From contig NZ_JAUSXM010000001.1 in the NCBI RefSeq assembly GCF_030815985.1, positions 5,022,001-5,086,000 of the forward strand: 64,000 nt of DNA, in the 5' to 3' direction. This DNA comes from Paenibacillus sp. W2I17 (GTDB lineage Bacteria; Bacillota; Bacilli; Paenibacillales; Paenibacillaceae). The position numbers and the translations under genes are program-made. Below, one piece after another: positions 1 to 64,000 of the stretch (within the stretch, counting starts at the first letter, position 1; each line of letters begins with the position of its first letter). The notes beneath the pieces are model-generated. The model made no database searches and was not told where the DNA came from. It worked only from the letters and a program-made list of their open reading frames with translations.

Positions 1-14
1 ATGGAGGAAGAGGG

Positions 15-911
15 ATGGAGTTTAACAAAGCGTTGTTAATTCATCATCATCATTCGGGCAAGGCCAATCGTGAGAATACAGTGGGTCTTGTGGCTGGTGT
101 GCTGGCTCCTGCTGTTCATGAACTCGTCATTGTACGCACAGATGAACCGGGTGAGGGAGAGAAGCTGTGTCGTGAGCGCGGGGAACAATTCGATGTGGTG
201 TTTATCCTGGGTGGGGATGGCACGGTGCATGAATGCGTGAATGGACTGGCCGATCTGCACCATCCTCCGTTGATTGGTATATTGCCTGGAGGCACATGTA
301 ATGACTTTGCGCGTTCGCTCGGGATTTCACCGGATGCAGAGACTGCGGCACAAGAAATGCTGGCAGGTCGGGTGGCATCCATTGATGTTGGACGGGCTAA
401 TGATCGGGTGTTCACGAACTTTTTCGGTATTGGCTTGATCAGTGATGCTTCGCAGAATATCAACGAGAATCTGAAAGGCGCGCTGGGTAAGCTCAGTTAT
501 TTTATCAGCACCTTACAGACAATTAGTCATACAGAGCCGTTTCGATACCAACTGGAGGCGGATGGGAAAGAGATGGAAGGCGAAGCGGTGATGATCTACG
601 CAGCCAATGGCCGTTTTCTGGGAACGAATGCCCTGCCCTTTGCACCGGATGCGTTGCAGGATGGCGAACTGGACGTGCTCATTATTCATGAGACAGGCAT
701 TCCGCTGCTGCGAGAGATTCTGTCACACAAGCCGGAGGGCGATTGGCAACCTCAGAGTGAGAGCATTTCATACTTCAAGGCATCTACGTTAAAAGTGAAG
801 AACGATGCTCCGATGTCAGCTGACACGGACGGCGAATTGTATATGAAAACACCCGCCGAGCTTTCGGTGCTGACGGGTCATCTGAAGTTTCTAACCGGGG
901 AGGGTTATTAG
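15..911 (+). CDS. Diacylglycerol kinase family lipid kinase
   Basis: A 298-aa protein of the DagK/YegS/BmrU lipid kinase family, which phosphorylates a lipid such as diacylglycerol at the inner face of the membrane. The nucleotide-binding loop GGDGTVHE (residues 66-73) and the following PGGTCNDFAR segment (91-100) are the family signatures. The C-terminal half forms the expected beta-rich lipid-binding lobe. Length is typical. The start is set by a GAGGAAGAGG ribosome site just upstream, at the window edge. A terminator follows directly, so it is the last gene of its transcript; genes upstream are outside the window. The exact lipid substrate cannot be told from sequence. Confidence 0.9.
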   Translation: MEFNKALLIHHHHSGKANRENTVGLVAGVLAPAVHELVIVRTDEPGEGEKLCRERGEQFDVVFILGGDGTVHECVNGLADLHHPPLIGILPGGTCNDFARSLGISPDAETAAQEMLAGRVASIDVGRANDRVFTNFFGIGLISDASQNINENLKGALGKLSYFISTLQTISHTEPFRYQLEADGKEMEGEAVMIYAANGRFLGTNALPFAPDALQDGELDVLIIHETGIPLLREILSHKPEGDWQPQSESISYFKASTLKVKNDAPMSADTDGELYMKTPAELSVLTGHLKFLTGEGY

Positions 912-926
912 ATCCCCCGGTTTTTT
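893..926 (+). terminator. Rho-independent terminator after lipid kinase
   Basis: The stem AACCGGGG / CCCCCGGTT encloses the kinase stop codon in its loop and is followed by TTTTTT. It ends the plus-strand transcript before the convergent acetyltransferase gene. Confidence 0.8.
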
Positions 927-951
927 AGTTTGATTTTGACTGATCGAAAAA

Positions 952-1542
952 TCAAACATTCCCTGCTTGATCTTTCATATGACGTTGTCTGAACTCATCC
1001 TCCAGCATGCTCATCTGAATCGCATCATGATATTGATGATTGTAGAACAAGACATCCCGCTTCACACCCTCGCGCTGGAATCCAAGCTTCTCATACGTGC
1101 GAATGGCTCGCTCGTTGAAGGCGTACACCTCAAGCTCGATTCGATGCAAGTTACAGATGCCGAAGCCGTAGTCCAGCATAAGTAGCAACGCCTCGCTACC
1201 GTAGCCTTTTCCTTGATGCTCGGCCTGATCGATGGCAACCCGAATATGTGCACTGCGATTCTTGGCATGCATGTCCATCAGGACGACATCTCCGATGATC
1301 TGGTCATTTTCCTGTAAAGCAATAAGTAGCATGAGTCTGGTGTCATCTTGTGCAGCGCTCTCAACATAACGTTCAACCTGAGCGCGTGTGAAACTGTTCT
1401 GTGTTCCCGTCAGCCTGCGCATCTCGGCGTCAAACAGGCCAGGGAAATAAGCATCCACATCTGTAATCTCGAAAGGGCGCAGGTATATGCGCGACGTTTC
1501 TAGCAGACGTGGGATACGTGGGGATGGTTTTGAATGTGACAT
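952..1542 (-). CDS. GNAT family N-acetyltransferase (RimJ/RimL-like)
   Basis: A 196-aa acetyl-CoA-dependent acetyltransferase of the RimJ/RimL/SpeG branch of the GNAT fold. The acetyl-CoA loop is EHQGKGYGSEAL (residues 108-119), followed by the HRIELEVYAFNERAI strand-helix and the EKLGFQREG C-terminal motif, all usual for enzymes that modify protein N-termini, antibiotics or polyamines. The start is fixed by AGGAGG eight bases upstream. It is transcribed alone and converges on the lipid kinase. Its substrate cannot be assigned. Confidence 0.88.
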   Translation of the reverse strand: MSHSKPSPRIPRLLETSRIYLRPFEITDVDAYFPGLFDAEMRRLTGTQNSFTRAQVERYVESAAQDDTRLMLLIALQENDQIIGDVVLMDMHAKNRSAHIRVAIDQAEHQGKGYGSEALLLMLDYGFGICNLHRIELEVYAFNERAIRTYEKLGFQREGVKRDVLFYNHQYHDAIQMSMLEDEFRQRHMKDQAGNV

Positions 1543-1870
1543 GGTTATTTCCTCCTATAGGTTCCAGGCTAGTATTATTCATGTCATGTATCGTATTAAT
1601 CAACGGGAAATAGATAATTAACAACACTTTACCATATTTTCTCATGCTTGTAGCTATAATGGTCGATATAAGTATTGTCGTGCTTGCTAAGTCGAAGAGA
1701 AACTTATTTTTGAGATTCGTATTACTCTGCTCGAATTACATATTTTGATTTGCTGTACTGTATACATAGCTGCGTTGTAGTAAACCAGACATTCATAGTC
1801 TTAAAGAGACGTATCAGTTTACCTTAGCAGGCCGATAGATTTTATATAATAGAAATGGGGATTTAACGAA
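1543..1870. other. Intergenic region between divergent acetyltransferase and MORN genes
   Basis: This is an AT-rich 328-base gap between divergent genes. A TATAAT lies about 20 bases before the MORN protein start and is probably its -10, but no clear -35 stands out. I see no RNA gene or conserved small reading frame. Confidence 0.5.
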
Positions 1871-2668
1871 ATGCGAAAGTTAGAGAATTATTTGAAGTGG
1901 TTTACTGTTTTTTTAATTTTGGCTACACCGCTGTTTACTTCACCTGGACAGGTCTTAGCAGCGAAAAAAGAAATCTATATTACTCTTTCTGGTGAGAAAC
2001 ACAGATATGTGGGAGAAGTCAAAAATGGTGTTCCTAATGGTAAAGGAATATCCTACTTTCCAAATGGGAAGAAGAGCTTTGAAGGTAAGTTTGTAGCGGG
2101 AATGCCTCATGAAGGAAAAAGGTATAACGCAGATGGAAAGCTGTACTCGGATATTTCTAATGGACAGGGAAAGACTTATTACCCAAATGGAAAGTTTAAT
2201 TATGTTGGTAAGGTGGATAAGGAAACATGGCTTCCTTCAGGTAAGGGTACCGAATATTATCCAGATGGAACGGTTAAATATAAGGGTGATTTTTTGAATG
2301 GTTCGTTTCATGGTCAAGGTAAATGGTATACAGTTAATGGTGAGATTTTCTATCAGGGCACATTTAAGAATGGGTTGCCACAGGGACAAGGAAAAGCATA
2401 TCAATATGGAGAAATTGCCTATGTTGGTGCATTTGATAAAGGAGTACCCACGTATTCTGGCAAAATTAAATTGTACGAAGATGGTGTAATCATCTATGAT
2501 GGGCAGGCTAAAAATGGAGCCATTACCGGCAAAGGTAAAGGGTACTTGAACGGTAAGTTAGTCTATGTGGGCATGTTTAAAAACGGAAGACCAACGGGTG
2601 AAGGTAAATTCTATACGGAGAATAGTAGTGATGGCCCTAATATATCTATTTATATCACTGTTGACTAA
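1871..2668 (+). CDS. Secreted MORN-repeat protein
   Basis: A 265-aa protein with a signal peptide (Lys/Arg start, hydrophobic core about residues 12-24, VLAA cleavage region near 30) followed by about nine MORN-type repeats of the form YxGxxxNGxPxGxGxxYxxNG. MORN repeats usually form beta-hairpin ribbons that bind lipids or proteins; some bacterial copies (YwqK type) are toxin-antidote proteins. This one is exported, so it more likely acts at the cell surface. The gene is visibly more AT-rich than its neighbours, which may mean recent acquisition. No toxin gene is adjacent. The function is unknown. Confidence 0.75.
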   Translation: MRKLENYLKWFTVFLILATPLFTSPGQVLAAKKEIYITLSGEKHRYVGEVKNGVPNGKGISYFPNGKKSFEGKFVAGMPHEGKRYNADGKLYSDISNGQGKTYYPNGKFNYVGKVDKETWLPSGKGTEYYPDGTVKYKGDFLNGSFHGQGKWYTVNGEIFYQGTFKNGLPQGQGKAYQYGEIAYVGAFDKGVPTYSGKIKLYEDGVIIYDGQAKNGAITGKGKGYLNGKLVYVGMFKNGRPTGEGKFYTENSSDGPNISIYITVD

Positions 2669-2747
2669 GTAACAGGTAAGTAATTACAGAATCAATTCAA
2701 AATTTTCAGGAGCAGAGTCCTATAATCATGATTAGATTTCAACAAAT

Positions 2748-2794
2748 AAACCATCGGTAGGTGTGTTCATTGCATCGGTCCGATGGTTTTTTTG
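2748..2794 (+). terminator. Terminator after MORN gene
   Basis: AACCATCGG pairs with CCGATGGTT across a 22-base loop and is followed by TTTTTT. Confidence 0.75.
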
Positions 2795-2826
2795 GCATAA
2801 CTGCTTTTGAGATACAGCTATATATT

Positions 2827-3453
2827 TTAGTTCCGCTTAACCGCTCCATCCAGAAATAGCGCCACTAGTTCCTGCGCGAGTTCCTCAATGCTGCCGCCAT
2901 TCATGTTGCGTACATCTTCGCGGTTCGCGAGCATGAGCAGTGACGTAAACGCATGGGCAAGCAGCATGGGGTTCCCGACCCGCAAATAACCATTGTCCAT
3001 CTCCTTCTGAAAATGGGTGGCTAGTACTTCAAATATGCGAACCTCTGCTTCCCGAATCTGAGCGAGTTGCTCCGGGTCCAGATGTTTCTCGGCTTCTCGC
3101 ATCATGGTCTCCGTTTCAATATGGGAGTGCTGCATCTTGGCTTCAGCAACCTTAACCAGACGTTCTTGCAATAGACCGGGTTCATCCAGACGAAGCGAAG
3201 TCTGCTGCATGCCCATCGCCATCATGCGGGTAATGGCAACGGTGAACAGATCGGCTTTGCTGGTGAAATGATAATAGATTGATGCTTTGGTCACATTACA
3301 TAACGAAGCGATCTGCTGGAGAGAGACGGGTTCATACCCGTATTCCATAAATAGACGTGAAGCGGTCATCAATATGTTGGATTGCACAGATGCTTGATCC
3401 ACACCTGCTTTGGGTCTACCCGGTGAACGGGGAATGTTTGTTTTTTTGCTCAT
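2827..3453 (-). CDS. TetR/AcrR family transcriptional regulator
   Basis: A 208-aa repressor-type regulator. The N-terminal helix-turn-helix spans about residues 25-70, with the typical TetR signature around SLQQIASLCNVTKASIYYHF (44-63). The rest is the helical ligand-binding and dimer domain. It is divergent from the MMPL efflux gene and separated from it by about 180 bases holding a candidate operator, the usual arrangement of an efflux pump and its local repressor. The inducer is unknown but presumably a pump substrate. Confidence 0.9.
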   Translation of the reverse strand: MSKKTNIPRSPGRPKAGVDQASVQSNILMTASRLFMEYGYEPVSLQQIASLCNVTKASIYYHFTSKADLFTVAITRMMAMGMQQTSLRLDEPGLLQERLVKVAEAKMQHSHIETETMMREAEKHLDPEQLAQIREAEVRIFEVLATHFQKEMDNGYLRVGNPMLLAHAFTSLLMLANREDVRNMNGGSIEELAQELVALFLDGAVKRN

Positions 3454-3511
3454 AAGTACATACCTCTTTACGTATTTAATTGCTTGTTAGAAGTGTTCAC
3501 AAAATTAGGCA

Positions 3512-3541
3512 TTGCAAAATTAACCTTCCGGTATATATAAT
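3512..3541 (+). promoter_or_regulatory. Candidate promoter with TetR operator for the MMPL gene
   Basis: TTGCAA and TATAAT are spaced 18 bp apart. The spacer contains the palindrome ACC-TTCC-GGT (3523-3532), so a bound TetR dimer would block polymerase. This is inferred from position; binding has not been shown. Confidence 0.5.
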
Positions 3542-3631
3542 TAACTCGATTATACTATGACCCGTGGTTCATTACTACACCATCATATATATTAGGGCTT
3601 CATAGAAACAGAATAGGGAGATGAAGAGACA

Positions 3632-5863
3632 ATGCAGGAAGGTTCGGGTTACGGCCGCTGGGTTGCCGGCAAACGAAGCAAATGGATTACGCTGTTGGTA
3701 TGGATCATTATCGCCGTTGTGCTTGGCATGGTATGGCCTGCTGTAGGTGATCGTGAAACCAATAACGCACAGGATCTGAGTGAATCCAAACCATCGGTTC
3801 AGGCAGCTGCACTTGCCGAGAAGGAATTCCCTGGCGGTGAAGGATTGCCCGCGCTAATCGTATGGCGTCAAGCCGGCGGTCTGACGGATGAGCAGATTCA
3901 GAACATTCAGGCATTAACGGAGCGACTGGATCAAGATCCGGTAGAACAACAACAGTCCGTTGTGCCACTCTATCAATTACCACCACAGGCATTGAAAGGC
4001 CAGCTTTCGGAAGACGGAAGTACTTTGGTTATGCCACTTTTCTTCAATGAAGGTGCCGATTCAGAACAATTGAAGGAAGCTATTGAAGCACTTGAGCAAA
4101 AAACACAAGACATCTTCGGGGCAAATCCGTTCGATGTAGCCATAGATGATACAAATACACTGATTGCCCGTGTGACAGGGCCAGTAGGGATATCCATTGA
4201 TGCGAGCGGGCTATTCTCCTCCGCCGATGTATCCTTGCTGATCGCTACGGTTGTACTGGTATTAGTACTGTTGCTGTTGATCTACCGCTCGCCTGTACTG
4301 GCAATTATTCCGATCATTGCCGTTGGTTTCGCGTATATGGTGACAAGCCCGATTCTGGGATTCATGGCGGATAAGGGCTGGATTACGGTAGACGCACAGT
4401 CGATCTCAATCATGACCGTGTTGTTATTTGGAGCAGGAACGGATTACTGTCTGTTTATGATCTCCAGATACCGCCAAATTCTCTATCATGAGCCGGACAA
4501 AAAGAAAGCCATTTTCCAGGCAATTACCGGATCTTCCGGCGCTATTGCCATGAGTGGATTCACGGTCGTTGCAGCACTACTCGTGTTGTTGCTGGCTGAA
4601 TATGGTGCATATCATCGCTTTGCCGTACCATTCAGTCTGTCCATCTTTATCATGTTTATTGCAAGTCTGACACTGGTTCCGGCGCTTCTGGCGATCTTCG
4701 GTCGGGGTTCATTCTATCCGTTCGTACCACGTACACATGAGATGGAAGTGGAGCGTGCGAAGAAAAAAGGCAAACCGGTTCCTGCCCCGCGCAAAGTGAA
4801 GGAAAGCTGGATTGGCCGTGTTGTAGTAACAAAGCCATGGACCGTTCTTGCAATTACGTTGGTATTGCTGGGAGGACTGGCGGCATTCTCTACTCAGGTT
4901 AAATTCACGTATGATCTATTGTCTTCCTTCCCGGAGGATGTGCCTTCCCGCGAAGGTTTCACCGTCATCGGCGAACAATTCTCCCAAGGTGAGCTGGCTC
5001 CAGTGAAAGTGATCGTTGATGCCGAAGGCAAAGAAACTGATCTGAGGCAGCGTCTCGAATCGCTGGATTACATTAGCAAAGTAGGCGATGCTCAGCAGGG
5101 TGCCGAGAATGCCAACATTACCGCCTTTGACGTGGAATTCAATCTGAATCCATATTCCATGGAAGCAATGCAGCATATCCCGGATCTGCGGGCTACTGCC
5201 GAACAGGCGCTTCAAGATGCTGGTGTAGCTAATGTGGACAGTCAGGTCTGGATCGATGGTCAGACGGCTGAACAGTATGACATTGAAGTAACCGGAGAAC
5301 GGGATGCCAAGATCATTATTCCAGTGGTCATCGGCATGATTACCTTGTTATTACTATTATATCTGCGTTCAGTTGTAGCTACGGCGTATCTGATTGCAAC
5401 GGTTGTTCTGTCGTATTTCTCTGCACTGGGTCTGGGTTGGATCATCATTCACTACGGACTTGGCGCAGATGCCATTCAGGGAGCGATTCCGCTGTATTCC
5501 TTCGTATTCCTCGTGGCACTGGGTGAAGACTACAACATCTTCATGATCTCTAGCATCTGGCAGAAACGCAAAACGATGCCACTTCGTCAAGCAATTAGAG
5601 AAGGTGTTGGCGAGACAAGTTCGGTTATTACATCTGCAGGTCTGATCTTGGCAGGAACATTTGCGGTACTTGCTACATTACCAATTCAGGTTTTGGTGCA
5701 GTTTGGTATTATCACAGCCGTTGGTGTGATGTTGGATACTTTCCTGGTTCGTCCGTTCATGGTACCAGCTATCACCGTATTGCTGGGCAAATGGGCCTTC
5801 TGGCCAGGCAAGTATGTGCCGATTGCAGAGAAGGATGAGGAGAAACAAAACCAGTCCATGTAA
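3632..5863 (+). CDS. MMPL/RND family transporter
   Basis: A 743-aa inner-membrane transporter of the MMPL branch of the RND superfamily, which uses proton motive force to export lipids, peptides or drugs. It shows two repeats, each with one membrane helix, an extracytoplasmic domain and a cluster of five helices. The paired motifs GTDYCLF (about residue 270) and GEDYNIF (about 630) hold the charged residues of the proton relay. Hydrophobic runs around residues 200-355 and 550-720 fit 11-12 helices. It starts after AGGGAGATG and ends at a strong terminator. It is divergent from a TetR gene and so probably induced by its own substrate. Confidence 0.9.
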   Translation: MQEGSGYGRWVAGKRSKWITLLVWIIIAVVLGMVWPAVGDRETNNAQDLSESKPSVQAAALAEKEFPGGEGLPALIVWRQAGGLTDEQIQNIQALTERLDQDPVEQQQSVVPLYQLPPQALKGQLSEDGSTLVMPLFFNEGADSEQLKEAIEALEQKTQDIFGANPFDVAIDDTNTLIARVTGPVGISIDASGLFSSADVSLLIATVVLVLVLLLLIYRSPVLAIIPIIAVGFAYMVTSPILGFMADKGWITVDAQSISIMTVLLFGAGTDYCLFMISRYRQILYHEPDKKKAIFQAITGSSGAIAMSGFTVVAALLVLLLAEYGAYHRFAVPFSLSIFIMFIASLTLVPALLAIFGRGSFYPFVPRTHEMEVERAKKKGKPVPAPRKVKESWIGRVVVTKPWTVLAITLVLLGGLAAFSTQVKFTYDLLSSFPEDVPSREGFTVIGEQFSQGELAPVKVIVDAEGKETDLRQRLESLDYISKVGDAQQGAENANITAFDVEFNLNPYSMEAMQHIPDLRATAEQALQDAGVANVDSQVWIDGQTAEQYDIEVTGERDAKIIIPVVIGMITLLLLLYLRSVVATAYLIATVVLSYFSALGLGWIIIHYGLGADAIQGAIPLYSFVFLVALGEDYNIFMISSIWQKRKTMPLRQAIREGVGETSSVITSAGLILAGTFAVLATLPIQVLVQFGIITAVGVMLDTFLVRPFMVPAITVLLGKWAFWPGKYVPIAEKDEEKQNQSM

Positions 5864-5880
5864 TGCATGGATTGGGTGAG

Positions 5881-5920
5881 ATGGATGGCAGGGCTTCAAG
5901 CCTGCTGTCCATTTTTTTAT
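5881..5920 (+). terminator. Terminator after MMPL gene
   Basis: An ATGGATGGCAGG / CCTGCTGTCCAT stem is followed by TTTTTTTAT. Confidence 0.85.
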
Positions 5921-6132
5921 TTTCTGAACGATATTGGCCTCTACCAGTTGTCCTCCTGAGATGGAATGGTGGAACTGTAAAATATCCGCAGGATGAGGCG
6001 TGATCCTTGTTTTCTTTGCATGGGGAAGGTTTACGTAGCCAAGGGTTATGGGACATAATAGAGAGAGCGTCGGCCTTGGGCAGACGGATGATCAACATCA
6101 ATGGGACAACCAGGGGAAGGATGAAAGCAAGC

Positions 6133-7086
6133 ATGACGAACCAACTTAATGTGTATTTTAACCATGACGGCGGCGTGGATGACCTCGTATCGCTGTTCAT
6201 GCTTCTGCAAATGGACAATGTACATGTAACCGGCGTATCGGTTATTCCGGCAGACGGATATCTGGAGCCAGCAACAGATGCCAGCCGTAAAATTATCGAT
6301 CGTTTCGGTACATATTCCGTAGAGGTATCCAAATCCAACTCCAGAGGGAAAAATCCATTTCCTGCGGCGTGGAGACTGCATTCCTTCTATGTAGATGCAC
6401 TTCCTGTACTGAATGAATCCGGCAAAATGGAAGCACCACTCTCTGCCGTTCCGGCACACCAGCATCTAATCGAGAAAGTGCGCAATACCGAAGGCAAAAC
6501 GTTGCTCCTGTTCACAGGCCCACTGACTGACCTTGCGCGTGCACTGGACGAAGCACCAGACATTGAAGAGAAAATCGACAAGCTGGTATGGATGGGTGGT
6601 ACATTCGAGCGTGGTAACGTAGAAGAGCCTGAGCATGATGGCACAGCAGAGTGGAACGTATTCTGGGACCCGGAAGCGGCTTACCGTGTGTGGCAGAGTG
6701 GCATCCAGATCGATCTGGTTGCACTGGAAAGCACCAACAAAGTACCTCTGACTCCAGCCGTTCGTAACCGCTGGGCAGCAGAGCGTCGCTTCGAAGGCGT
6801 TGATTTCCTGGGTAACTGTTACGCAGGTTGTCCGCCACTGGTGTACAGTGAGACAAATTCCACATACTATCTGTGGGATGTGCTGACAACGGCTTCCGTT
6901 GGACGCGAGGACATCGTGAAGAAGAAAACCGTAAACTGTATTGTCATCCCGGATGGTCCTAGCCAGGGCCGCACGGTGGAGCAAGCAGACGGACGTCCAG
7001 TACAACTGGTGTATGATACCGATCCGGAAGCGTTCTTTACGTACATGACGGATTTGGGTAAAAAAGCTGCTCCGCAGCGCTACTAA
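6133..7086 (+). CDS. Nucleoside hydrolase family protein
   Basis: A 317-aa protein of the inosine-uridine preferring nucleoside hydrolase fold, which splits ribonucleosides into base and ribose in the cytoplasm. Recognisable are the N-terminal metal loop NHDGGVDD (residues 10-17), the LLFTGPLTDLARAL motif, a VWMGGTFE segment and the EWNVFWDPEAA metal-site motif. The usual first Asp of DxDPGxDD is Asn here. The ATG at 6133 was chosen because AAGGA lies 11 bases upstream; longer in-frame starts lack a ribosome site. It stands alone between terminators. A paralogue lies at 13855. The Asn change leaves substrate and activity uncertain. Confidence 0.82.
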   Translation: MTNQLNVYFNHDGGVDDLVSLFMLLQMDNVHVTGVSVIPADGYLEPATDASRKIIDRFGTYSVEVSKSNSRGKNPFPAAWRLHSFYVDALPVLNESGKMEAPLSAVPAHQHLIEKVRNTEGKTLLLFTGPLTDLARALDEAPDIEEKIDKLVWMGGTFERGNVEEPEHDGTAEWNVFWDPEAAYRVWQSGIQIDLVALESTNKVPLTPAVRNRWAAERRFEGVDFLGNCYAGCPPLVYSETNSTYYLWDVLTTASVGREDIVKKKTVNCIVIPDGPSQGRTVEQADGRPVQLVYDTDPEAFFTYMTDLGKKAAPQRY

Positions 7087-7127
7087 TTCAGGCAGCCTGA
7101 GGGCTTGCCAACATTCAAGGTACAACA

Positions 7128-7199
7128 AAAATAAAGCCGCAGGCAGTGGTCTGGGTATGGGGTTGAACCCCATGATCCCCTCCCTGCCGTGCGGCTATT
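7128..7199 (+). terminator. Complex terminator after nucleoside hydrolase
   Basis: An outer AGCCGC / GCGGCT stem encloses an inner TGGGGTT / AACCCCA hairpin and is followed by ATTTGTTTTG. Confidence 0.65.
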
Positions 7200-7210
7200 T
7201 GTTTTGGGCT

Positions 7211-7409
7211 GATCTATATAAATTTTACTAATCATTTTACACGAGAACGTAGAGGACAGAAAAAAGCTGGAGAAGCGGAGCGTTCGCCTTTATCCTCAGA
7301 TTTTCACCATTGTAAAATTGAATCAAAAAATCTGGGGATAACAGCGATCGGAAGGTTGTTCTGTCATCGAAGTGGCATGTGTGAATATTCTTTAGTTCAA
7401 TCTATATAG
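7211..7409. repeat. Long hairpin repeat, copy 1
   Basis: An imperfect palindrome of about 200 bp. The outer arms carry TTTACAC, the next arms AGGACAGA / TTCTGTCATCG, then GAAGCGGAGCGTTCGCC / GCGATCGGAAGG, and the inner arms CAGATTTT / AAAATCTGGGGAT. It lies just past the stop codon of the chemoreceptor gene. Related copies lie at 10432, 13616, 14848 and 29399. Confidence 0.85.
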
Positions 7410-7430
7410 CCGATCTATATAGTAATCTAG

Positions 7431-9155
7431 CTACCCGCATATTTTAAATCGACTAATCAATCCGTTCAGCTCACTGGACAATACCCGCAGAGATTCGGCA
7501 GATGCACTCATCTCATCCATGGATTGCAGTTGGCTTCCGGTAGCGTGCGATACCTTCTGGATACTTGAAGAGGATTCGCGTGAGATATGTTCCATATCCT
7601 CCACAGAAGCGGACACTTCTTCTGCACTGGCAGACAGCTGCTCAGATGCTGCGGATACTTCGTGCAGACGTTCATTCATCGTCTCAATCCCGGTATGAAT
7701 GGATGTGAATGAACGGCCTGCCTCCTGAACAACAGCGAGACCGGATTGGACTGCTGATGTGCTGGCAGACATATGTTCTGACAACAGGGCAGTCTGGCGT
7801 GTCATCTCGGCGATCAGTTCGGTTACATGCTGGGAAGATTGCTCTGATTCCCCCGCAAGCTTGCGAACCTCTGAGGCAACCACGGCAAACCCGCTGCCAT
7901 ACTCTCCTGCACGAGCCGCTTCAATACTTGCATTAAGTGCGAGCAGATTGGTCTGTGAAGCGATGCCTTTCATCAGATGTGCTACCGACTCAATTTTACC
8001 TGAGTACTGCTCCAGCTGAGAGGTGGAGGCCACCATCTGCACATTTGCTTGATGAATTTTGTCCATGCTGTCAATCGCCGTGTTGATGTTGGCTTGACCT
8101 TGCACCGCGTTATTGGTCGTTTCCTGTGATACATCCGCGACCATAGAAGAAGAATTCGCAATGTGCTGCATGCTGCGTGTGATCTCTTCCATGGCTACCG
8201 TAACTTCGCCAGCACGAGCCACCTGTTCAGCAGCTCCACTGGCCGTATGATTGGTATGCTCGGCAATGCGCTGGCTGGCTTCAGCAGTCGCCTGTGAATG
8301 TTTCGATACTCCTTCTGCAGCTTGTAGCAGAGAGTCGGAGCTTTGACGGATGCCCGTCATGACATCACGGGTACCTGTAACCAGATGTTTGAACTCGGAA
8401 GCGAGCTGTCCAACCTCGTCCTTGCGACTAAGTTCAACGTTGACGGTCAGATCGCCTTTTCCTACCTGGGTGATTAACTTCTTCAACTTCACCAATGGTC
8501 GGGTCAAGTAATGGGCGAATCCATACACCAGCAAGACACTCAGCAGAACAATAGCCAAGGCTGTCCAGATCATGGTCATACGGTTGCGGGACATCAGTTC
8601 ATAGACCGCAGTGGAATCAAGATCCGCACCGACCAATCCAAGTACTTTCCCGTCAGCCCCATGGATCGGCACATATGCTGTAATGGTAGCGCCATATTCA
8701 TCCTGTGTGAGTTCGCCCCGAATAGGCTCATTCTGTTCAAAAGCTTGCAGCATTCCTTCATAATGGGTCTCTTCTGCGGAACCGTAAGAGGAGAAATCAT
8801 CCTCTGCCACATCCGCAGCAGCCCCATCTACAACGTAGAAATATGTATCTGTTCCATTTTCTTCGCGTGTACCAAGGGTGTACAGATACTTGAGTCCATT
8901 GGCCTCGCGCAGCTGACTAAGCTGCTCACGCAATATGCCGTAATACGCTGTCTCGTCCTGTCCGGTACTGAGTGGTGCATACAGAGAGGTGTCAATTAAT
9001 GCAGCTGCCCGTTCACCCACAGCCTGTGCCTGCATCCCCATGGATTGCTCGACCAGTTGGGCTGATGAACGGTACATGGTAATGCCAAGAACCGCACCCG
9101 CGGCCAGCATCAGACAGGAAAAAAATAAAAAGATCCTCATAAACAAACTGTTCAT
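7431..9155 (-). CDS. Methyl-accepting chemotaxis protein, membrane-bound
   Basis: A 574-aa chemoreceptor. The first membrane helix (about residues 7-27) and the second (about 193-215) flank an extracellular ligand domain. A HAMP linker follows (about 215-270), then a long coiled-coil signalling domain. The kinase-contacting hairpin is recognised by [20 protein letters not shown]. It senses an unknown ligand and controls CheA. A sigma-D-like promoter lies 122 bases upstream. The AAGGGGGA ribosome site sits 13 bases before the chosen ATG, so a start five codons later is possible. Its stop codon abuts hairpin repeat copy 1. Confidence 0.93.
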
Positions 9156-9276
9156 TGGTAAAAGTGTTCCCCCTTGATCTGTTAAATCAATCGTCTTTTT
9201 GTCCCTTTACTTGGTACTTGTCGTTCTTCTTTGGTTCGTATGTATTGTATATCAAATATACAGTTTTCTACTTGAA

Positions 9277-9304
9277 ATATCGGCATCCGGTCCATAAAGA
9301 ATTA
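9277..9304 (-). promoter_or_regulatory. Candidate sigma-D (motility) promoter of chemoreceptor
   Basis: On the minus strand TAAT and a perfect GCCGATAT are 16 bases apart, matching the flagellar sigma factor consensus TAAA-N14-16-GCCGATAT known from Bacillus. It lies upstream of a chemoreceptor gene, as expected. Confidence 0.6.
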
Positions 9305-9335
9305 GCCCCCGAGTCAATTTGATCCGGGAGCTAGT
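9303..9335 (-). terminator. Terminator after DUF3105 gene
   Basis: On the minus strand AGCTCCCGG pairs with CTCGGGGGCT; the following run is weak (AATTCTTTA). It overlaps the -35 region of the chemoreceptor promoter. Confidence 0.55.
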
Positions 9336-9428
9336 TTCGTTTCAATCCTATATTGACCATGCCCATCATTGGGACACACCTCATTGTTACTACTTAGAGG
9401 GGCTTCATATGACTGAGTGATTAAGTCA

Positions 9429-10175
9429 TTACATCGTTCCGCCGCCCTGGCGAACAGAGGCAGGAATCTTTTCAGGTCCCTGATTAATATATTTATTGAT
9501 AAAAGTACCTACCTTGGCATCGTCGAATTGGTCGAGCTTCATTGTTTTGGTCCATGCGGTCACCACGACTTCACTGCCTTCGGGAATATCCTTGTTGGGT
9601 ACAGCCAGTATACCGGCTCCGGCTTTGCGGAATTTAGCGAGGTATTTCAGATGTTCCTTCAAATCCTCACTTGCGTTCTCACGATAATAGATGATGATAT
9701 CCCCGTGCTCCAGATTGTGTACCAGGTAATTGTAGCCCGGGAAGTCGGTGTAAAATCCAAACTTGATATCATGCGGATTATGCGGCCCCGATGTTGGAAT
9801 TGTCATCTCATACTGGATAGGGCCCTCCGTATGGTCAGCCCCATAATATTTATCGTCTGTAACATCGATGGTCGCGTTGGATGCCAGATCGGCTACATTA
9901 TATGTTTTACCTGCTCCTTGCATGAAGAACAGGCCAAACATAATTATCGACACAGCTATCATTACATGTGCAGCCAGCCGAAGGGATCGACTTTTTTTCT
10001 GGATGTCCGCCCGTTCTTTCTTTTTCATGTGGCCCAGGATTTTGCCCTGTGTGCGTGATGCCCAGATATAGGCGGCGATGGAGAACAGCAATACGATTAC
10101 ACCTACGATGAGCCACAGGTAGGATGTACCTGCCTCGTGCTCCATTTGCATATGATTCATATGAGTCATGTCCAT
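9429..10175 (-). CDS. DUF3105 domain membrane protein
   Basis: A 248-aa protein. A Met/His-rich N-terminus (MDMTHMNHMQMEHE) is followed by a membrane helix (about residues 21-38), a basic linker, a second helix (about 63-82) and an extracytoplasmic DUF3105 domain with the conserved HNLEHGDIIIYY motif. The family has no known function; the His-rich tail and HxxEHG motif hint at metal binding. The ATG at 10175 was chosen because GAGG lies eight bases upstream; the longer frame would run through the promoter. The promoter carries two copies of a 17-bp operator also found at the BlaI-type operon at 54458. Confidence 0.8.
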   Translation of the reverse strand: MDMTHMNHMQMEHEAGTSYLWLIVGVIVLLFSIAAYIWASRTQGKILGHMKKKERADIQKKSRSLRLAAHVMIAVSIIMFGLFFMQGAGKTYNVADLASNATIDVTDDKYYGADHTEGPIQYEMTIPTSGPHNPHDIKFGFYTDFPGYNYLVHNLEHGDIIIYYRENASEDLKEHLKYLAKFRKAGAGILAVPNKDIPEGSEVVVTAWTKTMKLDQFDDAKVGTFINKYINQGPEKIPASVRQGGGTM

Positions 10176-10216
10176 AGAGAGTTCCTCTGCTTTCTTTGTA
10201 AAATGAGTGATTAATA

Positions 10217-10233
10217 CACTACATAGTGTAGTG
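10217..10233 (-). promoter_or_regulatory. 17-bp operator, copy in DUF3105 leader
   Basis: On the minus strand it reads CACTACACTATGTAGTG, with perfect 6-bp inverted arms and a 5-bp centre. It lies about 40 bases before the start codon, with its centre exactly 100 bp from the operator overlapping the -10. Between the two operators are two TTACGTAA palindromes (10259 and 10291). Confidence 0.65.
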
Positions 10234-10316
10234 TTAGTGGCAATGGTGAATCCACTCATTACGTAACGTGAGTTGCTTGTTCCGTGTTTGTTACGTAAAT
10301 AAGAACATACCTGTTG

Positions 10317-10354
10317 CACTACACATTATAGTGTATGAAACATGCTCGGCGCAA
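10317..10354 (-). promoter_or_regulatory. DUF3105 promoter with operator over -10
   Basis: On the minus strand TTGCGC and TATAAT are 18 bp apart. The -10 sits inside CACTATAATGTGTAGTG (10317-10333). This differs at only two positions from the operator over the -10 of the blaI-like gene, with the -10 at the same place in the palindrome. Repression by that BlaI-family protein is inferred. Confidence 0.65.
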
Positions 10355-10371
10355 TGCTGCCTTAGAAAACC

Positions 10372-10404
10372 AAAAAAGACGTTCCCCGAGTGAGCAGGGA
10401 GCGC
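10372..10404 (-). terminator. Terminator downstream of zinc-ribbon gene and repeat
   Basis: On the minus strand GGCGCTCCC pairs with GGGGAACGTC and is followed by TTTTTT. It ends transcripts coming from the zinc-ribbon gene through repeat copy 2. Confidence 0.65.
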
Positions 10405-10431
10405 CTTAATATAAATCAAAAGAGTCAGGAA

Positions 10432-10630
10432 AATTTATATCTATTGGAATAATCATTTACACGAAAACGTAGAGGACAGAAAGAACCTGAAGAAGCGGAG
10501 CGTTCGCCTTTATCGCCAGATTTTCACTTTGCAAAAAGTGAATTAAAAAAATCTGGAGATAACAGCGATCGGAAGGTTGTTCTGTCATCGAAGTAACAAG
10601 TGTAAATAATCTTTAGTTCAACTTATATAA
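10432..10630. repeat. Long hairpin repeat, copy 2
   Basis: Same nested palindrome as copy 1 (TTTACACGAAAACGTAGAGG... with inner CAGATTTT / AAATCTGGAGAT). Its right end is one base from the stop codon of the frameshifted zinc-ribbon gene. Confidence 0.85.
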
Positions 10631-10631
10631 T

Positions 10632-11547
10632 TCACAGACGACCAAACGGTGAAAGCATCATGCCAATCAGTCCAATGATAATCTCACCCAACAATCGATA
10701 CACGATAAAGAACACGACCACATTGGCGATCAGCACGCTGTACATGCTGTCGATGGCTGCTTTGGTACGATTCAGTGGATACTGGAACAGCACCGAGTTC
10801 AGAGCAACAAAGATAATGATAAACGAGACAGCAAGCAATGAGATCGCGATGGAATACGAGATGATAATAAACAGATTCGCCAGAACAAGGGATACGACAG
10901 CAGGAACAAGCAATGTACCAAACTGGGCAACCAGTGTTTTGGGACGGAAGGGTTATTTTTTCAATCTTCAGAATAGCGTACATCAGTGCAATAGAGGCAA
11001 TCAGGATAATGACGGTGAACAACAGTGGTCTTAAAAATCCACCAATGAACAAGCCGTCCATGCCTATGCGACTAAAGGTAATTAAGAAGTATGTAGAAGA
11101 TAGAACTGCAATCAGCGCCATCGTTAGCCATCCGTTTAGTGAATGCTGGTCACCAACGGTTTTCATCGTCTGATAAGGACGGGCCAATACACTGAGGAAA
11201 TAGGATAGATACTGTTTGCTTACTTCTTTGGCTTGCTGAACTTTCTCATTCTGCACAATATTATTCCACTGATTGGAGCTATTGTCTCCTGCAGAAGCAT
11301 GGTCATTGGTACCTGTTGATTCTCTCGCCTGTTCCTTGTGGATGGAGACGGATGGTGTGTTGGATGGAACGGATGCCTCGGAAGAGGTAGCCTGCGTGCT
11401 GGACCAACGGGTATATTCGGGTTCAGAAGCAGCAGATTCCGGGTTCGGTACAGGAGTTGGTGATGAGGTTGTTTGCGTTAGATTAGAGCCGCACCTCTCG
11501 CAAAAATGGGCATCTCCATTTTCATGATTACATACTGGACATTTCAT
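10632..11547 (-). pseudogene. Zinc-ribbon YIP1-like membrane protein, frameshifted
   Basis: The reading frame begins with a zinc ribbon (CPVCNH...CERCG), then a Ser/Thr/Pro-rich linker of about 90 residues and several membrane helices, a layout seen in zinc-ribbon proteins fused to a YIP1-like domain. The frame breaks after KIEKIT and continues in another frame as RPKTLVAQFGTLLVPAV to the end at 10632. One extra C near 10946 (minus strand CTTCCGTCCC) would explain it; removing it restores about 300 residues. The start (MKCPVC) follows TTGGAGG by eight bases. It is either a real recent mutation or a sequencing error. The function is unknown. Confidence 0.75.
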
Positions 11548-11909
11548 GGTATAAGCCTCCAATTTCTAGAAAATAAAAACATGTCAACATTGTGTCTCAT
11601 TTTAACGGTTAATGACGAAGTTTGTCTATGTTTCGCAGGAATTAGTACCCATTTAGGGAAAGTAGAAACAAAGCCTCGAATCCTGTGTATGAAAACGGAG
11701 CGTAGAAGCAACAATAGTATAGGAATGACATGCAGGTATATTAATGTAAATTCACTGTGGTATAAGCCGAATTGTTTTCGGCGGTTAATGTCTTATCGTT
11801 CGCTTTTATGTGTTATTATCATGTTAACTATATCTTTTGGGTTGCCTATAATCGTATATTTATGTATAATCAATCGTGTTAACACGTCGAATGTACGGTA
11901 GTAAGAGAT
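11548..11909. other. Intergenic region between divergent genes
   Basis: About 360 bases. A 131-codon open frame (11506-11901) crosses it but begins inside the zinc-ribbon gene, lacks a ribosome site and has no domain-like composition, so I do not call it a gene. An AT-rich stretch near 11850-11880 probably holds the promoter of the next gene. Nothing else is recognised. Confidence 0.45.
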
Positions 11910-12266
11910 GTGGGTGAGTTCATGGAACTACTGGACAGCAATGAGAGCAAGAAGAAGATGTGCCAGTATTATAACGAAATTTCGAAGGAACTGTTCGGAT
12001 TTGGCACCACTCTCCTGAGAGTGACCATTGACCAGAATATTGTGACCTTCTACGCGAAGCACCGACGTTCACCGCGCTCTGACGCCCTGGAAGGGGAGGC
12101 CCCCGGCTTAAAGCTGGAAGTGGACTTCCGCATGTCTGTCTTATATAAGAAGAAATTCCGGGAGAAGCTCGAGCAACACATGGGTTTGCCAATTGAAGCT
12201 ATATTGCGGGATTATGATGCGTCCACTCAGTGGGCAATCACAAATGTGATTCTGGAACAAGCCTAA
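11910..12266 (+). CDS. DUF2294 (MpsC-like) protein
   Basis: A 118-aa soluble protein matching my knowledge of the DUF2294 family (also called MpsC in sodium-dependent membrane-potential systems). The features are YNEISKELFGFGTTLLRVTI and a mid-protein R-x-P-R-S-D-A-L-E segment, with conserved length. Its biochemical role is not established. Either GTG at 11910 or ATG at 11922 could start it; GGTGAG lies four bases before the ATG, so neither has an ideal ribosome site. It is upstream of the purine transport cluster, with a terminator between. Confidence 0.7.
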   Translation: MGEFMELLDSNESKKKMCQYYNEISKELFGFGTTLLRVTIDQNIVTFYAKHRRSPRSDALEGEAPGLKLEVDFRMSVLYKKKFREKLEQHMGLPIEAILRDYDASTQWAITNVILEQA

Positions 12267-12430
12267 GGATGGATCGGCAGGATTGATTCTTGTTGATGTA
12301 TACGGAGGTTATGGCCCGGATTCATGATCAGGTTCCGTACAATTTCATATGATGGCGTCTGTCTTTGGATTGATTCTGAAGCAGAAACCGATGATGTACC
12401 GGCAGCGGGTGTCGCTTTCCTTTGTTTACG

Positions 12431-12478
12431 AAGAAAAGTGTTCTTGTTTATACAAGAGCACTTTTCTTTTTGTTTTTT
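12431..12478 (+). terminator. Intrinsic terminator or attenuator before the binding-protein gene
   Basis: AAAAGTGTTCTTG / CAAGAGCACTTTT with a TTTATA loop, followed by CTTTTTGTTTTTT. It is 165 bases past the DUF2294 stop and only 36 bases before the ATG of the ABC binding protein. It may end the upstream gene or act as an attenuator in the binding-protein leader. Confidence 0.75.
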
Positions 12479-12513
12479 CATACACATCACACATATCAGG
12501 GGGAATAAGGATC

Positions 12514-13587
12514 ATGATGAAAAAGTGGATTAGCGGTTTGGCAGCAGTGGCAATGACATCAGTATTACTTGCAGGTTGTGGCAGCAGCACGGATGATGCA
12601 ACAGGCGGATCAGGCAGTGGGGGGACCGCAGCGAACAAACTGGTGATCTCCACTTGGGGCTTCTCCGAAGATTTCTTTAATGAAGAAGTATTTGGTCCCT
12701 TTGAAAAAGAACATAATGTAGACATCGTGCTCGAAGTCGGCAATAACGCTGAACGTCTGAATAAAATTCGTCAAGGTACATCAAATGTCGATGTCATCTA
12801 CCTGTCTGATTATTATGCACAACAAGGTATTGATGAAGGTCTGTTCGAGAAAATCGATCGTTCCAAAATTCCAAATGTAAATGAAATTTATGATATTGCC
12901 AAAGCACCACTTGGTGAAGATTATGGCCCGGCCTACACGGTTGGACAGCTCGGTATCGCTTATAACCCGGATCTCGTATCCAAAGAAGTGACTTCATGGA
13001 GTGACCTGTGGGACCCGGCGTTCGAAGGTAACCTGACTATCCCGAATATTACAGCAACAGCAGGCCCAATGATTGTGGATGCAGCTTCTCGTGTAGCTGG
13101 AAACGATACGTTTAATGAAGATGCGGCATTTGCTGAACTGAAAAAACTAAGCGGGAATGTGGTGAAATTCTACAGCCAAACATCCGAATTCGTGAACATG
13201 TTCTCCCAAGAAGAGATTGCAGGCGGACCAATCATGGAAATGTATTTCAAAGATCTGAAAGCAGCCGTGCCTAATGCAAAGTTTGTTACACCTAGCGAAG
13301 GTGCATATGCCGTGATGAACACGATCAATGTCGTGAAAGGCAGCAAAAACAAAGAGCTGGCTGAAGAGTTCATCAACTGGCAGCTTAGCCAGGATGTACA
13401 AGCGAAATCTGCCAAAGCTAAAGTCGATTCCCCGGTTAACACAAAGGTTGAACTGACTGCTGAAGAAGCAGAAGGCGTAACATATGGCGCTGAAGTTGTT
13501 GAGAAGCTGAACAAGCTGGATATGGAATTCGTGAATCAACAGGTTAAAGGCTGGACAGATCGCTGGAATCGTGAGATTGCACAATAA
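12514..13587 (+). CDS. ABC transporter substrate-binding lipoprotein, PotD-like
   Basis: A 357-aa extracellular binding protein anchored by lipid. The signal peptide ends in the lipobox LLAGC (about residues 16-20), then a Gly/Ser linker and a two-lobe periplasmic-binding fold of the spermidine/putrescine class (LVISTWGFSEDFFNEE..., later WSDLWDPAFEGNLTIP). The start follows AGGGGG and AAGG. The matching permeases and ATPase lie at 15113-17807, with a nucleoside hydrolase and two repeats in between. With adenine deaminase at the end of the cluster, the ligand may be a nucleoside or base rather than a polyamine. That is inference. Confidence 0.82.
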   Translation: MMKKWISGLAAVAMTSVLLAGCGSSTDDATGGSGSGGTAANKLVISTWGFSEDFFNEEVFGPFEKEHNVDIVLEVGNNAERLNKIRQGTSNVDVIYLSDYYAQQGIDEGLFEKIDRSKIPNVNEIYDIAKAPLGEDYGPAYTVGQLGIAYNPDLVSKEVTSWSDLWDPAFEGNLTIPNITATAGPMIVDAASRVAGNDTFNEDAAFAELKKLSGNVVKFYSQTSEFVNMFSQEEIAGGPIMEMYFKDLKAAVPNAKFVTPSEGAYAVMNTINVVKGSKNKELAEEFINWQLSQDVQAKSAKAKVDSPVNTKVELTAEEAEGVTYGAEVVEKLNKLDMEFVNQQVKGWTDRWNREIAQ

Positions 13588-13615
13588 ACAAGTAACCGAC
13601 TAAATAGTTATCTTT

Positions 13616-13809
13616 GATCTATATAGTTTAACTAAACTTTTTACACGAGAACGGAGAGGGCAGAAATAACGTGAAGAAGCGAAGCGTTCGCCTTTATCCC
13701 CGGATTTTCCCCTTGAAGAAGGGATTCAAAAAAATCTGGGGATAACAGCGATCGGAAGGTTATTCTGTCATCGGAGTGGTAAGTGTAAATATTCTTTAGT
13801 TCAACTTAT
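13616..13809. repeat. Long hairpin repeat, copy 3, inside purine cluster
   Basis: The same family as copies 1 and 2. Arms include GTTTAACTAAAC...TTTACAC on the left and its complement on the right, with inner CGGATTTT / AAATCTGGGG. It lies between the binding-protein and nucleoside hydrolase genes, where a stable mRNA hairpin could protect the upstream message. Confidence 0.85.
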
Positions 13810-13854
13810 CATTTGCAGCAAGCAACCATATCACCGTATAGGAGTTGAGAACGG

Positions 13855-14793
13855 ATGAGTGAAGCGCAAAATCGCATCATTCTGGACGTGGACACGGGGA
13901 TTGACGATGCACTGGCGATTTTGCTGGCGGTCAAAAGCCGGAAGCTGGACATCCTCGGCATCACCACAGTCTGTGGGAACGTATCACTCCAGCAGGCAAC
14001 AGAGAATACGTGCAAAATTCTTGAACTCGCGGGTGCACCGACTATCCCGGTCATTGCCGGAGCAGCTGGTCCGCTCACTCGCAAGTCTCATTACGAACAT
14101 CGGGTACATGGACAGGATGGATTGGGCGGTGCGCTGCCTGATCCGGCCGTGTCCAAGAAAGCCGAGGAAGGTTTTGCGCCAGACTTTATCGTGGATCAAG
14201 CCAAGCGATATCCAGGCGAACTGACATTAATCATGACCGCACCATTAACGAACTTGGCCCTCGCGCTGATGAAGTGTCCTGAACTGCCTTCTTTATTGAA
14301 GGAAGTCATCTTCATGGGTGGTGTTGTTCGCGGACATGGCAATATTACACCGACTGCCGAATACAACACCTACGCTGATCCGGAAGCAGCTCGCATCGTA
14401 CTGCACGCAGGCATCGAGAAGCTTACTCAAGTCGGACTGGATGTGACGCGTCAAACATTGCTGAATGAAGCAACGATTGAGCGCCTCACAGATCCTGTAA
14501 TACGTGCATACGTCGCTCAAAGCACAGAGATTTATATCAACCGATATGAACAAATGAACGGCGTCCGCGCTTGCGCGTTACATGATCCACTAGCCGTGGG
14601 CGTAGCCCTTGCCCCGGAACTGGTAGGACGCAAATCGTATTACGTCGATGTCGAAACCGCCAGCCGCCTGTGCGATGGTCAGATGGTATGCGACTTCCAA
14701 AACCGTTTGGGCGAGCCGCCCAACACCCTCGTCTGCGAAACCGTAGATGCGGAAGGCTTCCTTGAACTGTTTATCAACGCGTTAAACGCGTAG
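13855..14793 (+). CDS. Inosine/uridine-preferring nucleoside hydrolase
   Basis: A 312-aa cytoplasmic enzyme that hydrolyses ribonucleosides to free base and ribose. It has the complete calcium-site motif DVDTGIDD (residues 11-18), the HGQDGLGG loop, LIMTAPLTNLALAL, IFMGGVVRGHGNITP with the AEYNTYADPEAA metal ligands, and the late CALHDPLAVGVAL His-Asp motif. Length is typical. The start follows GGAG (in TAGGAGTTGAGAACGG). Lying between an ABC binding protein and its permeases, with adenine deaminase downstream, it probably processes imported purine nucleosides. Confidence 0.93.
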   Translation: MSEAQNRIILDVDTGIDDALAILLAVKSRKLDILGITTVCGNVSLQQATENTCKILELAGAPTIPVIAGAAGPLTRKSHYEHRVHGQDGLGGALPDPAVSKKAEEGFAPDFIVDQAKRYPGELTLIMTAPLTNLALALMKCPELPSLLKEVIFMGGVVRGHGNITPTAEYNTYADPEAARIVLHAGIEKLTQVGLDVTRQTLLNEATIERLTDPVIRAYVAQSTEIYINRYEQMNGVRACALHDPLAVGVALAPELVGRKSYYVDVETASRLCDGQMVCDFQNRLGEPPNTLVCETVDAEGFLELFINALNA

Positions 14794-14847
14794 TTATGAT
14801 CTTCACGGCATTGGGGTTCAGTCTAAAATCAATCCTTACGTATTCAG

Positions 14848-15030
14848 CTGGTAGTGTAGGGGACGAAATCGATTCTGAAGAAGCGAAGCGTTCGCCTAAA
14901 AGCTTTCTGAAAGAAAGCTGCTTCGGAAGCATACGCTATCCTTGGATTTTTCCTTCTATTAAGAAGGAGATCAAGAAAATCCAAGGATAACAGCGATCGT
15001 AAGAACGATTCGTAACCGGAACGGCTGGTG
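14848..15030. repeat. Long hairpin repeat, copy 4, divergent and extended
   Basis: It retains GAAGAAGCGAAGCGTTCGCC and GGATAACAGCGATCG of the family. Different outer arms (GGGGACGAAATCG / CGATTCGTAACCGG) and an extra inner segment rich in AAGCTTTC / GAAAGCTGC replace the usual ones. It lies between the nucleoside hydrolase and the first permease. Confidence 0.75.
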
Positions 15031-15112
15031 CGATAAACATGGACGTTTATTTTTGAAATGTGTGCCAGTGAAACGTGTGAATAAAACCATTTTACAAGTC
15101 AGGAGTATCGCG

Positions 15113-15934
15113 ATGAAGAAATCAGTAATCTACTGGCTATTGCTGCCGGGGTTCGTGTTTTTGGCGGCATTTATGATCATTCCGATTGTCCTGACGATCG
15201 GGTCGACGTTTTTCCAAGAAAACTCCTTCACGTTTGAAGGATACATGCATTTTTTCAGAGACCCATACTTTTTGAAAATATTGCTTACGACGCTGCAAGT
15301 CAGCGTGGTCACCACCATCGTCTGTGTGGTGCTCGGATTCCCGACAGCTTATTATATTTCGCAGAAAGCGCCGCGTCGCAAAGGCATTTTGCTGGCACTG
15401 GCGATCTTCCCACTGCTGACGAGCCCGGTCGTGCGCTCGTTTAGCTGGATGATTATCCTTGGACGCAAAGGGCTGATCAACAACACCCTTGTTGGCCTGG
15501 GCATCGTGGACAAGCCGCTGGATATTCTGTACACACCGGCAGCGATGATGATCGGTCTGACGCACCTGTTCCTGCCACTGATGATTATCTCTCTGGTGGG
15601 AGTGCTTGAGAACATTGACGGTGACCTGCTCAAAGCAGCACAAAGTCTGGGTGCATCACGCATTACGGCATTCCGCCGGGTCGTGTTCCCACTGGCTGTG
15701 CCAGGACTTGTGATCGGAGCCGTGCTTGTCTTTGTCGGAAGCCTCACGGCGTATACCACACCTGCTCTCCTTGGAGGCAAGCAGCGTGTAATTGCTACGT
15801 TCCTGTATCAGAACGCCATGACTCTCAACGACTGGTATCTGGCCTCGGTTGTTGCCGCGATTATGATTGTGATTACATTTGTCGTGGTCGGTGTCATGAA
15901 CAAAATGGCCAAAACTTTAAATCCGAAGGGGTAG
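15113..15934 (+). CDS. ABC transporter permease, PotB-like
   Basis: A 273-aa inner-membrane permease with about six helices. The ATPase-contact (EAA) loop is present as DLLKAAQSLGASRITAFRRVVFP near residues 180-200, and FPLLTSPVVRSFSWMIILG is typical of the spermidine/putrescine class. ATG 15113 is preceded by CAGGAG seven bases upstream, so the longer frame is rejected. The next permease begins four bases after its stop. It forms the channel with that gene and the ATPase at 16749. Confidence 0.9.
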   Translation: MKKSVIYWLLLPGFVFLAAFMIIPIVLTIGSTFFQENSFTFEGYMHFFRDPYFLKILLTTLQVSVVTTIVCVVLGFPTAYYISQKAPRRKGILLALAIFPLLTSPVVRSFSWMIILGRKGLINNTLVGLGIVDKPLDILYTPAAMMIGLTHLFLPLMIISLVGVLENIDGDLLKAAQSLGASRITAFRRVVFPLAVPGLVIGAVLVFVGSLTAYTTPALLGGKQRVIATFLYQNAMTLNDWYLASVVAAIMIVITFVVVGVMNKMAKTLNPKG

Positions 15935-15938
15935 ACAT

Positions 15939-16730
15939 ATGCGGGAGAAACATATCGGGCTGGGCCTGTTCAGTCTGCTGGTCTTTATCTTTCTGCTGGG
16001 CCCGCTTCTGATCATATCGGTCACTTCGTTTGAACCGGGAACGGTACTCAAATTTCCGCCGGAAGGGTTCTCCTTCCGCTGGTATGAGAATATTTTCAAC
16101 ACAGGCGGATTCCTCCGCACATTCCAGACGTCCATCATCATTTCCCTGCTGGGGAACCTGTTGGCGCTGGTGCTCGGAGTTCCGGCTGCGTATGCACTCA
16201 GTCGTTACGATTTCAAAGGCAAGTCTGTGCTGAACGCACTGTTCCTGTCCCCGGTACTGATCCCGGGAATCGTGCTCGGTTTTACATTGATGAAATACCT
16301 GATCGTAATCTACCATCTGCCGATGTACCTCGGATTGTTGATCGGTCATACGATTATCATGCTTCCATTTATCATTCGGGTTATCGCGTCGAGTCTGTCG
16401 AGCTTTGACTTTGCAGTGGAAGAAGCTGCGCTGAGTCTTGGTGCGGGACGGGTAAGAACGTTCTTCACGATCGTGCTTCCCAACATCCGCTCAGGAATTA
16501 TCGCTGCGGTGCTGATTGCCTTCTTGGAGTCCTTCAACAACGTGGACATCTCGGTGTTCATGACCGGACCAGGGGTAAGTACATTACCGATCCAGATGCT
16601 GACGTATGTGGAGAATTATTTTGACCCAACGATTGCAGCGATTTCCGTGCTGTTGATGGTACTGACCGGACTCTTAATGTTCGTGATCGAACGGATCATG
16701 GGCGGATTTTCATACTTTACTAAACGTTAA
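15939..16730 (+). CDS. ABC transporter permease, PotC-like
   Basis: A 263-aa second permease with six predicted helices. The EAA loop VEEAALSLGAGRVRTFFTIVLPNI lies near residues 165-188. It is four bases from the preceding permease and 18 bases before the ATPase, so the three are one translational unit (GGGG ribosome site inside the previous gene). Family knowledge places it as the partner subunit of the PotB-like protein. The substrate is inferred from context to be a purine compound. Confidence 0.9.
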   Translation: MREKHIGLGLFSLLVFIFLLGPLLIISVTSFEPGTVLKFPPEGFSFRWYENIFNTGGFLRTFQTSIIISLLGNLLALVLGVPAAYALSRYDFKGKSVLNALFLSPVLIPGIVLGFTLMKYLIVIYHLPMYLGLLIGHTIIMLPFIIRVIASSLSSFDFAVEEAALSLGAGRVRTFFTIVLPNIRSGIIAAVLIAFLESFNNVDISVFMTGPGVSTLPIQMLTYVENYFDPTIAAISVLLMVLTGLLMFVIERIMGGFSYFTKR

Positions 16731-16748
16731 TTGGAGGCGCAGAACGCT

Positions 16749-17807
16749 ATGGCATTGCTGACATTAGACCACGTATCCGTGGCATACGATAAGCAGACAA
16801 TCCTGAAGGATTTTCAGTTGGAGCTGGAAAAAGGTAAACTGCTCTCCCTGCTCGGACCGAGCGGTTGCGGCAAAACAACTACGCTGCGCCTCATCGCCGG
16901 ATTTCTGGAAGCATCACAGGGCAAGTTTATGTTCGGCGGCAAGGATTATACGAAGGTTCCGGCGAACAAGCGGAACTTCGGATTTGTATTTCAGAGTTAT
17001 GCGTTATTCCCGCATCTGTCTGTCTATGACAACGTGGCCTTTGGCCTGCGGATGCGTAAGGTAAAAGACAAGGATATTTCTTCCCGTGTAATGCGAATCT
17101 TGGAAGTCGTTAACCTGAATGGATTTGAGAAACGTTTTCCACAAGAACTGTCCGGTGGACAGCGTCAGCGTGTAGCCATTGCTCGTGCATTGGTCATTGA
17201 ACCTGACCTGCTCTTGTTCGACGAACCGCTCAGTAACCTGGATGCCAACCTGCGCCTCAACATGCGGGTGGAAATTCGCCGGATTCAGCAAGAGCTGGGC
17301 ATCACAACGCTGTATGTCTCTCATGACCAGGAAGAGTGCTTCTCGATCTCGGATCAGGTAGCGATTATGAACAAAGGCGTGGTTGAGCAGCTCGACCGCC
17401 CGGAAACCATTTTCAAATATCCGGCAACGGAGTTTGTAGCACGATTCATCGGGTTCCATAATTTCATTGAATTCGCGGAGCGCAGTGATGCAGGTGAATT
17501 AATCACACTGAGCGCAGGTGGACGCACATTTACAGCAACCGCACATCCTGGAACAGCACGTCCTGGTGCACGTAAAGGCGCGATTCGCCCGGATGATCTG
17601 ATCGTTAGTGGAGATACTTCTGCGGATGTGGTGAACGCCTTGCCGGGCATTATCAAAGTCAGCACGTATCTGGGACGCAGTTATCAGTATGTAATTGAGA
17701 CGGAACTGGGTGACTTTACAGCAAATCAGGAGATGGAAACACCATACCTTAGCGGGCAACGTGTTAGCCTGATCTTCCCACAGGACAAGCTTGTGCTGGT
17801 GGAGTAG
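16749..17807 (+). CDS. ABC transporter ATP-binding protein, PotA-like
   Basis: A 352-aa ATPase. Walker A is GPSGCGKTT (residues 36-44), followed by a Q-loop (FVFQSYALFP), the signature [14 protein letters not shown], Walker B LLLFDEPLSNLD and the switch His in YVSHDQEE. A C-terminal TOBE domain (about 260-350) is typical of PotA/FbpC-type importers. The start is ATG 16749, eleven bases after GGAGG; the longer frame would start with TTG inside that ribosome site. It energises the permeases just upstream. Confidence 0.92.
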   Translation: MALLTLDHVSVAYDKQTILKDFQLELEKGKLLSLLGPSGCGKTTTLRLIAGFLEASQGKFMFGGKDYTKVPANKRNFGFVFQSYALFPHLSVYDNVAFGLRMRKVKDKDISSRVMRILEVVNLNGFEKRFPQELSGGQRQRVAIARALVIEPDLLLFDEPLSNLDANLRLNMRVEIRRIQQELGITTLYVSHDQEECFSISDQVAIMNKGVVEQLDRPETIFKYPATEFVARFIGFHNFIEFAERSDAGELITLSAGGRTFTATAHPGTARPGARKGAIRPDDLIVSGDTSADVVNALPGIIKVSTYLGRSYQYVIETELGDFTANQEMETPYLSGQRVSLIFPQDKLVLVE

Positions 17808-17853
17808 TCGTGAATGTAAGTAACAGTAGTAAGAAATAAGAGCAGCAAAGAAG

Positions 17854-17959
17854 GCATTTCATGCGATGATTCCCGGACGATGGCAGTGGTGCGCAGTCAT
17901 GTGCAGTACAGCAGATTAAAGTGCAGGTTCATTGTCCGGTTCGCATCGTGGTGAAATGC
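17854..17959 (+). ncRNA. Structured leader of adenine deaminase gene (candidate RNA element)
   Basis: The two ends of this stretch pair in three blocks: GCATTTCA with TGAAATGC, CGATG with CATCG, and CCGGAC-ATG with CAT-GTCCGG. They close a region that holds at least one more hairpin (TGCGCA / TGTGCA). It ends seven bases before the AGAAGGAG ribosome site of adenine deaminase. There is no U-run and no match that I can see to the purine riboswitch core. It could be a riboswitch-like or protein-binding leader. It is seen only in one sequence, so covariation is untested. Confidence 0.4.
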
Positions 17960-17983
17960 TTGTGAAGAAGGAGATTATGCCCC

Positions 17984-19726
17984 ATGCGTGCAGATCAACT
18001 AATTGTGAATGTATATGTGTATAACAGTTATTATAAACGGTTTGAAATGAACAACGTTGCTGTGTTGGGCGGCAGATTCCTGTATGTTGGACCCGGTGGA
18101 CCTGAGTTGATTCAGGCAGACGAAGTCATTGATGCGCGGGGAAGATACATGATTCCTGGCTTGATCGATATCCATCTGCATATCGAAAGTACGATGGTGA
18201 CACCGGAAACCTTTTCTCATGGTCTGATTGGCTGCGGGGTAACATCCATTGTCGCAGAACCGCATGAGATGGCGAATGTATTCGGGCTGGAAGGTGTGCA
18301 GGAGATGATGGCTGTGAGTCGGGACACCACCGTGGATATGTTCTATGCGATCCCGAGTTCCGTTCCGGCAACCCCGATGGAGACAACAGGTGGTTCGATC
18401 GAGATCGAAGATATGGACGTGCTGCTCGCCACTGGCGAGATCATCTGTCTGGGCGAGATCATGAACTATGTCGATGTCATCCGTGATCCGGAATGCAAGA
18501 CGAACCAGATTCTACAGCATATCCGCAAAAACTATCCCGATCTGGTGATCGAAGGTCATACACCGAAACTGCTTGGACTCGATCTGCATCGACTGATCTA
18601 CGCAGGCATCGATTCCGACCATACCCATCAGAGCATTGAAGGATTACAGGCGCGGATTGCGGCAGGTATGTTTATTGAAATTCAGGAGAAATCGATGACA
18701 CCTGAAGTCATGAAGTACCTGATTCAACATGATGTGGCACAGCATTTCTGCTTCGTAACAGATGATGTAATGCCGGATTCACTTGTGGAGCGTGGTCATC
18801 TGGATCATATCGTACGCAAAGCAATTCAGATGGGCATGCGTCCCGAAGACGCAATCTATGCAGCAACATCTACCCCTGCTTCCCGGATGAAAATGACCGA
18901 TCGTGGCAGCGTAGCCCCAGGCAAAGTGGCCGATTATGTGTTGCTATCCAACCTGGAGGAGCTCGCTATTGATCAGGTGTACAAAAACGGCCGCAAAGCT
19001 TATGACGATTACGAACCGTATAAGCAGGAACGGATTACCGGGCAGTTTCCACCTCATTTCTATAAGAGTGTACAGTTGGAGAAGCTGGGCGTAACAGATT
19101 TTGCAATTCAGTTGTCAGACCCAAAAGTCAGTGGATCAGGTGTTGATCTCGCTAATGAAGGTGAGCACCAATGCCGTGTCATGATGGTCAAAGATGGTTC
19201 TACTTTTGTAGAAGAACATATTGCACCGGTTCAGTCATTGGATGGCGAATTGTTATGGGAAGAAAGCGGATATGCGCAGATCGCGACATTTGAACGTTAT
19301 GGCGTGAATGGCAATCGTGCACATGGTCTGATCGGTGGAGACACCATCAAACGCGGCGCCATTGCAACGACATATTCACATGATAATCACAACCTGCTGG
19401 TTGTAGGACGTAATCGTGAAGATATGATATTGGCAGCTAACACAGTGATTTCGAGCCAGGGTGGCTTCTGTGTGGTGGAAGATGGCAAGGTGCTGTCCCA
19501 TCTGGAACTTCCCGTAGGTGGCATTTTGACGGAAGAACCACTGGCAGTGGTGTCCCATCAAGTGAAGGAATTGCGAGCAGCGATGTTGTCTCTTGGATAT
19601 GTGCATTACAATCCGATCATGTCGATTAGCACGCACTCCCTTGCGGTAAGTCCCGCGCTGAAGATTACGGATCACGGTCTGATTGATGTGAATGCAGGTA
19701 AGGTTGTATCGTTGATTGTAGAATAG
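17984..19726 (+). CDS. ade: Adenine deaminase
   Basis: A 580-aa amidohydrolase that converts adenine to hypoxanthine and ammonia. The metal-binding HxH is in IDIHLHIEST (residues 61-70), followed by the conserved EPHEMANV segment, EGHTPKL, DSDHTHQS and FVTDDVMPD metal/catalytic motifs and the family's C-terminal domain (VVGRNREDM...ILTEEPL). Length is typical. The start follows AGAAGGAG by ten bases. It closes the purine transport cluster and feeds imported or released adenine into the hypoxanthine pool. The leader upstream is highly structured. Confidence 0.95.
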   Translation: MRADQLIVNVYVYNSYYKRFEMNNVAVLGGRFLYVGPGGPELIQADEVIDARGRYMIPGLIDIHLHIESTMVTPETFSHGLIGCGVTSIVAEPHEMANVFGLEGVQEMMAVSRDTTVDMFYAIPSSVPATPMETTGGSIEIEDMDVLLATGEIICLGEIMNYVDVIRDPECKTNQILQHIRKNYPDLVIEGHTPKLLGLDLHRLIYAGIDSDHTHQSIEGLQARIAAGMFIEIQEKSMTPEVMKYLIQHDVAQHFCFVTDDVMPDSLVERGHLDHIVRKAIQMGMRPEDAIYAATSTPASRMKMTDRGSVAPGKVADYVLLSNLEELAIDQVYKNGRKAYDDYEPYKQERITGQFPPHFYKSVQLEKLGVTDFAIQLSDPKVSGSGVDLANEGEHQCRVMMVKDGSTFVEEHIAPVQSLDGELLWEESGYAQIATFERYGVNGNRAHGLIGGDTIKRGAIATTYSHDNHNLLVVGRNREDMILAANTVISSQGGFCVVEDGKVLSHLELPVGGILTEEPLAVVSHQVKELRAAMLSLGYVHYNPIMSISTHSLAVSPALKITDHGLIDVNAGKVVSLIVE

Positions 19727-19746
19727 AGTTTATTAAAAAATAGCGT

Positions 19747-19790
19747 CACCCCATTTCATGACCATGAGTTGTGAAATGGGGTGTTTTTAT
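19747..19790 (+). terminator. Terminator after adenine deaminase
   Basis: CACCCCATTTCA / TGAAATGGGGTG stem followed by TTTTTAT. Confidence 0.9.
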
Positions 19791-19953
19791 GTATAAGGAT
19801 GACTATTTAATGCTTCTTTACCAGACAGAGGTCTTTGGCTATGGTTTAAGCTGGATAGGGCTGCAAGAAATCCTCCTTTGGATGGGACAAATGAATACAT
19901 ATATAGTAAGAAGAGAATGTTTGGACGCAGAAGCAGGAGGATAGACAACTATT

Positions 19954-20691
19954 ATGAATGAAATAAATGATGCTAAAACTATATTTTTCGACGTAGATGA
20001 TACCTTATATGATCACTTGCAGCCGCTTCGTGGCGCATTACAGGATGTTCTTGGCCTGCCAGATGATTTTCCTTATGCTGAGGCATATCACCGTTTTCGC
20101 TATTATAGTGACTGGTTGTCTGCACAAGAAGATCTATCCGCTGTACCGGAGCCGGATGCGGTGGAGCGAGTGCGCCGTCGGAGGTTTGAGCTGACGATGG
20201 AAGAGTTTGGACTCCCCTTACAGTTGGGACAGGCTGAAGAACTGCAAGCACAGTATCTGAGCAGACAGTTCGAGATTGTACCTTTTGAAGGAGCATACGA
20301 GCTGATTAGAAGGCTTCAGGCAGAAGGCCATACCGTTGGTCTAATCACCAATGGAGAAGGGCAGCATCAGCAGCGCAAGCTTGAAGCACTGGATGTGCTT
20401 AGTCTCGTGGACGAGCATCTGATTTTCATCTCCGGTACGACTGGTTATGCGAAGCCGGATCGCAGGTTGTTTGAATATGTGAGTAAGCAGTCCGGGACAG
20501 ATGCCCGTTCCAGCTATTACATTGGAGACTCGTGGCGTAATGATGTGGTAGGTGCAGTGGATGCAGGGTGGACAGTCATCTGGTTCAACCATCGGGAGGC
20601 ATTGCCGGAGTCCGATCATCAACCTCATTTTGTAGCACGGAGCTATGAAGAGATCAGTCGTATCCTGACTTTTGAGTTTGTTAAGCAATAA
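19954..20691 (+). CDS. HAD family hydrolase (YjjG/YfnB-like phosphatase)
   Basis: A 245-aa haloacid-dehalogenase fold phosphatase. The nucleophile motif is FFDVDDTLY (residues 11-19), followed by a helical cap (about 25-110), motif II LITNGEG, a Lys in YAKPDRRLF and motif IV YIGDSWRNDVVGA. The closest known relatives act on nucleoside monophosphates or small sugar phosphates, which would fit beside the purine genes, but it lies beyond their terminator. The GCAGGAGG site is 13 bases from the ATG, somewhat far. Confidence 0.85.
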   Translation: MNEINDAKTIFFDVDDTLYDHLQPLRGALQDVLGLPDDFPYAEAYHRFRYYSDWLSAQEDLSAVPEPDAVERVRRRRFELTMEEFGLPLQLGQAEELQAQYLSRQFEIVPFEGAYELIRRLQAEGHTVGLITNGEGQHQQRKLEALDVLSLVDEHLIFISGTTGYAKPDRRLFEYVSKQSGTDARSSYYIGDSWRNDVVGAVDAGWTVIWFNHREALPESDHQPHFVARSYEEISRILTFEFVKQ

Positions 20692-20711
20692 AATTGTACA
20701 GGTGGGTTCAT

Positions 20712-20750
20712 GCAGTCCTATCATCTCGCGGAGATGAAGGGCTGTTTTTA
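20712..20750 (+). terminator. Terminator after HAD gene
   Basis: CAGTCCTATCATCTC / GAGATGAAGGGCTG stem followed by TTTTTA. Confidence 0.8.
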
Positions 20751-20944
20751 CGTTATTTGAACTGTGAGAATATTCGCAGTATGTGAGCGTAATTAAAGGT
20801 ATAAATAAAAAGTGGGATCTGGTGCAGGCAGTACTACACACCCTCATTAATCAGCCGTGTGGGCAGTGTAACTCCACCTTTTATAATGATATAGGATGAA
20901 GCTGTACTTCATGGAATCTTCATGTACAAGACAGTGCAAAAGCC

Positions 20945-20999
20945 TTCCCAAACGGGATATGCGGTGTTATAATTAAAACAAGATTTAGATTAAGTCTAA
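20945..20999 (+). promoter_or_regulatory. dps promoter with PerR-type box
   Basis: TTCCCA and TATAAT (20968-20973) are 17 bp apart. The 7-1-7 palindrome TTAGATTAAGTCTAA lies at 20985-20999, just after the expected start of transcription. Almost the same 15-mer precedes the catalase and perR genes of this window. Peroxide derepression is inferred. Confidence 0.7.
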
Positions 21000-21075
21000 A
21001 TTAAAATGAACGAATCAAAGTAGTCCATAACAATCAATCAAATTCTATTTGTATATTCGAGAGGGGATAAATTCC

Positions 21076-21555
21076 ATGAGCACAATCCAAACTAGAAACA
21101 ACACTTTTACTAACAACGCCACAGCACTTCAAAATGTTTTGAACCGTCAGATCGCAGGTTGGTCCGTACTATACACGAAACTGCATAACTTCCACTGGTA
21201 TGTCCAAGGACCACATTTCTTCACACTGCATGCCAAATTCGAAGAGTTGTACAACTTGGCTACGGCAAATATGGACGAAGTTGCAGAACGTTTGCTTGCT
21301 ATTGGTGGACGTCCGGTGGCTACGATGACTGAACAGCTACGTCTTTCTCCAATTGAAGAGGCACAAGGACAGTTGTCTGCTGAGCGTATGGTAGAGTCGG
21401 TGGTTGCTGATTTGCACACGATGGTGGAAGTCATTCGTCAAGGCATTCACGAAGCAGGAGAAGCGGAAGATAACGCAACAGAAGATATGCTGATTGGATT
21501 CACCGCTGCGCTGGATAAAGAGGTCTGGATGTTAACCGCATTTCTGGGCAAATAA
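21076..21555 (+). CDS. dps: Dps family ferritin-like DNA protection protein
   Basis: A 159-aa four-helix ferritin-like protein that stores iron using hydrogen peroxide and protects DNA. The inter-subunit ferroxidase ligands are visible in KLHNFHWYVQG (His...His) and FEELYNLATANMDEVAERLLAIGG (the Asp/Glu cluster). Length is typical. ATG 21076 follows GAGAGGGGAT; the longer frame has no ribosome site. It stands alone behind a PerR-like box, next to nitric oxide synthase, which has its own promoter. Confidence 0.94.
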   Translation: MSTIQTRNNTFTNNATALQNVLNRQIAGWSVLYTKLHNFHWYVQGPHFFTLHAKFEELYNLATANMDEVAERLLAIGGRPVATMTEQLRLSPIEEAQGQLSAERMVESVVADLHTMVEVIRQGIHEAGEAEDNATEDMLIGFTAALDKEVWMLTAFLGK

Positions 21556-21616
21556 GCAAAGTCACCCTGCATCCTGACAACGATATGTAGAGTCCGTGAA
21601 CAAAGTGTCCGTTCGC

Positions 21617-21645
21617 TTACAAATCCGGTGTGCTTGCCGTATAAT
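21617..21645 (+). promoter_or_regulatory. Promoter of nitric oxide synthase gene
   Basis: TTACAA and TATAAT are separated by 17 bp, about 40 bases before the start codon. Confidence 0.6.
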
Positions 21646-21682
21646 GATGGCATTCAAGATGTACAGAATGGTGGAATGAACA

Positions 21683-22894
21683 ATGCGGTCAGACCTGGAA
21701 CAATTGCAGGAAGAAGCTGAACGGTTTATATATACATGTTATGAAGAGCTGGGCCATTCGCGTGAAGACGCAAAGGCCCGGCTTGTTGCCGTTATGGGCG
21801 AGATCGAAGTAACGGGGACCTATGTGCATACCACAGAGGAATTGGAGCAGGGTTGTAAAATGGCATGGCGTAACAGCAACCGCTGCATCGGGCGACTGTT
21901 TTGGGATAAATTGCGGATCGTGGACGCCCGTCACGCTGATACGGTAGGAACGGCAGCGGATGCTGTGCTGAATCATATCCATGTGGCATCCAACGGTGGC
22001 AAAGTAATCCCGATGATTACCATCCTTCCACCGGATGGGCCGAATGGAACTCCGGTACGTCTCTGGAATCATCAGCTCATTCGATATGCAGGATATGAGA
22101 CGGAGCAAGGCATTATTGGAGATCCTGCTTCGGTGGAACTGACCAAGGCGGCGATGTCACTTGGCTGGCAGGGGGCAGGTAGCTCCTATGATGTGTTACC
22201 GCTCATTATTCAGGCAAAAGGACAAGCTCCAGAGTGGTATGTTATACCCGAAGAAGAGATTGTGGAAGTGATGATTGAACACCCGGAGCGAGCGGAGATT
22301 GCTGAGCTTGGCATGCGCTGGTACGGTGTGCCGATGATCGCCGATATGCGACTGGAGATTGGCGGTATATCTTATCCGACGGCGCCGTTCAATGGTTGGT
22401 ATATGGGTACCGAGATCGGCGCCCGTAATCTGGCAGACACGTTCCGATATAACAAGCTGCCTGCGGTGGCGGCAGCATTTGGATTGAATACGTCGAGTGA
22501 AACGACATTGTGGAAGGACCGTGCGTTGGTAGAGCTGAATGTGGCTGTGCTGCATTCGTTCAAAAAAGCAGGCGTGAGCATTGTGGATCACCACACGGCA
22601 GCAGCGCAATTTGCTATGTTTGAACAGCGGGAAGAGAAGGCTGGACGTGAGCTGACCGGAGATTGGGTGTGGCTGATTCCGCCGGTATCTCCGGCGACAA
22701 CGCATATTTTCCACAGCTCTTATCGTAATGAGATTGTGAAGCCGAACTTTTTCCGTCAGGATCAGGCGTATACCCTGAAAGATGGCGTGGCATCTGCCGC
22801 AGAGCTGCGAAGCAGCGAGCAGCAGAATGCACAGGTAGAGAATCACCAACCACAGGCTGGGGATACACCAATGAAATGCCCGTTTGCACATTAA
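21683..22894 (+). CDS. nos: Nitric oxide synthase oxygenase
   Basis: A 403-aa heme enzyme that makes nitric oxide from arginine, using a partner reductase because, as in other Gram-positive versions, no reductase domain is attached. The proximal heme Cys is C68 in WRNSNRCIGR, and the substrate-pocket region includes FNGWYMGTEIGARNLAD and GDWVWLIPPVSP. The core ends near residue 365; the last about 35 residues (Gln/Glu-rich, ending MKCPFAH) are an extension compared with the Bacillus enzyme. In Bacillus, nitric oxide protects against oxidative damage, which fits the neighbouring dps gene. The stop lies inside the terminator stem. Confidence 0.94.
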   Translation: MRSDLEQLQEEAERFIYTCYEELGHSREDAKARLVAVMGEIEVTGTYVHTTEELEQGCKMAWRNSNRCIGRLFWDKLRIVDARHADTVGTAADAVLNHIHVASNGGKVIPMITILPPDGPNGTPVRLWNHQLIRYAGYETEQGIIGDPASVELTKAAMSLGWQGAGSSYDVLPLIIQAKGQAPEWYVIPEEEIVEVMIEHPERAEIAELGMRWYGVPMIADMRLEIGGISYPTAPFNGWYMGTEIGARNLADTFRYNKLPAVAAAFGLNTSSETTLWKDRALVELNVAVLHSFKKAGVSIVDHHTAAAQFAMFEQREEKAGRELTGDWVWLIPPVSPATTHIFHSSYRNEIVKPNFFRQDQAYTLKDGVASAAELRSSEQQNAQVENHQPQAGDTPMKCPFAH

Positions 22895-22919
22895 ATTGTG
22901 CAGACGGGTTATTTTTTTA
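22878..22919 (+). terminator. Terminator overlapping nos stop codon
   Basis: CCCGTTTGCACA / TGTGCAGACGGG stem with the stop codon in the loop, followed by TTATTTTTTT. Confidence 0.85.
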
Positions 22920-23050
22920 TGATCCTTTTTTATCAAACGAAGAACTTAAAATAGGAAAAAAAATGAAAATATTCTTTCTCTATATGGAAATATATAACAC
23001 ACCTATAATGAAGCCATGACTTTGACTTCACATAGGGGAGGGAACAATCC

Positions 23051-23518
23051 ATGGGTTACATTGAAACGTTGCGAGGAATGGTTGGCAATGCTCCTGTTAT
23101 TTTGGTGAGACCGAGTATATTGATCTTGAATAAGACGGGTGAAATTCTATTAGTTCGACATCTGGATGATACTTGGGGAGTACCGGGTGGATTTATGGAG
23201 CTCGGCGAATCAGTGGAAGAGTCTGCAATAAGAGAGGTCAGAGAAGAGATTGGGATAGAGATCAAGAAACTTCATCTTTACGGCGTCTTCTCAGGAAAAG
23301 AGTTATATACGAAATTAAGAAATGGGCATGAATACTACAATGTGGTCATTGGTTATATTTGCACGGAGTATGAGGGAGAACTGAAGCCAGATGGGATTGA
23401 AGTTCTTGAAGCGGAATTTTTCAAACCAACGGAATTGCCTGAAAGGACCGACCCTTACTTAAAAAGAAAAATCCAAGAAAATGCAGTGCACATAGCAACA
23501 TTATTAGGAAAAGCATAA
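23051..23518 (+). CDS. Nudix hydrolase
   Basis: A 155-aa pyrophosphohydrolase. The Nudix box runs from G46 to about residue 68 (GGFMELGESVEESA...REVREEIG), matching GX5EX7REUXEEXGU and binding magnesium at the Glu cluster. The substrate (a nucleotide sugar, oxidised nucleotide or similar) cannot be deduced. The start follows GGGGAGGG. The gene is AT-richer than its neighbours. It stands alone and is followed by a four-arm repeat. Confidence 0.92.
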   Translation: MGYIETLRGMVGNAPVILVRPSILILNKTGEILLVRHLDDTWGVPGGFMELGESVEESAIREVREEIGIEIKKLHLYGVFSGKELYTKLRNGHEYYNVVIGYICTEYEGELKPDGIEVLEAEFFKPTELPERTDPYLKRKIQENAVHIATLLGKA

Positions 23519-23563
23519 TCGAGAGGTTGCCATCAAAATGGTATCTCTCACGAGTTGTAGAGC

Positions 23564-23756
23564 TAACGAATCGAGCGCGCCTTATAGGGCAGATTATTGT
23601 GGAATGATAAATCTAACGACCTTCAGAGGCGTTATTCCGGCATCTACCTGCCTGAAACCGATGCAGGAGCAACAGATCAAGGAAATAGCGTCTCTGTGAT
23701 TCCTTAGACTATAGCCTTGTGGAAATTGAAGCGAATAACACTTGCATAGTTCGTTA
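23564..23756. repeat. Four-arm 193-bp palindromic repeat, copy 1
   Basis: Arms of about 25 bp begin with TAACGAA-like heptamers and end near TTATT: two forward (23564-23588, 23614-23638) and two reversed (23681-23706, 23731-23756). The offsets 0, 50, 142 and 192 equal those of the copy at 35138, although the sequence between arms has diverged. No reading frame lies inside. The nature of the element is unknown. Confidence 0.75.
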
Positions 23757-23773
23757 GAAAATAATTACACCAA

Positions 23774-23824
23774 TAAAGGGATGTCCTCCGTCATATTCAT
23801 GACTTGTGGGACATCTCCTTTTGC
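23774..23824 (-). terminator. Terminator after MFS gene
   Basis: On the minus strand GGAGATGTCC pairs with GGACATCCC and is followed by TTTATT. Confidence 0.65.
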
Positions 23825-23826
23825 GT

Positions 23827-25230
23827 TTACAACCGTTTTGTCTTGTACCGACTGCGCATCGCGGCCTGAACTACAATGGCAACAGCAATCAGCACCAGAT
23901 TGAACACAAAGACGGAGTACAACGAGCCAACCTCCATAAGTAGTGCTGCAACCAATGGCGACACGATGGAGCCGATCTCGGCAGCAGAGACAATTTTGCC
24001 TATGACAGAACTTCGACTCTCGTCTGGTATGTGATCACCAATATGAGCAAAGAACGAATCCATGTAACATGCACCGCCAACCCCGCCAATCAACATGCCA
24101 ACGTAGACCCATAGATGGGAGGACGTGCTTAGAAATACAACGACCTCAATTCCAATGAGGAACATGCCGAGCATACAAAGCAACAGACGATCGCCCATCC
24201 GGTCAGAGAGATAACCAACAAAGGGAGCAGCGGCTAGTGTAGAGATCCCGGAGACGGTGAAGGCAAGACTGGTGGCAAAGGGGTCCCAGTGCATGATGTG
24301 AACTGCATACAGTGCGAAATAGGTGAGGAATACCGCATAGGCACTCATCTCCAGAAAATGCACCGTACCGTAGCCAATCAGCTGTTGCCGCCGGGTGAGC
24401 TCTGTAGTTGGGCCAATCGTTGTTGATTCGGGAGCTTGATTGGATAGGGAGGTATACTCAACTTGAGAATGCTTTGCATCAGACCGTGATGAAGATAAAG
24501 GAGCAGCAGTTATAGTAGTATGAGGAGGGGAGTCAATAATAGTGTCATCATCTGAAACGTCATCCATGTAGAGCACTGAGTGTGTTAAGTTGTCCAGAGG
24601 TTCTTGTTTCACAGTAGTCGAAGGTTCTTCTAATTGATAATCACTTAACATATCCCCAGATTCATGACTAGCTCTAGCTTGTGCCGTCGTCTTCATCCCC
24701 ATTGCAGCGACCACAGCCATCAGACAACATACGGTAACGAGCAGAAAAGGAACCGACAAGGGCCAGTGCAGCGCGAGCCAGCCACTTATGACCGGACCGA
24801 GTACCATACCGCCGCCCTCACTACTGCTAATATATCCATTGTACAGGCCGCGGTTGTCTACATTACCGCCATCTCCGATGATGGAACGCACGACCACGGT
24901 TAGGCCCGTGGAAGCGAGTCCTTGCAGCAGTCGGAGCAGGCCGAATAATACCGCAGCAGAAGACAATGCGAAGCCACCCATACAGACAGCGAGCAGGATC
25001 AGCATCAGGATGAGCGCATTTTTCGCTCCGAGCTTTTTATAGATTGCTGCTGCAGGAACGCCACCAATCACTTTCCCCACATAAAAAAGTGCAAAAATAA
25101 CCCCCATCATCCAGCCGGACAGGCCGAATTCCTCGATAAACAAAGGAAACAGGGGCAAGATCATGAATCCGCCCATCTGACTTAGGAAACAAATGGTCAT
25201 CAGCAAAGGCAGGTTACGACGAATATCCAA
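23827..25230 (-). CDS. MFS transporter with long central loop
   Basis: A 467-aa major facilitator with two six-helix halves. The first covers about residues 10-180. The second begins near 285 (YGTVHFLEMSAYAVFL) and carries FVGYLSDRMGDRLLL, the half-two copy of the family motif A. Between them is an unusually long polar loop of about 100 residues, rich in Asp, Thr and Ser (for example DDVSDDDTIIDS). This suggests a drug or small-molecule exporter, but the substrate is unknown. It is transcribed alone toward the repeat region. Confidence 0.88.
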   Translation of the reverse strand: MDIRRNLPLLMTICFLSQMGGFMILPLFPLFIEEFGLSGWMMGVIFALFYVGKVIGGVPAAAIYKKLGAKNALILMLILLAVCMGGFALSSAAVLFGLLRLLQGLASTGLTVVVRSIIGDGGNVDNRGLYNGYISSSEGGGMVLGPVISGWLALHWPLSVPFLLVTVCCLMAVVAAMGMKTTAQARASHESGDMLSDYQLEEPSTTVKQEPLDNLTHSVLYMDDVSDDDTIIDSPPHTTITAAPLSSSRSDAKHSQVEYTSLSNQAPESTTIGPTTELTRRQQLIGYGTVHFLEMSAYAVFLTYFALYAVHIMHWDPFATSLAFTVSGISTLAAAPFVGYLSDRMGDRLLLCMLGMFLIGIEVVVFLSTSSHLWVYVGMLIGGVGGACYMDSFFAHIGDHIPDESRSSVIGKIVSAAEIGSIVSPLVAALLMEVGSLYSVFVFNLVLIAVAIVVQAAMRSRYKTKRL

Positions 25231-25376
25231 GAGCCAAGACTCCTCTCACACATAAAATGGAATCCTAAAAATCCTTCATTTACTCCATATGGGTACGTAT
25301 TATCGACATTACCCGTAATGTATGCAGAATTTTTGAAAATAAGAAGAAATGACACGCGGTGTTTACATCAAAACCA

Positions 25377-25404
25377 TTGCGGATATACCTGAATCATATA
25401 TAAT
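25377..25404 (+). promoter_or_regulatory. Promoter of second PotABCD-type operon
   Basis: TTGCGG and TATAAT are 16 bp apart, about 80 bases upstream of the ATPase start. A palindrome GAGGTACCTC (25452-25461) lies between promoter and gene and could be an operator. Confidence 0.5.
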
Positions 25405-25485
25405 AGATGGGTTATCTATAAGGATGCATGAACGAAAGTGTACAGACTTAAGAGGTACCTCAAGTATAAGGGGGCGATGTGAAGC

Positions 25486-26595
25486 ATGTCAGAACAACAA
25501 CCGATTATCCGCTTCGAAGCGGTGACTCAGCAATACGATCAGGATGAAGCCGTATTGAAGGCAGTCAGCTTTGAAATTGAGCGGGGTAAATTTTATACGC
25601 TTCTTGGCCCATCGGGCTGCGGGAAAACAACGATATTGCGGCTGATTGCCGGTTTTGCGGAGCCGACACAGGGCAGTATTTATTTTAACGGTGCGCTTAT
25701 CAACCGGGTGCCTGCCCACCAGCGGCAAGTGAATACCGTATTTCAGGATTACGCGTTATTTCCACATTTGAATGTATTTGAGAACGTAGCTTTTGGTTTG
25801 CGGATCAAAAAGATGAAAACGGCTGAAATTCGCAGCAAAGTGTTGGAAGCCCTCAAATTCGTCAATCTATCCGGGTATGAAAACCGTGAAATCGGCGAAA
25901 TGTCTGGGGGACAACGACAACGTGTTGCGATTGCTCGCGCCATTGTGAACGAACCTGAAATTCTGCTGCTGGACGAGCCGCTCTCGGCACTTGATTTGAA
26001 GCTGCGGACCGAAATGCAGTATGAGCTGCGCGAGCTGCAACAGCGACTGGGCATTACGTTCATTTTTGTTACGCATGACCAGGAAGAGGCCTTGGCGATG
26101 TCCGATGAGATCTTTGTCCTGAATGGTGGCGTGATTCAACAAAGCGGTACACCGAATGATATCTATGATGAGCCGATTAACCGCTTTGTAGCAGACTTTA
26201 TCGGGGAATCGAACATTGTATCGGGCAAAATGAAGCAGGACTTTGTGGTGGAGTTTGCTGGCGCACAGCACGAGTGTGTCGATCAGGGTCTCCAGCCGGA
26301 CGAGCCGGTAGAGATTGTCATTCGCCCAGAGGATCTGGAGATTACAACCGAAGACCAAGGCAAGCTCAAGGTTAATGTGGACTCCCAGTTATTCCGCGGG
26401 GTGCATTACGAGATATCCACGTACGACGATGCGGGCAATGAGTGGCTTGTTCATTCAACCAAGAAAGCCGTTGTAGGCGCGCGGATAGGGCTCTATTTTG
26501 ACCCGGAAGCGGTACACGTCATGCGCTTTAACGAGACCGAGGAAGAGTTCGACAAACGACTCGAAGCCTACCAAGAGGCCGCTCATGCAGACTAA
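25486..26595 (+). CDS. potA: Spermidine/putrescine-type ABC transporter ATPase
   Basis: A 369-aa ATPase with Walker [10 protein letters not shown] (residues 41-49), the Q-loop VFQDYALFP, the signature [14 protein letters not shown], Walker [13 protein letters not shown], the switch VTHDQEE and a C-terminal TOBE domain. Unlike the transporter at 12-18 kb, all four subunits are tightly packed (order ATPase, permease, permease, binding protein) with overlapping ends, the classic potABCD arrangement. A polyamine substrate is therefore likely, though spermidine and putrescine preference cannot be told. The start follows AAGGGGG. Confidence 0.9.
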
Positions 26596-27418
26596 GGCCA
26601 GCACACGCAATGCGTATCTGATTCCATATGTATTATGGATGGTGTTGTTCGTTGTGGCGCCGGTTCTGCTGGTCATCTATTATTCATTCTTCGATGTGGA
26701 GGGTAACTTCACGTTTGGCAACTACGCCCGGTTCTTCACACCGGTGTACTTGCAGATGACGCTCAGTTCGTTCTGGTATGCATTTCTGATTACGGCCTTC
26801 TCGCTGTTAATCTCGTACCCGACGGCTTATATGCTGACCCGGACGAAGCACAAGCAGCTATGGTTGCTACTGATCATTCTGCCAAGCTGGATCAATCTTT
26901 TGTTAAAAGCGTATGCCTTCATCGGCTTGTTCGGAACGTACGGTTTGACCAACTCCCTGCTTGAAGTCGTGGGTATTGGTACACAGCAGATTTTGTTCAC
27001 CGACTTCAGTTTTATCTTTGTCTCGGTGTACATCTTCATTCCATTCATGATCCTGCCGATCTTCAATGCGCTGGAAGAGATGAATCCATCGTTGATCTAT
27101 GCGGCGCGTGATCTGGGAGCCTCATCGTGGCTGACCTTCCGCCGGGTTATCTTTCCACTGACGATTAGTGGAGTAAAATCAGGCTGTCAGGCTGTATTTA
27201 TTCCTGCGCTGTCTCTGTTCATGATTACCCGCCTTATTGCGGGGAACCGTGTAATTACGCTGGGTACAGCGATTGAACAGCATTTTCTCGTCACCCAGGA
27301 CTGGGGGATGGGTTCTACGATTGCCGTCTTTTTGATTATTGCGATGGCGATTATTATGTTCCTGACTGGGTCAGGCAAGAAGGAGGTGCGTAATGGGAAG
27401 AAACGGAAAGCTGTCTAA
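26585..27418 (+). CDS. potB: Spermidine/putrescine-type ABC permease 1
   Basis: A 277-aa permease with six helices and the EAA loop near [17 protein letters not shown]. It starts at ATG 26585, overlapping the end of the ATPase gene by 11 bases, so translation is probably coupled. Its partners are the next permease and the ATPase. The membrane segment [20 protein letters not shown] is typical of PotB. Confidence 0.9.
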
Positions 27419-28202
27419 CGTCTATCTAGCCGTTGTATTCGCCATACTGTACGCACCGATTGCGTATCTGATCTTCTACTCCTTCAACAGCGGCGGTCAC
27501 ATGCGCAGCTTCGAAGGATTCACGCTTGAATGGTACAGAGAGGTGTTCGCTGATACTCGGCTGCTCATCATTGTGCTGAATACATTTATCATCGCGCTCT
27601 TGTCATCAGCGATCTCAACGATTCTTGGTGTAGCAGGAGCACTGGCGATCTACCATGTGCGTCGCAAACGGACCAAAAATACGCTGCTGTCACTCAATAA
27701 CGTGCTCATCGTTAGTCCGGATGTCATCATTGGTGCGTCATTCCTGATTCTGTTCACCATGATTGGCATCAAATTGGGCTTCACTTCGGTCCTGTTGTCT
27801 CATATCGCATTCAGTGTACCGATCGTTGTAATCATGGTACTGCCGAAGCTGCAGGAGATGAGCCCAACACTGATGGATGCGGCACGCGATCTGGGCGCTG
27901 GTTCATGGCAGATTCTGACGCGTGTGGTGCTGCCATACGTGAAACCGGGTATTTTTGCCGGATTCTTCATGGCATTGACGTACTCGCTCGATGATTTTGC
28001 AGTAACATTCTTTGTCACGGGTAATGGATATTCCACACTCTCGGTAGAGATATACTCCAGAGCAAGGCAGGGCGTTTCGTTGTCCATCAATGCTTTGTCT
28101 ACCCTGCTATTCCTGCTCACGGTGCTGCTGGTGGTCGGATATTACTTCATTAACCGCCGTGCAACACGGATACCTCCCGGAGGAAAGGGGCTGCGACCAT
28201 GA
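27393..28202 (+). CDS. potC: Spermidine/putrescine-type ABC permease 2
   Basis: A 269-aa permease overlapping the previous gene by 26 bases; AAGGAGG just before its ATG sits in the upstream gene. It has six helices, with an EAA loop at LMDAARDLGAGSWQILTRVVLP and YSLDDFAVTFFVTG, a PotC hallmark. It ends with a 4-base overlap with the binding-protein gene. Confidence 0.9.
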   Translation: MGRNGKLSNVYLAVVFAILYAPIAYLIFYSFNSGGHMRSFEGFTLEWYREVFADTRLLIIVLNTFIIALLSSAISTILGVAGALAIYHVRRKRTKNTLLSLNNVLIVSPDVIIGASFLILFTMIGIKLGFTSVLLSHIAFSVPIVVIMVLPKLQEMSPTLMDAARDLGAGSWQILTRVVLPYVKPGIFAGFFMALTYSLDDFAVTFFVTGNGYSTLSVEIYSRARQGVSLSINALSTLLFLLTVLLVVGYYFINRRATRIPPGGKGLRP

Positions 28203-29272
28203 AGCAACTGGTACGGACATTTGCGCTTGTTTTTGTGGCCGCGTTTGCCCTGATGATCCTGGCTTCGTATCTGAATAAGAGTCAGGGGTATTCTGGTGGC
28301 AACACGCTGACCATCTATAACTGGGGCGATTATATCGACCCCGATCTGCTCAAGGAGTTTGAGGACGAGACAGGTATTAAGGTTATCTATCAGACGTTTG
28401 ATTCCAATGAAGCGATGCTGACCAAGATTGAGCAGGGCGGTACTACGTTTGATGTGGCGATTCCTTCCGAATATGCGATTAGCAAAATGAAAGAGGAAGA
28501 CCTGCTCGTTCCAATTGATCACAGCAAATTGACTAACCTGAGCAACATCGATCCGCGGTTCTTGGACTTGTCCTTTGACGAAGGCAACAAGTACTCGATC
28601 CCTTATTTCTGGGGAACAGTGGGGGTTGTGTTCAATCCTGAGCTTGTGGATGGGTTGACGTTTGATAGCTGGAATGACCTGTGGGACCCACGTTTGAAAA
28701 ATCAAATCCTGCTCCTTGATGGCGCACGCGAAGTCATTGGGATGGGGTTAAACAGTCTCGGGTATTCCCTGAACGATACCAACGAAGGCCATTTGCAAGA
28801 AGCGCTGAAGAAGCTGTCTACACTGACGCCAAACGTCAGAGCAATTGTCGGAGACGAGATCAAGATGCTGCTTGCGAACGAGGAGGCAGCGGTTGGACTC
28901 GTGTGGTCTGGGGATGCATCCGAGATTATGGATGAGAACGACAAGCTGGATTACATGGTGCCAGAAGAAGGCTCGAACCTCTGGTTCGATAACATGGTTA
29001 TCCCGAAGACGGCGAGTAATATTGAAGGGGCACACCAGTTTATCAACTTCATGCTGGACCCGGATCATGCCGCTCGCAATGCGGAGTATGTCGGGTATTC
29101 CACACCGAACGCCGAGGCGCTTAAGCTACTGCCAGAGGACATCTCGGAGGATGAACGCTTCTATCCGGATGAGACACTGACAGGTAAGCTGGAGGTCTAC
29201 GATAATCTGGGTAAAAAAATGCTCTCGCATTATAACGACCTGTTCCTGGAGTTTAAAATGCACAGCAAATAA
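28199..29272 (+). CDS. potD: Spermidine/putrescine-type substrate-binding protein
   Basis: A 357-aa extracytoplasmic binding protein. The N-terminal hydrophobic segment (about residues 7-24) lacks a lipobox Cys, so it is probably anchored by an uncleaved helix or secreted rather than being a lipoprotein. The mature part begins LTIYNWGDYIDPDLLKEFE, characteristic of PotD, followed by YSIPYFWGTVGV, SWNDLWDP and AVGLVWSGDA, which line the ligand site in this family. It is the last gene of the operon, with a strong terminator downstream. Confidence 0.9.
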   Translation: MKQLVRTFALVFVAAFALMILASYLNKSQGYSGGNTLTIYNWGDYIDPDLLKEFEDETGIKVIYQTFDSNEAMLTKIEQGGTTFDVAIPSEYAISKMKEEDLLVPIDHSKLTNLSNIDPRFLDLSFDEGNKYSIPYFWGTVGVVFNPELVDGLTFDSWNDLWDPRLKNQILLLDGAREVIGMGLNSLGYSLNDTNEGHLQEALKKLSTLTPNVRAIVGDEIKMLLANEEAAVGLVWSGDASEIMDENDKLDYMVPEEGSNLWFDNMVIPKTASNIEGAHQFINFMLDPDHAARNAEYVGYSTPNAEALKLLPEDISEDERFYPDETLTGKLEVYDNLGKKMLSHYNDLFLEFKMHSK

Positions 29273-29277
29273 CCGCC

Positions 29278-29300
29278 AATAGCGTATGTACAGTTCGTTA
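29278..29300 (-). repeat. Solitary arm of the four-arm repeat family
   Basis: On the minus strand it reads TAACGAACTG...CGCTATT, the same arm pattern as in the 193-bp elements, six bases after the binding-protein stop. No partners occur at the expected 50-base spacing, so it may be a remnant. Confidence 0.4.
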
Positions 29301-29314
29301 GATTTGCAAAAAAA

Positions 29315-29370
29315 CAAAAAGGGGTGCTGCTCGTCATATCAATTGATGACGAGCAGCACCCCTTTTTTAT
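29315..29370 (+). terminator. Strong bidirectional terminator after pot operon
   Basis: A near-perfect stem of about 20 bp (AAGGGGTGCTGCTCGTCAT and its complement) is flanked by A-rich and T-rich runs. Confidence 0.92.
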
Positions 29371-29398
29371 TACTTCAGAGCAATAGCGCTTGAAGTGC

Positions 29399-29589
29399 CA
29401 TATAAGATGAACATTTAAGATCACACGTTAACGGAGGGGACAGAACAAACGAAGGAAGCGAAGCGGTCGCCTTTATCAACGGATTTTCCCATTGCTAGAT
29501 GGGATTCAAAAAAATCTGGGGATAACAGCGATCCGAAGTTGTTTTGTCACCGCAGTGGCTCAGTTGATCCCACCTAATCATCTTATATG
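29399..29589. repeat. Long hairpin repeat, copy 5
   Basis: A complete copy with perfect 12-bp outer inverted ends (CATATAAGATGA / TCATCTTATATG) and the family interior (GAAGCGAAGCGGTCGCC, CGGATTTT / AAATCTGGGGAT). It lies between the pot terminator and the convergent membrane-protein gene. Confidence 0.85.
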
Positions 29590-29596
29590 AATGACA

Positions 29597-30097
29597 CTAC
29601 ATGCGCTTTTTGCGACCCACCATGATCCATGCCCCACCCATAATCAGCACAATCGCCACGAACGGTTGAATAAAGCTCAAGCTGCTCAGCATCGTGCCAA
29701 TCGACATCACAGCGAAGAACAGCAACGATATAACTGTTAGAATGTTGATGGGGATCAGCAACCATTTATTCCGACCACCGAACCAATACAATTCGAACAA
29801 ACCAACAGCTACAGCCAGAATGAAGCCCGGCCACATCGTACCCCAGTTGTTAAACAGCATGGCGATCTGACAGACGATACCAACCGTGAGCAGCAACCCA
29901 CCAGGAACCAGAAGTCCAACCCCTCTGCCAATCATGGAGAAGTAGAGCCAGTGGAAGAACAGTCCTAGTGGAATCACGAATAACGTGGGCCAGAAGGTCG
30001 CAAAGATCGTACCCGGACCGAGTGAACCTCCTTGGTTCAGAATCAGGTACACGCCCAGCAAAATGAGAACAGGCGCAAGGATCGTACGTTTAGCCAT
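29597..30097 (-). CDS. LiaI/LiaF-like transmembrane protein
   Basis: A 166-aa protein with about five hydrophobic segments and almost no loops, ending GRKKRM, resembling the membrane part of LiaF/LiaI-type envelope-stress proteins. These families sense or respond to cell-wall damage with a LiaRS-type two-component system, but no such pair is next to it. ATG 30097 follows GAAGGAGAG. A perfect inverted repeat (ACCTAGAC-CAAA-GTCTAGGT) about 130 bases upstream may be a response-regulator site. Confidence 0.7.
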   Translation of the reverse strand: MAKRTILAPVLILLGVYLILNQGGSLGPGTIFATFWPTLFVIPLGLFFHWLYFSMIGRGVGLLVPGGLLLTVGIVCQIAMLFNNWGTMWPGFILAVAVGLFELYWFGGRNKWLLIPINILTVISLLFFAVMSIGTMLSSLSFIQPFVAIVLIMGGAWIMVGRKKRM

Positions 30098-30221
30098 AAT
30101 ATCTCTCCTTCTCAATACAAAATCAATTTTCCGAACGGTTGTATGTAGAGCAATTACTTTCGTTATTCACAGCATAGCATGAAATGGAAAAGTCTATCCT
30201 CCGTCTTTGGAGTTAAAGTGG

Positions 30222-30241
30222 ACCTAGACCAAAGTCTAGGT
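30222..30241 (-). promoter_or_regulatory. Perfect inverted repeat upstream of LiaF-like gene
   Basis: ACCTAGAC and GTCTAGGT flank CAAA. Dyads of this shape are typical of NarL/LiaR-type response regulators, so it may control the membrane-protein gene. Confidence 0.45.
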
Positions 30242-30293
30242 AAGCATTTTGGGCAACTACCTCTCCCTAGATGAGGGTGTAGTTGAACATGCT

Positions 30294-30322
30294 AAAAACC
30301 CACTCTGTTGAAGAGTGGGTTC
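30294..30322 (-). terminator. Terminator after CDF transporter
   Basis: AACCCACTCT / AGAGTGGGTT stem; on the minus strand it is followed by TTTTTAG. A second hairpin (CAACTAC / GTAGTTG, 30254-30285) lies just beyond. Confidence 0.8.
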
Positions 30323-30352
30323 TTTCATTCTTTTTATCAAAAACGAAGCTCG

Positions 30353-31354
30353 TTATTTCACCACATCCGAATGTTTCTTGCCCCAGCTGTTCACACCGTC
30401 ATCCTCAATAATGGAGATGGCAGCGTCGGCGATGTCGGGGTTTGTCATCAGTTTCTCCTGAATACGGAACTTGATGTCATCCGCATCAGCAAGACTGAGT
30501 CCTTTGGTCAGTTCAATCAGACCTTCGACATGATAATAACGGCCTTCCTGAATGATACGCATCATCTGAATATCGGCAACGTGTGTGTCTGCGAGAATGG
30601 TTTGGGATACTTTGTCCTCAATATCCTGCGGAGCCGCAACACCGATCAATCCGATCATATTATCGTAACCGACACGGAAAGCTACAGCGATCATCAGACA
30701 TCCAATAATTGTTGTCACAATGCCATCGAGCAATGCAAAATTGGTCAATGCAATGACTACAACGGAGATCAAGGCGAGTGTCGCACCGAGTACTGCTACA
30801 ACATCTTCGTAGAATACAAGACGGGTTGGTGGCGCAGCACGGCCTACATTTTTGATGGCAGCAGGGACCAAGGCAAATCCGGCGGCTTTGGGTGCGCGTG
30901 CTTCTTTGAGAATTTCCTTCATGGCTTTGATCAGAATGGCCCCGTCAATGACAATGTTCAGAACAAGCACTCCGATGTTAATCCAGAGACCGCCGGTATG
31001 ACCAACAGGATGCTGCAACAGATGGATGCCTTCATGGATCGTCTCATAGGCCATAATCGTCACGACAATAACGGCGATCATGCAGAAAATGTTGATGACC
31101 CGTCCGAATCCGGTTGGGAAGCGGCGTGTAGGTTTTTTCTCGGACAACACACTTCCGACAAAGACAAACCCTTGGTTAATGGCATCAGCGAGTGAATGCA
31201 TCGCCGAAGCGAACATGGCACCACTGCCACTGAATAGGAAGGCTCCCCCTTTGCACACAGCAAGTACGGCATTCCCTGCCATCGCTACGGCGGAGGATGT
31301 GTTTCCTTTTTTGACGAGAGACATAAAGCTCTCAGACTTCGGTTGTTCAGCCAC
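30353..31354 (-). CDS. Cation diffusion facilitator family transporter
   Basis: A 333-aa metal/proton antiporter that exports divalent cations such as zinc or manganese. It shows about six helices, the HSLADA metal site on helix 2 (near residue 53), FYEDVVAVLGATLAL on helix 5 and a cytoplasmic C-terminal domain (about 240-330, VADIQMMRIIQEGRYYHVEG) that dimerises on metal binding. The closest known type is the YdfM/SLC30A9-like branch. It is transcribed alone. Metal preference is not evident. Confidence 0.88.
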   Translation of the reverse strand: MAEQPKSESFMSLVKKGNTSSAVAMAGNAVLAVCKGGAFLFSGSGAMFASAMHSLADAINQGFVFVGSVLSEKKPTRRFPTGFGRVINIFCMIAVIVVTIMAYETIHEGIHLLQHPVGHTGGLWINIGVLVLNIVIDGAILIKAMKEILKEARAPKAAGFALVPAAIKNVGRAAPPTRLVFYEDVVAVLGATLALISVVVIALTNFALLDGIVTTIIGCLMIAVAFRVGYDNMIGLIGVAAPQDIEDKVSQTILADTHVADIQMMRIIQEGRYYHVEGLIELTKGLSLADADDIKFRIQEKLMTNPDIADAAISIIEDDGVNSWGKKHSDVVK

Positions 31355-31497
31355 TTCGTATGTTCCTCCCAGATCAATGTATTAGGTGTAGAAAAGGCAG
31401 TTTATCTATACAGCATGTGCATTTCCACTAAATGTTATTATAACCGCTTTGAAATATCCCAGCATTATGCAAAAAAGGTCATATCATCATGTGCAAC

Positions 31498-32094
31498 TCA
31501 GTACTCGATAGCCTCCAAGGCACGTAAATTCCGATTGGATTGTTCCAACAGTTCCGTAAACGTCCCAGCGACATAATATACAAAATCCGGGTCATGCACG
31601 TACATAATAATCTGCCCAACTGTTCCTTGCTCTGTCGGATCAAAGTCGAACATCAGATACAAGGACCCGCCTCCAAGCTTGCCAAACGTAACCCATCTCT
31701 TTTGAAAAAGGTAGGGTTTGATTCGGGGATCAAGCTCACGGATCTCTTCGTCGGTAAAATAATCATCCATGCGGTTCTCCACCAGCGTGGACTGCTCCTT
31801 TTGAATCTTTTCCAGGGATAACAGGTAAAATGGCTCGGACTCTCGTCCTTCCTCAAGCCTTGGGTACAAGACGTGAAAGCCATAACCACTCCCGTTTTTA
31901 CGTTTATAAAAGGCACGAAAATCAGCAGGTAATCGAATACCGTGCTCCTGCTCGAATGCGTCAAGCTGCTCATCTGTCACGCCTTCAAACTCGCGATATT
32001 CGTTGAGCAACTCCCGGTTCTCCTCATCCTGTACCTTCTCCTCCAGCAACATATCCAGTTCATCCATCAATTCATATATACGCTGTTCTGGCAT
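31498..32094 (-). CDS. SMI1/KNR4 family protein
   Basis: A 198-aa soluble acidic protein with the SMI1/KNR4 fold signature (EFEGVTDEQLDAFEQEHGIRLPADFRAFYKRKNG, about residues 52-85). In bacteria many such proteins are immunity proteins against secreted nuclease toxins, others are housekeeping. No toxin or secretion gene is adjacent, so this may be an orphan immunity gene. The start follows GGAGGGG. Confidence 0.8.
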   Translation of the reverse strand: MPEQRIYELMDELDMLLEEKVQDEENRELLNEYREFEGVTDEQLDAFEQEHGIRLPADFRAFYKRKNGSGYGFHVLYPRLEEGRESEPFYLLSLEKIQKEQSTLVENRMDDYFTDEEIRELDPRIKPYLFQKRWVTFGKLGGGSLYLMFDFDPTEQGTVGQIIMYVHDPDFVYYVAGTFTELLEQSNRNLRALEAIEY

Positions 32095-32415
32095 CCAATT
32101 CCCCTCCGTATGAGCTATTCAGATAATATGGTGAGTGATGTCAGCAAACTGTGCCTGATTTCACCTCATATTATAGTTATAATCCGTAAAAGCACACAAG
32201 AAACCGGAGTCCTTGCTTACGTACTACAATGGTCTCATTATTTAAAGGCGGTTGTTGCATAATCAGCACACCTGGCTCCATCCTAATCAACATCTACAAC
32301 CATCATGAAAGTCGCTCCTAACAACAAATAAAGCGTGGGTTACAGGGACAATCCTGTAACCCACGCTTATTTTTTATCTACTATATAAATGAAACTAATC
32401 TTTTACATAGTCCTC
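32095..32415. other. Intergenic region
   Basis: A 321-base gap. It holds the bidirectional terminator at 32331 and, near 32170, TATAGTTATAAT-like sequences that may be the minus-strand SMI1 gene promoter region. I see no gene or RNA element. Confidence 0.4.
32331..32376. terminator. Strong bidirectional terminator
   Basis: A perfect 16-bp stem AAGCGTGGGTTACAGG and its complement, with A-rich and T-rich flanks on both strands. It ends the minus-strand dioxygenase operon. Confidence 0.9.
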
Positions 32416-33186
32416 TTATTCAAACTTCCAACAGGACAAGCTCAGGTTACCATATTGGTAGGCTTTGAACAGGAGTGATGCCCGCTTGTTCTGATCTCCC
32501 GCACCCATGGCGAGTAACAGCGGTACAAAATGTTCCGGCGTAGGCACGGCGGCTTGAGCTGAAGGTGCCAGTTTATCATAGGAGAAGAGAGACTCCGTAT
32601 CCCAGCTCACCAGCTTGTCATGTAGCCAGTTGTCGAACTCTGATGCCCACGGGTCAACGCCGTCACTTTCCCAGTTCAGTCGACGCAGATTGTGGACGGT
32701 TCCGCCGCTGCCAATGACGAGAATGTCCTGCTCACGCAAGGAAGTGAGTGCCTGTCCGACCTGATATTGCTGCTCACCTGTTAGATAGCGATTCACGGAC
32801 AAGGCAACTACGGGAATATCCGCATCTGGGTAGAGCAGGCGTAGAACAACCCAAGCGCCATGATCCAGGCCACGAACGTCATCTGTCTGTACCGGAATCC
32901 CGGCTTCTGCAAATAAACGCTCCACCTCGGCTGTGGTCTCTGCCTGTCCTTGAGCCGGATACTTGATCTGATACAGCTCGGGCTGGAAACCGCCGAAATC
33001 GTAGATGGTTTCGTAATTGGCTACCGAGGATACAAGCTGGCTTGTGGATTCCCAGTGAGCAGAGAACAATACAATTGCTTTGGGTTTTGGCAGTTCCTGT
33101 CCTAGTTTTTGCAGAAATTCAGTGTACACATTCTCCTCCAGTGCCAGTGACGGGGCACCGTGAGCAATAAACAGAGATGGCATCAT
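32416..33186 (-). CDS. Class III extradiol dioxygenase (DODA/YgiD type)
   Basis: A 256-aa non-heme iron dioxygenase that opens catechol-like rings. Metal and active-site histidines are visible in IAHGAPS (H9), SAHWES (H43), GLDHGAWVVL (about H112) and the late GSGGTVHNL. Length fits the YgiD/4,5-DOPA family. The upstream esterase stop and this ATG overlap by one base (TAATG), so they are co-translated. In Bacillus, similar esterase and dioxygenase pairs (mhq genes) detoxify quinones and catechols; that role is inferred here. Confidence 0.87.
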   Translation of the reverse strand: MMPSLFIAHGAPSLALEENVYTEFLQKLGQELPKPKAIVLFSAHWESTSQLVSSVANYETIYDFGGFQPELYQIKYPAQGQAETTAEVERLFAEAGIPVQTDDVRGLDHGAWVVLRLLYPDADIPVVALSVNRYLTGEQQYQVGQALTSLREQDILVIGSGGTVHNLRRLNWESDGVDPWASEFDNWLHDKLVSWDTESLFSYDKLAPSAQAAVPTPEHFVPLLLAMGAGDQNKRASLLFKAYQYGNLSLSCWKFE

Positions 33187-33860
33187 TATGAATTCAGTCC
33201 TTTCGGGTCTTCGGTAGTCAGATTTGCATCCGTCCGAAGCCAGTGTTGAAATTGTTGATATAGATCGGGTGTCACTTGGTGTCCACCGTTGTAAGGTACA
33301 TATGTGACGTGATTGGTGTGTTGATGGAAGAAATTGGCGTTATCTTCGCCCAGTTGCAGCGGGAATAGATGATCCTGATCCCCATGCGAGATGAACACAG
33401 ACAGCTTCGAATCGGGTTGTAGCTTGTAATCGTCTTTCACAAATTGCGGGATGTACCCACTCATCGCTACAATGCCTTTAATTGCATCTCCCATCACCAG
33501 CGATAAAGTCATTGCCATAATGGCGCCCTGGCTGAATCCGGCGATATAACGCCGCGTAGGATCAATAGCATATTTGGCGGACAGATCAACAATCAACTGT
33601 TGCAGTCCCAACACGGAGGCATCATACAATTCACGGATGGGGTTGCCAATGCTTTTAATCTGAAAATAAGCATAACCACTACCCTGAACGATAGGCCCAC
33701 GGATGGCAACATTAATAAAATCAGACTGCATAGGCTCCATCAAACGAAGCATATCTTGCTCATCTGATCCCATACCATGTAAGGCGAAGATTACGGGATA
33801 ACGCTGATCTGAATTGTAATGGGACGGTAATCGGACTTCATGTATATAAGGAGAATTCAT
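33186..33860 (-). CDS. Alpha/beta hydrolase, carboxylesterase-like (MhqD-like)
   Basis: A 224-aa serine hydrolase of the phospholipase/carboxylesterase family. An oxyanion region (ALHGMGSDE), the nucleophile elbow GFSQGA (about residue 113), an Asp in SHGDQDHLFP and a final His in YNGGHQVTP complete the triad. ATG 33860 is preceded by AGGTGG eight bases upstream; a GTG four codons earlier is possible. It is the first gene of a two-gene operon with an extradiol dioxygenase, probably for detoxifying aromatic compounds. Confidence 0.85.
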   Translation of the reverse strand: MNSPYIHEVRLPSHYNSDQRYPVIFALHGMGSDEQDMLRLMEPMQSDFINVAIRGPIVQGSGYAYFQIKSIGNPIRELYDASVLGLQQLIVDLSAKYAIDPTRRYIAGFSQGAIMAMTLSLVMGDAIKGIVAMSGYIPQFVKDDYKLQPDSKLSVFISHGDQDHLFPLQLGEDNANFFHQHTNHVTYVPYNGGHQVTPDLYQQFQHWLRTDANLTTEDPKGLNS

Positions 33861-34089
33861 TGAAAACACCACCTGATGAGGAATGAGTTAGATATATCGT
33901 TCTGACAACTAAGTTCACTAATATGAAATAAATATTCTTATTTATGAACAAAATTTATCATGGTTTCATTGTAGGGTCAATACTTTTTTTGTATGATGAA
34001 TATATGTTTATTTATAAAAAATCTTGAATGGTTCTACAATAAATGCCGCTGCGCATGGTTCATATCTTATTCCCGAGGACGTGATCAGG

Positions 34090-34455
34090 ATGTTAAAAAG
34101 TATCGTGCCTATTTTGAGAATATTTGATGAAAATAAAGCTAGAGAGTTCTACCTTGAATACCTGGGTTTCCAATTGGATTGGGAACATCGATTTGAGCAA
34201 GATATGCCCTTATATATGCAGATTTCACTTGATTCCATCGTGATTCATTTATCCGAACATCATGGAGATTGTACACCTGGAGCTGCCTTGCGCGTGGAGA
34301 CGGATAACTTGGAAACATTCCATGGTGTACTTCGTCAGAAAAAGTACAAAAATGCGAGACCCGGTATAGAGGAGACCCCTTGGCAATCAAGAGAAATGAC
34401 CGTGACAGATCCGTTTGGCAATCGGATTATATTTGTTGAGGCAAGCGCCGAATAG
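34090..34455 (+). CDS. Glyoxalase superfamily (VOC) protein
   Basis: A 121-aa protein of the vicinal oxygen chelate fold. The pattern PILRIFDENKAREFYLEYLGFQLDWEHRF at the start and VTDPFGNRIIFVE at the end is shared by bleomycin-resistance and glyoxalase-like proteins, with HLSEHHGD in the middle as a possible ligand region. Such small proteins bind drugs or metals as dimers. ATG 34090 follows GAGGACGTGATCAGG; a longer frame lacks a ribosome site. The ligand is unknown. Confidence 0.8.
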   Translation: MLKSIVPILRIFDENKAREFYLEYLGFQLDWEHRFEQDMPLYMQISLDSIVIHLSEHHGDCTPGAALRVETDNLETFHGVLRQKKYKNARPGIEETPWQSREMTVTDPFGNRIIFVEASAE

Positions 34456-34490
34456 ATAACCTGAAGAAGCGACGCGGACGTCTAGTGTTT
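34453..34490. repeat. Fragment of long hairpin repeat
   Basis: CTGAAGAAGCGACGCG matches one arm of the hairpin family (as at 63012) without the rest. It lies directly after the VOC stop codon. Confidence 0.35.
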
Positions 34491-34518
34491 AAAAATCAAT
34501 AGAAGGGAGGGACGCGAT

Positions 34519-35058
34519 ATGGATATTGGCTTGGCTATTCGTACGATCCGCAAACAGAAACAGATTACGATCATGCAGATGTGTGAGGGAACGGGGTTGT
34601 CCAAAGGTTTTATCAGCAACGTAGAAAATAACAAAACGTCACCTTCCATTGCTACGCTTGAAAGTATTGCGGATTATCTGGAAGTGCCACTTCCTTATTT
34701 GCTGCTGACACCAGAGCAACGGATGAACGTGGTACGCAAAAACGAGCGTAAGGAAACGACGGCTGGAAGTGGACAGATTAAAGTGCAGCAGCTTACCGCC
34801 AAAGGTGCGATGCGTATGTCCATTGTGGAGTTACCGCCAGGTGCATCGACCGGGGTTAGCAAACATGCCGGGGAGGAAAGTCATCTGGTGTTGCAGGGCA
34901 AGATTCGTGCGGAGCAAAGCGAAGATGTGGAAGTTCTTGAAGTGGGTGATTCGTTTACCTGGAATGCGATCGTGCCCCATGAAGTGACCAATATCGGTGA
35001 GGAACCTGCGGTGGTGCTCATTGCGGTGTCCAAAGAATTGGGTCTGGATCATTTGTAA
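34519..35058 (+). CDS. XRE-cupin transcriptional regulator
   Basis: A 179-aa regulator. The N-terminal helix-turn-helix of the XRE/Cro type (about residues 6-60, MCEGTGLSKGFISNVENNKTSPS) is joined to a C-terminal cupin ligand-binding domain (about 95-175, LPPGASTGVSKHAGEESHLVL). Proteins of this layout (such as PuuR) often control amine, amino-acid or sulfur metabolism. No target is obvious nearby. The start follows GAAGGGAGGG and the transcript ends at a long terminator hairpin. Confidence 0.9.
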   Translation: MDIGLAIRTIRKQKQITIMQMCEGTGLSKGFISNVENNKTSPSIATLESIADYLEVPLPYLLLTPEQRMNVVRKNERKETTAGSGQIKVQQLTAKGAMRMSIVELPPGASTGVSKHAGEESHLVLQGKIRAEQSEDVEVLEVGDSFTWNAIVPHEVTNIGEEPAVVLIAVSKELGLDHL

Positions 35059-35064
35059 AATACA

Positions 35065-35136
35065 AAAAGGACGGCTCCCAAGTCATGAACATGCGAACCT
35101 GCATACATGTACAATGGGAAACGTCCTTTTATATTT
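35065..35136 (+). terminator. Terminator after XRE-cupin gene
   Basis: AAAAGGACG pairs with CGTCCTTTT; inside lie TCCCA / TGGGA and a further hairpin around CATGTACA. Confidence 0.65.
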
Positions 35137-35137
35137 C

Positions 35138-35330
35138 TAACGAACTGAGCGAACCCTATTAGATGATTCTAAGCAGATCTCGAGATGTAACGAATCTCAG
35201 ACGCTTTATTTCACTCTTGTGTGTGTAATTTGACTGCACTCCACAGGCTTCTGGCGAAATAATGTCGCTGAGATTCGTTACGTTTCTCATTTCCTGCAAA
35301 AGAGCACAATAAGGTGCGAGAGATTCCTTA
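35138..35330. repeat. Four-arm 193-bp palindromic repeat, copy 2
   Basis: Arms start at 35138 (TAACGAACTGAGCG) and 35188 (TAACGAATCTCAG), and end on the other strand at 35280 (CTGAGATTCGTTA) and 35330 (AGAGATTCCTTA). The middle pair forms a 25-bp near-perfect stem. Length and offsets (0, 50, 142, 192) equal those of the element at 23564. Confidence 0.8.
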
Positions 35331-35351
35331 GAAAGGTCAGAGGGCCTCTGT

Positions 35352-36071
35352 CTATTGTGGATTAGTCGTCCAGATACCTGCTGCTTTAACGAAGACACGG
35401 TCGGACAGCTTGAGCGTTGCGAGTGCAAGTTCAGCTACATCTTCCGCTTGCATCATGCGATCTTCGTCGCCAATTTTCAGTCCGGCATTGGTCGCAAGCT
35501 CCGTATTAACGGTGCTTGGTGTCAGTGCGGTCACACGAATGTTGGACTTACGCACTTCCTGCATCAGAGATTCGGTCATGCCAAGCAATGCAAACTTGGA
35601 TGCACAGTATGCCGAACCTGTAGCGAATCCGCGTTCACCTGCAGTGGAAGCAATATTGATAATGCTGCCGCTACTTTCCTTGATCATGCTCGGAAGGACA
35701 GCGCGTGTAACGTAATATGTACCCATAACGTTAACATGCAGGATGCGCTCCCACTCTTCCGGCTCCATCTCCATGAACGTCCCGAACTTTCCGATCCCCG
35801 CATTATTGATAAGGATATCCACAGCACCGAGTTCCATCTCGATGGCTGCTACAGCGGCTTCCGCCTGCGTACGATCCGAGATATCTGCTACAGCACTGGT
35901 TACTTTCACACCGTATTCTTGACTCAGAGACTGTTGCAGAGCCTGAAGATCCGAAGCGGTACGTGCGATAAGGCCGAGGTGCACTCCTTCTTTGGCAAGA
36001 GCTTCAGCGATCGCACGGCCGATACCTTTTCCGGCACCTGTGATGATCGCTGTTTTATTTTTAAGTTCCAT
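35352..36071 (-). CDS. Short-chain dehydrogenase/reductase (3-ketoacyl-ACP reductase-like)
   Basis: A 239-aa NADP-type SDR. The cofactor loop is TGAGKGIGRA (residues 11-20), then NNAG (89-92) and the catalytic Ser142, Tyr155 and Lys159 (YCASK). The sequence resembles FabG-like ketoreductases, but it stands alone without fatty-acid genes, so its substrate is open. The start follows a GGAGG site. Confidence 0.9.
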   Translation of the reverse strand: MELKNKTAIITGAGKGIGRAIAEALAKEGVHLGLIARTASDLQALQQSLSQEYGVKVTSAVADISDRTQAEAAVAAIEMELGAVDILINNAGIGKFGTFMEMEPEEWERILHVNVMGTYYVTRAVLPSMIKESSGSIINIASTAGERGFATGSAYCASKFALLGMTESLMQEVRKSNIRVTALTPSTVNTELATNAGLKIGDEDRMMQAEDVAELALATLKLSDRVFVKAAGIWTTNPQ

Positions 36072-36149
36072 GTGGGTAATTCCTCCTTAGAAATGGACTA
36101 GCATTCAATTATACTATTATTACCCACAGTTCGGAAATTGGCTTCATCA

Positions 36150-37049
36150 CTATTTGGTAATCTCGATGCTGCCAGAAGAAGTACGGGCCTTGATCACTTC
36201 CCGGCTCACCATTGGCGATTCAGGTACATCGACACTTCCGGAAGTAGCTTTAGCGTCATAAATTCCGTCAAAATCAGGTGCAGCTTGAATGAAAATATCT
36301 CCTGATGTTCCCGACGCATTAATCGGGGCGGAATGGGACTGTTCAATATGAATGCTACCCGAAGTGAATTGAACATCAGCTGCGCCGTATAATTCAGTAA
36401 TCTCAATATCTCCTGATTTAATCTTACTGTTTACATGACCTGCAATCTGATCTGCCGTGAAACTTCCGGATGTCTGTTTCACGGTCATGTCTCCATTAAT
36501 CATGGAAGCGGTAATGTCACCCGAAGTTAGAGCCAGCTCAATATTGGGTACCTTGATGTTTTCCAGACGTATGGAACCTGAGGTATTATTCAGCTCAAGC
36601 TGATTGGCACTCAGATCCGTTAGATCCCAGTCACTTGAAGAGGATTCCAGCTTAACCTCATTTAATTGGTGTCCTTCAGGCAGAGCAACCGTTATTGTGG
36701 AGTCTTGTTCATTCCAATACAGGGTGAAAAATTGCAATCGGTCACGTTCTGTCTGAGACAGTTGGAATGTGCCGTTAGATAAAGTGGCTTGTTCGAAGCT
36801 TTTTACTACGGCAGGGTCCCATTTGCCATCCACTTCGATATAACCATTCGAATCCGGGCTTACAACAAATTCAATATCTGCACTGAAATTAGCATTCATG
36901 ATAATGTTCTGCAATTCATCTTCTTTGAAATCCCATCGTTTAGAATAATGCTCCCGTTCATCCCCGAACTGAACGCCATAGATGGATGTCCCGAGCAAAC
37001 CTATTCCGATACATATCACGGCAAGCGCAAGCCATTTTTTGGTACTCAT
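36150..37049 (-). CDS. DUF4097 family beta-helix-like protein
   Basis: A 299-aa protein with an N-terminal membrane anchor (about residues 7-26) and an extracytoplasmic domain of repeated short strands such as LTSGDITASMINGDMTVKQT, with recurring SGSI/SGDI motifs, typical of DUF4097 putative adhesin domains. It overlaps the HAAS-domain gene by four bases (ATGA) and is the third gene of a PadR-led operon. Such operons are known from Firmicutes to respond to envelope stress. The exact function is unknown. Confidence 0.85.
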   Translation of the reverse strand: MSTKKWLALAVICIGIGLLGTSIYGVQFGDEREHYSKRWDFKEDELQNIIMNANFSADIEFVVSPDSNGYIEVDGKWDPAVVKSFEQATLSNGTFQLSQTERDRLQFFTLYWNEQDSTITVALPEGHQLNEVKLESSSSDWDLTDLSANQLELNNTSGSIRLENIKVPNIELALTSGDITASMINGDMTVKQTSGSFTADQIAGHVNSKIKSGDIEITELYGAADVQFTSGSIHIEQSHSAPINASGTSGDIFIQAAPDFDGIYDAKATSGSVDVPESPMVSREVIKARTSSGSIEITK

Positions 37050-37639
37050 GCGGAAACATCTCCTTTCATCGTGTTTTTATTCCATCTAATATATTGAAGA
37101 GTGACGATTTTGAAGGCTCTAAAGACATACTTCGATGCGATGGCAAACAAAATACCGACACCGAAGGCGCCAATCGCAACGAAAATCTCCGGTTTATCAA
37201 GTTGGCTCAGGAATAAGGAATCCACAACCGCTGCCACAGGAGCCAATACCAGCAAGGAAAGGCTGGCAATAACAAGCCATACCGACCACATCATGAGACC
37301 AAGAGGAATGCCAAGAATCAGATTCAGGAATAAAAGGCCGATGGCTGTGAAAAATTTGCGAGTGGCTCTGGTGTTGTTTCTAGGTGACCGCATTTCGCGA
37401 TACGTCGGTGCATAGAACGCATCTGAACCCGGCGTATGCATGTCATAACGATCACCGAGTGCTTCCTTGGCGATTTCTTCCGGGTGTCCCAGTTCCCGAG
37501 CGATCTCTTCTTCCAGCCTGCCTTCTCGTAGTCCAAGCTCGAAATGTTGATCATAGTCGGCGAGCAACTCAGCCCGTTCGAATGGGTCCATCGGCCGTAG
37601 ATGAATTTCCATGGCTTTCATAAATTGTTGTCTATTCAT
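37046..37639 (-). CDS. HAAS signalling domain (DUF1700) membrane protein
   Basis: A 197-aa protein. The N-terminal helical HAAS domain (MNRQQFMKAMEIHLRPM...DYDQHF...ELGHPEEIAKE, about residues 1-60) is joined to a membrane part with three to four helices. HAAS proteins are typically encoded beside a PadR repressor, as here. ATG 37639 overlaps the PadR stop by eight bases and follows GGAAGG. It probably passes an envelope signal to the DUF4097 protein or to PadR; that is inference. Confidence 0.87.
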   Translation of the reverse strand: MNRQQFMKAMEIHLRPMDPFERAELLADYDQHFELGLREGRLEEEIARELGHPEEIAKEALGDRYDMHTPGSDAFYAPTYREMRSPRNNTRATRKFFTAIGLLFLNLILGIPLGLMMWSVWLVIASLSLLVLAPVAAVVDSLFLSQLDKPEIFVAIGAFGVGILFAIASKYVFRAFKIVTLQYIRWNKNTMKGDVSA

Positions 37640-37961
37640 TAGGGGTTCCTTCCTCAATCAGATTTGCGACATTGCGCACAAATTCATTCCATTCTGTCGT
37701 CAGTGCCGTCATGTAGTCGCGACCTGTATCGGACAGTCGGTAATACTTGCGCGGCGGGCCTTCAGTTGATTCTTGAAGGTAGGTGGTGCAGTAACCGTCA
37801 TTCACAAGCCGGCGAAGCAAGGGATACAGTGCACCTTCAGCAACTTCGATATGTTTGGAGACCGCCTGAGCCAGTTCGTAGCCATACCGATCCTGGCGGT
37901 TAATTAATACCAGGACGCACAGCTCCAATACTCCTTTTTTGAACTGGATGTTCACATTCAC
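37632..37961 (-). CDS. PadR family transcriptional regulator
   Basis: A 109-aa winged-helix regulator. The PadR core ELCVLVLINRQDRYGYELAQ... and YPLLRRLVNDGYCTTYLQES...YYRLSDTGRDYM spans nearly the whole protein. It is the first gene of the PadR-HAAS-DUF4097 operon with overlapping reading frames, so it most likely regulates that operon. The start follows GAAGGAGG by 11 bases. Confidence 0.93.
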   Translation of the reverse strand: MNVNIQFKKGVLELCVLVLINRQDRYGYELAQAVSKHIEVAEGALYPLLRRLVNDGYCTTYLQESTEGPPRKYYRLSDTGRDYMTALTTEWNEFVRNVANLIEEGTPNE

Positions 37962-38267
37962 ACAGGTTCCTCCTTCGTAGCTTCATTTATAGCTAGTGTA
38001 TATTGTTCAGTAGTGGTGAAGTCATCATAGCATCCAGTACTGTTTAATGCAAGGTAGTGACTTTAAAATAGTTCCGTACCACGATTGATCGATAATAAGT
38101 TCGTTTAATGCGGATGCTTAGCCGAGGCTGTCTGTTTAGCTATATAATTCAGCATACGCAAAAACCGGATCGGTTGCTTCCGTCTGAAGGCTGATTCCGA
38201 TCCGGTCTGTGAGATGAACTTTTGTTTCTTTTGTTTCTTTGGTTTACAGGTTAATCGCAAATGTCGG
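37962..38267. other. Intergenic region around PadR promoter
   Basis: About 306 bases. The minus-strand PadR promoter is likely near TATACACTAGCTATAAAT (37990-38010), where a PadR operator would also be expected. The Rieske gene terminator lies at 38161. Nothing else is seen. Confidence 0.4.
38161..38207 (-). terminator. Terminator after Rieske oxidoreductase
   Basis: ACCGGATCGG / CCGATCCGGT stem followed on the minus strand by TTTTTGCG. Confidence 0.8.
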
Positions 38268-39812
38268 TTATTCTTGTGCATCCAGAACTTTAAGGTCTTC
38301 CACAGCAGGGCCCTCAATGACATGGCCTGCATAATCGAAGCGGGAACCATGGCATGGGCAATCCCACGAACGCTCGCCCTCGTTCCATTCGACTTCGCAA
38401 CCCAGATGGGTGCAGGTGGTATCCACCAGAAACAGCTTGCCACTGGTGTCCTTGTAGGCACCAGCACGTTTGCCATTATGACGAACGACGGCTCCTTCGT
38501 CTTCGCCAATATCGCTAACGTTTTTGTGCACAATGCCTACTTTACCGGAGATTAATTCCTTGGCTACATTCATATTTTCCACAATAAAGTGTTTCATGCC
38601 AGGATCAGCTTTGAATCTTGCCGGATCGAATATGGCAGCATGAGGGTTGTCACGTCCAGTGATGCGATCCGCAAGAAGGTGTCCTGCCATCGTACCAGTC
38701 GTCATTCCCCATTTGGCAAACCCGGTCGCCACATAGACACGTTCATGTCTTCCGGTAATCGGTCCAATGTAAGGCACCTTGTCGATAGAGATCAGATCCT
38801 GGGCTGACCAGCGAAAAGGGATGTTGCGAATGCCAAATGTCTCAGCTGCGAACTGCTCCAGACGTTCATAGTGACCGAAGGTGCAGATGCCTTGTCCGGT
38901 TTTGTGGTTTTCGCCGCCAAAGAGGATAAGTTCCTTACCGTCATGTAAGACGGTACGCAAGGAGCGGTATGGTGTATCGTCCGAGATGTACATGCCGCCC
39001 GCATAGGGTTTCTCCGGTTCGACTAATACAGCGTAGGATCGTTCGGCGTGTAATCGTGTGAAATAAAATCCGGGATCATAGACGGGAAAATGAGAAGCCA
39101 CAACAATATGTTCCGCTGTTACAGATGGGCCATCTCCATAAGTTCTGACATGTAGTGAAGCGTCTTCCTCTACATCCGTAACTGTCGTATGCTCGTAGAT
39201 CTGTACCCCTTGTTTCACAGCGGAATCGAGCAAGTAGTGCAGGTAGGCCAGCGGATCAAAGCGTGCCTGACCCGGCATGCGGATACCCGCTCTGGCAGGA
39301 ACTGGAATAGGGAGTGGATCTACCCACTCACCAGGGATATTGAGTTTGCCATAGGCGGTCAGCTCGATCTCCAGTTTTTTGATGTTTTCCTCGGACTGAA
39401 TATAGACGTAGGCATCTTCCTCTGCCCACTGGCAATCAATCCGTTTTTCCTTCACCAGATTGCGCATCCAATTAGCGGCATCGGCATTGCCTTCATAGTA
39501 CATCCGAGCCTGTTCTTGTCCGAAGTGATGCATAATTTCATCAAATATGACGCCGTGCTGTGCAGATACCTTGGCCGTGGTATGACCGGTCGTGCCATCC
39601 AATACTTTTCCAGCTTCCAGCACGACTACACGCATACCCGTCTGCGCGAGCAGATAGGCTGTAGTGATCCCGGCAATACCGGCACCAATAATCGCTACAT
39701 CAGCGGTGATATCTTCGGTCAGTTTTGGATAGGCATCGAATTGATGCGTAGCACGCCACAGCGATTCGGGGACCGGGGGCAGACCCGTCTTGGGCTGCTG
39801 ATTGTCGCTCAT
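38268..39812 (-). CDS. FAD-dependent oxidoreductase with C-terminal Rieske domain
   Basis: A 514-aa fusion. The N-terminal DAO-type FAD domain has the dinucleotide loop VAIIGAGIAGITTAYLL (about residues 39-55) and runs to about 400. The C-terminal Rieske [2Fe-2S] domain has CTHLGC and CPCHGSRF (about 460-495), giving the Cys-His/Cys-His cluster ligands. Proteins of this layout are common in Bacilli. The substrate (an amine or amino acid) is unknown. It is transcribed alone and divergent from the GH3 gene. Confidence 0.9.
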   Translation of the reverse strand: MSDNQQPKTGLPPVPESLWRATHQFDAYPKLTEDITADVAIIGAGIAGITTAYLLAQTGMRVVVLEAGKVLDGTTGHTTAKVSAQHGVIFDEIMHHFGQEQARMYYEGNADAANWMRNLVKEKRIDCQWAEEDAYVYIQSEENIKKLEIELTAYGKLNIPGEWVDPLPIPVPARAGIRMPGQARFDPLAYLHYLLDSAVKQGVQIYEHTTVTDVEEDASLHVRTYGDGPSVTAEHIVVASHFPVYDPGFYFTRLHAERSYAVLVEPEKPYAGGMYISDDTPYRSLRTVLHDGKELILFGGENHKTGQGICTFGHYERLEQFAAETFGIRNIPFRWSAQDLISIDKVPYIGPITGRHERVYVATGFAKWGMTTGTMAGHLLADRITGRDNPHAAIFDPARFKADPGMKHFIVENMNVAKELISGKVGIVHKNVSDIGEDEGAVVRHNGKRAGAYKDTSGKLFLVDTTCTHLGCEVEWNEGERSWDCPCHGSRFDYAGHVIEGPAVEDLKVLDAQE

Positions 39813-40181
39813 TTTTTTTCCTCCTTGATTATCTTCAATCTATCGCATGGGATGTTGTTCAGCGCACATCGTTGTACTCTTATTCATGATTGCCAGACTA
39901 TGCCAGGAAAAAACGGTGTTGTTCAGATTTTGCAGAGGGGATGTTCACAATTTCCTGCACAGTACCTCTGTTTTTTTTGTTAAACATGCTATATGATAGG
40001 ATTACCGAAATCGTTTTAGGTTTTGAAAAGGAGATCAAGTTTTACACCTGTAAACGTTGATTATAAAAGGATTAATCTATCCATCGGAAGAAAGATTTCA
40101 TCCGAATTAATCCCCGTTTTTTCTTGATATATGTATTCGCTATCATTTTAATTTACTACCGATAACCAAAGGAGATTCTAT
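39813..40181. other. Divergent promoter region, Rieske gene and GH3 gene
   Basis: This holds AT-rich promoter sequence and a partial catabolite-response-like motif TGTAAACGTTGATT (40049-40062). That motif keeps the TGTAAACGTT half but not the last CA, so carbon catabolite control of the GH3 gene is only possible. AAGGAG occurs at 40028 but no reading frame follows it. Confidence 0.35.
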
Positions 40182-43004
40182 ATGACCACCAACCAAACGA
40201 AATATCCGTTTCAAGATACAGCACTAGAGTTAGACACCCGTGTGAAGGACCTTGTATCCCGCTTGACGGAAGATGAAAAAATTGAATCCATGCTGCAATA
40301 TCAACCGGCAGTAGACCGTTTGGGTGTGCCTGCATACAAACACGGAACAGAAGCGGCCCACGGCTTGGCCTGGCTTGGAGAAGCAACATCTTTCCCACAA
40401 CCGGTGGGGCTAGCATGCACATGGGATGCAGATCTGATGAAGGAGATTGGCTCCGTGCTTGGAGACGAGGCACGTGCATTTTATAAACGCAATCCGGCAG
40501 TGAACGGTCTTACGCTGTGGGCACCTACAGTGGATATGGAACGTGACCCGCGCTGGGGACGGAATGAAGAGGCGTATGGCGAAGATCCTGAACTGACAGC
40601 CGAGCTGACAACAGCATTGGTCAAAGGAATTCAAGGCGACCATCCGAAGTATTACAAAGCGGTCGCTACCTTGAAGCATTTCCTCGCCAACAATAACGAA
40701 GTGGATCGCGGAAGCGGTTCGTCCAGCATTGATCCGCGCAATATGCGTGAATATTATCTGAAAGCGTTCGAGAAGCCGTTTAAGGAAGGCGGCGCACAGT
40801 CCATGATGACGGCGTACAACTCCATTAATGGTACGCCAGCGTTGTTGCATCCTTTTGTGAACGAGATTGTCAAAGGCGAATGGGGCATGGATGGTTTCAT
40901 TGTCAGTGATGCAGGTGACGTAATGGGCATCAAGAACGATCATAAATACTATGATTCCCACACACCAGGTACCGTAGAATCTGTGAAGGCAGGAATTGAT
41001 AGCATCACCGATGATGCTGAGCTGTCCAAACAGGCACTGCGTGAAGGATTGGAACAAGGTACACTCACGATGGATGACATCGACAAAGCGTTGTTTAATA
41101 CGTTCCGTGTGCGTTTCCGTCTGGGCGAGTTCGATCCGGAAGAAGGCAACCCGTACGCTGCTATTGGTGAAGAGTCCATGATGACAGAGAAAGCAAAAGA
41201 ACTGTCGCTCAGAGCCGCAAGAGAACAAGTGGTATTGCTCAAAAACGACAAAGGCACGCTCCCGCTGGACAAAACAAAAGCTGGTAAAGTGGCTGTGATT
41301 GGTCAATTGGGCGGAACCGTCTATCGTGACTGGTATGCAGGCACCATGCCGTATAACGTATCCCCGCTTGAGGCGATCCGTGGCAAAGTAGGCAGCGATA
41401 AAGTATCGTTCAAGGATGGAAATGATCGCATTACGTTAACTTCCGTAGCCAATGGGAAGAAGATTGGACTAGCAGATGGTGAGAAATCACCTGTTGTTGC
41501 TTCGGGAGAAGCGGAGACGTTTATGGTGTCCGACTGGGGCTTCGGAAGTTATACCTTGCAGGCGGAAAGCAACGGCAAATATCTGACCACAGATGAAGAG
41601 ACCGTAACGGCTTCCGCAGATGAAGTGTACGGCTGGTTCGTGAAGGAAGTATTCCACCTGTTGCCACAAGAGGACGGCAGTGTAGGTCTGACCACTTGGA
41701 ATGGCAAAACGGTGACTGCACCTAATGGTGGAAACGATGCATTTGCGGTGTCCAAAGAACTGAAAACCTTTGGTGCCACAGAGACGTTCAAGCAGGATGT
41801 GGTTGTGAATGGACTTGAGGAAGCAGTAGAAGCTGCCAAGGCTGCAGAAACGGCAATTGTCTTTGTGGGTAATAATCCGCTTGTAAATGGTAAAGAAGAG
41901 ATTGATCGTCCAAGTCTGGATCTGGCCGAATCCCAGCAACGTCTGGTTGAGGCGGTCTATGCCGCAAACCCGAACACGGTAGTCGTTATCGTGGGAAGTT
42001 ATCCATTCACATCGAATTGGGTTCAGGAGAACATCCCGGCGGTATTGTACACTTCACACGCAGGACAGGAACTGGGTAATGCAGTAGCAGACGTACTCTA
42101 TGGCGACTATGCGCCAGCAGGCCGTTTGAACATGACATGGGTACAATCAGCAGATCAACTGACCGACATCAAGGATTATGATATTATTCAATCCGGTCGG
42201 ACATATCAATATTTTGAAGGTAATGTATTGTATCCGTTTGGACATGGTCTGACGTATGCAACATTTAAATACAGCAATTTGGAACTTAGCCCAACTCAAG
42301 TGGGTACAGAGGGCAACGTTACGGTAACTGTAGATGTGACTAATACCGGTACAATCGCCAGTGACGAAGTTGTACAGTTGTACGTTCGTGCAGGCAAATC
42401 CCGGGTGAAACGTCCACTCAAAACGTTAAAAGGATTCCGTCGTCTTCATGTCGAAGCGGGAGCTACAGCGAAAGTCAGCTTCACCTTGCCTGTTCAGGAA
42501 CTGGCAATCTGGGATGTAACTCGTGATCGGTATGTCGTGGAAAGTGGAACTTACTCCATCATGGTTGCCAAGTCATCCTCTGATGTCCAACTGGTTGCAG
42601 ACCTGACGGTAGAAGGAGAGACAATCCCTGCCCGTAATCTGGGTGTGGCTACTCGTGCCGAGAACTATGATGCTTACCTGGGTGTTGACCTGGATGAGAG
42701 CAAAGAGGGCGGAAGTGCTGTCCGTGTAATTGGAGAGCAAGGATGGATTGCTTTCAAGGATGCCGATCTGGGTAGTGGGGCAGTAGCAATTGAAGCTCGT
42801 GTATCCGCAGAACAAGCAGGCGCTGTGTTAGAAGTTCGACTCGGTTCACCAGACGGTACGTTCGCAGGACGTGTGGAACTGGCACAAGGTGAAGCTCAGC
42901 AGTGGTCTACCGTGAAGGCGGAACTCACAGGTGCATCAGGTGCGCAGGATGTATACATTGTGTTGTCAGCAGGTGTACGTATCAGTCACTTCGAGATCCG
43001 TTAA
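40182..43004 (+). CDS. Glycoside hydrolase family 3, beta-glucosidase/xylosidase-like
   Basis: A 940-aa enzyme without a signal peptide. The GH3 N-domain (about residues 15-330) has RDPRWGRNEEAYGEDP and the nucleophile Asp in GFIVSDAGDV (about 243). The C-domain (about 350-690) is interrupted by an insert of about 110 residues around 410-520 (ADGEKSPVVASGEAETFM to AVSKELKTFG). A fibronectin III-like domain follows (about 700-800), then a C-terminal CBM6-like carbohydrate-binding module (about 820-940, AVRVIGEQGWIAFKDADL). It most likely acts on imported xylo- or gluco-oligosaccharides. The start follows AAAGGAGA. Confidence 0.92.
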   Translation: MTTNQTKYPFQDTALELDTRVKDLVSRLTEDEKIESMLQYQPAVDRLGVPAYKHGTEAAHGLAWLGEATSFPQPVGLACTWDADLMKEIGSVLGDEARAFYKRNPAVNGLTLWAPTVDMERDPRWGRNEEAYGEDPELTAELTTALVKGIQGDHPKYYKAVATLKHFLANNNEVDRGSGSSSIDPRNMREYYLKAFEKPFKEGGAQSMMTAYNSINGTPALLHPFVNEIVKGEWGMDGFIVSDAGDVMGIKNDHKYYDSHTPGTVESVKAGIDSITDDAELSKQALREGLEQGTLTMDDIDKALFNTFRVRFRLGEFDPEEGNPYAAIGEESMMTEKAKELSLRAAREQVVLLKNDKGTLPLDKTKAGKVAVIGQLGGTVYRDWYAGTMPYNVSPLEAIRGKVGSDKVSFKDGNDRITLTSVANGKKIGLADGEKSPVVASGEAETFMVSDWGFGSYTLQAESNGKYLTTDEETVTASADEVYGWFVKEVFHLLPQEDGSVGLTTWNGKTVTAPNGGNDAFAVSKELKTFGATETFKQDVVVNGLEEAVEAAKAAETAIVFVGNNPLVNGKEEIDRPSLDLAESQQRLVEAVYAANPNTVVVIVGSYPFTSNWVQENIPAVLYTSHAGQELGNAVADVLYGDYAPAGRLNMTWVQSADQLTDIKDYDIIQSGRTYQYFEGNVLYPFGHGLTYATFKYSNLELSPTQVGTEGNVTVTVDVTNTGTIASDEVVQLYVRAGKSRVKRPLKTLKGFRRLHVEAGATAKVSFTLPVQELAIWDVTRDRYVVESGTYSIMVAKSSSDVQLVADLTVEGETIPARNLGVATRAENYDAYLGVDLDESKEGGSAVRVIGEQGWIAFKDADLGSGAVAIEARVSAEQAGAVLEVRLGSPDGTFAGRVELAQGEAQQWSTVKAELTGASGAQDVYIVLSAGVRISHFEIR

Positions 43005-43021
43005 GTCAAATAGCTCATGAA

Positions 43022-43058
43022 AAAGCCTCCGAATGTATTCGGAGGCTTTGTTTGTTGT
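43022..43058 (+). terminator. Terminator after GH3 gene
   Basis: AAAGCCTCCGAAT / ATTCGGAGGCTTT stem followed by GTTTGTT. Confidence 0.88.
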
Positions 43059-43098
43059 TTGCTATGAACCGTGCTTGTATTGTCCATTATACGTATTT

Positions 43099-43938
43099 TT
43101 ACTTACCGTCAAACGTAATCATTTTTTGCACAAATTGCTTCAATTGTTTGTTGGTTTCATTCAGTTGCTCAATTGTACTCATAAAATTGTTTACGAGTTC
43201 AGCCTGCTCTTGGGAGCTTGCAGTGATCTCACCAAGTTCATTCTCCATGCCTTGAATGGATTGCCGAACTGAGAGAAGAGAATCTTCAATACGTGCCGTC
43301 GCTTCTTTGGTATCCACAGACAGTTTGCGAATTTCTTTGGCAACAACGCCGAAACCTGCACCTGCTTCACCTACACGAGCAGCTTCAATGGCTGCGTTCA
43401 AGCCGAGCAGATTGGTTTGTTCGGAGATTTCACGAATGAAGCTGGCGACTTGAGTGACATTGCCTGATTTCTGTACGGCTTGTTTGGAGTTATTCCGGAT
43501 TTCTTCAGTTGTGGCACTGAGTTCCTCGGAGTGCGCAGCTACATGCTGTACACTGTCAATTAACTGGTTGGTCAGATTTTCGGTAGCGTCCATGAGCTGT
43601 TGCAGCTGGTTCTGGTCATCCATACTGTAGAGCAGGTTAAACAGGGCGATGACTTCACCTTGTTCATTTTTAATGGGAATAAAAGCTACGTCAAAAGGAA
43701 CACCGAATAAATCTTTAGGGTAGTGATCGAATCGTTTGACTGTACCGCCGTTGAGATCAGCAAAATTTCGATTTCCATCCAATAGAGGGTCGCCGGGTTG
43801 ATAATTCAGTTGTTTTAACGATTCCCCCGCTGAGAAATATAGGAACTTCTCATGATCAATAACGGAGAGGGTTACATCCTGACGAATCGTATCTCGAAAG
43901 AAAGGCATACATGTAATTAATGCTTGAACAATATCCAT
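43099..43938 (-). CDS. Cytosolic methyl-accepting chemotaxis-type protein
   Basis: A 279-aa protein with no membrane segment. The N-terminal sensor (about residues 1-115, PAS-like, [15 protein letters not shown]) is followed by a short MCP signalling domain with [21 protein letters not shown]. Its size matches soluble receptors such as B. subtilis YfmS. It senses an internal signal, perhaps redox or a small ligand. Upstream are GACGATAT, near the sigma-D -10, and ATGTAAACGGTTAAA (43968-43982), a one-mismatch catabolite box. Both are candidates only. Confidence 0.88.
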
Positions 43939-44090
43939 ATAAAAGATGATTCCTCCCTGGTTACCTTATGTAAACGGTTAAATTTTAAATGCTAACTTAA
44001 TAACTACCTATATTATATATCGTCATGCAATAGAGAAGAAAATAGAGAGAATGGATAAAACCTATTTCTTAAAGAAGACCGCTATACGCC

Positions 44091-44122
44091 AAAAAGACAC
44101 GAGTCCGCTGGGGACCCGTGCC
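44091..44122 (-). terminator. Terminator after nrdG
   Basis: On the minus strand GGCACGGGTCC pairs with GGACTCGTGTC and is followed by TTTTTGG. Confidence 0.75.
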
Positions 44123-44154
44123 TTGTTAGTTGGTGAGGGGAGTAAAACCAATGT

Positions 44155-44664
44155 TTACCGCATACTGAGCTGCATTGTAACGATGGTTCGAGTGGCTAGT
44201 GTTGCACTGACATCAATCAAACGCTGATTCCGACTGCCGCGGAAGGGCAGGGAGACATCACGCTCCGCTTCAACGTATCGACCGTCAATAATCACATCGC
44301 ATAACCGGGCAAGCTCCGCTCTTGCAGGGTCGGTAATCAGTTCTTCATATTCGAATCCCGTGTAGGCCCATACCGTCAGATCAGGACGTGCAGCGCGGAG
44401 CTGTCGGACCCAAGACGTACATTCTGCTGCCGAGAAAAAGGGGTCACCACCACACAATGTAACGCCATCCAGCAATGGATGGGTCGTCACTTCATGCAGA
44501 ATCTGCTGCTGCCGCTCCTCGGTAAAGGGCTCACCCGCTCGAAAGCTCCATGAATCTGGACTGAAGCAGCCCGGACAGGCGTGACGACATCCGCTGATGA
44601 ACAACACGGCACGCAGGCCTGTCCCTTCATTCACCGATTCCGGGATGTAACCATATAGATTCAC
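44155..44664 (-). CDS. nrdG: Anaerobic ribonucleotide reductase activating protein
   Basis: A 169-aa radical SAM activase that installs the glycyl radical on NrdD. The iron-sulfur site C26-x3-C30-x2-C33 (GCRHACPGCF) and the LCGGDPF glycine motif are present. It overlaps the end of nrdD by four bases, so the two are co-translated. It acts only without oxygen. Confidence 0.94.
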   Translation of the reverse strand: MNLYGYIPESVNEGTGLRAVLFISGCRHACPGCFSPDSWSFRAGEPFTEERQQQILHEVTTHPLLDGVTLCGGDPFFSAAECTSWVRQLRAARPDLTVWAYTGFEYEELITDPARAELARLCDVIIDGRYVEAERDVSLPFRGSRNQRLIDVSATLATRTIVTMQLSMR

Positions 44665-46622
44665 CGGTGCTTCACCCGATCCCGCACTTCGGCCTGCTTC
44701 GCAGCATTGAAGCGTACTTTGTAATCTCCGGTCAGATAGCCGGTTACGCGGCGCAACCGCTGGAAGTGTACATGGTTCTCGTGGGCTTCACAGCTTGGGC
44801 ATACATCCCCGATGACGCCTTCATAACCACATGCAGGGCAGCGATCAATCGGGTGATTAATGGAGAAATATCCGATATCCTGCGCCAGTGCATACTGTAC
44901 AATTCGCAGGAAAGCTGTGGTGTTGGCCCGAACGTTTCCGTCAAGCTCCACATAGGAGATTGCACCCGCGTTACATAATGTATGGAACGGGGCCTCCAGT
45001 TCAATCTTCCGATAAGCTGGAAGAGTGTGGTATACCGGGATATGGAATGAGTTCGTATAATACTCCCGATCATTAACTCCAGGAATGAGACCATAATGCT
45101 CTCTGTCGATCTTCGTGAATTTGCCGGACAACCCTTCAGCAGGTGTGGCAAACAGTGTGATGTTTAAGTTATGCTGCTCGCTCATCCGGTCACAGAACTC
45201 TCTCATGGTCCGAATAATGTTGAGCGCTTCGCGGTGTACATGAGGGTCCTGCCCGTGATGACGCCCATAGAGAGCTGTCATACATTCAGCGAGGCCGATA
45301 AAACCAAGGGATAACGTGCCGTGTTTCAGCAGATCCGCAACGGGTTCATTGGGAGCGAGCTGCTCTCCACCTTCCCATACACCCTCCCGCATCATGAAAT
45401 CGGATGCCTTCGCAGGTTGCGCGGTCTGGATTCGGTAGCGATGTAACAGACCGTTAGCAGCATTATGCATCACGGATTCCAGTGCGGTGTAGAATCCTGC
45501 CCGATCCGCAACGGCTCTGCTGCCTTGGCAGATACCAAACCGGATGCCGAGCTTGACGAGGTTAATGGTGTTGAAGGACAGATTACCTTTACCACTTTGA
45601 CGATTGCGACCAAAGCGGTCAGCCAGTGTACGTGTGCGGCATCCCATAGTTGCGATGATCGTATCCGGATCTTCTGGATGATAGAAAGGCAGATTGAAAG
45701 AGGCATCCACATTGACAAAGTTGGGATACATCCGCCGGGATGAACAGGTGACTGCGAGCCGGAACAGATCATAGTTCGGCTCTCCTTGAGCCTGATTGAT
45801 CCCCTGTTTACATTGGAAAATATGTTGAGGGAACACGGGAGTCTCCCCGTTGCCCAGGCCACGGATGGTTGCTTCCAGCAACGAGCGTGATACCAACCGA
45901 CCTTCTGCTGATGTACATAATCCATAGTTCAGTGAAGTAAATGGAATCTGACCACCCGCCCGGCTGCTCATCGTATTCAGGTTATGAATCAGTGATTCAG
46001 CAGCTTGTCCTGTCTCCAATTCAGTCTCTTCATAGGCGAAGGCATATGCCCACGGACACTGATTCTTCGCTTCGATGCTGTCCAGATGAAGCTGTTCATC
46101 CTCGAGCAGGGCATGCTCACCAAAGAGCCGTTGCCCTTTGCGATAATGTTTGCGGAAGGATCGCTGTACATAAGGGGCCAAATCCCAGTCAATTTTATTG
46201 GCCGATACACCGCCATATTGACTGTTCTGCTGGGATTGGAAGATGATCGCAACCAGAGCCATGGCAGACATGATCGTCTGAGGTGTACGAACCGATCCGT
46301 TACCAGTGTTGAAACCCGCAGCGAGGAGACGGTCAAACGGGATAAAGATACAGTTGGTCGTTCCGAGTGCATACTGATCCAGATCGTGTACATACAGATC
46401 TCCGTTCTCCACAGCTTGAGCAAGCTCTTCCGGCAACACATGACGCAGAGCATGCCACTTGGCGGTCTCCGAACCGAGCCTGCTCATCTTACCGCTGAAG
46501 GAGTCTCCGTTCAGATTGGCATTTTCCCTCAGCGTATCGGCGTCTTCTGCGCCAATAATTCGTCTTCCCAGGTCGGATAATAGATCGGATGCCGGTGGAG
46601 TGGCATACTCAAGCATGTTCAT
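44661..46622 (-). CDS. nrdD: Anaerobic ribonucleoside-triphosphate reductase
   Basis: A 653-aa class III reductase making deoxynucleotides without oxygen. It shows ENANLNG and QQNSQYGG in the N-terminal half, a structural zinc site CPACG...CPSC (about residues 590-610) and the glycyl-radical motif RRVTGYL with Gly628. The protein starts directly with the catalytic barrel; the about 90-residue ATP cone found in E. coli NrdD is missing, so dATP inhibition may be absent. AGGAGG lies upstream of the ATG. The promoter carries FNR and NrdR boxes. It is expressed with nrdG. Confidence 0.94.
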   Translation of the reverse strand: MNMLEYATPPASDLLSDLGRRIIGAEDADTLRENANLNGDSFSGKMSRLGSETAKWHALRHVLPEELAQAVENGDLYVHDLDQYALGTTNCIFIPFDRLLAAGFNTGNGSVRTPQTIMSAMALVAIIFQSQQNSQYGGVSANKIDWDLAPYVQRSFRKHYRKGQRLFGEHALLEDEQLHLDSIEAKNQCPWAYAFAYEETELETGQAAESLIHNLNTMSSRAGGQIPFTSLNYGLCTSAEGRLVSRSLLEATIRGLGNGETPVFPQHIFQCKQGINQAQGEPNYDLFRLAVTCSSRRMYPNFVNVDASFNLPFYHPEDPDTIIATMGCRTRTLADRFGRNRQSGKGNLSFNTINLVKLGIRFGICQGSRAVADRAGFYTALESVMHNAANGLLHRYRIQTAQPAKASDFMMREGVWEGGEQLAPNEPVADLLKHGTLSLGFIGLAECMTALYGRHHGQDPHVHREALNIIRTMREFCDRMSEQHNLNITLFATPAEGLSGKFTKIDREHYGLIPGVNDREYYTNSFHIPVYHTLPAYRKIELEAPFHTLCNAGAISYVELDGNVRANTTAFLRIVQYALAQDIGYFSINHPIDRCPACGYEGVIGDVCPSCEAHENHVHFQRLRRVTGYLTGDYKVRFNAAKQAEVRDRVKHR

Positions 46623-46669
46623 ATAAGGTTCCTCCTAAAATGATTTGGTTATCATTCAATTCACGTTAA

Positions 46670-46739
46670 ATACTATATGTAGATTCGTATTATCCATTTA
46701 TAAACTATATGTGGTTTTTTGGGTGTGATAATGGTCACA
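46670..46739 (-). promoter_or_regulatory. nrdDG promoter with FNR box and two NrdR boxes
   Basis: TGTGATAATGGTCACA (46724-46739) is a perfect TGTGA-N6-TCACA FNR/CRP-type box. On the minus strand TATAAA (46702-46697) is a good -10; with the start near 46690 the box is centred at about -41.5, as for class II FNR activation. NrdR-like cores CTATATGTAG (46673) and CTATATGTGG (46705) lie 32 bp apart, the usual spacing of paired NrdR boxes, around the -10 and start. Confidence 0.75.
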
Positions 46740-47103
46740 CAACGTAGTGGGCAAAATGGACTTTCCTTTAATTGCTGCGGATAAAGGTTCCCAAAGTTTG
46801 AGTAGAAGCGTATAATTTCTAGTTATCCTGCAAGGATAATTATCCGAAGTCGGACAAGATAGACTTTAATCAAGCTGAAAAGGCGATTGCAATACATTTT
46901 CGGTCTTTAAACTATCAGTTCAAGACCTGCTTTTGTCCAAAAACGGGCTATCGGCAGGCAGTATGATTCTCTTTTACTTCTACGGTGTTAATCATATAAG
47001 TATAGATTGTGACAGCTATTCGGAATCTTGATGAACCCTTGTACGTGATTAAACATTCTGATATACAGATTAGAAAGTGCAGCTAAGACAAAAGGGGTGG
47101 ATC
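46740..47103. other. Promoter and long leader of the GAF-kinase gene
   Basis: TTCCCA (46788-46793) and TATAAT (46811-46816) with 17-bp spacing form a promoter, leaving a leader of about 280 bases. The leader contains hairpins ATCCTGCAAGGAT (46825 area) and GGTCTT / AAGACC (46919-46944). I cannot match it to a known riboswitch and see no small gene. Confidence 0.45.
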
Positions 47104-48741
47104 ATGGGGACGGCAGAAGGCATTACGAGAGGCTTCTATGAAGATATAAAGGAAGCTGCGGCCCATATCGTAGACGTATTAAGCGGTATATTGAAGGTCA
47201 ATACCATCTTTGTTGCCACGAATGACGGGGTGACCAATGTCATTTTGGAGGCCTTTAATCGTACGGAAGAGTTAGTTGTTAAAGGCAGTGTACTTCCATT
47301 TACGGATTCATATTGCAGTCTGGTATTAAGAGACAACGGTAGCGTTCTTACGATTCCGGATACATGTGAACATCCGATGACACGATCCATGGGCGTTACG
47401 AGCGGACTTGGCAATCGCTTCTTCGTGGGCGTGCCTATTATGAGAAGATCGGGCGAAACATTTGGTACCATCTGTCTGATGGATGATCCTGGTTATGTGA
47501 TCAGCGAAACCGATATGAAGACAATGAAGGCGATGGCTGTATTCCTGGGCTATGTTGACGATCTGGAGAGCACGTTGCATGTTCAAGAGCGGAAATTGAG
47601 TGATTCGGAACAAATGCAAGAACAGCTCCAGGCAGAGAAAGAACGTGCCGAATCTGAGGCCATGACCAAAACACAGATGTTGAAATTGATGAGTCACGAG
47701 ATTCGCAATCCTTTGAACGGTATTTTGGGACTGACAGATCTGATGCGCACACCGGATATGCCCGAGGAGCAGTCTGAATATGTGAACATGATTGAGACGA
47801 GCGGTAATATTCTGCTTTCCTTGCTGAATAATATGATGAATTTCAACATTAATGAAGCAGGTAAAACGGTTATACATGATGATCCGTTTGATCTGGTAGG
47901 TACCATTGAGAATACCGTGTATCTCTATGCCGGGATTGCGACAGGCAAGAACATTGAGTTGGGATTAAATCTTGAACTGAATGTATCTCAAGTGTTCGTT
48001 GGTGATGAAGTCAAGATTGGACAGTTGCTTGCACACGTCATTCAATATGCTCTCGATTCAACGCGTGAAGGTTCGGTTCTGATCACAGCAGTGGTGAACG
48101 GAGAAGAATTGGAAGAGACCGGAACACTTCTGCTCAAGGTGAAGTACACGGGTCAGATGTTATCGGACAAGAAGACACAAACTTTTAACAGCCAAGATGA
48201 AAATTTGAATATCCAAAAACTGATTGGAAGCAATCTGGGTTTAGCTGTAAGCCAGAATCTTGCCATTCTCATGCATGGCCGTATTCAGGTGAGCAGTGTG
48301 AAGGAAAATGAGACGGAATTCAACATTTCCCTTCCGTTACGCAGATACTGGGAGTTACCTCAACTCGCAAGTGTTCAGCAGCGATTAAAAGGGAAAAAGG
48401 TGTTACTTGCCAAGGATCCTGACATTCTGCAAGGCGTCTCTTCCCTGATGCGTAGGTGGGAGATGGATGTACACATGACCTCGGGTTTGACATTAGCGCA
48501 TGATTGGATCAAGGAAGGATTCATGCCGGATGTAGCCGTTGTGGATATGGGATTACTGGAAGGCGGCGCGGTTGATTTTGTACATGAACTGAAACAGCGA
48601 CTGGAGAATCTGCCTGTCATTGTTCTTGTTCCTTATGGTATGCACATTGAATTGCATGAAGCAGAAGCCTTTGATGCTGTTCTGACCAAGCCAGTCAGAC
48701 AGGCTGATCTGTTGAATGCATTGAGTATTACTTTGCCTTAA
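47104..48741 (+). CDS. GAF sensor hybrid kinase-like protein with degenerate ATPase and receiver
   Basis: A 545-aa protein. An N-terminal GAF domain (about residues 10-160) is followed by a coiled coil, a dimerisation/phospho-acceptor helix with a good H-box (MSHEIRNPLNG, His near 197), an ATPase-like domain (about 250-410) and a C-terminal receiver-like domain (about 425-545). The ATP site is poor: the N-box reads QYALDS where an Asn is expected, the DxGxG loop is KYTGQML, and only GSNLGLAVS recalls the G2 box. The receiver keeps VVDMGLL and a late Lys. It may be a signalling pseudo-kinase. The start follows AGGGG. Confidence 0.78.
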   Translation: MGTAEGITRGFYEDIKEAAAHIVDVLSGILKVNTIFVATNDGVTNVILEAFNRTEELVVKGSVLPFTDSYCSLVLRDNGSVLTIPDTCEHPMTRSMGVTSGLGNRFFVGVPIMRRSGETFGTICLMDDPGYVISETDMKTMKAMAVFLGYVDDLESTLHVQERKLSDSEQMQEQLQAEKERAESEAMTKTQMLKLMSHEIRNPLNGILGLTDLMRTPDMPEEQSEYVNMIETSGNILLSLLNNMMNFNINEAGKTVIHDDPFDLVGTIENTVYLYAGIATGKNIELGLNLELNVSQVFVGDEVKIGQLLAHVIQYALDSTREGSVLITAVVNGEELEETGTLLLKVKYTGQMLSDKKTQTFNSQDENLNIQKLIGSNLGLAVSQNLAILMHGRIQVSSVKENETEFNISLPLRRYWELPQLASVQQRLKGKKVLLAKDPDILQGVSSLMRRWEMDVHMTSGLTLAHDWIKEGFMPDVAVVDMGLLEGGAVDFVHELKQRLENLPVIVLVPYGMHIELHEAEAFDAVLTKPVRQADLLNALSITLP

Positions 48742-48768
48742 ATCATAATCATAGATAAATCTTTATGC

Positions 48769-48797
48769 GGCGCACCCTATAGGTGCGTTTCTTTTCA
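48769..48797 (+). terminator. Terminator after kinase-like gene
   Basis: GCGCACC / GGTGCG stem followed by TTTCTTTTC. Confidence 0.75.
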
Positions 48798-48898
48798 TTT
48801 TCCATTTTCTGAGCCAAAGCCCTTTTATTCCGAGCTGGTTACGTTACAATAGAAAGTGAACTTCATCTTTATAACCAACAGAGGAGGATATGCAATCA

Positions 48899-49837
48899 AT
48901 GGATTATCGCAGATTAGGTGGAAGCGGACTGAAAGTAAGCGAGATCAGCCTGGGAAGCTGGCTGACGTACGGAGGGTATGTGGAACGTGAGAATGCGGTG
49001 AAATCAATTGAAACTGCATTTGATGAAGGAATTAACTTTTTTGATACTGCCAATGTATACGAACGGGGTGCAGCAGAAGAACTGCTGGGGCAGACGCTCA
49101 AAGCATATTCCCGTGACTCTTATGTACTTGCAACCAAAGTATTTGGCAAAATGGGTGATGGTCCGAATGACCAGGGGCTGTCTCGCAAACATATCAAGGA
49201 GCAATGTGAAGCCAGCTTGAAGCGCCTGGGCGTTGAATATGTGGATATCTATTACTGCCATCGTTATCATACCGAAACACCTATTGAAGAAACACTCCGC
49301 GCGCTCGATGATCTGGTACGCCAAGGCAAAGTGTTATATGTAGGTGTCAGCCAGTGGACTGCGGCTCAGATGGAAGCTGCGTTGGGTACAGCAGATCGTC
49401 TGCTCCTCGATCGTATCGTGGTCAATCAGCCGGTGTACAACATGTTTGACCGTTATATTGAAAATGAGATTATCCCGCTCGGCGAGCGTAAAGGCATCGG
49501 ACAAGTTGTATACTCCCCGCTTGCTCAAGGTCTATTGACCGGGAAATATACGTCCGTTTCCGATATCCCAGAGAATAGCCGTGCTGCCAAGCTAGGATGG
49601 AACGAAGGAAAGATCAATGCGGATCGCATCGGGAAAGTTCGTCAACTGATTGAAGTGGCGGACAAGCTGGATCTGAAGGTTGGCCAACTGGCCCTTGCCT
49701 GGATTCTGCGCCAAAACAATGTATCCAGTGCACTTGTAGGGGCGAGTCGTCCCGAGCAGGTAAAAGAGAACGCGGCTGCATCTGGCGTGAAGCTGGATGC
49801 TGCCATTGTTGAGGAGATTGAGAGCATCCTTGCTTGA
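48899..49837 (+). CDS. Aldo/keto reductase
   Basis: A 312-aa NADPH-dependent reductase of the Kv-beta/YghZ-like branch. It has the typical N-terminus MDYRRLGGSGLKVSEISLGSW, the catalytic Asp/Tyr in FDTANVYERGAAEELLG, Lys in LATKVFG, His in YYCHRYH, and the cofactor segment near LVGASRPEQV. ATG 48899 was chosen since AGGAGG lies 11 bases upstream; the ATG at 48890 is only two bases from it. It reduces aldehydes or glyoxal-type compounds; the exact substrate is unknown. Confidence 0.92.
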   Translation: MDYRRLGGSGLKVSEISLGSWLTYGGYVERENAVKSIETAFDEGINFFDTANVYERGAAEELLGQTLKAYSRDSYVLATKVFGKMGDGPNDQGLSRKHIKEQCEASLKRLGVEYVDIYYCHRYHTETPIEETLRALDDLVRQGKVLYVGVSQWTAAQMEAALGTADRLLLDRIVVNQPVYNMFDRYIENEIIPLGERKGIGQVVYSPLAQGLLTGKYTSVSDIPENSRAAKLGWNEGKINADRIGKVRQLIEVADKLDLKVGQLALAWILRQNNVSSALVGASRPEQVKENAAASGVKLDAAIVEEIESILA

Positions 49838-49881
49838 TCTGCCTGTCAGTACACAAGCTGAGATGATATGCAATGATCTAT

Positions 49882-49936
49882 AAAAAAAGGGATGTCCTGT
49901 ACGCCTGAATGGGCGAACGAGACATCCCTTTTTTGG
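49882..49936. terminator. Bidirectional terminator between convergent genes
   Basis: AAAAAAGGGATGTC / GACATCCCTTTTTT stem serves the aldo/keto reductase and the diguanylate cyclase genes. Confidence 0.88.
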
Positions 49937-49962
49937 AGAACGTTGAAAGGTTATATCGTATT

Positions 49963-51075
49963 TTAAAGTGTAAGAGGCAAGGAACGATAAGTTAAGGCAC
50001 ACACACGGTTACGCCCTGTATTCTTGGCTTCATATAAAGCACGGTCGGCCTGTTCGAAGAAATCGTCATCATCATGATCATCACAATGATCCGGATATAC
50101 GGCTACACCAATGGAGATGGTTAGACGTGTCGTGTGCCCGTCGGGCAGAGCAAAATGGTATTTCTCTACCGCCTGCCGGATAGATTCGGCGGTAGCAACG
50201 GCCTGACGGTGTCCACAGTCGAGCAAGAGAATGGCGAATTCTTCCCCACCGTTTCGTGACACGATATCAGCAGAACGTGCATGCTCAATGAGCAGTTGTC
50301 CAAGTTGCTTCAGGACCGCATCGCCAGCGGAATGACCATAGGTGTCGTTTACCTTTTTGAATCGGTCAATATCAATGGCAAGCAAGGAAAGCTTCTGTTG
50401 GTAATCTCGCGCACGCTGGAGTTCCAGTTGAAGTGATTTTTCGAACTGTCGTCGATTGCTCAGGTTGGTAAGATGATCGGTAGATGCTCTTTTTTCCAAT
50501 AGAAATAACATTTCATTGGATTTATTAATGAATTCTGCGATGAAATAGATAAATAATCCACCGGCAAAGGAAATGGTCATTTGTAACGGATATATCTTCA
50601 TTAATGAATTCATGCTGTCTGTATTCAACATAAGGATGATAAAGATTAATGTCATGCCAAGCAGATTCATTGTAATTATTTTGGTCAGTCTGGACCAGGG
50701 AGCATAGGCGAAGTATACACCGGACAGTCCGATCAGAGTCATGACAAAACCTGCATCTATGGCAGAGGATGATAAGCCGAACATCAGAATACGAAGGACC
50801 GAGATCATGAGTCCCGTAACAACCGAAGCCAATCCTCCCATATATACCGCTGCGGTAACGATGGCCAGATGCCGTAGATCTACAATTGTAGTCTCGTTCA
50901 GAGGGAAGGAATAGTTCATGAGTACTGTGCCATATATACCGAATAATAAGCCGCCGATCAACTGAACACGTAACGAGGGAAAAGGCAATCGGATACTATA
51001 GAACTTTGCGATGATCCCGGATACATACATAAACGTAATCATGACACAGATATTAATGAAAAAAGTGCTAAACAA
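49963..51075 (-). CDS. Diguanylate cyclase with 5TM sensor
   Basis: A 370-aa membrane enzyme making cyclic di-GMP. The N-terminal part has five to six helices (5TM-5TMR_LYT type, including LLFGIYGTVLMNYSFPL and HLAIVTAAVYMGGLAS), followed by a GGDEF domain (about residues 205-370) with an intact GGEEF active site and the inhibitory RxxD site (RSAD) five residues before it. The TTG at 51075 was chosen because GGGGG lies eight bases upstream; an in-frame ATG at 51141 adds 22 residues without a ribosome site. Confidence 0.88.
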   Translation of the reverse strand: MFSTFFINICVMITFMYVSGIIAKFYSIRLPFPSLRVQLIGGLLFGIYGTVLMNYSFPLNETTIVDLRHLAIVTAAVYMGGLASVVTGLMISVLRILMFGLSSSAIDAGFVMTLIGLSGVYFAYAPWSRLTKIITMNLLGMTLIFIILMLNTDSMNSLMKIYPLQMTISFAGGLFIYFIAEFINKSNEMLFLLEKRASTDHLTNLSNRRQFEKSLQLELQRARDYQQKLSLLAIDIDRFKKVNDTYGHSAGDAVLKQLGQLLIEHARSADIVSRNGGEEFAILLLDCGHRQAVATAESIRQAVEKYHFALPDGHTTRLTISIGVAVYPDHCDDHDDDDFFEQADRALYEAKNTGRNRVCALTYRSLPLTL

Positions 51076-51212
51076 CCGACATTCCCCCTTTTTACGCACA
51101 TCTCTATATTTTATCTGAAAAGTGGTGGTGTAGCGAACCATATTATCCCAAAATTATGAGGGGATTGCTGGGAAAGATGTTTTATTTGCATATACAGGAT
51201 GTTAGAGTGATA

Positions 51213-51250
51213 TTGACTTCAATATACAATGAGATTTATACTTAATCTAA
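51213..51250 (+). promoter_or_regulatory. perR promoter with PerR-type box over -10
   Basis: TTGACT and TTATAC are 17 bp apart. The box TTATACTTAATCTAA (51236-51250) covers the -10; its reverse TTAGATTAAGTATAA matches the dps and catalase boxes. This implies autoregulation. Confidence 0.7.
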
Positions 51251-51347
51251 GTCAAAATGTATTCCTTCTTTTTGGGAAGACCATCATAAGTAGAAGATCA
51301 GCGTCTGATTTCATATAAAATGGATCAATAATAAAGGAGAAATGGTT

Positions 51348-51743
51348 GTGAGAACTTTAAATCTGACGATACAACGGCAAGCGGTATATGATGTGGTGCG
51401 CCATTCAGAGGATCACCCGACAGCTGCTGATGTCATGAATCGACTCGTGGAACAAGGATATAATCTGGCCTATGGTACGGTGTATAATTCACTTCGTTAT
51501 CTGACGGACAAAGAATTGATAAGGGAGCTTAAACTCGGAGAGACAGCAAGCCGGTACGATGCCCGTATGGATGATCATCAGCATATTATGTGTGAAGTGT
51601 GCGGCAAAGTGGACGAGGTGATGACAGAGGTTCCTCCACAATGGATGAAACAGGTAGCTGAAGAAACCGGATATGCAATCGATCATGCTCATGTGGTCTT
51701 TGGAGGTGTCTGCGGGGAATGCAGAAACAAACGGATCAAGTGA
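51348..51743 (+). CDS. perR: PerR-like peroxide sensor, Fur family
   Basis: A Fur-family repressor of about 131 aa (133 if started at the ATG at 51342, which is only two bases from the AAAGGAG site; GTG 51348 has better spacing). The winged helix (residues about 20-85) includes TVYNSLRYLTDKELI; the zinc site is CEVCGK...CGECRNK; the DDHQHIMC segment and HAHVV supply the regulatory metal ligands of PerR. The box in its promoter matches those of dps and catalase nearby. A winged-helix gene overlaps its end by 25 bases. Confidence 0.87.
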   Translation: MRTLNLTIQRQAVYDVVRHSEDHPTAADVMNRLVEQGYNLAYGTVYNSLRYLTDKELIRELKLGETASRYDARMDDHQHIMCEVCGKVDEVMTEVPPQWMKQVAEETGYAIDHAHVVFGGVCGECRNKRIK

Positions 51744-52525
51744 AAATAAAACTGCCTGGCCGCCGTTTACCCCTAAGGGTTAAACCAGCCTTGTCTGACT
51801 CAACACCACTTGTGGACAATTGTCCTGTTACACGGCGTGTTATTCTGATCAGCCCGATGCCGGGGCAGGTTCATGAACTGGTAAAGGCCTTAACGGATAG
51901 CTGCTTTGATGTACTGGTCTTCCATCGCTGGGAACCGGATCTGCATGAGCGTCTTGTCTTTGATCTGTTAATCTATGATCTGTCTGTTGCTGGAACTATC
52001 GATGCATTTGCCGGCATTAGCAGCCGATTGAATCGTGAGGCTGAGCATACAACCCCTTGTCTGTATCTGGTCGGTGAGAAGATGATTGGCAGCGCAAGTG
52101 GACCGATGCTTCAGGAGGAATTGCTGGTGTGGCCTGCACGCCCGCAGGAAGCACTTTACCGGGTGCAGCGCATGATTGGCAACAGCCCTGCTTTGCCCAA
52201 CCGTGGTTTTTTGCCTGAGGAAGGGCACCGTATCGGGTTTAAGGATCTGTGGCTTGATCGTGAACGGATGAGTGTACAGCGCGATAATAACCGAATTCAT
52301 CTAACCAAGACCGAATATGATCTGTTACTCAAGCTGATTGATGCCAAAGGTGCAGTCATTTCCCGTGAGGAGATGCTCAGCGATATCTGGGAAACGGACT
52401 TTACGGGTGGAAGCAATGTGGTCGATGTTCATATCAAAAGCTTGCGCAAAAAATTGGGCGATAACGCATCTTCGCCGCAATATATTGTCACTGTAAGAGG
52501 AGTGGGCTACCGCCTGGCGGATTAG
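51719..52525 (+). CDS. Orphan OmpR-type winged-helix regulator with degenerate receiver
   Basis: A 268-aa protein. The C-terminal 95 residues are a clear OmpR/PhoB DNA-binding domain (HLTKTEYDLLLKLIDAKGAVISREEM...VVDVHIKSLRKKLG...VRGVGYRLAD). The N-terminal 150 residues resemble a receiver fold (RRVILISPMPGQVHELVKAL, FDLLIYDLS) but lack the acidic pair; the usual phospho-Asp position may be D in IYDLS. No kinase is adjacent. It overlaps perR by 25 bases, so it is co-regulated with it by peroxide, and may use a phosphorylation-independent signal. A terminator begins at its stop. Confidence 0.8.
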   Translation: MQKQTDQVKIKLPGRRLPLRVKPALSDSTPLVDNCPVTRRVILISPMPGQVHELVKALTDSCFDVLVFHRWEPDLHERLVFDLLIYDLSVAGTIDAFAGISSRLNREAEHTTPCLYLVGEKMIGSASGPMLQEELLVWPARPQEALYRVQRMIGNSPALPNRGFLPEEGHRIGFKDLWLDRERMSVQRDNNRIHLTKTEYDLLLKLIDAKGAVISREEMLSDIWETDFTGGSNVVDVHIKSLRKKLGDNASSPQYIVTVRGVGYRLAD

Positions 52526-52540
52526 TCCGCTTTTTTTTTT
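52517..52540 (+). terminator. Terminator after orphan regulator
   Basis: GCGGA / TCCGC stem overlapping the stop codon, then ten T residues. Confidence 0.88.
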
Positions 52541-52720
52541 GCCTAATGTTATCGTTCCCCTCATGTATTTTCGGGTAAAACCTAATGGATATAGTAAATC
52601 CGGATCACTTCCTTAAAAGCATGTTCATAGTTCATTCATGAAGTGTTGAAGAACCTCATCTTAATCTCATGTGAACCTCATGCAAGAGTAGAGAGGGACA
52701 TGTTAGAATCAATTTAACAG

Positions 52721-52735
52721 TTAGATCAAGTCTAA
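52721..52735 (+). promoter_or_regulatory. PerR-type box upstream of catalase
   Basis: TTAGATCAAGTCTAA differs by one base from the box at dps. It lies 80 bases before the catalase start. Confidence 0.7.
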
Positions 52736-52814
52736 ATGTATATTTAAACCGAAGCCGAATATGATCTTAATAGTAGATATATAACAGCCGTGAGACCCAT
52801 TAGAGGAGGACGAC

Positions 52815-54281
52815 ATGATGACAGAACGTATGACTACGAATCAGGGAGCACCTGTAGGTGACAACCAGAATTCTCGCACAGCAGGCAGACGAGGGCCAAC
52901 ACTGCTTGAAGACTACCATCTCATTGAGAAAATAGCCCACTTTGACCGTGAACGTATTCCCGAAAGAGTTGTACATGCGAGAGGTGCTGGAGCCCATGGT
53001 GTATTCACGCTGGAGCAGAGCATGAAGGCTTATACAACAGCGGACTTCCTGCAAGATCCGGGTACGGAGACGGATGTGCTGGTTCGTTTTTCAACCGTTA
53101 TTCACGGTACGGGATCACCAGAGACTGCACGAGACCCGCGTGGATTTGCCGTCAAATTCTATACACGTGAAGGCAACTATGATATCGTGGGCAACCATCT
53201 GCCCGTCTTCTTCATTCGTGATGCCATGAAGTTCCCTGACATGGTTCACTCCCTGAAGCCAGCTCCGGATACCAACATTCAGGACCCAGCTCGCTATTGG
53301 GACTTTATGACCCTCTCACCAGAATCGACACATATGATGACCTGGTTGTTCTCTGATCTGGGCACACCGGCGAGTTATCGGGAGATGGATGGATTCGGCG
53401 TACATGCTTTCAAATGGATTAATGCACAGGGGCACGTTCACTATGTGAAATATAAGTGGGAGTCTGCACAAGGGGTTCGAGGCTTCTCACGTCAGGAAGC
53501 TGCCGAAGTACAGGGCCAAGACTTTAACCATGCTACGCGTGATCTGCGTGAACATATCAAGAACGGGCAATACCCGCAGTGGAAGCTTCAGGTGCAACTG
53601 TTGAAGCCTGAACAGATGGATGATTTTGCTTTTGATCCACTCGACCCTACGAAGACCTGGCCTGAGGATGTACTCCCGTTCCATACGGTGGGAACCATGA
53701 CCCTGAATCGTAATCCGCAAAACTTCTTTGCTGAAGTGGAGCAGGCTGCGTTTTCTCCTAGTGCGGTTGTACCTGGAATTGAGCCTTCTGAAGATAAGTT
53801 ACTGCAAGGACGCTTATTCTCCTATCCAGATACACAACGTCACCGGCTTGGAACGAACTATTTGCAAATTCCGGTGAATTGCCCGTACGCACCCGTTCGT
53901 AATCATCAGCGTGATGGACTCATGAATGTGAATCAGGACCCATCCCCGGTGAACTATGAACCCAACAGTTCCGGGAACAGCCCGCAGGAAGATCCGGCAT
54001 ACCGGGACAGTCAGGTTCCGTTGCAAGGGTACGTTACAACAGAGAAAATCGAGAAGACGGATGATTATACACAGGCAGGGGAGCTCTTCCGTTCATTCAC
54101 TCCTGTAGAGCAGCAGCATTTGCTGGATAATCTGATCAATGACCTTAAGGGTGTATCTGTTGATATTCAAATGCGTGCCCTGTGCCACTTCTTCCGAGCG
54201 GATGGACAGCTTGGCGGACGTTTGGCTCATGGACTCGGCGTGGATATTTCTGCACATATGCCGTCACCGGATGGAAAATAA
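52815..54281 (+). CDS. katA: Catalase (heme, small-subunit type)
   Basis: A 488-aa monofunctional catalase that breaks hydrogen peroxide into water and oxygen. The catalytic His54 lies in RVVHARGAGAHG, Asn in GNHLPVFFIRDA, and the heme Tyr in RLFSYPDTQRHR (about residue 337). Length is that of clade 3 small-subunit enzymes. The start follows AGAGGAGGACG. It lies behind a PerR-like box and next to perR, as expected for the main vegetative peroxide defence. Confidence 0.95.
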   Translation: MMTERMTTNQGAPVGDNQNSRTAGRRGPTLLEDYHLIEKIAHFDRERIPERVVHARGAGAHGVFTLEQSMKAYTTADFLQDPGTETDVLVRFSTVIHGTGSPETARDPRGFAVKFYTREGNYDIVGNHLPVFFIRDAMKFPDMVHSLKPAPDTNIQDPARYWDFMTLSPESTHMMTWLFSDLGTPASYREMDGFGVHAFKWINAQGHVHYVKYKWESAQGVRGFSRQEAAEVQGQDFNHATRDLREHIKNGQYPQWKLQVQLLKPEQMDDFAFDPLDPTKTWPEDVLPFHTVGTMTLNRNPQNFFAEVEQAAFSPSAVVPGIEPSEDKLLQGRLFSYPDTQRHRLGTNYLQIPVNCPYAPVRNHQRDGLMNVNQDPSPVNYEPNSSGNSPQEDPAYRDSQVPLQGYVTTEKIEKTDDYTQAGELFRSFTPVEQQHLLDNLINDLKGVSVDIQMRALCHFFRADGQLGGRLAHGLGVDISAHMPSPDGK

Positions 54282-54330
54282 AGTGCAGTTTGAACTTGTA
54301 CTCACAACATCATACTGACTGATATTCGTT

Positions 54331-54375
54331 GAAGACCGGGAAAACCGCGAACGTGCGGAATTTCCCGGTCTTTAA
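54331..54375 (+). terminator. Terminator after catalase
   Basis: AAGACCGGGAAA / TTTCCCGGTCTT with an inner CCGC / GCGG, followed by TAACCTTTTTT. Confidence 0.88.
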
Positions 54376-54438
54376 CCTTTTTTACTGAAATGGAAAACAA
54401 ATTTACAAATCATTTACATAAAATAGCTGACATAGAGG

Positions 54439-54474
54439 TTGACTTCTCATTTGTTGGCACTACAATGGGTAGTG
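54439..54474 (+). promoter_or_regulatory. blaI-like promoter with 17-bp operator over -10
   Basis: TTGACT and TACAAT are 16 bp apart. The -10 lies inside CACTACAATGGGTAGTG (54458-54474), a palindrome with 6-bp arms. The same operator recurs twice before the DUF3105 gene at 10175. Autorepression is inferred. Confidence 0.7.
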
Positions 54475-54490
54475 TGAGGGGTGTCAGAAA

Positions 54491-54907
54491 ATGAGAATAC
54501 ACAATTTCAAAGTGGGTGAGCGTGGGCTCAACCGATTTTTCGGTCCGCTGGAGGCCAAGATCATGGACATTTTATGGGCTCGTCCTGGCAGCAGCATCCG
54601 TGAAGTGCAGACCGCACTTGAACAAGACAAAGACGTCAATTTTAATACAGTCATGACCGTGATGAACCGGCTCGTAGACAAGGGACTTCTCGGAAAGTCG
54701 CAAAAGGGCAGAACATCTTTGTACCAACCGGTACAGAGTAAGGAGGAGTTTATGAACGACCAATCCAAGGAACTGTCACATGAGTTGGTGGATGAATTCG
54801 GCGCTTTGGCATTGAATCATATGCTGGATGCGCTGGACGAAGCAGATGCGGGTCTGATTGAACGACTGGAACAGAAGATCAAACAATGGAAAAAGGATAG
54901 CGATTAA
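54491..54907 (+). CDS. BlaI/MecI/CopY family repressor
   Basis: A 138-aa winged-helix repressor. The DNA-binding half (residues about 10-80) has LEAKIMDILWARPGSSIREVQTAL and FNTVMTVMNRLVDKGLL, characteristic of the family. The C-terminal helical half (about 85-138) dimerises and is normally cut by the partner metallopeptidase. It is immediately followed by such an M56 gene. A beta-lactamase is not nearby, so the regulated genes may be its own operon and the DUF3105 gene that shares its operator. Confidence 0.92.
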   Translation: MRIHNFKVGERGLNRFFGPLEAKIMDILWARPGSSIREVQTALEQDKDVNFNTVMTVMNRLVDKGLLGKSQKGRTSLYQPVQSKEEFMNDQSKELSHELVDEFGALALNHMLDALDEADAGLIERLEQKIKQWKKDSD

Positions 54908-54908
54908 G

Positions 54909-55769
54909 ATGTGGAAGACCCGCTCGAAACTTTTGTTTACCGTCGGGTTTGGCATTCCGTTACTCGTGTTCATGCAGATGTTCATGTACGCGATGTACAA
55001 AATTTTTGGCTGGGACATCCCGTTTAACCTGCTCTGGCTCTGCAATCATTGGATGAGTCGACTCGGTTGGTTATCCGTGGGACATTTCCTGCTGGCACTG
55101 GTATTGCTGACATTTGCGGGAACAGGCTGGTTGCTAATGGTGCGTATGATGAAAACCAGGGCAGCCGTACGTAAGCTTCGCTCCATGGAGGTGTGTGCAT
55201 TGTCTCGCGAACTGGAGTCCAAGTATCACCATCTCGGACAGCCAGGATTCATTGTGGTGGACAAGCATTCTCCGGTTGCATTTACAATTGGTCTATGGAG
55301 ACCTTGCATTGTACTCTCCACGGGACTTCTGACGATGCTGGATGCAGAAGAGGAGACGGCAGTTGTGTACCACGAAGTCCATCATCTGTGGCACCGTGAC
55401 CCACTGAAGACGACACTGTTATCGGTATTTGCAATCATGATGCCGTATATTCCCGTATTGAAGCATACTTCGAAACATTACAATATTGTTAGAGAAATTC
55501 TGGCAGACAATGAGGCCATTGAGCGTACAGGCAACGTGGCAGGCATTGGCAGTGCTTTGCTCAAGCTGCTCCGTGCTTGTCCTGAACCTTGGGGAGCCAA
55601 AGAACTGACCGTTCAATCCTCATTTGCGGATACGTCGGTGAATGTCCGAATTTCACGTCTGTTGGACCCGGAACAGGACGTGACGCTGAGGTTGCCACGT
55701 TATGCTGTTCTGATGTCGGCTACTGTTTTTCTATTGCTGTCTATCTTGTTTGTTTGGTCCATCGGATAG
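54909..55769 (+). CDS. M56 family metallopeptidase (BlaR1-like, no sensor domain)
   Basis: A 286-aa membrane peptidase. Three N-terminal helices precede a zinc peptidase domain with HEVHH (residues 155-159) and a downstream acidic ligand in REILADNEAIE, followed by a last helix at the C-terminus (about 265-285). It starts one base after the repressor stop (TAAG-ATG), so translation is coupled. Unlike BlaR1 and MecR1 it has no extracellular penicillin-binding domain, so the inducing signal is something else. It probably cleaves the BlaI-like repressor. Confidence 0.88.
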   Translation: MWKTRSKLLFTVGFGIPLLVFMQMFMYAMYKIFGWDIPFNLLWLCNHWMSRLGWLSVGHFLLALVLLTFAGTGWLLMVRMMKTRAAVRKLRSMEVCALSRELESKYHHLGQPGFIVVDKHSPVAFTIGLWRPCIVLSTGLLTMLDAEEETAVVYHEVHHLWHRDPLKTTLLSVFAIMMPYIPVLKHTSKHYNIVREILADNEAIERTGNVAGIGSALLKLLRACPEPWGAKELTVQSSFADTSVNVRISRLLDPEQDVTLRLPRYAVLMSATVFLLLSILFVWSIG

Positions 55770-55813
55770 ATTAATTGGGCTAAATGTGAATTCGAATATA
55801 ACGAGGAAGGAAG

Positions 55814-56229
55814 ATGAACATGAATAATGTGTAGAGATTGGATTACTTTTCTCAAGGATTATGATCGGTTTGATTTTTGTATTGCACGGCTGGAGTAAAT
55901 TCGAAGGTGGAATCAGCGGAACGGTAGGTTTTTTCGAAAGTATTGGTATTCCCGGATTTCTCGCATCGGTTGTAGCCATCATTGAGTTGGTAGGTGGTGC
56001 AGCGATGATTCTGGGTCTGGGAACACGTGTGTTTGCTGCCCTGTTTGCCATCGTGATGGTTGGCGTTCTGTTTACAGCCAAAGTGGGTGAGCCGTTCCTG
56101 AGTGGTACCGAGTTAGATTACCTGCTGCTGGCGGGTTCCCTGACACTGCTCTTCACAGGAAGCCGTCTCCTGGCCGTGGATTATCTGTTCTCCAGACAAG
56201 TGAACGCTCGCCAAAATGTGAGTGCTTGA
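55814..56229 (+). pseudogene. DoxX family membrane protein, frameshifted near start
   Basis: From 55861 the frame encodes a DoxX-type four-helix membrane protein of about 122 aa (MIGLIFVLHGWSKFEGGISG...ELVGGAAMILGLGTR). The natural beginning is upstream, with AGGAAGG followed by MNMNNV, but that frame stops at once. Deleting one GT from GTGTAGAG near 55830 gives MNMNNVEIGLLFSRIMIGL, which is a normal DoxX N-terminus. Either a two-base duplication broke the gene or the read is wrong. Translation from the ATG at 55861 would lose half of helix 1. It is in line with the BlaI/M56 genes. Confidence 0.72.
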
Positions 56230-56281
56230 ATTGACTAACGATTGCTAAAAAATAATGAATTGCAGGATGAGTCCTGTAACG

Positions 56282-56352
56282 AGGTTCTTTATTGACCAGG
56301 CCGGTTCGGGAATTGATTTGCGAACCGGGCTGATCAGTAGAGAACTTTTTTC
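56282..56352 (+). terminator. Long terminator hairpin after DoxX
   Basis: A stem of about 25 bp with few mismatches (GGTTCTTTATTGACCAG... / ...CTGATCAGTAGAGAACT), tip CCGGTTCG / CGAACCGG, followed by TTTTTT. Confidence 0.85.
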
Positions 56353-56406
56353 TAAATATAGGAAAGTATATCATTTCGCCATTCTTTATCTATATTTCTT
56401 CGGAAT

Positions 56407-56446
56407 GAAACACGCTGAGCCGCCAGAGGACGGCGACAGCCGTTTC
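56407..56446 (+). other. Additional hairpin upstream of pirin gene
   Basis: GAAAC-GCTG-CCG pairs with CGG-CAGC-GTTTC around AGAGGA. There is no U-run. It lies about 80 bases before the pirin start and could be part of its leader. Function is unknown. Confidence 0.35.
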
Positions 56447-56527
56447 ACCTTGTTTGGACGACATGCCTGAGGTTTGTTACAATGAGAATAAGTACGCTAC
56501 TAAGAAAAAATAAGGAGGATGCATTTT

Positions 56528-57229
56528 ATGATTAACGTCATTCCATCCGATGCCCGCTCCAGCTTCGATCGAGGCTGGCTCCGTGGTAGTCACAGCTTTT
56601 CATTCGGAGAATACCAAGACCCGGAGAATACGGCGTTTGGACCGATGCGGGTAGCGAACGACGATGTGATTGCGCCTGGTCGCGGTTTTGGAGCTCACCC
56701 GCATAGTGATATGGAGATTGTATCCATCGTACTGAACGGCAAGTTACGACATGAAGATAACCTGGGCAATGTAGCCGTTACAGGTTTCGGTGGTATTCAG
56801 CGAATGTCAGCAGGCAGTGGCATGATTCATACCGAACATAATGCATCCGATACCGAAGAAGTACGATTGCTTCAGCTCTGGTTCATGCCACAGACAAGAG
56901 GGTTGGAGCCCTCCTATGAGACCACATCATTTGATCCAGCGGCATTGGCAGGAGCACTCGTGCCGATTGTATCCCCAGATGGGGGGCCGAGAGTTGCGAC
57001 CATTCATCAGGATATGACGATTTACCTTGGCCGATTAGCCAAAGACGAAACGTTAACCTTTAATCAGGATCCGGGCCGCCGAATGTACATTTTCTCCATC
57101 GAAGGCAAGCTGGGATTGGATGGAGAGTACCTGTTGAACGAAGGCGACACGGCTCGTGTGGAACAGCAGGATTCAATCGAACTGCAAGGAAACGAAGATA
57201 CGTTCTATATGATTATTGATTTGCCGTAG
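56528..57229 (+). CDS. Pirin family protein
   Basis: A 233-aa bicupin. The N-terminal cupin carries the metal ligands in GFGAHPHSDMEIVSIVLNG and SAGSGMIHTEHNA, and the C-terminal cupin closes with LNEGDTARVEQQD. Pirins of this kind can act as quercetinase-like dioxygenases or redox sensors. ATG 56528 was chosen as AAGGAGG lies nine bases upstream; the ATG at 56519 touches that site. The physiological substrate is unknown. In Bacilli such genes often respond to oxidative or electrophile stress. Confidence 0.9.
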   Translation: MINVIPSDARSSFDRGWLRGSHSFSFGEYQDPENTAFGPMRVANDDVIAPGRGFGAHPHSDMEIVSIVLNGKLRHEDNLGNVAVTGFGGIQRMSAGSGMIHTEHNASDTEEVRLLQLWFMPQTRGLEPSYETTSFDPAALAGALVPIVSPDGGPRVATIHQDMTIYLGRLAKDETLTFNQDPGRRMYIFSIEGKLGLDGEYLLNEGDTARVEQQDSIELQGNEDTFYMIIDLP

Positions 57230-57273
57230 ATGGCTGATGAAATGAACTCCAAGATGAAGGAGGATATACACGT

Positions 57274-57609
57274 ATGGCGCAACAGGAATGGTTTATGGTT
57301 AAACATGCGGTGACCGGGCGAGGATTAGCTAATAGCAAAACAGATTCCCTGTCCTATCGCTTCCAACAGGAGGGGACAGGCTTCATATTTACCGTTACGG
57401 GTCTGGACGAGCAGATTGTGGAACAGATTATGGAGCTTAGACAGGAACTGAACGTATTTCGCTTCGTCCAACGCAAGGACCAGCCCCTTTTGAAACACTG
57501 GTACTACGTAGATGGTGAACGGGTAGTGTACGACAGGGAGAGTCACACGCTAAACATCTATGCGAAGTCGGAGATTCGTTATGTGCCTGAAGATTATTTT
57601 GCGGATTAA
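57274..57609 (+). CDS. Conserved hypothetical protein, 111 aa
   Basis: A soluble mixed alpha/beta protein I do not recognise. It has no membrane segment or Cys. Aromatic-rich stretches (HWYYVDGERVVYDRESHTLNIY) suggest a small beta-sheet. It lies 44 bases after pirin with its own AAGGAGG site, so it is probably co-transcribed with pirin, and a terminator follows. No function is assigned. Confidence 0.75.
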   Translation: MAQQEWFMVKHAVTGRGLANSKTDSLSYRFQQEGTGFIFTVTGLDEQIVEQIMELRQELNVFRFVQRKDQPLLKHWYYVDGERVVYDRESHTLNIYAKSEIRYVPEDYFAD

Positions 57610-57639
57610 CGTGTAAGTAACGATAGAACTGGAACATCC

Positions 57640-57672
57640 CAGAGGTCTCTGTTAAATACAGAGGCCTTTTTG
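57640..57672 (+). terminator. Terminator before germination operon
   Basis: GAGGTCTCTG / CAGAGGCC stem followed by TTTTT. Confidence 0.8.
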
Positions 57673-57781
57673 CTGTCTGAAAACTCAGAGAATTTAATCG
57701 TAATTTTGCAAAAAGACCACATAATTCCCAGCTGTCTGGCACAAGCTACCTTGTATAAAAACAAGAACGGAGGGGCGGCAT

Positions 57782-59377
57782 ATGGCGGACAAAACATCTG
57801 GGAAAGACAAGTCCCGACAACCGGGACGAGCTTCAGAAGAGAAAAAACATATCCCTTTGGGACTGCCGTCCCCGCCTTTTCTGCGGCAGCCGATTAGTGC
57901 AGTACATGAAACTCAGATTCAGGCGGTAAAGGAGATATTCTCCGATTGCTCGGATGTGGTTTTTCGCAACGTCATGATTACAGCTGAAGTGAAAGGACTT
58001 CTGGTCTACATCGAAGGCATTGTTAATTCGGCTGATATTCAGGAGCACATGCTGCGTCCGATTATTCGAGGTCTGGTGCAGCAGCGCACAGATGAACCCG
58101 ATGTTCCGCTGGACGATACACGCGTAGAGCTGACGCAGGTGAAACGAGTTGAAACTTGGGCTGCTGCGACAGAAGGTGTGCTTGCATCCTCTGCACTTCT
58201 GGTGGTCGATGGAAGTGCCGAAGCCTGGATGTTCAATGTCAAAGGTGGCGTAAGACGCGGTGTGGAGGAACCTCAGACGGAATCGGTCATTCGGGGGCCA
58301 CGAGAGGGGTTTACCGAAACGTTACGTGTGAATACGGCTTTGCTGCGGTTCAAGCTGAAAACACCTTCTCTCAAGATCGTGAGCATGACCCTTGGCACAG
58401 AAACCAAGACCGATATCGTTCTAACCTATCTGGAGGATATAGCTGATCCTAAAACGATTCAGGATGTCAAGAAACGTCTGGAAAAAATAAATATCGACGG
58501 CATCCTGGAGAGTGGGTATATCGAGGAGTTAATTGAGGATCATCCGTATTCTCCTTTTCCACAGATGCACTATTCGGAGCGTCCGGATACGGTAGCAGGC
58601 AATCTGTTGGAAGGGCGGTTTGCCATTATGGTAGATGGTACTCCCTTTGCGTTGATTGCTCCAGTCACGATGTGGCAGATGCTGCAAGCCAGCGAGGATT
58701 ATTACGAACGATTCTTCATCAGTAATCTGGTGCGTTGGATTCGATTTTTGTTCGTAGCCATCGCTCTATTTCTGCCAGCGCTATACATCGCTATTACGAC
58801 ATTTCATCAGGACATGCTGCCAACCACATTGATACTGAGTATTGCCGGGGCACGGGAAGCTATTCCTTTTCCGGCACTGGTTGAAGCTCTCATCATGGAG
58901 CTATCCTTCGAGGCACTTCGTGAAGCAGGAGTCAGGTTACCGAAAACGGTAGGGCAGGCCGTCAGTATCTTGGGTGCCCTTGTAATTGGGCAGGCAGCCG
59001 TTCAGGCAGGGATTGTATCTGCACCGATGGTTATTATCGTATCCATGACAGGTATCGCTTCCTTTACGATTCCGCGGTTTAATTTTGCGATTACCGTTCG
59101 TCTATTGCGTTTTCCAATCATGTTACTGGCTGGCATGTTCGGACTGTATGGCATCGTGATCGGTCTGGTCCTGATTTCGGTACATCTGACCCAGATGACC
59201 TCATTTGGTGTGCCTTATCTGTCGGGTCTTAGCCCATACAGCAAAACGGATACCAAGGATATTCTCATTCGTGTGCCGTGGTGGAAAATGATCAATCGTC
59301 CATCTACCGTCCATGATAACCAGAAACGGATGAATGAGAAGATTAATGGTTCCCCCGAAGCAGAGGAAGGGTGGTAA
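57782..59377 (+). CDS. GerA-family spore germination receptor, A subunit
   Basis: A 531-aa subunit of a germinant receptor in the spore inner membrane. The large N-terminal cytoplasmic domain (about residues 1-315; YIEGIVNSADIQEHMLRPI, GRFAIMVDGTPFALIAPV) is followed by five or more helices (about 320-490) including PFPALVEALIMELSFEALREAG, the best-conserved segment of GerAA/GerKA. It starts the operon (AACGGAGGGG site). Which nutrient it recognises cannot be told. Expression is expected in the forespore, but I could not fix a sigma-G promoter. Confidence 0.94.
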   Translation: MADKTSGKDKSRQPGRASEEKKHIPLGLPSPPFLRQPISAVHETQIQAVKEIFSDCSDVVFRNVMITAEVKGLLVYIEGIVNSADIQEHMLRPIIRGLVQQRTDEPDVPLDDTRVELTQVKRVETWAAATEGVLASSALLVVDGSAEAWMFNVKGGVRRGVEEPQTESVIRGPREGFTETLRVNTALLRFKLKTPSLKIVSMTLGTETKTDIVLTYLEDIADPKTIQDVKKRLEKINIDGILESGYIEELIEDHPYSPFPQMHYSERPDTVAGNLLEGRFAIMVDGTPFALIAPVTMWQMLQASEDYYERFFISNLVRWIRFLFVAIALFLPALYIAITTFHQDMLPTTLILSIAGAREAIPFPALVEALIMELSFEALREAGVRLPKTVGQAVSILGALVIGQAAVQAGIVSAPMVIIVSMTGIASFTIPRFNFAITVRLLRFPIMLLAGMFGLYGIVIGLVLISVHLTQMTSFGVPYLSGLSPYSKTDTKDILIRVPWWKMINRPSTVHDNQKRMNEKINGSPEAEEGW

Positions 59378-59381
59378 ACCC

Positions 59382-60581
59382 ATGCAATTTATGTATAAAT
59401 ACCGGGCAGTTATAGCTCTGTTGTTATGTACCTCTCTCATTTCAGGTTGCTGGGATCGAGAGGAAATAAATGATGTTGCCTTTGTAATTGGTATCGCTGT
59501 GGATAAGGAGGAACAAAACTACAGATCCAGTCTGCAGATTGCTCTTCCAGGACAATCTGGTTCTTCGGGTAGTGAAGGAGGAGGAGGGGGCACAAGTGGT
59601 GATAAATCCTGGTTCATATTGTCCAATACAGCCAAAACCTTTCACGGAACATCTCTTGAAGGGCAAAAGGCGCTCTCACGCAGAATATATTACGCTCATC
59701 GGCGTACTCTGCTAATCGGTGAGGATTTGGCGAGGGAGGGCGTTGCCCCTATGCTGGATTTAATGACACGTTATCCGCTCAATCGTTTCTCAGCGTTGCC
59801 GGTTGTGACAAGAGGAGAAGCATATAAGGTCATGGATACTGATGCACCCATAGAAAAATTTCCATCTGAGATGGTACGGGAATTGTGTTTTTTAAATATG
59901 CGAAATCCCCGCTCGCTCAAGACGTTTATAGATTCCATTCTTAGCGAAGGCGTAGATCCTTTTCTGCCCATAGCTTCGGTTGTTGACACTGTGCCCCAGA
60001 ACTGGAAGGACCCCAAAACGAACATCAAGATGGATGGATTGGCCATTTTCAAGAAAGACAAGCTGGTAGGCATGATCGATAAAGCACCGGCAGATGCACT
60101 GATTCTGGCCATGGGTGAGGCCAATGCACCAGAGGTTATGGTCGAGGCTCCAGGGGGAGAAGGAGATATATTCATTAAACTGAACGAGAACAATTCTTCG
60201 CTGCATCCCAGTGTCAAGAATGACAAGGTTAAGGTGAGCATTCAATTGTACGCCAAAGGAGTTATCGTCGATAACGAATCGAATTACGGTGACCGGCGGG
60301 AGGATGAGATATTAAAGATAAATGACGCCATCCACAAGAAAATAAAGTCAGATATTGAGGAAGGCATCCGATTGGTTCAGCAGAAGTATCGTGCCGATAT
60401 TCTTGGAATCGGTCGATCTATCCATCAGCACTTGCCGGCGGAATGGGACAAGATGAAGGATCGATGGGAAGTCATTTATCCTGAAGTTGAGGTAACCGTT
60501 ATTCCCCATGTCATTATTGAAAATGTAGGAGTGATCAATAAACCGATCGGTGTCGTGGAGGAGGAGGTCGTACATGATTAA
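59382..60581 (+). CDS. Ger(x)C-family germination lipoprotein, C subunit
   Basis: A 399-aa lipoprotein: signal peptide with lipobox LISGCWD (Cys near residue 24), the hallmark start of GerAC/GerKC, followed by REEINDVAFVIGIAVDKEE and the three-domain family body to YPEVEVTVIPHVIIENVGV. The loop GSSGSEGGGGGTSGD near residue 60 is glycine-rich. It begins four bases after the A subunit stop. ATG 59382 was chosen over a longer overlapping frame because it gives the signal peptide directly after GAGGAAGGGTGG. Confidence 0.92.
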   Translation: MQFMYKYRAVIALLLCTSLISGCWDREEINDVAFVIGIAVDKEEQNYRSSLQIALPGQSGSSGSEGGGGGTSGDKSWFILSNTAKTFHGTSLEGQKALSRRIYYAHRRTLLIGEDLAREGVAPMLDLMTRYPLNRFSALPVVTRGEAYKVMDTDAPIEKFPSEMVRELCFLNMRNPRSLKTFIDSILSEGVDPFLPIASVVDTVPQNWKDPKTNIKMDGLAIFKKDKLVGMIDKAPADALILAMGEANAPEVMVEAPGGEGDIFIKLNENNSSLHPSVKNDKVKVSIQLYAKGVIVDNESNYGDRREDEILKINDAIHKKIKSDIEEGIRLVQQKYRADILGIGRSIHQHLPAEWDKMKDRWEVIYPEVEVTVIPHVIIENVGVINKPIGVVEEEVVHD

Positions 60582-60795
60582 ACCGCTTTTGTTTACCTAT
60601 CTGGGCATGGCAATTGTGGTGATCTTGATGGATTTCAGACATATGAAGCAGGCAGCAGCCATTAATCGCTGGATATCCTATGGTCTGATTGCAGTGGGAA
60701 CGGTCATTTGGTTCTATGTCACTCACTTGAGTAAAACGCTTTATGTCACAGTATGGATAAGCCACGTTATTCAGCGATTTTTACCTTTACCATAG
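60574..60795 (+). CDS. Small membrane protein of germination operon, 73 aa
   Basis: It overlaps the C-subunit end by eight bases and has a run of GGAGGAGGAGG before the ATG. The protein has two hydrophobic segments (about residues 5-22 and 37-54). Small membrane proteins of this size (GerD-like subunit D in some operons) occur in some gerA-type operons and modulate receptor function; whether this is one is an inference from size, position and topology. Confidence 0.75.
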   Translation: MIKPLLFTYLGMAIVVILMDFRHMKQAAAINRWISYGLIAVGTVIWFYVTHLSKTLYVTVWISHVIQRFLPLP

Positions 60796-60828
60796 ATTGC
60801 AGATTAACTTACGGAAAGGAGGTATTGT

Positions 60829-62031
60829 ATGAATCAGAGTGTGACCCATCGGCAGGTTGTGCTGCTCGTGCTGATACTCAGTATTACAGGTACGCTGATT
60901 CAGCCCCACGCACAGGCCATTTTCTACGCGGAGCAGCATGCTTATCTCTCGTATTTGCCCGTTGTTTTTATGATGATAGTGTCTCTATGGTTAATAAGTC
61001 GGGTCCAGCGACGATTTCCCAATCAGGATCTGTTCGAATCCCTTGTTCAGCGATTCCCGTTTTTGGGGAGAGTAATGGGATTTCTGTACATTCTATTTTT
61101 TTTCTTCGTGTTTGCAAGAGACATCCGACTATCAGGTGACTATATAAGTATAACGCTATTGGAGAACACACCCATTTCCATCATTGTATTATCTCTGGTG
61201 GTCATGGGGGTCTTTATCGTTCGAGGCGGACTAGGTTCCTTAATCGGAATGGCGGAGTTGTATGTTACGCTGTTTCTGCTGATCTCGGTGATTATACCTT
61301 TCATGCTTATTCAGCAGGTAAATATGGATAATCTCATGCCTTATTTTCATGTTGATGTAGCCGGAGTAGGCAAGGGAAGTTGGTACATATTTTCGTTTTA
61401 TGGAGAGATGATTGCATTGCCGTTTGTCATCAAGGGTAGTGATTTTCGTTTCAAGTCGGTTCTATGGGGAATTATCATCTCTGCACTCCTAATGATGCTT
61501 ATCCTTGTGGAGACGATAACTGCGATCGGAGTCCCTATTGCTTCCAGACTCGTATACCCATCCTATGAGCTGGCAAGGCAGCTGCAAATCAGTGATTTTC
61601 TGGACCGGTTTGACCTTGCGCTGGCAGCAGCAACCATGCCAACCATGATTACGAAGATTGCATTTGATCTATACTTTGTCTGCTGGGGACTGAAGCGGAT
61701 GATTCCGAAAGTGTCGGGAAAGATGATGACAGGCCCGGTGGCCTTGGTTGGATTCGTATGTACTTTCTGGTTCTTCCGAAACGCGATTCAGCTTAATCGT
61801 TTTACCCGGGAATGGACATGGATTGCGATTGTTTTTGAAGTGTTGTTCCCCATTGTGCTGTTTCTTTTCCTTCGTCCTCGCAAAAAGGATAAAAAAGAAT
61901 CTACCCAACAGAGAGCGGGAGACCAGTCAAAGAAAGAGAAGCATGAGCCGGAACAAAAATCGGCTGATTCGGAGAAGGACGGAGAGAAAAGGCGGAAAGA
62001 TTCTCATGGCGGAGAACTCCAGCCCTCCTGA
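60829..62031 (+). CDS. GerB-family spore germination permease, B subunit
   Basis: A 400-aa protein with about ten helices related to amino-acid permeases (the APC-like GerAB/GerKB family). FYAEQHAYLSYLPVVFMM, GSLIGMAELYVT and FYGEMIALPFVIKG are typical segments; the B subunit usually binds the germinant. The last about 60 residues are a highly charged Lys/Glu tail, longer than in most homologues. The start follows GGAAAGGAGG. It is the last gene of the operon, so the order here is A, C, small protein, B rather than A-B-C. Confidence 0.93.
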   Translation: MNQSVTHRQVVLLVLILSITGTLIQPHAQAIFYAEQHAYLSYLPVVFMMIVSLWLISRVQRRFPNQDLFESLVQRFPFLGRVMGFLYILFFFFVFARDIRLSGDYISITLLENTPISIIVLSLVVMGVFIVRGGLGSLIGMAELYVTLFLLISVIIPFMLIQQVNMDNLMPYFHVDVAGVGKGSWYIFSFYGEMIALPFVIKGSDFRFKSVLWGIIISALLMMLILVETITAIGVPIASRLVYPSYELARQLQISDFLDRFDLALAAATMPTMITKIAFDLYFVCWGLKRMIPKVSGKMMTGPVALVGFVCTFWFFRNAIQLNRFTREWTWIAIVFEVLFPIVLFLFLRPRKKDKKESTQQRAGDQSKKEKHEPEQKSADSEKDGEKRRKDSHGGELQPS

Positions 62032-62161
62032 TGCATTCCATCAAAAATCCTTATAGATGAACGGGCAAAAAGAGGGAAAGCACAGTTTCCCTTCACAGAA
62101 GTACCCTGTATACTGTAGTCAGACTGATGAACATTCGGCTGAACTAACGGGGGGAACATGA

Positions 62162-62992
62162 ATGGCTCAACATTTGGCAGGTGTGCGTGTAGCATTGACA
62201 GGACCACGAAAATCGAAAGAAATGTCCGTACTGGTTGAAAAAATGGGTGGAATACCGCTTGTGCGACCGGCACAGGGGACCGTATTCCTGGATGATCGGA
62301 GTATCAGGGATGGGCTGGTATCCTGGATCTCAGACCCGCCAGACTGGGCGGTATTAACTACGGGTATGGGATTGGATGCATTGTTTGAGATGGCTGAGGA
62401 TATGGGAGTGGCAGGCCAATTGTTGGATGTATTATCGGAATCCTCAATTGCAGCACGGGGATACAAGACGGTGAATGCGCTCAAAAAGCGCAAGTTAACA
62501 CCGCTGGTACGAGATGATGACGGTAGTACGGACGGGCTCATTCGAGAATTCGCCCCACATGACCTCGCAGGGAAAAAGGTCATGTTGCAGCTTCATGGGG
62601 AGACAGCTCCCAAACTCGTTGCATGGTTGGAAGAACAAGGTGCCATCGTCAGACAAGTGCTTCCTTACCGCCATGTACCGCCGGAAGAGACAGAGCTGGA
62701 ACAGTTATTAAATGAAATTCTAAAGTTCGAGGTAGATGCTGTTGCGTTCACAAGTGGACCGCAGGTCAGATTTCTGACGCAATATGCGGCCTCCCAGGAC
62801 AAGCTTGAGCCGATGCTTGCAGCCTTCAGAGAAGGCGTAATCCCTGCGTCTGTAGGTAAAGTAACAGCAAACTCCATGCGTGAAGAAGGCATTGAGGCAC
62901 TGGTCATTCCGGAGGAAGAGAAGATGGGAGCACTCATCGTTGAGCTTGGACGTTACTTTGCAGCACGGCGTGCGGCCAAGATTAGAGATTAG
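62162..62992 (+). CDS. Uroporphyrinogen-III synthase family protein
   Basis: A 276-aa HemD-like protein, normally converting hydroxymethylbilane to uroporphyrinogen III for heme, siroheme and cobalamin. It has the two-domain layout, with VRVALTGPRKSKEM at the start, WAVLTTGMGLDALFE, IAARGYKTVNALKK and the later DAVAFTSGPQVRFL and PASVGKVTANSMREEGI. The next gene acts in cobalamin synthesis, so it may serve that branch, though a terminator separates them. It may be a second copy besides a hemAXCDBL-type operon elsewhere. Confidence 0.88.
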   Translation: MAQHLAGVRVALTGPRKSKEMSVLVEKMGGIPLVRPAQGTVFLDDRSIRDGLVSWISDPPDWAVLTTGMGLDALFEMAEDMGVAGQLLDVLSESSIAARGYKTVNALKKRKLTPLVRDDDGSTDGLIREFAPHDLAGKKVMLQLHGETAPKLVAWLEEQGAIVRQVLPYRHVPPEETELEQLLNEILKFEVDAVAFTSGPQVRFLTQYAASQDKLEPMLAAFREGVIPASVGKVTANSMREEGIEALVIPEEEKMGALIVELGRYFAARRAAKIRD

Positions 62993-63011
62993 TGGCCTGC
63001 TTTTAGATCAG

Positions 63012-63090
63012 TTCGACAAAAAGCTTTTGGCGTCGCTTCTTCAGGGTTTTTCTGTCCTCTCCGTTATTGTGTAAACATTCATTTCATGAA
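63012..63090 (-). repeat. Half copy of long hairpin repeat
   Basis: Read on the minus strand, GTTTACACAATAACGGAGAGG...CCTGAAGAAGCGACGCC matches the left arm of the hairpin family (copies at 7211 and 10432). The right arm is missing. It lies just after the HemD-like gene. Confidence 0.6.
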
Positions 63091-63111
63091 TAGAGAGTGT
63101 GCATTAAGCTT

Positions 63112-63142
63112 AACCGCATCGCTATATGATGCGGTTTTGTTT
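63112..63142 (+). terminator. Terminator after HemD-like gene
   Basis: AACCGCATC / GATGCGGTT stem followed by TTGTTT. Confidence 0.85.
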
Positions 63143-63249
63143 AGATTAGATTATAGAATTTATACGTTACAACTAAAACACGAATGTACATCCTTGATAG
63201 TATTTCGATCAGAAGCTTTTCTTATCTCGAAGAAAAGGTGGAAATGACG

Positions 63250-64000
63250 ATGACCATTTCAGATCGTAACACCAGACCCCGCCTGATCATTGCAGGCACC
63301 GGAAGTGGTGCAGGAAAAACGACAGTAACCTTGGGGCTAATGAGAGCACTCGCTCAGCGTGGCTTGAGTGTACAAGGGTTTAAATGCGGTCCGGACTATA
63401 TTGATCCGACATACCATACCGCCGTTACCGGCAGACCGTCACGCAATCTGGATGCATGGATGACTTCTTCTGAGTATGTAAAGGATACGTTCGAGAAGGC
63501 CTCGGCAGGACATGATATTTCCATTATCGAAGGCGTTATGGGCCTCTACGATGGCAAAGATCCGCTCAGCAATACAGGCTCAACTGCAGAGATTGCGCTG
63601 GTCACGCAAACCCCTGTGATCCTGGTCGTCGATGTACGCAGCATGGCTCGCAGTGCGGCTGCGATTGTCATGGGTTTTCAACAGTTGGAGCCTGAATTAC
63701 ATATTGCCGGAGTGATTGTCAATCGGTGTGGAAGTGCGGGTCATTATACCATTGTGAAAAAAGCCATTGAGCAGATGTGCGGCATTCCGGTGGTTGGCTG
63801 GCTGAAGCGGGACGAGGACATGTCCATCCCCGAGAGACATCTGGGCCTGGTACCTGCCATCGAGCGCGGTGAGCTGGAGCCATTATTTCAGCGTGCAGCA
63901 GATGTGTTAATGGAAGGCACCGATCTGGATCTTCTGCTGGAGCTGGCAGCAAGCGCCCCGCCTTTGAATGCAGAAGAAGTGAGTCCTGCGACTACTACCC
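63250..64000 (+). CDS. cbiA: Cobyrinate a,c-diamide synthase (CbiA type), 5' part
   Basis: The reading frame is open to the window end, giving at least 250 residues; the C-terminal glutaminase half is outside. The enzyme uses ATP and glutamine to amidate cobyrinate in cobalamin synthesis. It shows the P-loop GTGSGAGKTT (residues 16-25), GFKCGPDYIDPTYH, VMGLYDG and VVDVRSMARSAAAIV, all characteristic. ATG 63250 sits eight bases after AAGGTGG. A small stem CTTTTCTT / AAGAAAAG ends at that ribosome site and might affect initiation. No cobalamin riboswitch is seen upstream. Confidence 0.9.
   Translation, partial: MTISDRNTRPRLIIAGTGSGAGKTTVTLGLMRALAQRGLSVQGFKCGPDYIDPTYHTAVTGRPSRNLDAWMTSSEYVKDTFEKASAGHDISIIEGVMGLYDGKDPLSNTGSTAEIALVTQTPVILVVDVRSMARSAAAIVMGFQQLEPELHIAGVIVNRCGSAGHYTIVKKAIEQMCGIPVVGWLKRDEDMSIPERHLGLVPAIERGELEPLFQRAADVLMEGTDLDLLLELAASAPPLNAEEVSPATTT

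Follow-up and report, generated by a model that had tools for sequence, protein, structure and literature searches.

A shared palindromic operator probably links a BlaI/M56 operon to a distant DUF3105 gene in Paenibacillus

Results

The blaI-M56-doxX operon and the DUF3105 gene

In the window (the whole 64-kb stretch of DNA analyzed here), a gene for a BlaI-like repressor of 138 aa (54491..54907, plus strand) is followed directly by a gene for an M56 membrane metalloprotease of 286 aa (54909..55769, plus strand), and then by a doxX gene (55814..56229, plus strand). The repressor contains no cysteine and scores 93.9 bits against Penicillinase_R (PF03965; Pfam cut-off 22.6). Its top NCBIfam model is CopY_TcrY, which at 52.6 bits stays far under the cut-off of 121.95, and its closest solved structure by sequence is BlaI of Mycobacterium tuberculosis (Rv1846c; 2g9w, E 2.2e-9), the same structure search also returning 1p6r and 1okr from the repressor family. 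The M56 protein scores 62.5 bits against PF05569 (cut-off 31) and carries the motif HEVHH at residues 155–159. Pfam gives only M56 and M48 for this protein and no penicillin-binding sensor domain; all of its profile matches are of the M56 or M48/HtpX/BlaR1 type, none of them above its NCBIfam cut-off, with the model blaR1_generic reaching 36.6 bits against a cut-off of 400. Its last hydrophobic segment spans residues 267–285 of 286, and the protein ends there. An M56 protease lay behind BlaI in all 26 BlaI-containing loci of a survey that included other genera. The doxX frame of the window is broken near its 5' end and open from an internal ATG at 55861, which may reflect either a true loss or an error in the sequencing; the frame is open in 25 of 27 close relatives, and for the remaining two our script printed another frame.

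The DUF3105 gene (9429..10175, minus strand) lies 44 kb away. Its 248-aa product is rich in Met and His at the N-terminus (8 of residues 1–16), carries two membrane helices and a C-terminal domain with invariant His and Glu, and scores 93.1 bits against the DUF3105 model (Pfam cut-off 25). An alignment of the window protein with 41 of the best 120 of 192 relatives has 17 invariant positions, which include H115, H132, H153, E156, and H157. The Met/His-rich N-terminus is not kept outside the genus. The predicted structure has a mean pLDDT of 87.9; a Foldseek search with this model gave no match at E <= 0.001, with most rows covering only the two long helices, and the modeled soluble part shows a weak thioredoxin-like structural match only.

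Operator sites at the two promoters

The promoter of the blaI-like gene combines a −35 element TTGACT (54439..54444, plus strand) with a −10 element TACAAT (54461–54466) across a 16-bp spacer, and the palindrome CACTACAATGGGTAGTG (54458..54474, plus strand) lies over this −10. The DUF3105 promoter is arranged similarly, with a −35 element TTGCGC (10349..10354, minus strand), an 18-bp spacer, and a −10 element TATAAT (10325–10330) covered by the distal operator CACTATAATGTGTAGTG (10317..10333, minus strand). These two palindromes are identical at 15 of 17 positions, and the two −10 hexamers occupy the same place within them. Downstream of the distal site by 100 bp, the DUF3105 leader contains a proximal operator, CACTACACTATGTAGTG (also given as CACTACATAGTGTAGTG; 10217..10233, minus strand). 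The three 17-mers had been picked out in an initial annotation of this DNA, and our reading agrees with it as to their positions, the identity between the first two, and the shared placement of the −10. That annotation had also described the centre as TACA-N3-TGTA, which is complete only at 10217–10233; the blaI site reads TACA-N3-GGTA and the distal DUF3105 site TATA-N3-TGTA. The CopY operator KACANNTGTM does not fit, as the centre is three bases long at the sole complete TACA/TGTA site. All three sites of the window are 6-5-6 inverted repeats, and the form kept in the window and in the promoters of relatives is CACTAY-N5-RTAGTG.

Exact matches to CACTA-N7-TAGTG number three in the window against 0.03 expected under a first-order Markov model. 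With up to two mismatches, the motif is not enriched in the window (9 found against a shuffle mean of 19.5). The 7.0-Mb genome has four exact sites, compared with a Markov expectation of 3.3 and six sites for a reversed control, so the raw genome-wide frequency is that of the background. Three of these four sites are those of the blaI-like and DUF3105 promoters, and the fourth is inside a reading frame. It is placement, rather than genome-wide rarity, that singles out the sites, and the genome-wide scan proposed in the initial annotation as a check comes out against the loose motif in frequency and in its favor in placement. Two genome positions were dropped as targets, 5950247, which is this fourth site, and 4842488, which sits between the end of one gene and the end of another. 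A strict pattern, picked after the sites had been seen, gave 129 matches in 245 genomes of the family against 15 for its reversed control (counted by hand).

Conservation of the operator within the genus and at blaI

A DUF3105 match is present in 46 of the 75 genomes of the genus. The upstream region was read for all 46 (30 + 16), and one genome (G036) was excluded as a 3' remnant without a promoter, leaving 45 genes. All 45 carry the operator over the −10, in a promoter with a −35 that starts with TTG and a TAYAAT −10 inside the operator. Both operators, and with them the paired palindromes, are present at 43 of the 45, a pairing that is not found at the blaI promoter of the window, where there is one exact site. 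The distance from the distal to the proximal site is 97–104 bp in 30 of the 43 and 90–270 bp over all of them. When the 45 promoters were aligned on the operator, none being dropped, the operator columns had a mean identity of 99% and the flanking stretches 59–68%. In the proximal site the arms CACTAC/GTAGTG are identical in all 43 genes, while the centres are variable (19 different). Both sites are still there in two genomes (G005, G054) in which DUF3105 is matched in two pieces. In G036 (L147, 1–1401), the promoter and most of the DUF3105 gene are lost, leaving a 48-codon 3' remnant, and the blaI operator is kept. As a separate observation, a zinc-ribbon membrane-protein gene beside DUF3105 (10632–11562) occupies two overlapping frames in the window instead of one; the L147 DNA appears by eye to differ at this gene, and the disruption is possibly another sequencing error.

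At blaI, 39 of 43 blaI-like relatives in public genomes have the exact operator upstream and 2 have it with one arm mismatch; it was not found upstream of 2 actinobacterial loci in this set. Together with the 45 DUF3105 promoters, this strongly bears out the conservation in orthologous promoters for which the initial annotation had suggested looking. In deep-branching members of the genus (BlaI 66–71% identical), the left arm at blaI is CAATAC or CATTAC in all eight read, and the right arm is also altered in one of them. Upstream of two actinobacterial BlaI-like genes (L046 and L047) lie CTCTACGGTGCGTAGTA and CTCTACAGCACGTAGTA, which resemble a diverged operator. A third BlaI type in G071 (L193, 41% identical) is preceded by AACTATAGTTTGTAGTT, which resembles a related operator that differs in its outer base.

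DUF3105 beside blaI in other genera

Among 245 genomes of the family, 47 have a DUF3105 match, 22 of them outside the genus. We read the 15 strongest of these 22 loci, the remaining 7 being a fragment or weak matches. In 12 of the 15, DUF3105 lies behind blaI-M56, in one case with DoxX in between. The exact blaI operator is present in all 12, and an operator at the junction ahead of DUF3105 in 10 (7 exact, 3 with one mismatch); in the two others (L154 and L159), DUF3105 follows blaI-M56 without an operator of its own. The three loci that lack this arrangement (L151, L161, and L162) all come from one genus, g224, and have neither the operator nor blaI near DUF3105; their genomes are not among the 110 that have BlaI at E <= 1e-25. 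That DUF3105 sits next to blaI-M56 in 12 of these 15 loci argues more strongly than any other finding for a connection between operator, repressor, and DUF3105, and it suggests that the 44-kb gap in the window is secondary.

Other genes behind the operator

In other Paenibacillus species, the operator is repeated ahead of doxX in 10 of 10 loci (L032–L041), one of them with one mismatch. The two-site spacing also occurs in at least eight genomes of the genus that have no DUF3105 match (G007, G008, G013, G017, G019, G023, G025, and G027). Outside the genus, the strict pattern gave 54 sites. A BlaI gene comes directly after 31 of them, 9 fall at the junction that follows M56, and the remaining 14 are in other places. 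These 14 comprise six sites ahead of genes for YceI (3), DsbA-like (2), and DoxX (1) proteins, one ahead of a BlaI2-like gene, four inside reading frames, and three without a target call (L168, L170, and L201). A fourth YceI gene (L181) is preceded by two one-mismatch operators 99 bp apart. Within the genus, the operator is found ahead of a cupredoxin-domain gene in G067 (L163, a single case) and of an MBL-fold hydrolase gene in G011 (L164), whose product passes the NCBIfam cut-off for a metal-dependent hydrolase; three further candidates (L165, L166, and L167) were judged unconvincing as targets. No serine beta-lactamase or penicillin-binding protein (PBP) is among the target genes scanned. 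In a distant Firmicutes bin (L045), a DsbD-like and then a TlpA-like gene come after blaI-M56, again behind a site. Two counts speak against the link: the strict site is missing in 9 of the 44 BlaI-bearing genomes compared outside the genus, and BlaI at E <= 1e-25 is absent from 4 of 39 genomes that carry a site. At L168, in another genus, two operator-like sites 128 bp apart (2975–3119) are flanked by a divergent gene on one side and an HTH gene on the other and are a possible further target. At L177, the opposite strand behind the DsbA-like target holds a His-rich lipoprotein-like gene and a HAD/P-type-ATPase-like gene.

Discussion

Our analysis suggests that, as far as sequence goes, the link between the BlaI-like repressor, its operator, and the distant DUF3105 gene is very probably real. 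The sites, where they lie, how well they are conserved, the neighboring genes, and the co-occurrence can be read from the DNA itself, and they support the proposal of the initial annotation that one repressor would control both its own operon and the DUF3105 gene; promoter conservation and the loci of other genera with DUF3105 behind blaI-M56 both point this way. The same annotation saw here a non-beta-lactam use of the BlaI/M56 pair, which agrees with the missing sensor domain and with the other target genes, and which we keep as a suggestion. With similarly high confidence, we favor a BlaI/M56 switch that lacks the beta-lactam sensor and would serve an envelope redox or copper response. Binding, repression, proteolysis, the ancestral place of DUF3105, and the signal (envelope redox or copper) are what we infer from these data. 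Several results weigh against this reading: the background frequency of the loose motif, the altered left arm at blaI in the deep-branching members, the genomes with only one of BlaI and strict site, the nearly identical palindromes at BlaI2-type promoters, L154 and L159, the broken doxX frame of the window, and the two plasmids on which no common palindrome was seen.

In the mechanism that we propose, the BlaI-like protein would repress its own gene, binding CACTAY-N5-RTAGTG in dimeric form. Given that the operator lies over the −10 at both promoters, repressor binding would block RNA polymerase, and the second DUF3105 site in the leader may add a roadblock or a loop. The M56 protease, which is without the extracellular penicillin-binding sensor of BlaR1, may itself sense a signal in the envelope or membrane and would then remove the repressor by proteolysis. 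To our knowledge, the cue for M56 proteases that lack a beta-lactam sensor is not settled. We predict a regulon of few members, all of them membrane or exported proteins of redox or metal type: in the window these are DoxX and DUF3105, and relatives add YceI, DsbA-like, and cupredoxin proteins. The DUF3105 gene probably belonged to the blaI-M56 operon at one time; in this clade it lies 44 kb away, behind the same operator. This suggests a way for a gene to leave an operon and yet keep its regulator via the operator. With a short regulon and a diagnostic operator, the signal could be tested with one reporter.

A first alternative assigns these sites, wholly or in part, to a paralogous repressor, BlaI2, whose M56 partner is longer and BlaR1-like. 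BlaI2 (whole-genome position 2754490–2754873; locus L199) is 28% identical to the BlaI-like repressor, and its promoter has two palindromes 26 bp apart, TACTACGTAGTGTAGTA and CACTACAAGTTGTAGTA, with the shared core ACTAC-N5-GTAGT; a BlaI2-like gene of another genus (L203) has CACTACAATTCGTAGTG upstream. Since this operator is closely similar, cross-talk with the BlaI-like repressor is possible, and the alternative is not fully exclusive with the explanation that we prefer. However, BlaI2 is present in just 27 of the 75 genomes of the genus, and it is absent from 19 of the 45 genomes with DUF3105, all 19 of which keep the −10 operator, so BlaI2 is unnecessary to explain the sites. Moreover, in the 12 loci of other genera described above, DUF3105 and the operator adjoin a BlaI of the window type. 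We regard control by BlaI2 as unlikely.

We give the same low probability to the view that the regulon serves a conventional beta-lactam or cell-wall response. The family owes its name to such a response, and the authors of a study of BlaI regulons in Clostridium thermocellum, one of which has the same operator geometry, gave them this reading (PMC8457756). The 286-aa M56 protein of the window, however, stops at its last hydrophobic segment and matches only M56 and M48/HtpX/BlaR1-type profiles, and the scanned targets include neither a serine beta-lactamase nor a PBP, the one MBL-fold protein (L164) being a metal-dependent hydrolase match.

Direct sensing of copper by the repressor, in the manner of CopY, seems to us more improbable still. 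CopY binds copper through C-terminal cysteines, and the window repressor has none. An M56 protease, moreover, follows BlaI in every BlaI-containing locus surveyed. In favor of this reading, CopY_TcrY is the best NCBIfam model for the repressor, albeit far under the cut-off, and relatives of DUF3105 occur in metal islands on plasmids. Finally, that the palindromes are chance occurrences or RNA hairpins is least probable of all. The loose motif is at genome background and, when mismatches are allowed, is not enriched in the window either, and the proximal site, being in the leader, could fold. We nevertheless reject chance on the grounds of position over the −10 and of conservation of the arms while the centre varies. 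As for hairpins, the −10 is overlapped by two of the three sites, which would be largely untranscribed.

Several features of the BlaI/M56 switch that we prefer are shared with known systems. The regulon of BlaI_0696 in C. thermocellum, studied by DAP-seq and EMSA (PMC8457756), is likewise small and autoregulated by a member of the BlaI family. Its operator consists of GTCTAT inverted repeats five bases apart, with paired palindromes at targets (PMC8457756); the 6-5-6 geometry is therefore already published, whereas the arm sequence differs here, and the available part of that report names no DoxX, DUF3105, or YceI among the targets. That BlaI proteins act beyond beta-lactam resistance is also known, as BlaI of M. 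tuberculosis (Rv1846c) is reported to regulate the atp operon (PMC5874750, PMC7924339). The BlaI/BlaR1 and MecI/MecR1 pairs of staphylococci and bacilli have the repressor family and the linked M56 protease in common with the window, but the penicillin-binding sensor domain of BlaR1/MecR1 is missing from the window's M56 protein. Classical BlaI/MecI operators have been described as TACANNTGTA, and the CopY/CopR operator as RNYKACANNTGTMRNY (PMC7253601); CopY/CopR belong to the same family as the window repressor and have a related half site, with the window operator one base longer at the centre. The window repressor further differs from CopY/CopR in lacking cysteine and in having an M56 partner. 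DoxX has a similar copper-linked role in the gold- and copper-responsive GIG operon (PMC5413113) and in copper-bufferin gene clusters (PMC12452194), where the regulators and partner genes differ. The literature collection searched contained no publication that mentions DUF3105, nor one with both DoxX and YceI; DoxX, BlaI, and M56 occur together in one paper, each a single time. As far as this collection shows, the regulon content and the link to DUF3105 are new. DUF3105 thus gains a regulatory context, and the motif can be used to find further members.

DUF3105 relatives on plasmids bear on the nature of the signal. Among annotated plasmids, 43 records match DUF3105, and we read 17 regions, taking 7 kb to either side in ten of them and as much as 12 kb in the other seven. 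The neighbors include DUF305 in 14 of the 17, a P-type ATPase in 5, CcdA in 4, cytochrome c oxidase assembly proteins and CopC in 3 each, and a multicopper oxidase and a four-helix copper-binding protein in 2 each. A DUF305 protein, CopM, has been described as copper-binding (PMC4335983). The DUF305 and copper neighbors on plasmids, along with DoxX in copper-linked clusters, point to copper or thiol-redox stress in the envelope as the most likely signal, and the function as a whole is an informed guess. One may go further and propose that, throughout Paenibacillaceae, BlaI and the sensor-less M56 protease suffice as a self-contained system to detect copper or thiol-redox stress in the envelope, that DUF3105 is one of its effectors, a membrane-anchored, cysteine-free, possibly thioredoxin-like protein in which H115, H132, H153, E156, and H157 bind copper, and that the same set of parts returns in the metal-resistance islands of Actinomycetota and Deinococcota plasmids; taken as a whole, this tentative extension is less likely than not to hold. 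A palindrome shared by the BlaI and DUF3105 promoters was not found on a Meiothermus and a Streptomyces plasmid. BlaI together with an M56/M48 protease is present in 3 of the 17 plasmid regions, two of which (L120 and L128) are the same Streptomyces cluster.
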